DNA of 24,383 nt, taken from a virus. This document shows, piece after piece, positions 1 through 24,383 of this stretch (its first letter is position 1; each line of letters opens with the position of its first letter). The position numbers and the translations under genes are program-made. A model generated the notes under the pieces. That model saw only the letters and a list, made by a program, of their open reading frames with translations, did no database searches and had not been told where the DNA came from. The stretch spans positions 1-24,383 of IMG/VR virus record IMGVR_UViG_3300046820_000151, one strand, 5' to 3'.

Positions 1-2
1 GA

Positions 3-704
3 GCCATCGTACAAGGCCGACCTGATGACATTGCTGCTATCAGTGTTGGCAAGACAGCTGACTTTCGTACAGCACAGGAGATGGCAGGCGTCCTTGAACG
101 TCGCATCAGTGAAGCATTCCTGATCCTTAATGTAAGGGACAGTGAACGCACTACTGCTGAGGAAGTACGGATGACACAGATGGAAGTCGAGGCACAACTT
201 GGTGGTCTCTTCTCCCTACTGACTGTTGAGTTCCTGGTACCTTATCTGAACCGTAAGCTGTCGGTACTACAGAAGAACAATGACATTCCAAAGATCCCTA
301 AAGAACTTGTACGTCCCACCATTGTGGCTGGTATCAATGCACTTGGTCGTGGACAGGATAGGGAATCACTGGGTCAGTTCTTCACGATGATTGCACAGAC
401 GATGGGGCCTGAAGTTATCGGGCAACATCTGAACCTGGATGAAGCAATCAAACGTCTTGCTGCTGCACAAGGTATTGATGCACTCAACCTTGTCAAGTCT
501 ATGCAAGAGGTACAGCAAGAGAAGCAACAGAACTTCCAGCAGGGTCAACAGATGGAGATCACTAAGCAGGTTGGTCAACTAGCCAGCACTCCACTGATGG
601 ATCCTGATAAGAATCCACAAGCACTAGAAATGATCAATGGCAACGCAGCGTCCAACCAAGCTCCAGAAACCCAACAACCCGAAGGAGCCCCTCCCACAGG
701 TTGA
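3..704 (+). CDS. Portal (head-tail connector) protein, C-terminal part, 5' end outside window
   Basis: The reading frame is open from the left edge (first full codon at base 3) to the TGA at 702-704, so only about the last 233 residues are visible. The portal forms the dodecameric ring at one capsid vertex through which DNA is packaged and ejected; this role is known for T7 gp8. The visible part contains the helical stretch FRTAQEMAGVLERRISEAFL, followed by EVEAQLGGLFSLLTVEFLVP, which resembles the C-terminal third of T7-like portals, and ends in a Gln-rich, low-complexity tail. Position supports the call, since a scaffold-like gene and a T7-type capsid gene follow. The ATG at 81 is internal and should not be taken as the start. 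T7 gp8 is about 536 residues, so roughly half is missing. Confidence 0.85.
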   Translation, partial: AIVQGRPDDIAAISVGKTADFRTAQEMAGVLERRISEAFLILNVRDSERTTAEEVRMTQMEVEAQLGGLFSLLTVEFLVPYLNRKLSVLQKNNDIPKIPKELVRPTIVAGINALGRGQDRESLGQFFTMIAQTMGPEVIGQHLNLDEAIKRLAAAQGIDALNLVKSMQEVQQEKQQNFQQGQQMEITKQVGQLASTPLMDPDKNPQALEMINGNAASNQAPETQQPEGAPPTG

Positions 705-855
705 TCCCCCCGAACAGCTAGAAGAGGATAACCGATACCTCAAGCGAACCAAACTTGGTACCCCAACTATCGGTCGTTCACCCGATTACGTCAAGACTAT
801 TGGTCTAGGTAATCTAACCGTTATTACTGCAGATGGCAAACGAAATTACACTTAA
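637..855 (+). CDS. Small hypothetical protein between portal and scaffold
   Basis: This 72-residue ORF begins inside the portal gene (overlap 68 bp, different frame) and ends 23 bp inside the scaffold gene. It is the only frame that explains the 128 bp between those two genes, which is the main reason to accept it. It is Pro- and Lys-rich at the N-terminus (MATQRPTKLQKPNNPKEP) with a more ordinary C-terminal half (TPTIGRSPDYVKTIGLGNLT). I do not recognise a family. No strong Shine-Dalgarno is visible, so translation may be coupled to the portal gene. The ATG at 637 is the only ATG in the frame. Small ORFs at this position are plausible in cyanopodoviruses, but no function can be given. Confidence 0.6.
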   Translation: MATQRPTKLQKPNNPKEPLPQVDPPEQLEEDNRYLKRTKLGTPTIGRSPDYVKTIGLGNLTVITADGKRNYT

Positions 856-1591
856 TCCCTACGAACAAGTTGAAGGAGAATTTACTGCTGAGGAGCTTGA
901 CTCTCTCCGTGTTGGAGAGGAGATGGCTGAAGCAGAGAACCAACTCCTGGCTGGTAAATACCAATCAGCTGAGGAACTTGAGCGTGGTTACCTTGAATTA
1001 CAGAAGCGTCTGAGTGGCAAGGAGGAGCCCCAGGAAGGCACTCCTGAGATCCAAGAGGAGGATGATACTCAACCTGAAGAAGAGGCACCTCCTGATGGCT
1101 TGTACGAGCAGCTGGTTGAATCCTACCGTGAAGGTAAGTGGGACCCTGAACTAGTTGAGAAGGTTGAGAGTATGGACTCCATTGATGTTCTCAACCTGAT
1201 GCTTGAGAATGGTTCCCAACAACAAGCGCCTGTTGCAACCCAAGAAGATGTGGCTGGTATTCAAGAGTCCGTTGGTGGACCTGAAGAGTATGGCAACATG
1301 ATTCAATGGGCTAGTCAGAACCTCTCTGAACAAGAGATTAGTTTGTACGATGCAGCTATTGATAGGGGTGATCCTCTCACCATGTTCTTTGCTGCACAAG
1401 CATTGTTCTCTCGTTATCAAGACTCTGTTGGATATGACGGTGAGTTGTTGACTGGCTCTGCTCCGCAGACCACTAGTCAAGGCTTCCGTTCACAGGCAGA
1501 GTTGATTGCTGCTATGAGCGATCCTCGCTACGACAAAGACCCCGCCTATCGACAGGACATTGCTGACAAACTTGCTGTATCTAACATCTAA
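833..1591 (+). CDS. Capsid assembly scaffolding protein (T7 gp9-like)
   Basis: The product is 252 residues, very acidic and rich in Glu, Gln and Asp, with long predicted helical stretches (for example SAEELERGYLELQKRLSGKE near residues 44-63). Scaffolds of T7-like phages fill the procapsid, guide capsid protein assembly and leave during packaging. T7 gp9 is about 307 residues, so this one is somewhat short. The sequence is not conserved enough for motif-level proof; the call rests on composition, length and position between portal and major capsid genes. Unlike in T7, the capsid gene does not follow directly: an island of photosynthesis and other accessory genes lies between. The stop codon overlaps the ATG of hli by one base (TAATG), suggesting translational coupling. 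Confidence 0.8.
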   Translation: MANEITLNPYEQVEGEFTAEELDSLRVGEEMAEAENQLLAGKYQSAEELERGYLELQKRLSGKEEPQEGTPEIQEEDDTQPEEEAPPDGLYEQLVESYREGKWDPELVEKVESMDSIDVLNLMLENGSQQQAPVATQEDVAGIQESVGGPEEYGNMIQWASQNLSEQEISLYDAAIDRGDPLTMFFAAQALFSRYQDSVGYDGELLTGSAPQTTSQGFRSQAELIAAMSDPRYDKDPAYRQDIADKLAVSNI

Positions 1592-1785
1592 TGACCGTCA
1601 CTACTAACGAACGGAACCAACAAAACATCTTTGCAAAGGAGCCCCCTATCTACATGGACGACAACTACACTGTATCTCACAATGAGCGAGCCGAACTCCT
1701 TAATGGTCGCCTCGCTATGCTTGGCTTCGTGGCTGCTATTATCTCTTATGCAACCACGGGACAACTGATCCCAGGAGTATGGTAA
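1591..1785 (+). CDS. hli: High-light-inducible protein (Hli/HLIP)
   Basis: This 64-residue protein has a single transmembrane helix of the chlorophyll a/b-binding family in its C-terminal half. The diagnostic motif ExxNGRxAMxGF is intact (E35, N38, R40; AELLNGRLAMLGFVAA), followed by the common ending TTGQLIPGVW. Such proteins sit in the thylakoid membrane, bind chlorophyll and carotenoid, and are thought to dissipate excess light energy and protect photosystem II. The N-terminal 30 residues are hydrophilic and variable, as in phage hli genes. The second Glu often found in the helix is replaced here around Y53. The ATG overlaps the scaffold stop by one base. It probably acts with the D1 protein encoded downstream to sustain photosynthesis in infected cells. 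Confidence 0.95.
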   Translation: MTVTTNERNQQNIFAKEPPIYMDDNYTVSHNERAELLNGRLAMLGFVAAIISYATTGQLIPGVW

Positions 1786-2115
1786 ATGGTAGAGGCCGCC
1801 TATATGGCTGGCCTTTACGAAGGTGAAGGGAACATAAGTAAAACATCGCTGAACGGTTACCGCATACAAATTGGCATGACCGATCTAGATGTACTTGAAA
1901 GGTTTAGAGAATATGCTGGTGGTGTAGGTACTATCTCGCCGATGAAGAAGTACCAACCACATCACAAAGATTCGTGGAAACTGCGCATCGGTGATAAACA
2001 GAACGTAGCCAGGCTGCTCTCAACTATGCTCCCTTACCTTGGTAACCGCCGTGCCTATGACGCACTCAATGCGTTAGATGATATTGATTACAGCACTAGG
2101 AAACCTATCCACTAA
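1786..2115 (+). CDS. Free-standing LAGLIDADG-type homing endonuclease
   Basis: The 109-residue product opens with AAYMAGLYEGEGNI (residues 4-17), a single LAGLIDADG motif of the GEG type. E14 aligns with the catalytic acid, and E12 takes the place of the first Asp. Downstream segments (TDLDVLERFREYAGGVGTI; W62-R65; a C-terminal LPYLGNRRAYDAL helix) fit the alpha-beta-beta-alpha-beta-beta-alpha fold. With one motif it should work as a homodimer that cuts a long DNA site. There is no intron around it, since flanking genes are intact, so it is a free-standing mobile gene lodged between hli and the RlpA/psbA genes. Its ATG directly follows the hli TAA, in the same frame. Target site unknown. It could also have decayed into a DNA-binding regulator. 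Confidence 0.85.
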   Translation: MVEAAYMAGLYEGEGNISKTSLNGYRIQIGMTDLDVLERFREYAGGVGTISPMKKYQPHHKDSWKLRIGDKQNVARLLSTMLPYLGNRRAYDALNALDDIDYSTRKPIH

Positions 2116-2123
2116 AGTATCAT

Positions 2124-2155
2124 AGGCTCAACCTCCTGCGAGTGGTGTTGAGCCT
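2124..2155 (+). terminator. Hairpin after the endonuclease gene, possible weak terminator
   Basis: A perfect 9-bp inverted repeat, AGGCTCAAC (2124-2132) and GTTGAGCCT (2147-2155), encloses a 14-nt loop. Only three T residues follow before AAG, so it is a poor intrinsic terminator. It could instead act as an mRNA stabiliser, a processing site, or a brake on the RlpA-like gene whose GTG start lies only 7 nt downstream. Confidence 0.45.
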
Positions 2156-2161
2156 TTAAGT

Positions 2162-2494
2162 GTGGACGGAAATAAGAAAGTACTTCGCTATCTTATCATG
2201 ATTCCTCTTCTAACAACTCTGTCGGTGATTAGCTCTTGGTATGGTCCTGGCTTCCATGGAAACCTTACCGCTAGCGGATCTCGATATAATCAATACGGCC
2301 TTACTGCTGCTCATAAGACACTCCCGTTTGGTACAAGACTTAAGGTCTGCTTCAAACGATGTGCCGTAGTGACGGTCAATGATCGAGGACCCTATGTCTA
2401 TGGACGTTCTCTTGATCTCAGTAAAGGTGCGGCTGATGCTATCGGTCTCACTGGCTCTGGTGTTGGACGAGTCAAAGTAACTCGACTAACTTAA
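2162..2494 (+). CDS. RlpA-like double-psi beta-barrel protein, putative exported lytic transglycosylase
   Basis: The 110-residue protein has a basic N-terminus and a hydrophobic stretch (residues 11-23) that looks like a signal peptide or anchor. It leads straight into an RlpA domain: SSWYGPGFHG (24-33), TASG (36-39), GLTAAHKTLPFGTRLKV (46-62) and VNDRGPYVYGRSLDLS (72-87). Bacterial RlpA proteins bind or cleave denuded peptidoglycan. The Asp of NDRGP (D74) is kept, but the Glu usual after TASG is Ser here (S40), so catalysis is uncertain. There is no lipobox Cys and no SPOR domain. A cysteine pair (C63, C67) sits where RlpA usually has a short loop. The start is GTG at 2162; an ATG at 2198 would shorten the leader by 12 residues. 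It sits 6 bp upstream of psbA. A role in lysis or wall opening is inference. Confidence 0.8.
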   Translation: MDGNKKVLRYLIMIPLLTTLSVISSWYGPGFHGNLTASGSRYNQYGLTAAHKTLPFGTRLKVCFKRCAVVTVNDRGPYVYGRSLDLSKGAADAIGLTGSGVGRVKVTRLT

Positions 2495-2500
2495 CCAACT

Positions 2501-3583
2501 ATGACTGCTACCCTTGTAGCTCCCGAGTCCCGAGTTAACCCTTGGGACTCTTATCTTAACTGGGTAACCAGTACAAACAACCGTCTTTATGTGGGTCACT
2601 TCGGTGTCCTGATGATCCCCTGCCTGTTGGCAGCAACCACTTGCTTTATTCTTGCATTCATTGCAGCACCTCCTGTTGACATTGATGGTATCCGTGAACC
2701 CGTAGCTGGGAGTCTAATGTATGGAAACAACATCATATCGGGAGCCGTCGTACCGAGCAGCAATGCCATCGGACTACACTTCTACCCAATTTGGGAAGCT
2801 CATTCACTTGATGAATGGCTCTACAACGGGGGTCCGTTTCAACTCACTGTCTTCCACTTCCTCATTGGCATCTATGCTTACATGGGACGAGAGTGGGAAC
2901 TTAGCTATCGATTAGGGATGAGGCCCTGGATCTTTGTTGCATACTCAGCCCCAGTTGCCGCAGCCACGGCAGTTTTCCTTGTCTACCCGTTTGGTCAGGG
3001 TAGTTTCTCCGATGCTATGCCTCTGGGTATTTCGGGAACGTTCAACTACATGCTTGTTTTCCAAGCCGAGCATAACATTCTCATGCACCCATTTCACATG
3101 CTTGGCGTCGCTGGTGTGTTCGGTGGGTCGCTATTCAGTGCAATGCACGGTTCCCTTGTTACGTCCTCGCTGGTACGCGAGACGACTGAGCAAGAGTCGC
3201 AGAACTATGGTTACAAGTTTGGCCAAGAGGAAGAGACTTATAATATTGTCGCTGCTCACGGTTACTTTGGTCGGCTTATCTTTCAATATGCCAGCTTTAA
3301 TAATTCCCGTAGCCTTCATTTCTTTCTGGCTGCCTGGCCTGTTGTAGGTATCTGGTTTGCTGCACTTGGTGTTAGCACCATGGCGTTCAACCTGAACGGC
3401 TTCAACTTCAACCAATCCCTGTTGTCTGCTGAGGGACATGTGGTCAACACATGGGCAGACATCCTCAACAAAGCTAACCTTGGCTTTGAAGTGATGCACG
3501 AACGTAATGCTCACAACTTCCCACTTGATCTTGCAGCAGCTGACACAACTCCTGTGGCACTGACTGCTCCTACCATTGGTTAA
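2501..3583 (+). CDS. psbA: Photosystem II reaction centre protein D1
   Basis: This is a complete, uninterrupted 360-residue D1; numbering is shifted by +1 from the usual. Key residues are all present: TyrZ (Y162), D171 and E190 of the manganese site, H191, the P680 ligand H199, S265 of the QB pocket, and the [14 protein letters not shown] segment with the other Mn ligands. C-terminal processing would be after A345, leaving a 15-residue tail. Position 131 is Glu, as in high-light D1 forms. D1 is the fast-turnover core subunit of photosystem II, and phage copies are expressed late to maintain photosynthesis. Unusual residues compared with D1 sequences I know are H33 (usually Trp in YVGWFG), H101 (usually Ala), F113, A172 and Y183. 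No group I intron is present. No clear Shine-Dalgarno precedes the ATG. Confidence 0.98.
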
Positions 3584-3585
3584 TC

Positions 3586-3756
3586 ATGGCACTAGGTTAC
3601 GATCCTAAAGTATCTAAAGCTATCCCCAACTATGTCGTAAAGGCAACTGGTGATCGCTTCTTTATCCCTGCTTATCCTGAGCCCCACACTAAGGCTGGTG
3701 ACCTTGCACAATGCAAGAAGCTTAGCCCTCTTGGTGTTGAACAGGTAGCGGTGTGA
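3586..3756 (+). CDS. Small hypothetical protein downstream of psbA (56 residues)
   Basis: An ATG two bases after the psbA stop opens a 56-residue frame ending at TGA 3754-3756. The sequence (starting MALGYDPKVSKAIPNYVVKA) is moderately basic, has no membrane segment and has one Cys. The tight spacing to psbA and the codon pattern, which looks like that of neighbouring genes, support it being translated. I do not recognise the family. The stop codon lies 4 nt before a predicted RNA pseudoknot. Readthrough would add only 12 residues before TAG, so recoding is not suggested. Confidence 0.55.
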   Translation: MALGYDPKVSKAIPNYVVKATGDRFFIPAYPEPHTKAGDLAQCKKLSPLGVEQVAV

Positions 3757-3760
3757 CCTT

Positions 3761-3914
3761 CCCTACCGATGCTGTGGTTGGTAGGGATAGTATAGACACA
3801 GCACTAATTGTGAACTAATAACGGGAGTCAGGCACCTCAGTGTCGGACCTGGCTCCTATTGGTTAAGGCCGAGTACGCTCGACACCCTTAGCCATTGACA
3901 GTCGGAGAGACGAC
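3761..3914 (+). ncRNA. Predicted structured RNA element between psbA and capsid gene
   Basis: Within the 225-bp gap, four consecutive structures can be drawn. (1) An H-type pseudoknot: CCCTACC 3761-3767 pairs with GGTAGGG 3780-3786, and the loop sequence TGCTGTG 3770-3776 pairs with CACAGCA 3797-3803. (2) A 10-bp stem, 3823-3832 with 3848-3857, containing two G-T wobbles. (3) A 9-bp stem, 3860-3868 with 3886-3894, enclosing a second hairpin CGAG-TACG-CTCG (3870-3881). (4) A small hairpin GTCG/CGAC (3901-3904 and 3911-3914). The loop of stem 2 (GTGTCG, 3840-3845) is also complementary to CGACAC at 3880-3885 and 3911-3916, allowing alternative folding. It could be the 5' leader of the capsid mRNA, a processing site or a separate RNA. 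I do not recognise a known RNA class; pairing was found by eye. Confidence 0.5.
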
Positions 3915-3930
3915 ACCCGTTTAAATATAG
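3880..3930 (+). promoter_or_regulatory. Possible promoter region for the capsid transcript
   Basis: CGACACCC occurs twice, 31 bp apart (3880-3887 and 3911-3918). The second copy continues as CACCCGT, which resembles the 3' half of the promoter I remember for the Syn5 phage RNA polymerase (ATTGGGCACCCGTAA); the 5' half does not match. A host-type alternative is TTGACA at 3895-3900 with an AT-rich TTTAAATATA at 3920-3929, but the spacing (19 bp or more) is longer than ideal. The rest of the leader to 3981 holds the palindromes AAAAATTTTT (3934-3943) and CCAGATCTGG (3944-3953) and no good Shine-Dalgarno close to the capsid ATG. Confidence 0.35.
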
Positions 3931-3981
3931 CGCAAAAATTTTTCCAGATCTGGAGCCCGTAGAAATTCTCTTTCACTTACA

Positions 3982-5031
3982 ATGGCTCTTACTCTTCCCG
4001 GCACTCCTTCTGGTGGTGCCAACCTCGGCTTTACCGCTGTAGGTAATATCAACAAAACTCCTGGTCTTGGTCTTACCCAAGGCGGGACTAACTACGATGC
4101 TAAGTACGCTACCTATCTCAAGCTCTTTAGTGGCGAGATGTTTAAAGCGTATGAGAACGCAACGATTGCAAAAGGTACTGTGCAGAACCGTACCCTGAAG
4201 AACGGCAAAGCTTTGCAGTTCATCTTCACTGGCCGTATGACGGCAAATTATCATCAACCGGGAACCCCAATTTTAGGTTCAGGGGATCCCCCGGTGGCTG
4301 AGAAGACCATCATCTGCGATGACCTGCTGGTGTCTTCCGCTTTCGTTTACGATTTGGATGAGACGCTAGCACACTACAGCCTGCGTTCTGAAATTGCTAA
4401 GAAGATCGGCTACGCTCTTGCTGAAGCCTACGATAAGAAGATCTTCCGCACCATCGCTAAGGCTGCTCGTGAGGCCCATCCGATCACTGCTGGTCCTGGT
4501 CCTGAGCCCGGTGGTTCTATCATCAAGCTCGGTGCTGGTAATGAGTACAGCGCCCAGCATCTGGTGGATGCCTTCTTTGAAGCTGCTGCCATCCTGGATG
4601 AGAAGAACCTGCCCAAGCAAGGTCGCACTGCTGTGCTGTCTCCTCGTCAGTACTACGCTCTGATCTCCCAGGTTGATACTAACATCCTGAACCGTGACTT
4701 TGGCAACAGCCAGGGTAACCTGAACAGCGGTGAAGGTCTCTATGAGATCGCTGGTATCAGCATCCGTAAGTCCAACAACCTGCCCTTCAAGGCTGGTAAC
4801 GTGGCTCGTGTGGATGGTGAGAACAACGATTACGGCGGTGACTTCTCTAACCACTGTGGTCTCATCTACTTCAAAGATGCTGCTGGTGTTGTGGAAGCTA
4901 TTGCTCCCTCCGTGCAGACCACCTCTGGTGATGTGTCCGTGATGTATCAAGGTGACCTGATTGTCGGTCGTCTTGCCATGGGTGTTGGCACCCTGAACCC
5001 TGCTGCAGCTATCGAACTGCAGGCTGCCTGA
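3982..5031 (+). CDS. Major capsid protein (T7 gp10-like)
   Basis: At 349 residues the protein is very close to T7 gp10A (about 345). The N-terminus is flexible and Gly-rich, followed by YLKLFSGEMFKAYENATI (residues 45-62) and FIFTGRMTANYHQPGTPILG (80-99), which is the N-arm/E-loop region of T7-type HK97-fold capsid proteins. Further along are DLLVSSAFVYDLDETLAHY, a helical DKKIFRTIAKAAREAHP and an RTAVLSPRQYYALISQ segment typical of the P domain. About 415 copies form the T=7 head in T7-like phages. The ATG has no convincing ribosome-binding site within 20 bp, notable for such an abundant protein; leader structure may matter. Codon use is strongly biased toward a few C/T-ending codons, as expected for high expression. 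Confidence 0.95.
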   Translation: MALTLPGTPSGGANLGFTAVGNINKTPGLGLTQGGTNYDAKYATYLKLFSGEMFKAYENATIAKGTVQNRTLKNGKALQFIFTGRMTANYHQPGTPILGSGDPPVAEKTIICDDLLVSSAFVYDLDETLAHYSLRSEIAKKIGYALAEAYDKKIFRTIAKAAREAHPITAGPGPEPGGSIIKLGAGNEYSAQHLVDAFFEAAAILDEKNLPKQGRTAVLSPRQYYALISQVDTNILNRDFGNSQGNLNSGEGLYEIAGISIRKSNNLPFKAGNVARVDGENNDYGGDFSNHCGLIYFKDAAGVVEAIAPSVQTTSGDVSVMYQGDLIVGRLAMGVGTLNPAAAIELQAA

Positions 5032-5034
5032 TAA

Positions 5035-5042
5035 AAGGAGGT
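5035..5042 (+). promoter_or_regulatory. Strong Shine-Dalgarno for the first small gene after the capsid gene
   Basis: AAGGAGGT lies 7 bp before the ATG at 5050. It is among the best ribosome-binding sites in the window and fixes that start. Confidence 0.8.
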
Positions 5043-5049
5043 AACCTAA

Positions 5050-5238
5050 ATGACTATGTCTGGTGGTGCTGGTACTGGCGGTGGTGGTGGAGCCCCTAAG
5101 GCTGCAACCACTGTCCTGCCTACTGTTACTGGTCACACGGTAGTTGAGGTTACCTTCCCCCGTCGTAATAACGATTCGGGGTTGGGTAGCTACTCTATCA
5201 AGTCTGAAACATACGACCCTCGTTCCTCTACTTACTAA
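5050..5238 (+). CDS. Small Gly-rich protein after the capsid gene, candidate capsid accessory protein
   Basis: The 62-residue product starts with a Gly/Ala run (GGAGTGGGGGAPKAA), then TVLPTVTGHTVVEVTFPRR and a C-terminal SYSIKSETYDPRSSTY. A strong Shine-Dalgarno 7 bp upstream indicates high translation. It lies between the capsid gene and the terminator, so it should be made with the capsid protein. Its TVVEVTFPRR segment looks like a short beta strand. The motif IKSET recurs as VKSET in the next gene, suggesting two related small proteins. I do not recognise a family. A head decoration or head-completion role is inference from position only. Confidence 0.7.
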   Translation: MTMSGGAGTGGGGGAPKAATTVLPTVTGHTVVEVTFPRRNNDSGLGSYSIKSETYDPRSSTY

Positions 5239-5240
5239 TC

Positions 5241-5444
5241 ATGGCTGCAAATAAAGCTACTGAAGTGGGGACTGCTGCTGCTACTAATGGTAGCTGCGCC
5301 GACCCTACTGTTCGTATTAGCGTAGCCCGTACCCGTCGTGCCTTTGGTGGCACTGCAGTTGCTGCTTCCACTGTGAAGTCTGAAACTAAGGGTATGCGGA
5401 CTGCATACGCTAATCAAGAATGCAACATTCCTGCCATTCCGTAA
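5241..5444 (+). CDS. Small Ala/Thr-rich protein, candidate capsid accessory protein
   Basis: The 67-residue product begins two bases after the preceding stop. Its centre (DPTVRISVARTRRAFGGTAV) is strand-like and basic, and its end (ASTVKSETKGMRTAYANQEC) repeats the (I/V)KSET motif of the preceding gene. Two cysteines are present (C19, C61). It is the last gene before a strong terminator, so it belongs to the capsid transcript. No family is recognised. It could be a capsid decoration or knob protein, but nothing in the sequence proves that. Confidence 0.65.
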   Translation: MAANKATEVGTAAATNGSCADPTVRISVARTRRAFGGTAVAASTVKSETKGMRTAYANQECNIPAIP

Positions 5445-5454
5445 TGGCTAACTG

Positions 5455-5481
5455 GGGACTCCTTCGGGGGTCCCTTTTTTT
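5455..5481 (+). terminator. Intrinsic terminator after the capsid operon
   Basis: GGGACTCC (5455-5462), tetraloop TTCG (5463-5466) and GGGGTCCC (5467-5474) form an 8-bp stem with one T-G wobble, followed directly by seven T residues (5475-5481). This is a textbook rho-independent terminator with the very stable UUCG loop. T7 has its late terminator at the same place, just after gene 10. It would cap capsid transcripts and let reduced readthrough feed the tail genes. Confidence 0.93.
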
Positions 5482-5489
5482 ATTTACTT

Positions 5490-5504
5490 ATCGTTGATAA
5501 CGAT
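5490..5504. promoter_or_regulatory. Perfect inverted repeat before the tail tube gene
   Basis: ATCGTT-GAT-AACGAT is a perfect 6-3-6 dyad between the terminator and the ATG at 5512. It may be an operator or a small RNA hairpin affecting initiation; it may also be chance. No -10/-35 pair is evident. Confidence 0.3.
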
Positions 5505-5511
5505 TCTCATT

Positions 5512-6132
5512 ATGCCCGTACCTACTACCTATACACCGTCACAACTAGATGCTGTCAACGAGATCCTCGGGTCAGTAGGGCAGGCACCTGTGACAGTCCT
5601 TGACCAAACCAATCCTGAAGTTGCACTTGCTTTCACCACCCTAATGGAAATTAGCAGAGAGGTACAAGCTGAGGGGTGGGTCTTTAATCGAGAGTTTGAG
5701 TACCCAATAGCCGTTGACTCTAACGGTGAAATCAAGGTACCCCCCAATGTCCTACAGATGGACTTGAGTCAGACTTTCAATAATACACCCTACGACACAG
5801 TGATTCGTGAGGGCAAGCTGTACGACAAACTAAATCACACATTTACGTGGGACAGCACTAAGACCTACCGCTGTGACATCTTATGGCTTTTCCCATTTGA
5901 TGATCTCCCGCAACCATTCAAGGCTTACATCACAGCCAAGGCTGCTACACGGGCAGCTACCAAACTTGTTGGTGATACCAACCTTGCTCAGACTCTTGCT
6001 AGCTATGAGGCTATGCGTCGTGTGAGCTGTCTTGAGTATGAATGCAATCAAGGTGATTACACCATGTTTGGTTTCAAGAAAGGTAATGACTATTACAACA
6101 GCTACCAACCGTACCATACACTAGCACGATGA
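5512..6132 (+). CDS. Tail tubular protein A (T7 gp11-like)
   Basis: The 206-residue protein matches the family well: N-terminal LDAVNEILGSVGQAPVTVLD (about residues 12-31), then NPEVALAF and ISREVQAEGWVFNREFEYP, and the later DDLPQPFKAYITAKAATRAA (about residues 125-144). In T7, gp11 forms the upper ring of the tail (gatekeeper) that binds the portal and gp12; T7 gp11 is about 196 residues. I chose the ATG at 5512 rather than the in-frame TTG at 5494, because the ATG gives the usual short N-terminus before the conserved block. No clear Shine-Dalgarno is visible. It overlaps the next gene by 4 bp (ATGA), so the two tail genes are translationally coupled. Confidence 0.93.
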   Translation: MPVPTTYTPSQLDAVNEILGSVGQAPVTVLDQTNPEVALAFTTLMEISREVQAEGWVFNREFEYPIAVDSNGEIKVPPNVLQMDLSQTFNNTPYDTVIREGKLYDKLNHTFTWDSTKTYRCDILWLFPFDDLPQPFKAYITAKAATRAATKLVGDTNLAQTLASYEAMRRVSCLEYECNQGDYTMFGFKKGNDYYNSYQPYHTLAR

Positions 6133-8582
6133 CAGCAGTATCCCAACGAGTATCTAACTTTCTTGGTGGTATCTCTCAGCAAGCTGATGAGAAACTATTT
6201 GCAGGTCAAGTGAAAGATGCCTTGAACTGTTATCCAGATACGACTCTTGGGATGATCAAACGTCCTGGTGGTAAGTATCTTGGTACCCTGGCTAATGCCA
6301 CCCCACTTACATCTGATAATAACTTCTGGTTCTCTGTCTACAGAAGTGAGACGCAACGGTACATTGCAGACATTGATAGCGCAGGTAATGTACGTGTCTG
6401 GGATCAGCTCACTGGTGCCCAGAAGACAGTCACCTACAGCGCAGGTAAGGAGGCTGCTATCAAGGCTTACCTGGCAACAACAGAGACGGGTAAGCCGTGG
6501 GTCTATACCAACCTGAAGACCCTTACGATCAACGACTTCACCTACCTCCTCAATACAAAGAAGGTTGTAGAGGCTAGACCTAAGCCAGCATTTACAAAGA
6601 ATCTACAAGCAACGATCACTGTCATTGGTGTCTACTTTGCTACGGAGTACAAGGTAACCATTGGTGGTACACCGTACACCTTCAAGACACGTACTGACTA
6701 TGTGACAGGTGATCCTCCGCCAGAGGTACCGCCCCTTAAGTTGTCTGAGGTAGTTCAAGGTATCAGTGGTGCTATCACTGGTGGCTTTAAGACAAAGGAG
6801 ATTATTGATAACACAATCTATCTGACGTTTGATTCTGCTACTTCTGTGTCGGCAGAAGCTGGTACAGATGGTAAGGCCTTACGTGTCTTCCAAGATAGCG
6901 TTGATACCTTTAACCGTCTACCTGAACAAGCTAAGCACGGTCAGGTAGTAAAGGTTGCTAACACAGCTGCTGATAAGGATGACTTCTACCTGAAGTTTGT
7001 AGCTGACAATGGCACCTCTGGTGTAGGTACCTGGGAAGAAACCAGAGCACCTGATGTAAGCCCTGGCCTTAAATATGAGACCATGCCGATGGCTCTCATC
7101 CGCAATCCAGATGACACCTTCAAGGTGATCATACTTGATAGTAGTGAGACCGTTAACACCTTACCCCTTGTCTGGGAAGATCGTTTAGTGGGTGATGAGG
7201 AGTCAAACACTCACCCTAGCTTTGTTGATAATACAATCCAGGATCTATTCCTGTTCAATAACCGCCTTGGCTTTCTGACTGAAGACAACGTGTCGATGTC
7301 ACAAGCTGGGGACTACTATAACTTCTACCACAAGACAGCTACATCGCAGGTCATCTCTGACCCGATTGACTTGAGCTGCTCCAGTATCAGACCTGCTGTG
7401 CTACATGCAGTGATGCCTATCCCCCAAGGTTTGCTGCTGTTTAGTCGTAGCCAACAGTTCCTGATGGAAGCTGAGAATGGTGCATGGACACCTGCTACTA
7501 CAACGATCAGAACCCTATCTAACTACGAATGTGATCCGTACCTAGCTCCTGCTGACTTAGGTAGTACAGTGCTGTTTGTGTCTAAGAACCAGAGTTGGTC
7601 TAGGGCATTTGAGATCTTCACTCGTGGTCAACGAGAGTCTCCTACTGTTACTGAAGCTACCAAGCAGGTACCTGAATGGATGCCTAATACTATCACACAA
7701 TCCATTGGTAATGCACAGAATGGTCTATGGGTAGGTACTAATAAAGATAGCAATGAAGCTTATCTCTTCAGATACTACGAAGAGGGAGAAGAACGTAAGC
7801 TTGCTGCATGGGTACGGTGGACTTTGTTTGGGAACATCATCCATACATCCATTCAGAATGATGTGCTGTATGCCCTTGTAAGCGACGTTAAAGGGTACAC
7901 AGTGGTAGCATACCCACTTGTTCTTTCACCCACCTCTGGGGGTCTTGTGAATAGCTTTGGGAGTACTGTAGATCCTTACTTCGATTGCTGGCAAAGCATC
8001 ACTACCCCGGTGTCTCTGATTAACTTCACGACTAAGGTCTATATTCCAACTCACTACAACACCACCAAGAAGATGGGTTATGTGGTTGGTCTTAGTAAAG
8101 ACCCTACAAAGCCTAAGTACTGTGGTCTCACCAATACTATCACTGTTAAGTCAGATGCTAATGGTAACTACTTTGAAATCCCTGGTGATGTAACTAACAA
8201 CCATATCTACATTGGATATACATTTGGTATGGAGCTAGTGCTCCCCCGTTACATGTACTCCAATGGTGATCTTGGTTATGACTTCACAGGTTACACCACC
8301 ACAGCACGTATGCAGTTTTACACAGGACTTGGTGGTGCTATCTACTTTAATATCAAAGATAATTCAAGGAAGGACTGGACGGATATTTCAGGAATCCGTG
8401 TTGCTGGTATCTATGATGCTAACACTTCTCCTTTCCGTGATCATTTCATCTACAAGGTACCTGTCTACCAACGACCTGATAATTACACAATGAAAGTTCT
8501 TTCAGATAATCCGTTCCCGGTAAGCCTTGTAGCGATGCAATGGGAAGGACAATACTCCGCTGGTTTCTATAGGAGGAGCTAA
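6129..8582 (+). CDS. Tail tubular protein B / nozzle (T7 gp12-like)
   Basis: At 817 residues it is close to T7 gp12 (about 794). The N-terminus is diagnostic: VSNFLGGISQQADEKLFAGQ, then NCYPDTTLGMIKRPGGKYLG. The family forms a hexameric beta-propeller nozzle at the tail tip that holds the fibres and seals the channel. Central conserved blocks include FVDNTIQDLFLFNNRLGFLT and MSQAGDYYNFYHKTA, followed by DPIDLSCSS and the stretch around LLLFSRSQQFLMEA. The ATG overlaps the previous stop as ATGA. A strong Shine-Dalgarno for the next gene is embedded in its last codons. Nothing suggests truncation or frameshift. Confidence 0.95.
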   Translation: MTAVSQRVSNFLGGISQQADEKLFAGQVKDALNCYPDTTLGMIKRPGGKYLGTLANATPLTSDNNFWFSVYRSETQRYIADIDSAGNVRVWDQLTGAQKTVTYSAGKEAAIKAYLATTETGKPWVYTNLKTLTINDFTYLLNTKKVVEARPKPAFTKNLQATITVIGVYFATEYKVTIGGTPYTFKTRTDYVTGDPPPEVPPLKLSEVVQGISGAITGGFKTKEIIDNTIYLTFDSATSVSAEAGTDGKALRVFQDSVDTFNRLPEQAKHGQVVKVANTAADKDDFYLKFVADNGTSGVGTWEETRAPDVSPGLKYETMPMALIRNPDDTFKVIILDSSETVNTLPLVWEDRLVGDEESNTHPSFVDNTIQDLFLFNNRLGFLTEDNVSMSQAGDYYNFYHKTATSQVISDPIDLSCSSIRPAVLHAVMPIPQGLLLFSRSQQFLMEAENGAWTPATTTIRTLSNYECDPYLAPADLGSTVLFVSKNQSWSRAFEIFTRGQRESPTVTEATKQVPEWMPNTITQSIGNAQNGLWVGTNKDSNEAYLFRYYEEGEERKLAAWVRWTLFGNIIHTSIQNDVLYALVSDVKGYTVVAYPLVLSPTSGGLVNSFGSTVDPYFDCWQSITTPVSLINFTTKVYIPTHYNTTKKMGYVVGLSKDPTKPKYCGLTNTITVKSDANGNYFEIPGDVTNNHIYIGYTFGMELVLPRYMYSNGDLGYDFTGYTTTARMQFYTGLGGAIYFNIKDNSRKDWTDISGIRVAGIYDANTSPFRDHFIYKVPVYQRPDNYTMKVLSDNPFPVSLVAMQWEGQYSAGFYRRS
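8571..8576 (+). promoter_or_regulatory. Shine-Dalgarno inside the end of the tail tube B gene
   Basis: AGGAGG lies 8 bp before the ATG at 8585 and within the last codons of the preceding gene. It sets the start of the internal virion protein. Confidence 0.75.
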
Positions 8583-8584
8583 GA

Positions 8585-9493
8585 ATGTTAGGTGCAATCC
8601 TAGGAATCGGTAGTGCTATTCTCGGTGGTATCTCTGGGCAAGCAGCTGCTGATGCTCAGAATGCTGCTATTGAACGGCAATATAAGTATGACCTACAATC
8701 CTGGAGATATGGTAAACAGCGCATCCGTGCTGACTACCGTCATCAGCGTAAGCAGTGGCAGATGGACATCAGAAATGATGAAACTGCTGCTGCCTATAGG
8801 GATCAAACAAATCTTCAAGACTGGCAGTACCAGCTGAAGATCCAAGACCATGAGTATCGTTCACAGATGAGGCAGTATGCCAAGTCTGAACAGATCTATG
8901 GAATGCAACTCAACTTCAATAAGATGGCAGCTGATGCTGCTAAGGAAGCTGAGTACAGGAAACTTGAAGACGCTACAAATGAGATTGCCTTCCAGAATCA
9001 AGACATTGTTATTAAAGCAATGGAGTCTGAAGGTGGTGCAGCTGTCAAAGGTCAGCAGGGTCGTAGTGCAGATAAGAACGTTCAATCAGTCTTTGCATCA
9101 CTTGGTCGTAACCAAGCCATTCTTGCTGAGTCACTCCTCAGTGCTAAGGCTGATACTGCTGCAGCAATGAAGAAGATTGCTACTGATAAATACGGTGCAG
9201 ACATTGCAGCACAAGCTGCTCGGATGCTTAAGCCTGAGCGTCTGCCTCAACCTCCCAAGCCTATTACTACACCCCGTACTGAGTTCCTCAAGCCACGTAA
9301 GCCTAAGAAGTTTGACTTCGGTCCTAAACCAATCAAAGGTGCTGCTGCATCGTCTGCTGGTGCATGGGCAGGAGCAGCTAGCTCGGCTATTGGAAGTATT
9401 GCAGGAATGTTTGGCTCATCAGGTGGTGGAGGTGGCGGTAGTAAATATGCCAACAATGACTACAGCTTTAACTTTGGTGTAAATGGTCGTTAA
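8585..9493 (+). CDS. Internal virion protein B (T7 gp14-like)
   Basis: The 302-residue protein starts with a hydrophobic Gly/Ala-rich segment (MLGAILGIGSAILGGISGQA), followed by a long charged helical region with many Gln, Arg and Tyr (about residues 25-150) that is probably coiled coil. The C-terminus is Pro/Lys-rich (about 219-250), then Ala/Gly-rich (AASSAIGSIAGMFG) with a GGGGGG run. This fits T7 gp14, which is ejected first and forms an outer-membrane channel; the hydrophobic ends could insert into membrane. T7 gp14 is about 196 residues, so this one is longer. Position right after gp12 and before two very large core proteins is the T7 arrangement. The call rests mostly on context. Confidence 0.8.
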   Translation: MLGAILGIGSAILGGISGQAAADAQNAAIERQYKYDLQSWRYGKQRIRADYRHQRKQWQMDIRNDETAAAYRDQTNLQDWQYQLKIQDHEYRSQMRQYAKSEQIYGMQLNFNKMAADAAKEAEYRKLEDATNEIAFQNQDIVIKAMESEGGAAVKGQQGRSADKNVQSVFASLGRNQAILAESLLSAKADTAAAMKKIATDKYGADIAAQAARMLKPERLPQPPKPITTPRTEFLKPRKPKKFDFGPKPIKGAAASSAGAWAGAASSAIGSIAGMFGSSGGGGGGSKYANNDYSFNFGVNGR

Positions 9494-9501
9494 GTAACTA
9501 A

Positions 9502-12500
9502 ATGGAACAAGTAAACTACAAAGGGTACGCCCGGAGTATTGGTTTCGATCCGATTAAAGCTCCCTATCAAGCTTTAGATAGGATGGCAGAACACGATAAC
9601 CGTGTCTTACGAGGCATGGAAGACAATCGTCAAGCCATTAAAGAAGTTCGGAACGAGTACCAAGCTGGTCTTGAACGTAAGTTCGCAAGAGAGCGTCAAG
9701 ACCGTCAGCAGAATCACGAATGGAAACAACAGCTACGTGATCACCGTCAAAAGGCAGTAGCACGTAATGCTGAGATTGAAATCAAAAGTGCTCTTCAACG
9801 TGGAGAGAATGCAAAGCAAACCTTTGAAGGACTAGCACAGTTCAGTAAAACAGTAGCTGATACGCTTACTGAATGGAAGGCTAAACAAGACGAACAGGAT
9901 ATGTTAGACGGCTACATGGAAGTAGCTGCTGGTGGTCTATCTCCTGAGCGTCAACAAAACGTAGAGAATGCTGAGACACTACTCAAAGCTAGTGGTGCTG
10001 CACAGGATCAAGTAGCTGCTGGTTTCCAAGCTAGAGGTGCTGATCCTTATGTTGTTACCAACCTATTGACTGGTAATAAGGCAAGGGACTACGGACGCCT
10101 TAAGGCATGGATGGAGATCTCAATGACTGAGTTCCCAGACTATGCCAGGCAGAAGCTTGATGAGATGGGAGCCTCTACTGCTGCAGATCGTACACAAGCG
10201 ATGCAGGAGATCTTTGGAGGCTTCCTTAAGGAACGTGGTCTCTTTGGTTTGAAAGCTGACTTCATGGCTAAAGGTCTCATGCAAATGCGTGGTGACTACA
10301 ACACTCTTGTGGGTGATGCCAGGAAGGCTGATATTGTCTCTAAGTCACAGATGATGCAGGATGAGGCTCTTGAGAACCTCTTCCGTACTAAGTCTGGTGA
10401 CTCACTTAACGAAGCATTTCAATCTCTTGCTAGGTCGTATGGCCCTGATGGTCGTACACCAGTCGGTAATGCCAGAGCTAAGGCTATGCTCTTTGAAGAG
10501 CTTGCTGATACTGGTAAGTACTCCGATGAGGATGTAAAGCGTATCCTTGGTGAAGCTATTACAGATCAAGGTACTTCATGGGCTGATCGTTTTGGTCGGG
10601 ATCTAGAAGACCTGATGGATAAGCGAGCTGATGATACTCAACGAGAGTTTAGTCGAACTGAAGCTGCTGAGCAACGTGCTAATAAAACAGCAGAGAAGGA
10701 ACTACTTAACTGGGTACAAAGTGAGTGGAATGGTGATGAAGAAACACTAACTCAAATCATCAAAGAAGCTAAGACAAAAGGTATTAGCACTGAACGTCTT
10801 CAAGCTCACCTTGCTTATAGTACACAGCAAAAGAATGAAGACTTCTGGGAGAAGGAGTTTGAGGACTCCTATAACCAAGGACTTCTTACTCTTGAAGAAG
10901 TGGATCAACCTGGCATCCCATTGGAGGTTCGCTCTAAGTGGCGTCAGATTGCACAGGAGCAGGAGAAGAACAGAGCTTCTGCTGGTATTAAACAAGAGGA
11001 TCTGGAGAAGGAGTTCAAGGATTCCCTACAGACACTACTGGTCGGTGAAAGCACTGACAAGCGTCCACATGCCTCTCTAACACCTGCTACTAATGAAGCT
11101 CTCCGTAGGTTCAATCAGAAGTTTAAGTCGTACTCACAGACGATGGCACCTGCTGATGCTGCAGAGAAAGCACGTCTTGAGGTACTGAAAGAGATTGCTG
11201 CTGGTGCTCCTGTAAGAAAGGACGGCAAGGATGTTCCCGGTACTGGTGCCTTCTCTGTTGTACCTTCTGGTATGACTAATGGAAGTCAAGCATTCTTTGG
11301 TAAGTTCACTCCTGGTAATCATCCAGGTGCTCCCACAATCCGATCAACCATTGATTTTAGTGCTACCGTAAGGAGAGCAAGTAGAAACCCTAGCCTCATT
11401 GATAGCGAAGTCTTGATTGATCGAGCTATACTCAAGGACATTGATAATAGAATTAAGGCAGGCAAGCCTATATCAATGCCTGAGCTTGTCTCAGTACTTG
11501 ATCGTAACATTGCTTCAGTAGATGCTGTTGAAATCCTCAACCGTCAACTTAAAGCAGCTGGCCTTCAGAGTCAAGTACAACCTGGCTTCCGTAACCAACT
11601 TAGTCAAATCAATGATCCACGTCTTCGGGCTATTCTGGATCAACCACTAACACAAGATAACCTTAACACTGTCATCATTGGTAGTGGTAATGCTCCTGCT
11701 ACTGTACGTACAGGTAACGCTGGATACACTGATGTAGTTAGTCTTACTACAGCTGCTGGCTTTAAGTTCCCTCAGGTAGCTGCTGCTATGTGGGCACTAG
11801 AGAGTGGTTGGGGTAAATACCACAGTGGTAAGAATAACGTCTTCAACATCAAATCTACTAACGGCAAAGGGACCATGATGAATGGTTCACGTTGGAGAGA
11901 CTATGAATCACCACTGGAATCAGCTAATGACTTCCTGTACCTGATGACTGATCCTCGGTATGCAGGTGGTCTTGCTGCTGCTAGAACACCTAGAGAAGCG
12001 GTTATGGCTATCGCTGCTGGTGGTTATGCAGGAGGAGAGGCTGCCTACCCTGACAAGATCATGCGTGTTATGCGGACGATGGGTGTCAATGTGGATCAAC
12101 CATTTACCCCTGCTGCTACACCTTCCCGTAACTCCGCTTATATGCGTCCCACCCTTGCTTACATCTCTGGAAACATCGGTCCTACTTCAACTGGTGCTCA
12201 CTTAGATGTTAAGCAGCAAGATAATCCTAACACCCCTGGTAATGAGTTTGCTCAAAACTTTGCAACTAATGCACTTGATAACTTCGTTGTGGTTGATGAC
12301 TCTGAACTTGGTCGAGTACCTCTCAGCAGGGTTCCTGTCACCAACACGTTTGCACAACATCAAGCTCGTGGTTCCCATGGTATTGACTATGGTCTCTACT
12401 CTGGATCTAAGATCTATCTTCAAAATGGTGCAAGAATTGTCAGTCGTGCTCGAACAGAACATGGTGACAAACTCGTTATCCAACTGCCAGATGGCCGTCG

Positions 12501-12531
12501 CTTCAGTTTCCTACACGGTAGAGCCGCATGA
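9502..12531 (+). CDS. Internal virion protein (T7 gp15-like) with glucosaminidase domain and truncated M23-like tail
   Basis: This 1009-residue protein has a long, mostly helical N-terminal region of about 730 residues rich in Gln, Glu, Lys and Arg, as in the gp15/gp16 core. Around residues 740-880 lies a GH73 (FlgJ/LytG-type) glucosaminidase domain: FPQVAAAMWALESGWGKY with likely catalytic E767, then SGKNNVFNIKS, WRDYESPLESANDF and AGGYAGGEAAYPDKIMRV. It would cut host peptidoglycan during DNA entry. The last 65 residues resemble the start of an M23 peptidase (RGSHGIDYGLYSGSKIY) but stop at FLHGRAA, before the final His-x-His, and the first zinc His is Ser (S958). T7 gp15 (about 747 residues) has no such domains. 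The stop overlaps the next ATG by 4 bp (ATGA). Confidence 0.88.
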   Translation: MEQVNYKGYARSIGFDPIKAPYQALDRMAEHDNRVLRGMEDNRQAIKEVRNEYQAGLERKFARERQDRQQNHEWKQQLRDHRQKAVARNAEIEIKSALQRGENAKQTFEGLAQFSKTVADTLTEWKAKQDEQDMLDGYMEVAAGGLSPERQQNVENAETLLKASGAAQDQVAAGFQARGADPYVVTNLLTGNKARDYGRLKAWMEISMTEFPDYARQKLDEMGASTAADRTQAMQEIFGGFLKERGLFGLKADFMAKGLMQMRGDYNTLVGDARKADIVSKSQMMQDEALENLFRTKSGDSLNEAFQSLARSYGPDGRTPVGNARAKAMLFEELADTGKYSDEDVKRILGEAITDQGTSWADRFGRDLEDLMDKRADDTQREFSRTEAAEQRANKTAEKELLNWVQSEWNGDEETLTQIIKEAKTKGISTERLQAHLAYSTQQKNEDFWEKEFEDSYNQGLLTLEEVDQPGIPLEVRSKWRQIAQEQEKNRASAGIKQEDLEKEFKDSLQTLLVGESTDKRPHASLTPATNEALRRFNQKFKSYSQTMAPADAAEKARLEVLKEIAAGAPVRKDGKDVPGTGAFSVVPSGMTNGSQAFFGKFTPGNHPGAPTIRSTIDFSATVRRASRNPSLIDSEVLIDRAILKDIDNRIKAGKPISMPELVSVLDRNIASVDAVEILNRQLKAAGLQSQVQPGFRNQLSQINDPRLRAILDQPLTQDNLNTVIIGSGNAPATVRTGNAGYTDVVSLTTAAGFKFPQVAAAMWALESGWGKYHSGKNNVFNIKSTNGKGTMMNGSRWRDYESPLESANDFLYLMTDPRYAGGLAAARTPREAVMAIAAGGYAGGEAAYPDKIMRVMRTMGVNVDQPFTPAATPSRNSAYMRPTLAYISGNIGPTSTGAHLDVKQQDNPNTPGNEFAQNFATNALDNFVVVDDSELGRVPLSRVPVTNTFAQHQARGSHGIDYGLYSGSKIYLQNGARIVSRARTEHGDKLVIQLPDGRRFSFLHGRAA

Positions 12532-15500
12532 CACAACCAATCTTTATCTCTGATGAGGAGAAGCAGGCTCTTGAAGAAGCGGCTAAACAGTATCAAGCTG
12601 AGAATGCTGCTGTAAAGACGACTGCTCCTACTCCTGAAACTACTTTCAAAACTCCTACTGCTGAGGAGAATAAAAAAGCAGGTAATGTACAACCAGTCAA
12701 GAGTCCTGCTCAACAGGGTATTGCTCAACTGACTGGTAATAAACCAAGTCAACCTAAACCTGACCCTAATAAACCCCTGAACCCTGGTTCTGGTTTTATG
12801 TATGGTAGTGGTGATCCTAATGCTAACTTAGCTGAGGATCTCAATACCTATGCCCAGAATACCATGGAAGGTATTGGCACCCTTGGTATGAGTCTTATTG
12901 ACTTTGGTATGGATGCCATTGGTCGTATTCCAGGTGCTGAACGTATTGATGATGGCTGGGATGAGAAGACTAAGTTTCAGAACCCTGTCTTTCGTAAGGT
13001 ACGTGAACTAGCTTCTATTGTTCTTCCTAGCCTTGCTGTTGGTAGGGCTACTGGTGGTATTGCTACTGGTGGTAGTGTTGCTAAAGCTGCTGGTGTACTT
13101 GGTATCAACCTAGCTGGTGATGTTGCCATTAATATGGTATCTGATCAGTCTACTGGTGAGACCCTTGCCAACATGGTTAAGGGAGCAGCACCATGGATGC
13201 CTGTTCCTGATGCTCTTGTGGTTAAGCCTACTGATTCACCTGAAGAACGTCGCTATAAGAACATGTATGAGTCTGCTGGACTCAGTGTTATTGGTGACGT
13301 AATTGGCTTTGCTAGTTCTGGTGGTCGAGCCATCATGGACTGGTTCCAACCAAACGATGATGTAGCTAAAACCTACAAGGCAACTGAAGCTGTAGTCAAC
13401 ATGGACTCAGCTACTGCTGCAAGGGTTTCTGAACTACAGACTCAACGTGCTGCTGTGGATGCACAGGGTACTGCACTATCTCAAGTAGTGCCTACTACAC
13501 CTGAAGAAGCCTTCCTACAGAACAGCAACCTAGATGAACTCAGGAAGACCGCTAAGGGGCTTCAAGATGAGTCTGTGGAGCTTACCTCGGAATACCTATC
13601 TAAGGGGTCTTCTAGGGTCACAGAGAACCCGTTTGAGTCGTTTGTAGAGCGTCAACAGATCTCTCGTGAACTTCAGATTGATGAAGTAGGTAAGTCACGT
13701 CTCATGGATGATCCATTGGGAGTGGATACTGATCCGTTCATTACTCCACATATGTTCCCTGAGGGTTCCTCTGCTGCTCTTAGTATTGAACCTGGAGCTG
13801 TTGCTAGGAATGCTGGTGATGTAGCTGCTATTAAACTTGGTGGTTCTACTGGTACCCCTGTACCTCTTCTGTCTGAACGTGCCTACTACGACATTTCCCA
13901 AGGTAACGCACGTACTAGGGATATTGTTGCTGAGATGGCTGAAGCTCATCGAGCTGCTGGTAACTTCGATGCCATCATTGATGGCTTCCGGTACACTAAA
14001 GCACAGATGAGTGATGGTGCTTGGAAGGTCTATACTGATATCATGCAACTTGGTGATGTCAAGAAGATCCAAGACTACTTCCTTGACGGTAAAGATGTTA
14101 AGACTCTACTTGATGGTCGTAAGGTTAAATACCTGAATGATGTTCAAGCTGAAGGTGTTGGCTATGCCATGAGGGATCTTGTTCAGAAGTACATTGGTAA
14201 AGATGTGACTGAACAATCAGCTAGGGTCATGGATACCCTTGGTAGAGAGATCAGTGATATTGCTGATGGCTTTAAGGCACTTCCTGAAACAGCTGATGCT
14301 GTTAGGGTTAATGAGATGATCGGTGATCGTCTTGCTTTCCTTATGGAAGAGTATGGTCTTAATAAGTACATCGCTGGTTGGTCTCTGAAAGCACAAGACC
14401 GTTGGAAGATGATGTTCCAAAAAGGTACTGATAAAGAGGCTACTGTTAAGCAGCTGATGAGTCAGTTTGACCTTAAGCGTGTAGAGCTTGGTAAGCGAGC
14501 TGAAGCGTATAAGCAGATGCTTCAAACTGCACAGAAGGAACACCCTGAAGCAATGCAAGCACTTATTGATGCCTTTGCTTTAAGTAACGGTGATGTTGAT
14601 ACGATTGCCAAGTTAATGAACTGGGCTGCTAAACAGATGAACCCCCTCGGTCTTGTTAAATCAATGACTGATGAAGGTGGTCTGAATGCCTTTGCACAAG
14701 GTGCTTGGGCTGTTCGTTATGGCAACGTCCTTGGTGGTCTTTCTGCTGCTAGGGCTATTGTTGGTAACGGTGTTAACTTGCTGCTACGCCCGATCAATAG
14801 CTACCTTGGTACAGGCATTCAAATGATGCTTGGTAACCAAGGTCTTGATGACTTGAAGCGTGTCCATTACTCGTACACTTCCGTATGGGCTACCAATAAC
14901 CGTGCTCTTGGTGATGCTTGGAATCACTTCAAACGACTTCATACTGAAGGTAAGTGGGGAGATGATCTCCACCTGCGACCACATACTCTTGCTAGGGCTG
15001 ACCTAGAAACTGGTGATCGTAGTGTCATTGAAGTCCTAGATCAAATGGTTCCTACCTGGGAGAAAGAAGGGAACATTGGTCGTCTATGGCAATACAAAGG
15101 TGTTAAGCTCTTACACCAAATTGGTAACTGGAACATGCTTAAGTATGGTACCAATGCTCTTCAAAGTGCTGACATGTTAGTTCGTACTAATGTGGCAACA
15201 CAGATGGCTAGGTTCCGTGCTTATGATGAGGTGATGAGTCTTGGCTATAAAGGTCAGGAACTCGCTGATCAACTTGCTAACGCAGAGAAGCTTGCCTATG
15301 GTGAGATGTTTGACTCTGCAGGTAACATCACAGACACTGCTCTGCAACATGCCTCTGGAGAGATTGCTCTTCAGTTGGATGATGCTACGGCTAACTTCGT
15401 CAACATCGCTACTGCTAAACTTCCATTCCTCAAGCCATTCTTCATGTTCCCGAAGACGGGTATGAATGGTGTGAAACTGGCTATGTCCTACACACCAATC

Positions 15501-16730
15501 GCTCGTCTGATGCCTAAGTATGGAGCAGTGCTGGGTGCTGGTAATGATCTAAATAAGGTCAAAGAAGCTCTACTGCAACACGGTATTGACTTCGATACTA
15601 CCCCCAATGCTATGTCCATCTTTAAGGGACTGCAGGCTGAGTATTCAGGTCGTCTTGCCTTTAGCTCACTACTGACCACTGGTCTCTTTGGTTATGCCTT
15701 GAGCGGTAAGGTTCGTGGTAATGGACCTCCGAATAAGTCAGAACGTCAGAAGCTACAGAATAACTTTAACTGGAACCCTAAGACCATTAACATTGGTGGT
15801 AAGTGGGTTAGTTATGCAGGGTATGAGCCACTAGATACTGTCCTAACAACGATGGCTGATCTGGCTTACTACGCTACTGATATTGGATCTCCTCTTGTTG
15901 AAGACTATCAGACAAAGATTGCCTGGACCTTAGCTGCTACCTTTGTTAATAAGACATTTGTACAAGGACTTGATCCTCTCCTTGCCATCATTGATGGTGA
16001 TGAGTCACGTCTAACTAGGTTCCTTGCTAATGAGGCACGAGCTGCTATTCCTTGGTCTGGTGCTATGGGTGTCGCTGCTAATGCTATTAGCTCCACACAG
16101 AAGGACGTGTATAACGACCTGATGGGTTATGTAGCTAATCGACTGCCTGGACTTAATACCACATTACCTGATCAAATTGATATCTTCACTGGTAAGCCTA
16201 TCAACGACATTGATAACCATGTACTTCGTGCATTGAATGCAGTTAACCCTGTGAAGATCAGCGAAGGTACAGAGCCTTGGAGGCAGTGGCTAATCAATAC
16301 AGGTTGGGATGGTATTCAACAGATCCGTAAGGACTCTACTGGTAACCACGAGTACACCTCTACTGAACGTGAAGTACTCTACAAATACATCGGTGAACAA
16401 CAGATCTGGAAAGAGTATGACCGTCTATCTAAGAACAAAAAGTACAACGATCAACTAGATCGTATCCGTGCAATGCGGGTAGAAGGTTACGACTCTAAAG
16501 AGATTAAGGCTGCATCTTCTGAAGTCTATGGTGTTTTAGATGACATCATTAAGAATGCTCAGAAAGTGGCTGAACAACGTCTACAGTCTGAGAATGAACC
16601 TATGTGGCGTTCTATTCAGGAAAGTATCCGCAGTAAGGATATGATGAAACAGGGACGTATAGACGATGCTCGTAGGTCTGCAGATCGTCGTAGACAAGCA
16701 ATTGAAGAACTTACCCAAATGTACAAGTAA
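12528..16730 (+). CDS. Large internal virion protein (T7 gp16-like)
   Basis: The 1400-residue product is similar in length to T7 gp16 (about 1318) and follows the gp15-like gene. The N-terminus is hydrophilic and Pro/Thr-rich. A Gly/Ala-rich hydrophobic segment occurs near residues 165-205 (LPSLAVGRATGGIATGG, then AGVLGINLAGDVAINMVS), which may reach the membrane. Most of the rest is helical, with repeated short phrases and a basic helical end (DDARRSADRRRQAIEELT). I see no lytic transglycosylase motif at the N-terminus, unlike T7 gp16; the muralytic domain is in the preceding protein instead. Expected role: with the two preceding proteins, form the periplasmic tunnel and motor for DNA entry. 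Call based on size, order and composition. Confidence 0.83.
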   Translation: MTQPIFISDEEKQALEEAAKQYQAENAAVKTTAPTPETTFKTPTAEENKKAGNVQPVKSPAQQGIAQLTGNKPSQPKPDPNKPLNPGSGFMYGSGDPNANLAEDLNTYAQNTMEGIGTLGMSLIDFGMDAIGRIPGAERIDDGWDEKTKFQNPVFRKVRELASIVLPSLAVGRATGGIATGGSVAKAAGVLGINLAGDVAINMVSDQSTGETLANMVKGAAPWMPVPDALVVKPTDSPEERRYKNMYESAGLSVIGDVIGFASSGGRAIMDWFQPNDDVAKTYKATEAVVNMDSATAARVSELQTQRAAVDAQGTALSQVVPTTPEEAFLQNSNLDELRKTAKGLQDESVELTSEYLSKGSSRVTENPFESFVERQQISRELQIDEVGKSRLMDDPLGVDTDPFITPHMFPEGSSAALSIEPGAVARNAGDVAAIKLGGSTGTPVPLLSERAYYDISQGNARTRDIVAEMAEAHRAAGNFDAIIDGFRYTKAQMSDGAWKVYTDIMQLGDVKKIQDYFLDGKDVKTLLDGRKVKYLNDVQAEGVGYAMRDLVQKYIGKDVTEQSARVMDTLGREISDIADGFKALPETADAVRVNEMIGDRLAFLMEEYGLNKYIAGWSLKAQDRWKMMFQKGTDKEATVKQLMSQFDLKRVELGKRAEAYKQMLQTAQKEHPEAMQALIDAFALSNGDVDTIAKLMNWAAKQMNPLGLVKSMTDEGGLNAFAQGAWAVRYGNVLGGLSAARAIVGNGVNLLLRPINSYLGTGIQMMLGNQGLDDLKRVHYSYTSVWATNNRALGDAWNHFKRLHTEGKWGDDLHLRPHTLARADLETGDRSVIEVLDQMVPTWEKEGNIGRLWQYKGVKLLHQIGNWNMLKYGTNALQSADMLVRTNVATQMARFRAYDEVMSLGYKGQELADQLANAEKLAYGEMFDSAGNITDTALQHASGEIALQLDDATANFVNIATAKLPFLKPFFMFPKTGMNGVKLAMSYTPIARLMPKYGAVLGAGNDLNKVKEALLQHGIDFDTTPNAMSIFKGLQAEYSGRLAFSSLLTTGLFGYALSGKVRGNGPPNKSERQKLQNNFNWNPKTINIGGKWVSYAGYEPLDTVLTTMADLAYYATDIGSPLVEDYQTKIAWTLAATFVNKTFVQGLDPLLAIIDGDESRLTRFLANEARAAIPWSGAMGVAANAISSTQKDVYNDLMGYVANRLPGLNTTLPDQIDIFTGKPINDIDNHVLRALNAVNPVKISEGTEPWRQWLINTGWDGIQQIRKDSTGNHEYTSTEREVLYKYIGEQQIWKEYDRLSKNKKYNDQLDRIRAMRVEGYDSKEIKAASSEVYGVLDDIIKNAQKVAEQRLQSENEPMWRSIQESIRSKDMMKQGRIDDARRSADRRRQAIEELTQMYK

Positions 16731-19021
16731 TGGCAACCAATGCGTGTGCTAACGTAGAAATTCGCTACAAGGGGGATGGCTCAACGAAGCTGTTCCCATT
16801 TCCATTTACATATATTAGACCCGAAGATATCTATGTATCTCTCTGGGATAACACAACTAAAGAGTACGTACAGTTAGCAAGCACTGAATGGTCGTTTGCC
16901 AACGCTACAACAATTGAATTCAAGACAGCTCCTGTTAATCCTCCGGTACCATTACCTGGGGATCCACAGGTCTTTAACGTTAAGATCAGCCGCTCTACTA
17001 AAGTTGATCGGATGTTGGCTCAGTTCTATCCTGGGTCTGCTATCCGAGCAGAGGATCTTAATGATGACTTTGAACAACTACGCCTTGCTATTGAAGAGCA
17101 ACGGTGTCAGCTATTCGGAGATATCATTGAACTCCTTGATAATAAGTACTGGAATAAGATTTCCTTTGGTACTGGTGGTAGTACAATGGTTGAACAGAAC
17201 CAAATCAATGGTGACTGGCAACGCAACCTAAACGATAAGTTTATTGCTACCACTGATGCTATTGCTGAGAGGTATGATCCAGAAGTAACTGATACCCTAC
17301 CTACGCCTACAGCTGGTGATATCAACGGTAAGACGTGGTACGACACAGAGGAGATCGTTGAACGGTATTGGGATGACACCCTAGAGAACTGGATTACTGT
17401 TGCTAACACTGGTCCTGTTGGACCTAAAGGTGATGTAGGTAATGCAGCTCGTGTATGGTTTGGAACCTCATCTCCCACCGACTTTACTACTTATCCATTA
17501 TGGCTTGACACCCGTACTGGTATTCTATATGCCTATTACAATGATGGTGATAGCACTCAATGGATTAGCACCAGTAAGGCAGGCCCACAAGGCTTGAAGG
17601 GTGATAAGGGAGACAAGGGTGATACAGGCTTACAAGGTCTACAAGGTATCCAAGGCTTTGTTGGTCCTCAAGGTCCTGCAGGTCTAACTGGTCCCCAAGG
17701 TATACAAGGTGATAAGGGGGACAAAGGGGACAAAGGGGATACTGGAGATATGGGTCCTCAAGGTCTTCAAGGTATCCAAGGCCCAATCGGTCTTCAAGGT
17801 ATCCAAGGTCTCAAAGGTGATAAGGGGGATACTGGATCTCAAGGTATCCAAGGTCCTAAGGGTGATAAGGGTGACCAAGGTATTCAAGGCATCCAGGGCA
17901 TTAAAGGGGACCAAGGCATCCAAGGTGTTGTCGGTCCAGTTGGTCCTAAAGGTGATACTGGTCTTACTGGACCGCAGGGTATCCAAGGTATCCAAGGTCC
18001 TAAAGGAGATAAAGGTGACCAAGGGGAGAAGGGTGCTACAGGTGATGGTGTGACCATTAAGGGCACTGTGGCTACTGCGGCTGACCTTCCTGCTGGTGCT
18101 GGTGTTGGTGATATGTACATCACTAACAATGACGGCAAAGGTCACATCTCTAATGGTGCCGGTGTTTGGACTGAAGTTGGACAGATCCGTGGTCCTCAAG
18201 GTCTCAAGGGGGATAAGGGTGATCAAGGCATTCAAGGTCTGACTGGTCCTCAAGGTCCTGCAGGTCCTGCTGGTGCTGACTCCACAGTTGCTGGTCCTCA
18301 AGGTCCCAAAGGTGACACTGGTCTTCAAGGCCCACAAGGCGTTAAAGGTGATACTGGAGCTACGGGTCCTCAAGGTCCTCAAGGGACTCAGGGTCTGAAG
18401 GGTGATAAAGGTGACACTGGCCCTCAAGGTCCTGCTGGATTAGACGGTGCTCAGGGTCCTGCTGGAGCTACTGGTCCTCAAGGCTTGAAGGGAGATACTG
18501 GCGCTACTGGTCCTGCTGGTCCTACAGGTCCTCAAGGTCCTGCAGGTACGAATGGAACCAACGGTGCTGATGGTGCTGCAGCCACGATTGCTGTAGGTAC
18601 TGTCACTGCTGTTGCAGCTGGTGGTACTCCTACGGTTACCAATGCTGGTAGTGCTAATGCTGCTGTCTTTAACTTTGGCCTTGTAACTGGTGCTACTGGT
18701 GCCCAAGGACCACAAGGGATACAAGGTCCTAAAGGTGATCCCCAGACTAAGGCATCTACTGTTGACGTATCTACAGGAACTGATGATGTTAAATACATCA
18801 CATCTAAAGCTTTGTTTGATGCTGATAGGTACATCAGGAACTACGAAGATGATGCAACGACAGGTACCCTTACCTTGAATGCGTCTACCAATAATAGCTT
18901 CCAATTCCCTAAAGCTAGGGGTACCAATAACCAGTGTCTTGTTACTCGTGGTGATGGTACTACCTATTGGGGTGCTATCTACTTGCCGCTCGATATCTCA
19001 ACCCTTACTGCGTTACCATAA
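16730..19021 (+). CDS. Tail fibre protein with T7-type N-terminus and collagen-like shaft
   Basis: Residues 1-130 match the T7 gp17 N-terminal (tail-attachment) domain: VEIRYKGDGSTKLFPFPFTY, IYVSLWDNTTKEY and FYPGSAIRAEDLNDDFEQL. After a linker with a small module (about 233-283; VWFGTSSPTDF) come about 90 Gly-x-y triplets in two blocks (residues 285-439 and 488-616), plus a short third block near 653-671. They are rich in GDKGDKGDT, GIQGIQ and GPQGPA and split by a globular insert (about 440-487; GTVATAADLPAGAGVGDMY). These should form a trimeric collagen-type triple helix, with proline-poor Gln/Lys/Asp triplets. The C-terminus ends YLPLDISTLTALP, a tag shared with the next gene, and lacks an obvious receptor-binding tip. 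The tip may be supplied by downstream genes. The stop overlaps the next ATG (TAATG). Confidence 0.92.
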   Translation: MATNACANVEIRYKGDGSTKLFPFPFTYIRPEDIYVSLWDNTTKEYVQLASTEWSFANATTIEFKTAPVNPPVPLPGDPQVFNVKISRSTKVDRMLAQFYPGSAIRAEDLNDDFEQLRLAIEEQRCQLFGDIIELLDNKYWNKISFGTGGSTMVEQNQINGDWQRNLNDKFIATTDAIAERYDPEVTDTLPTPTAGDINGKTWYDTEEIVERYWDDTLENWITVANTGPVGPKGDVGNAARVWFGTSSPTDFTTYPLWLDTRTGILYAYYNDGDSTQWISTSKAGPQGLKGDKGDKGDTGLQGLQGIQGFVGPQGPAGLTGPQGIQGDKGDKGDKGDTGDMGPQGLQGIQGPIGLQGIQGLKGDKGDTGSQGIQGPKGDKGDQGIQGIQGIKGDQGIQGVVGPVGPKGDTGLTGPQGIQGIQGPKGDKGDQGEKGATGDGVTIKGTVATAADLPAGAGVGDMYITNNDGKGHISNGAGVWTEVGQIRGPQGLKGDKGDQGIQGLTGPQGPAGPAGADSTVAGPQGPKGDTGLQGPQGVKGDTGATGPQGPQGTQGLKGDKGDTGPQGPAGLDGAQGPAGATGPQGLKGDTGATGPAGPTGPQGPAGTNGTNGADGAAATIAVGTVTAVAAGGTPTVTNAGSANAAVFNFGLVTGATGAQGPQGIQGPKGDPQTKASTVDVSTGTDDVKYITSKALFDADRYIRNYEDDATTGTLTLNASTNNSFQFPKARGTNNQCLVTRGDGTTYWGAIYLPLDISTLTALP
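17582..18577 (+). repeat. Degenerate 9-bp direct repeats encoding collagen Gly-x-y triplets
   Basis: Units such as GGTCCTCAAGGT, GGTATCCAAGGT and GGTGATAAGGG recur many times in two arrays (17582-18046 and 18191-18577), interrupted by about 145 bp that encode a globular module. Near-identical units should make this tract prone to expansion and contraction by recombination. Confidence 0.95.
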
Positions 19022-19341
19022 TGGCACTTAACTTCCCTAACTCTCCAAACGATGGGGACTTGTTTCGGGACCCTACTGGTACTCAATGGGTCTATGAGCT
19101 AAATAGTGATAGCTGGACTTCAATCGGTGCAGCCATTCCTGCTGGCTCTCAAGTCTGGTACCGAGGAGCTAACTTCCTTACCCCCATCTTTGCAGGAGAT
19201 AAGGTCAACCCTATTGCTCTTAACTTTGCGTCAAACGCTGATACTCTAACTGGTACCAGTACAACGTCTATTGTTACACCAGCAGGGGCTAAGGCTACTT
19301 ATCTCCCTCTTGATATCACGTCCCTTACTGACCTACCTTAA
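19021..19341 (+). CDS. Small tail-fibre-associated protein, modular
   Basis: The 106-residue product starts at the ATG overlapping the previous stop (TAATG). The N-terminal motif FPNSPNDGDLFRDPTGTQWV, then Y...DSW, is the short FP-x-x-P-x-DG module seen at the start of many cyanophage fibre proteins, including the large fibre at 20631 here. The C-terminus reads IVTPAGAKATYLPLDITSL and ends TDLP. This tail is nearly the same as the end of the fibre upstream (YLPLDISTLTALP) and similar to the end of the next gene (YIAKNVATLPLLP). It is probably one link in a chain of fibre parts. It could also be an evolutionary fragment of a once longer fibre gene. Confidence 0.75.
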   Translation: MALNFPNSPNDGDLFRDPTGTQWVYELNSDSWTSIGAAIPAGSQVWYRGANFLTPIFAGDKVNPIALNFASNADTLTGTSTTSIVTPAGAKATYLPLDITSLTDLP

Positions 19342-19343
19342 CC

Positions 19344-19556
19344 ATGAGTACATTACAAAATACTGATGTCTTTCCTGTAGCACGTGGTACTACAACCTAT
19401 AAGGTCACATACAGTGACATGAAGGCTGGTACTACTCAAATTGCTACTGCTGCTGAAGTTGTTGCAGGAACCATTAACACCAAAGCCGTTTCACCTAAAG
19501 GCGTGAAAGATAACTACATCGCTAAGAATGTAGCCACACTTCCTCTACTGCCATGA
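19344..19556 (+). CDS. Small tail-fibre-associated protein with TD-x-x-x-V-x-R module
   Basis: The 70-residue product begins STLQNTDVFPVARGTTTYKV, a copy of the module that occurs twice in the next gene (STLQDTDLLLVNRAGIDYRC). It ends with VSPKGVKDNYIAKNVATLPL and a final LP, a version of the C-terminal tag of the two preceding genes. It starts 2 bp after the preceding stop and overlaps the next gene by 4 bp (ATGA). No signal or membrane segment. It is likely a structural connector protein in the adhesion apparatus; the function is inferred from repeats and position. Confidence 0.7.
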   Translation: MSTLQNTDVFPVARGTTTYKVTYSDMKAGTTQIATAAEVVAGTINTKAVSPKGVKDNYIAKNVATLPLLP

Positions 19557-20107
19557 GTACAGCATTGGAAACAGATACAATCCTTGTTAATCGTGCAGGG
19601 GTTGATCGCAGAACAACACTTAATAACATGAGCACACTTCAAGACACGGATTTATTGCTGGTCAACCGTGCTGGCATTGATTATCGCTGCACTGCGGCTG
19701 ACGTAAAAGCAGCCGTAGGTGGTGGTGGTGGCCCTGGCGGTAAACTAATCTTTCCGGCAAGTGTAGATGCTGCTACTGGCGGAGCGGACTTGGCCCAATG
19801 GAGAGCTGCTTATGCAGCCAAACCAGATATAGGCAGGATGAGTAGATGGCTTGGCGTTGGCGAGACCATTAGTGTCACGTTTAATCAACCTGTAATTGGT
19901 TTTCTGATGACGGGAGGATCTTCAGGGAAGTGGGCGATATCCCTTCAAAACTTAGATGATCCTACAAATTATTTTTACTTGGATCACGAAGGATCAGGCA
20001 CTGCTAGATACTATCCCAATGGCTATACTGCGACTCGCCTTAAAATAGGGAACGCAGCCAGTGCCTACATCGGTCAAATTACCACACTTTGCGGAATTGC
20101 AGCATGA
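19553..20107 (+). CDS. Small tail-fibre-associated protein with duplicated N-terminal module and distinct C-terminal domain
   Basis: Of 184 residues, the first 57 hold two tandem modules (STALETDTILVNRAGVDRRT and STLQDTDLLLVNRAGIDYRC). A Gly-rich hinge (VGGGGGPGGK, about residues 57-66) follows, then about 115 residues that look like a beta-rich domain (ETISVTFNQPVIGFLMTGG, WAISLQNLDDPTNYFYLDHE, TRLKIGNAASAYIGQ). The C-terminal domain's codon choices look less biased than its neighbours (more ATA, AGG, GGA), suggesting separate acquisition. I do not recognise the domain; a ligand-binding tip is a fair guess. It overlaps neighbours by 4 bp on both sides (ATGA). Confidence 0.72.
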   Translation: MSTALETDTILVNRAGVDRRTTLNNMSTLQDTDLLLVNRAGIDYRCTAADVKAAVGGGGGPGGKLIFPASVDAATGGADLAQWRAAYAAKPDIGRMSRWLGVGETISVTFNQPVIGFLMTGGSSGKWAISLQNLDDPTNYFYLDHEGSGTARYYPNGYTATRLKIGNAASAYIGQITTLCGIAA

Positions 20108-20604
20108 CCTTCTCAATTCAATCCGTTCGCTTTGCTGAAGCGACAGACGCCATTATCTCCGCTAGTTGGCGTTATACAACTGACAAAGGTTTTCTTCATT
20201 CTGAACACGTCTTTCAACTGCCTGTTGGTTCTGTGCCTTCCAGTGCTGTTACCGAAGCGGTGCTGATCAGCTGGCTAAAGCAGCAACTGCCTGAAACTGA
20301 GGAGCAGATGGCTGCCTCTATTGCCGCTGAGCGTGTCAGACAAGATGAGGCAGCCTCTATTATTGAAGCCCCTATTCAACCTGGGGAAAACGTAAGACTT
20401 GCTGTAAGTAAATTCAAGCAAGTTCAGGCTGAGCGTCTTGCTAACCAAAGAAAGGCACAAACTGCAACACCATGGGACGCTAATACCACATACAAGTTGG
20501 GCGATGTTGTCACGCACAACGGTGGTGTCTTTGAGAAGATTGACGAGCACGACCATTCAGAACCGGATGACGTGCCTGGCGGTTGGAAACGGCTTTGGTG
20601 GTGA
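20104..20604 (+). CDS. Fibre-associated protein with C-terminal carbohydrate-binding-like module
   Basis: The 166-residue protein has three parts. The N-terminal beta-like domain reads SIQSVRFAEATDAIISASWR. A helical, Gln/Ala/Glu-rich middle follows (about residues 60-115; TEEQMAASIAAERVRQDEAA). The C-terminal module is WDANTTYKLGDVVTHNGGVF, then EPDDVPGGWKRLWW (about 122-166). The last part looks like a CBM5/12 (chitin-binding type) module: an aromatic-x-x-Y-x-x-GD-V pattern ending in a conserved Trp. Two more such modules occur in the next gene. The ATG at 20104 overlaps the previous stop as ATGA and is preferred over an upstream TTG. Glycan binding is inferred from fold-level similarity only. 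Confidence 0.7.
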   Translation: MTFSIQSVRFAEATDAIISASWRYTTDKGFLHSEHVFQLPVGSVPSSAVTEAVLISWLKQQLPETEEQMAASIAAERVRQDEAASIIEAPIQPGENVRLAVSKFKQVQAERLANQRKAQTATPWDANTTYKLGDVVTHNGGVFEKIDEHDHSEPDDVPGGWKRLWW

Positions 20605-20630
20605 CAACTCAACTAAACAAAGTATAAACT

Positions 20631-23117
20631 ATGGCATTTCCATTTCCCGTTAATCCGGTAGATGGTCAGCAAGTAACTTATACCAACAGCAAAGGTCGTC
20701 TAATGGTGGCGACCTACTATGCTGCTAAGAATGAGTGGGAGGTGACTACTGCGTTACCTCCTTCCCATCATGTTGGTTCTACTCCTTCCTTTGATGTACT
20801 TCCTGGGGCTGATCAATCGTCAGTCGTTTGGGATCAAACCTTAGGTAAGTGGGTGGCTAAACGGCTGACCTATAAAACTCAAGATCTTACTGATGTTGCG
20901 AACATTGTTCCAACTAACAATCAAATACTTAAATGGAATGATGCTGCCAAGCAATACCAGCCTGCTAGTCAAACAGGACTAGATGTTTGGGAGTCTACAG
21001 CTGATCAAGTCGCTGTACGTCCTGGGGCTACTCCTGCCGATAAGATGGCAGAACGATACCTTGCTTTAAATCCTGGTGGTACACCAATTGAAGGTGAGGT
21101 TATCCTTGTTACTGAAACAGCTAATGCTGCTAATAACATCTATGCTGGTTCGTGGTTCTATAACGGCACTCAGTGGGTCCTAGGGGCCTCTGGAGGTAGT
21201 GCTGGGGTACCACGTCCTACGATCAACTACAGGGCTGCTGGAGCCGATCCTCAAGCGGCTGGTGTACTGACTGGTGACCTTGATATTGTCACTGAAGTCT
21301 CCAACAAACAGATCAACATTTACAACGGTACCATCTATGAATCCGTCCTACGTGAGACGGATATTAAGGGTTGGATTGCCGCAGGTAGTCTTTTCCAAGG
21401 TGCTGTTGATTCTGTAGCTGGTCTTGGTACTAACCTTCCTGCACCTGATGTAACCAACAAAGGGTTCTATTGGACATGGACTGGCCCTGCCTCTACTAAT
21501 GTAACCCCCACTGACTTCACTAATGGTGGTGGCTTTACTACTACCCTTCAGGTGGGTGACTGGATCCAAAGTGATGGCGTTAAGTTCATCCACGTTCCTT
21601 CTGACCTGTTGTCTAAGCTACGTTGGGAAGGACTTGGTTCCTTTAAGACATGGGCTGACTCATCTTGGGAAAAGGATAGTCTTGTAGTACGTGGTGGTAA
21701 ATACTACCGTGCTACTGTTGCTATCGTCCCTGGTGATCTTTCTCCTGAAGATGCTGGTAGTAAGTGGGCTAACATAACACCAACCTATCAACTCAGTGAT
21801 CTAACTGATGTTGATGTGTCTGGTAATACCAATCTGGCTAACAACCTCATTGTCTATGATGCCAACAGTGCTCAATATGTAGCAGGTAACCTCAACCTTG
21901 ATGGTCTTAATGATGTACAAGCTGCTACACGTTCTAACGGTCAACAGCTGGCTGATGGTGATATAGTCATTCGTCTTGGTACCCGTTGGGAAGCTGTTGC
22001 CGCTAAGACATTTTCAGAGTCTTATATTGACCTTAGGGACCTGAAGAATGTTAATGTCACTAACCCTACTGATGGTCAAGCACTGTCGTATAACGGTACT
22101 ACGAATGAGTGGCGTAATGTAGATACAGTTAGGGCTTCGGTTGAGTTCCTTTCTGATGTTGGTGATGTAGAAATCAACCAAGCACCAGAGGTTGGTCAAG
22201 GTCTTGCTTGGACTGGTAACAAGTGGGTACCTAAAACCTTTGGTGGTATGGATGAATGGAAGGCAGGTAATACCTACGCTCAGAACTCACTTGTCCTACA
22301 CAAGAAGGCTGTATGGCTAGCTACTAATGAGATCCTGCCTGGTAATGAGCCTGGTGGTAACAACGCTGGTTCTAACCTTTGGAAGAAAGAGACGGGCACC
22401 ACCCTATCTGAGCTGGACGATACTAACATTGGTACCCCTGCTGACGGTAATCTTCTTAGGTTCCATTCTGGTAAATGGCTTAATCATGCCGTAGCTATTA
22501 GGGATCTCTCTGATGCCAACATTGGAAGTGCACCCACTGAAGGTCAAAGCCTTGTCTACAAGAATGGTAAGTGGACTAACACTACACCTACCGTTACTTC
22601 ACAGACTACTGTTGGTGACATCAAACAGTCCATCCTGACTGAGACACAGTTCAAAGCTCAGATGGGTGTTGATGGTGGTGGATGGGTTCTTGCTGATGGT
22701 AGGAACGTTGTAGGATCTACTTACGCTACTCTCACTGGTCAAGTTAATGTTCCTGACCTTCGTGGTGCTTACCTGCGAATGGCAGGTCAAAGTTCTAGGG
22801 ATACAACTTGGAATGGTGGCACGTTGGGTCAGTTCTCTGGTGATCTCACTAAGAGACCTACTACAGCGTTCACTACCGACAGCACAGGTAGTCATACGCA
22901 CACCATTTGGGGTCGCCGGATGTCGCACTACTCCGGCCACGGTTACTCCTCTGTACCGCAGACGTTCAATGAAGGCATCGACGCCGGAGGTGCGGTCAAC
23001 GCCGACGGCCGCTTCATGGACGCTGATGGTAGTCACACCCACTCCATTAATGGTGGTGGTGACGCTGAAACCCGTCCTAAGACCTACTCCGTTAACTACT
23101 ACATCAAGATCAACTGA
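20631..23117 (+). CDS. Large repeat-rich tail fibre / receptor-binding protein with tail-collar tip
   Basis: The 828-residue protein opens with the FPFPVNPVDGQQVTYTNSKG module. At least seven copies of a beta-strand repeat of the type L-x-D-(V/A/T)-(D/N)-(V/I)-x..P-x-DGQ-x-L-x-Y..W-x-N start near 20884, 21797, 21903, 22038, 22147, 22410 and 22504. Two carbohydrate-binding-like modules are inserted (about 21650-21785 and 22252-22395). The C-terminus is a phage tail-collar domain (GGWVLADGRNV, VPDLRGAYLRMAGQ) with two HxH motifs (GSHTHTI and GSHTHSI), a feature of metal-binding T4-type fibre tips, and ends VNYYIKIN. It should be a trimeric distal fibre that binds the cell surface. The segment between the HxH motifs is unusually GC-rich. 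The 26 bp before the ATG hold no gene. Confidence 0.88.
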   Translation: MAFPFPVNPVDGQQVTYTNSKGRLMVATYYAAKNEWEVTTALPPSHHVGSTPSFDVLPGADQSSVVWDQTLGKWVAKRLTYKTQDLTDVANIVPTNNQILKWNDAAKQYQPASQTGLDVWESTADQVAVRPGATPADKMAERYLALNPGGTPIEGEVILVTETANAANNIYAGSWFYNGTQWVLGASGGSAGVPRPTINYRAAGADPQAAGVLTGDLDIVTEVSNKQINIYNGTIYESVLRETDIKGWIAAGSLFQGAVDSVAGLGTNLPAPDVTNKGFYWTWTGPASTNVTPTDFTNGGGFTTTLQVGDWIQSDGVKFIHVPSDLLSKLRWEGLGSFKTWADSSWEKDSLVVRGGKYYRATVAIVPGDLSPEDAGSKWANITPTYQLSDLTDVDVSGNTNLANNLIVYDANSAQYVAGNLNLDGLNDVQAATRSNGQQLADGDIVIRLGTRWEAVAAKTFSESYIDLRDLKNVNVTNPTDGQALSYNGTTNEWRNVDTVRASVEFLSDVGDVEINQAPEVGQGLAWTGNKWVPKTFGGMDEWKAGNTYAQNSLVLHKKAVWLATNEILPGNEPGGNNAGSNLWKKETGTTLSELDDTNIGTPADGNLLRFHSGKWLNHAVAIRDLSDANIGSAPTEGQSLVYKNGKWTNTTPTVTSQTTVGDIKQSILTETQFKAQMGVDGGGWVLADGRNVVGSTYATLTGQVNVPDLRGAYLRMAGQSSRDTTWNGGTLGQFSGDLTKRPTTAFTTDSTGSHTHTIWGRRMSHYSGHGYSSVPQTFNEGIDAGGAVNADGRFMDADGSHTHSINGGGDAETRPKTYSVNYYIKIN

Positions 23118-23311
23118 TGAACAAAACAGCCGTCGTCCTTATAGCGGTGGCGGCTCCCTTACTCCTTGCAGCAGAGATGGTAGCTAACTGCTGGGTACAC
23201 GATAAGACAAGAGAAGCGTGTGATCCAGATGGGCAAGTACCTGAAATGGTACAAGCTGTAGTTACTACCGTCTTTGCTTGGATGGCTAACCCACCGCAAG
23301 ATAAACTATGA
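23117..23311 (+). CDS. Small membrane protein at the holin position
   Basis: The 64-residue product has one clear hydrophobic helix (residues 5-24, VVLIAVAAPLLLAAEMVANC) after a short basic start, and a second amphipathic segment (about 44-57, MVQAVVTTVFAWMA). Two cysteines (C25, C35) flank a charged loop. It lies between the last fibre gene and the endolysin, where T7 has its 67-residue holin gp17.5 between the fibre gene and gene 18. Length and context favour a holin. A signal-anchored spanin-like protein is the alternative. There is no sequence motif to prove it. The ATG overlaps the fibre stop by one base, and its stop overlaps the endolysin start by 4 bp (ATGA). Confidence 0.65.
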   Translation: MNKTAVVLIAVAAPLLLAAEMVANCWVHDKTREACDPDGQVPEMVQAVVTTVFAWMANPPQDKL

Positions 23312-23715
23312 CATACTCTAATACTTGGGAAGGCGTAACAGAAGCTGCTAAAGCTGCTGGCGCTAAGTTCCCTGAAGTTGTTGCAGCACAGTGGTTCCTT
23401 GAGAGTGCTCATGGAACTGCTACCTCTGGTAAGAATAACTACTTCGGCATTAAAGGTGCAGGCACTGTCTGCAATACAACTGAAAACTACGGACACGGTA
23501 TGGTGCATGTTAATGCTTCCTTCCGTGACTTCAACAGTCTTTATGACTGCATCGTGTACCTTGTAGATCGCTGGTACAAAGATTACAAAGGCTACAAAGG
23601 TGTTAACCGAGCAGCTACGGCTGATCAATGCTGTGAACTCCTCAAAGCTGAAGGTTACGCTACAGATCCCAACTATGTAGCCAAACTAAAGAGGATTATC
23701 CGTGAGCACGTCTAA
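23308..23715 (+). CDS. Endolysin, GH73-type N-acetylglucosaminidase
   Basis: The 135-residue protein is a single small catalytic domain: FPEVVAAQWFLESAHGTATS with likely catalytic E32, SGKNNYFGIKG (residues 40-50), and a later FRDFNSLYDCIVYLVDRWYK. This is the FlgJ/LytG glucosaminidase pattern, cutting the glycan strands of peptidoglycan for lysis. No signal peptide or wall-binding domain is present, so it should need the adjacent putative holin for export. It is clearly related to the domain in the internal virion protein at 9502 (FPQVAAAMWALESGWGK and SGKNNVFNIKS). Three Cys residues (C56, C81 and a CC pair near 107) are unusual for a small cytosolic lysin. The gene overlaps the next by 14 bp. 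Confidence 0.9.
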   Translation: MTYSNTWEGVTEAAKAAGAKFPEVVAAQWFLESAHGTATSGKNNYFGIKGAGTVCNTTENYGHGMVHVNASFRDFNSLYDCIVYLVDRWYKDYKGYKGVNRAATADQCCELLKAEGYATDPNYVAKLKRIIREHV

Positions 23716-23959
23716 GAAGAAAGCAACGGAGGACATGTTTAATGAACTCCATAACATGGTCACACAAGAGCTTCTGAACCGTATCAAAAGCGGTGAAGCT
23801 TCTACACAAGACCTTAAGGCAGCTTGCGACTGGCTAGCCAAGAATGACATCTCTGGTGTTGCTTATGAGGGCAACCCCCTCGATAAGCTTGCCTCCATCA
23901 TGCCAAAGGTAGACCCTGAACTTGTACAGCGGAGGCTCCATGGCAGGCAGCACGTCTGA
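23702..23959 (+). CDS. Terminase small subunit (T7 gp18-like DNA maturase A)
   Basis: The 85-residue product is near the T7 gp18 length (about 89). The diagnostic stretch is ELLNRIKSGEASTQDLKAAC, then WLAKNDISGVAYEGNPLDKL and IMPKVDPELV, common to small terminases of T7-like cyanophages. It recognises concatemeric DNA and activates the large subunit during packaging. The start is GTG at 23702, supported by GAGG at the right distance upstream. The ATG at 23735 would drop 11 residues and has its GGAGG only 2 bp away. The large subunit is not in this window and presumably lies downstream of the HNH gene. Confidence 0.9.
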   Translation: MSTSKKKATEDMFNELHNMVTQELLNRIKSGEASTQDLKAACDWLAKNDISGVAYEGNPLDKLASIMPKVDPELVQRRLHGRQHV

Positions 23960-24194
23960 GTACTACAAGAAAAACCCTGCTGCTCGGCGTCGTCGTCTGA
24001 AGCAACAGGCTAAATATAACAAGACTACTGAAGGTCTCAAGATCCGTACTGCAGCTAACAAGCTCAATAGAAAACTAGGTACCTACGGCAATGGTGATGG
24101 GAAAGATGCTTCCCACACTGGACCAAATAAAGGGAAGCTTGAGTCACCCTCAGCTAACCGTAGACGCCCAAGAACTGGTAAGAAGTACGCCTGA
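23940..24194 (+). CDS. Small basic conserved cyanophage protein with NGDGKDASHT motif
   Basis: The product is 84 residues and strongly basic: YYKKNPAARRRRLKQQAKYN near the start, RTAANKLNRKLGTYGNGDGK in the middle, and RRRPRTGKK at the end. The YGNGDGKDASH motif followed by a Lys/Ser/Arg tail is one I associate with a small protein family found in many cyanophages and often near DNA-packaging genes; its function is unknown. The charge pattern suggests nucleic-acid binding. The ATG at 23940 follows GGAGG by 4 bp; an upstream TTG at 23922 is less likely. It overlaps the small terminase by 20 bp and the HNH gene by one base, so it may take part in packaging. That role is inference. Confidence 0.8.
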   Translation: MAGSTSEYYKKNPAARRRRLKQQAKYNKTTEGLKIRTAANKLNRKLGTYGNGDGKDASHTGPNKGKLESPSANRRRPRTGKKYA

Positions 24195-24382
24195 TGACAC
24201 CCCTACTGCCTTCACCTGAACACTACCTCCACAACCTAATAACGATGACAAGTTCCGAAGCAAAGCGGCTACATCGTCGTGCAATCAAAGAACACTTTAA
24301 TTGTCAATGTGTCTACTGTGGATTTACTTATGAACCTGATGAACTTACTCTTGATCATGTCCGTCCTCGCTGTTATGGCGGA
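24194..24382 (+). CDS. HNH endonuclease, N-terminal part (cut by window end)
   Basis: Sixty-three residues are visible to the window edge. They contain a CVYCG zinc-knuckle-like pair (C40, C43) and LTLDHVRPRCYGG, the first part of an HNH active site (D54-H55 as the catalytic metal/base region). The ATG overlaps the preceding stop by one base; a second in-frame ATG lies at 24245. HNH enzymes next to terminase genes are known to assist packaging in some phages; alternatively it is a free-standing homing endonuclease. The missing second half, with the Asn and the last His, prevents a firm choice. Confidence 0.85.
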   Translation, partial: MTPLLPSPEHYLHNLITMTSSEAKRLHRRAIKEHFNCQCVYCGFTYEPDELTLDHVRPRCYGG

Positions 24383-24383
24383 C

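What the first reader, a model, noticed from the sequence alone, without database searches (positions are those of the whole stretch)
22905..23025. GC-rich patch exactly between the two HxH motifs of the fibre tip
In 22911-23020 I count 70 G or C in 110 bases, far above the surroundings, with codons such as GCC, GGC and CGC that are otherwise rare here. It lies between GSHTHTI and GSHTHSI, the most exposed receptor-binding loop in T4-type fibre tips. This points to exchange of just the receptor-contact segment by recombination at the conserved HxH-coding sequences.
Basis: partly seen in the sequence, partly recalled or inferred. Interest (0 to 1): 0.7.

Follow-up and report, generated by a model that had tools for sequence, protein, structure and literature searches.

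The report
Swapped receptor loop in phage fibre
A 110-base GC-rich patch at the tip of a cyanobacterial virus's tail fibre is a foreign piece, nearly identical to one in unrelated GC-rich viruses, which shows that viruses of different families trade just the roughly 40-residue segment that probably touches the host.

Summary
Its GC3 (0.81) is the highest of 6389 36-codon windows. The window is a T7-like cyanopodovirus contig (47% GC). The patch encodes the loop between two GxHxH motifs at the tip of the 828-aa fibre (20631-23117).

The same loop DNA (109/114 identical, 22908-23021) occurs in otherwise unrelated, about 61% GC phages of the cyanosiphovirus type (S-2L/KBS-S-2A-like), inside two other fibre scaffolds. 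Identity stops at the HxH codons on the left and about 10 bp before HxH2 on the right. Outside, identity is about 45%. Trees of scaffold and loop contradict each other (AU p = 6e-5 and 3e-7).

Three further exchanges with HxH-edged boundaries exist among relatives, including 159 bp 100% identical between a podovirus and a siphovirus-like phage. Correction: the breakpoints lie at or just inside the HxH codons; here the HxH codons themselves were not exchanged.

The principle (adhesin swapping between conserved motifs) is known from T-even fibres. New are its reach across phage families and its minimal size. Receptor contact is inferred, not shown.

The parts
20631..23117 (+). tail fibre gene, 828 aa; recipient scaffold (GC3 0.38)
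   Evidence: ORF; Pfam Collar at the tip in 13 of 22 aligned relatives; profile match to T4 gp37/gp12 tips in PDB
22680..22778 (+). collar-type part of the tip (GWVLADG ... PDLRGAYLR), native scaffold
   Evidence: Pfam PF07484 residues 26-55 of the tip, E 0.046 for the window itself and 2.2e-20 for the best relative; profile match to 1ocy, 2xgf
22887..22901 (+). first GxHxH motif (GSHTH), left joint; codons differ at synonymous sites from the donor type
   Evidence: codon walk against L173; conserved in relatives
22908..23021 (+). acquired loop segment, 109/114 identical to L173; maximum-likelihood tract 22899-23023, left support 22887-22909, right support 23021-23029
23028..23042 (+). second GxHxH motif (GSHTH), right joint
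   Evidence: conserved in relatives
23052..23114 (+). native C-terminal end GGGDAETRPKTYSVNYYIKIN, shared with other T7-like tips (88-91% aa with L162/L170, two loci of one contig)

Best explanation
The patch is a recently acquired receptor-loop cassette. By recombination at or just inside the sequences coding for two GxHxH motifs, a T7-like cyanopodovirus replaced about 114 bp (38 residues) of its fibre tip with the loop of a GC-rich cyanosiphovirus-type phage, and kept its own collar, both HxH motifs and C-terminal strand. By analogy with T4 gp37, the HxH motifs of the trimer clamp the base of a projecting loop, so loops of different sequence but similar length (39-42 residues in most of these tips) can be plugged in without breaking the fold. 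The exchanged loop then sets or alters the receptor. Shown: the transfer, its boundaries and its recurrence among relatives. Inferred: direction (GC-rich lineage to this phage), metal binding by the HxH pair, receptor contact, and the short-homology route.
For: 22908-23021 is 109/114 identical to L173 against 134/288 in the rest of the aligned tip (Fisher p = 5e-23). Codons for the same residue are identical 30/32 inside and 16/41 outside (p = 1e-6), so DNA was transferred rather than protein conserved. The same loop lies in two different scaffolds of the GC-rich phages (L173, L244) and in a diverged form in L245. The AU test rejects grouping the window with L244/L245 on the scaffold (p = 6e-5) and rejects grouping the window's loop with the other podovirus loops (p = 3e-7). 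Loop GC3 is 0.81 in L173, whose fibre gene is 0.77, against 0.38 for the window's fibre. Further HxH-bounded exchanges: L180/L247 identical from HxH1 to HxH2, L171/L177 93%, and L164/L182 with the reverse pattern (scaffold 80%, loop 27%, C-terminus 100%). Pairwise identity of scaffold and C-terminus correlates at r = 0.62, of scaffold and loop only 0.23.
Against: No sister of this phage with the same scaffold but the old loop was found, so the event is inferred from the donor side. All sequences are metagenome contigs without isolates. The structure model is not usable for the loop (pLDDT 41-51). Total GC alone is only mildly significant. Loop-bearing records are few (13 in IMG/VR).
Confidence: 0.9

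Rival explanations
1. The loop protein is under strong purifying selection, so the similarity between phages reflects conservation and not transfer, and the high GC follows from its amino acids.
For: The loop is rich in Gly/Ala/Arg/Asp, and 90% of loop residues agree with L173.
Against: 30 of 32 same-residue codons are identical inside and only 16 of 41 outside, although the flanking HxH residues are also conserved. Other loops of the same kind share only about 52-55% DNA with it. GC3 is the extreme feature, not only GC at positions 1 and 2.
Confidence: 0.02
2. Assembly chimera: the GC-rich segment was spliced in by the assembler from a co-occurring phage.
For: The window and all matches are metagenome contigs; the segment is about the length of one read.
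Against: Two joints in 114 bp, in frame, are needed. No sequence identical to the segment was found (best matches carry 5 mismatches). The same pattern recurs in other pairs from different contigs and datasets. The loop also sits in two scaffolds of the GC-rich phages.
Confidence: 0.04
3. A diversity-generating retroelement or another in-genome mechanism rewrites the loop.
For: Sharp boundaries and a variable tip loop are typical of such systems (general knowledge).
Against: No second copy or template of the loop in the window. The variant is shared at 96% with unrelated phages, and alternative loops differ throughout and in length. The mismatches to L173 are not confined to adenines. The rest of the genome was not seen, so absence of a reverse transcriptase is not shown.
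Confidence: 0.02
4. The exchange was older or larger, for example the whole fibre came from a GC-rich phage and the flanks later drifted to the window's composition.
For: The tract edges lie a little inside the HxH motifs, as amelioration from the edges might give.
Against: Flanks group with other T7-like fibres (66% identity to L170; C-terminus 88-91%), not with the GC-rich fibres. Drift would not spare one sharply bounded 114-bp block.
Confidence: 0.02

Closest known systems
T-even adhesin exchange (Tetart 1996; [quoted passage not shown]
   Same: Conserved motifs in the distal fibre act as joints; the segment between them is exchanged and is thought to set receptor specificity.
   Different: There the exchange was described among T-even myoviruses (content from general knowledge). 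Here a 114-bp segment moved between a T7-like podovirus and cyanosiphovirus-type phages, with two HxH motifs as the edges.
T4 gp37 needle tip (PDB 2xgf; receptor tip mapped in PMC6957217) and short tail fibre gp12 (1ocy)
   Same: Collar-like part, HxH motifs, C-terminal NY(Y/F)IK-type strand; profile E 1e-6 and 5e-6. T4 tip residues 929-949 fall in the aligned loop.
   Different: Only two HxH motifs here, seven iron sites in gp37 (PMC11705849); the match of the HxH part alone is weak (i-E 0.13, high bias); metal binding untested.
Whole recognition modules shared by distant Alteromonas phages (PMC10579305)
   Same: Receptor-binding parts cross between morphologically distinct phage families.
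   Different: There the fibre and chaperone module is shared; here only about 38 residues inside the tip.

Membership tests
T4 gp37/gp12-type (collar plus HxH) fibre tip | Phage Tail Collar domain (PF07484) | tested here: met
   13 of 22 aligned tips match, best E 2.2e-20; the window's own copy is below the cut-off (E 0.046)
T4 gp37/gp12-type (collar plus HxH) fibre tip | GxHxH motifs flanking the distal part | tested here: met
   Both motifs nearly invariant in 22 tips
T4 gp37/gp12-type (collar plus HxH) fibre tip | sequence-profile similarity to solved tips | tested here: met
   9cuy 9e-7, 2xgf 1.1e-6, 1ocy 4.7e-6; weak per domain for 2xgf
T4 gp37/gp12-type (collar plus HxH) fibre tip | trimer with iron held by HxH pairs | not testable with these tools
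   Single-chain model has low confidence from residue 57 on
Motif-bounded adhesin segment exchange (T-even type) | loop and scaffold have different histories | tested here: met
   AU tests p 6e-5 and 3e-7; identity matrices
Motif-bounded adhesin segment exchange (T-even type) | boundaries at conserved motifs | tested here: met
   Window: 22887-22909 and 23021-23029; L180/L247 and L171/L177 start at HxH1 and end at HxH2
Motif-bounded adhesin segment exchange (T-even type) | exchange changes receptor specificity | not testable with these tools
   needs binding assays
Diversity-generating retroelement target | template repeat and reverse transcriptase | tested here: inconclusive
   no second copy in the window, but the window is a fragment

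The most novel reading that the evidence does not exclude
HxH-bounded loops of about 40 residues form a common pool of interchangeable receptor-binding cassettes for cyanobacterial phages of different families, with the HxH motifs serving both as the structural clamp at the loop's base and as the recombination joint.
Probability: 0.6. Interest if true: 0.75.

Novelty: new variant of a known kind. Interest (0 to 1): 0.66.

Why it matters
It shows that the unit of exchange in phage host recognition can be as small as one tip loop, and that podoviruses and siphovirus-type phages share it. It gives a sequence rule (GxHxH ... GxHxH) for finding candidate receptor-binding segments in metagenomes and for linking unrelated phages that may share a host. 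It also makes the question whether a loop alone carries specificity directly testable with purified tips.

Tried and rejected
Annotated phages: no DNA match of the fibre, one weak protein match of the tip (S-8S29, E 8e-3), and only chance matches of the loop. The first viral scan with the whole tip as a single sequence found nothing; neighbours reached through the lysozyme gene and then an alignment of tips solved this. Bacterial genomes: two short matches at about 5e-5, over 17 and 25 residues, judged chance. Structure prediction: uninformative for the loop, so no fold search was run. One alignment (A2) used wrong coordinates for L173/L178 and was replaced by A3. Conservation, assembly chimera, retroelement and whole-gene transfer were considered as rivals and rejected for the reasons given there. 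Paper searches for 'His box', 'GXHXH' and cyanophage loop exchange returned nothing.

Full report
Observation. The count in the finding is exact (70 of 110). The best 110-bp window of the whole sequence is 22914-23023 with 71 G/C. A Markov null reaches that in 3 of 300 sequences, so total GC alone is only about p = 0.01, but the GC3 of the 36 codons from 22914 (0.81) is the maximum of 6389 windows with mean 0.39 and SD 0.11. The patch lies in the last part of an 828-aa fibre gene (20631-23117), between GSHTHTI (22887-22907) and GSHTHSI (23028-23048).

Setting. The window is an IMG/VR virus record. Its portal, scaffold, psbA and capsid genes match T7-like Synechococcus podoviruses S-CBP1/3/4 at about 80% DNA identity, and the genes after the fibre (lysozyme, small terminase, HNH) match the same group. 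It is therefore a T7-like cyanopodovirus, not a T4-type phage. The tip is nevertheless of the gp37/gp12 kind: a profile of 22 related tips finds a phage short tail fibre (9cuy, 9e-7), the T4 gp37 tip (2xgf, 1.1e-6) and T4 gp12 (1ocy, 4.7e-6) in the PDB, and Pfam Collar matches 13 of the 22. In the gp37 alignment the loop lies over the T4 residues that PMC6957217 found critical for receptor binding (H929-Y949 by my numbering of 2xgf from 785), but that stretch of the alignment is weak (i-E 0.13, high bias).

Related tips. Fibres of other T7-like cyanophages, reached through the neighbouring lysozyme and through an alignment of tips, share the collar part and the C-terminus with the window but have different loops. 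With L162/L170 (one contig) the collar part is about 60% and the C-terminus 88-91% identical in protein, the loop 8-15%. Others share a distantly similar loop in another scaffold (L082/L168, L084, L164, L179).

The donor type. L173 carries the window's loop in an unrelated fibre. From 22908 to 23021, 109 of 114 bases are identical; the rest of the aligned tip has 134 of 288 (p = 5e-23). Codons for the same residue are identical in 30 of 32 cases inside and 16 of 41 outside (p = 1e-6). The HxH codons next to the tract are synonymous but different, so they were not part of the surviving tract. The best-fitting tract is 22899-23023, with support for the left edge from 22887 to 22909 and for the right edge from 23021 to 23029. 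L244 has the same loop in a third scaffold (109/114 over the same span, counted from the aligned blocks), and L245 a diverged form. The L173, L244 and L245 contigs are about 61% GC. The 31-kb record of L245 has a portal protein nearest to S-2L, KBS-S-2A, S-H1 and other cyanosiphoviruses, and the related L178 has a capsid protein with the same nearest named relatives. Tail morphology itself was not seen. Between the window and these contigs, blastn finds only the loop in L264/L266, and in the L245 record the loop plus a stretch of the small gene after the fibre.

Trees. The scaffold places the window among T7-like fibres and rejects a clade with L244/L245 (AU p = 6e-5). The loop places it with L173/L244/L245 with full support and rejects a clade with the other podovirus loops (AU p = 3e-7).

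Recurrence. L180 (contig 47% GC, small terminase 93% identical to the window's) and L247 (61% GC, siphovirus-like fibre) are identical over the whole stretch from GxHxH1 to HxH2, with 55-75% outside. L171 and L177 share the loop at 93% with flanks at about 60%. L164 and L182 show the reverse: scaffold 80%, C-terminus 100%, loop 27%. Across 18 tips, identities of scaffold and C-terminus correlate (r = 0.62) much better than scaffold and loop (r = 0.23). So the exchange unit is repeatedly the stretch between the HxH motifs, sometimes including them.

Direction. In L173 the loop's GC3 (0.81) fits its fibre gene (0.77); in the window it is the extreme outlier. This points to the GC-rich lineage as donor (inference). 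For the other loop type (L178 against L180) the loop is poorer in GC3 (0.57) than the L178 scaffold (0.82), so flow in the other direction is also likely (inference).

Mechanism. Shown: transfer, boundaries, recurrence. Inferred: recombination through short stretches of identity at the HxH codons during co-infection, selection for loops that fit between two HxH clamps, and a change of receptor. The monomer model is of low confidence in the loop and was not used.

Relation to known work. Exchange of adhesin segments between conserved motifs is established for T-even phages (Tetart and colleagues 1996, 1998; titles read in the reference lists of PMC6957217 and PMC6027323, content from general knowledge). 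Sharing of whole recognition modules between distant phages is described in PMC10579305. HxH motifs in marine phage fibres, including cyanophages, are discussed as iron sites in PMC11705849. I found no description of a loop-sized exchange across phage families, but the library holds open-licence papers only.

Noticed in passing
window 23117-23311; L262 7438-7602: A small holin-like gene after the fibre shares 71.5% DNA (residues 24-61 89% identical) with the GC-rich siphovirus-type record and with L244's contig, next to their fibres: a second part shared between the two phage groups.
   Followed up: partly
window 21164-21283: Second most GC-rich 110-bp stretch of the window, also inside the fibre gene; the part of the fibre that follows (residues 208-375) is 27-30% identical to the GC-rich phages' fibres.
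   Followed up: no
window 1786-2115: ORF with a GLYEGEGN motif that looks like a LAGLIDADG homing endonuclease, between the hli-like ORF and an RlpA-like gene upstream of psbA.
   Followed up: no
window 16730-19021: Second fibre gene made largely of collagen-like Gly-X-Y repeats.
   Followed up: no
L178 4199-4354 against L180 52-207: The other loop type is 96% identical between a 66% GC phage and a 47% GC podovirus; the shared tract (241 bp, 93%) reaches the start of the podovirus contig.
   Followed up: yes
L173 659-2710 and 2750-4555: The GC-rich phages carry two adjacent fibre genes with different tip loops; in L244 the window's loop type sits in what looks like the first gene, in L173 in the second, so loops also move between paralogous fibres.
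   Followed up: partly
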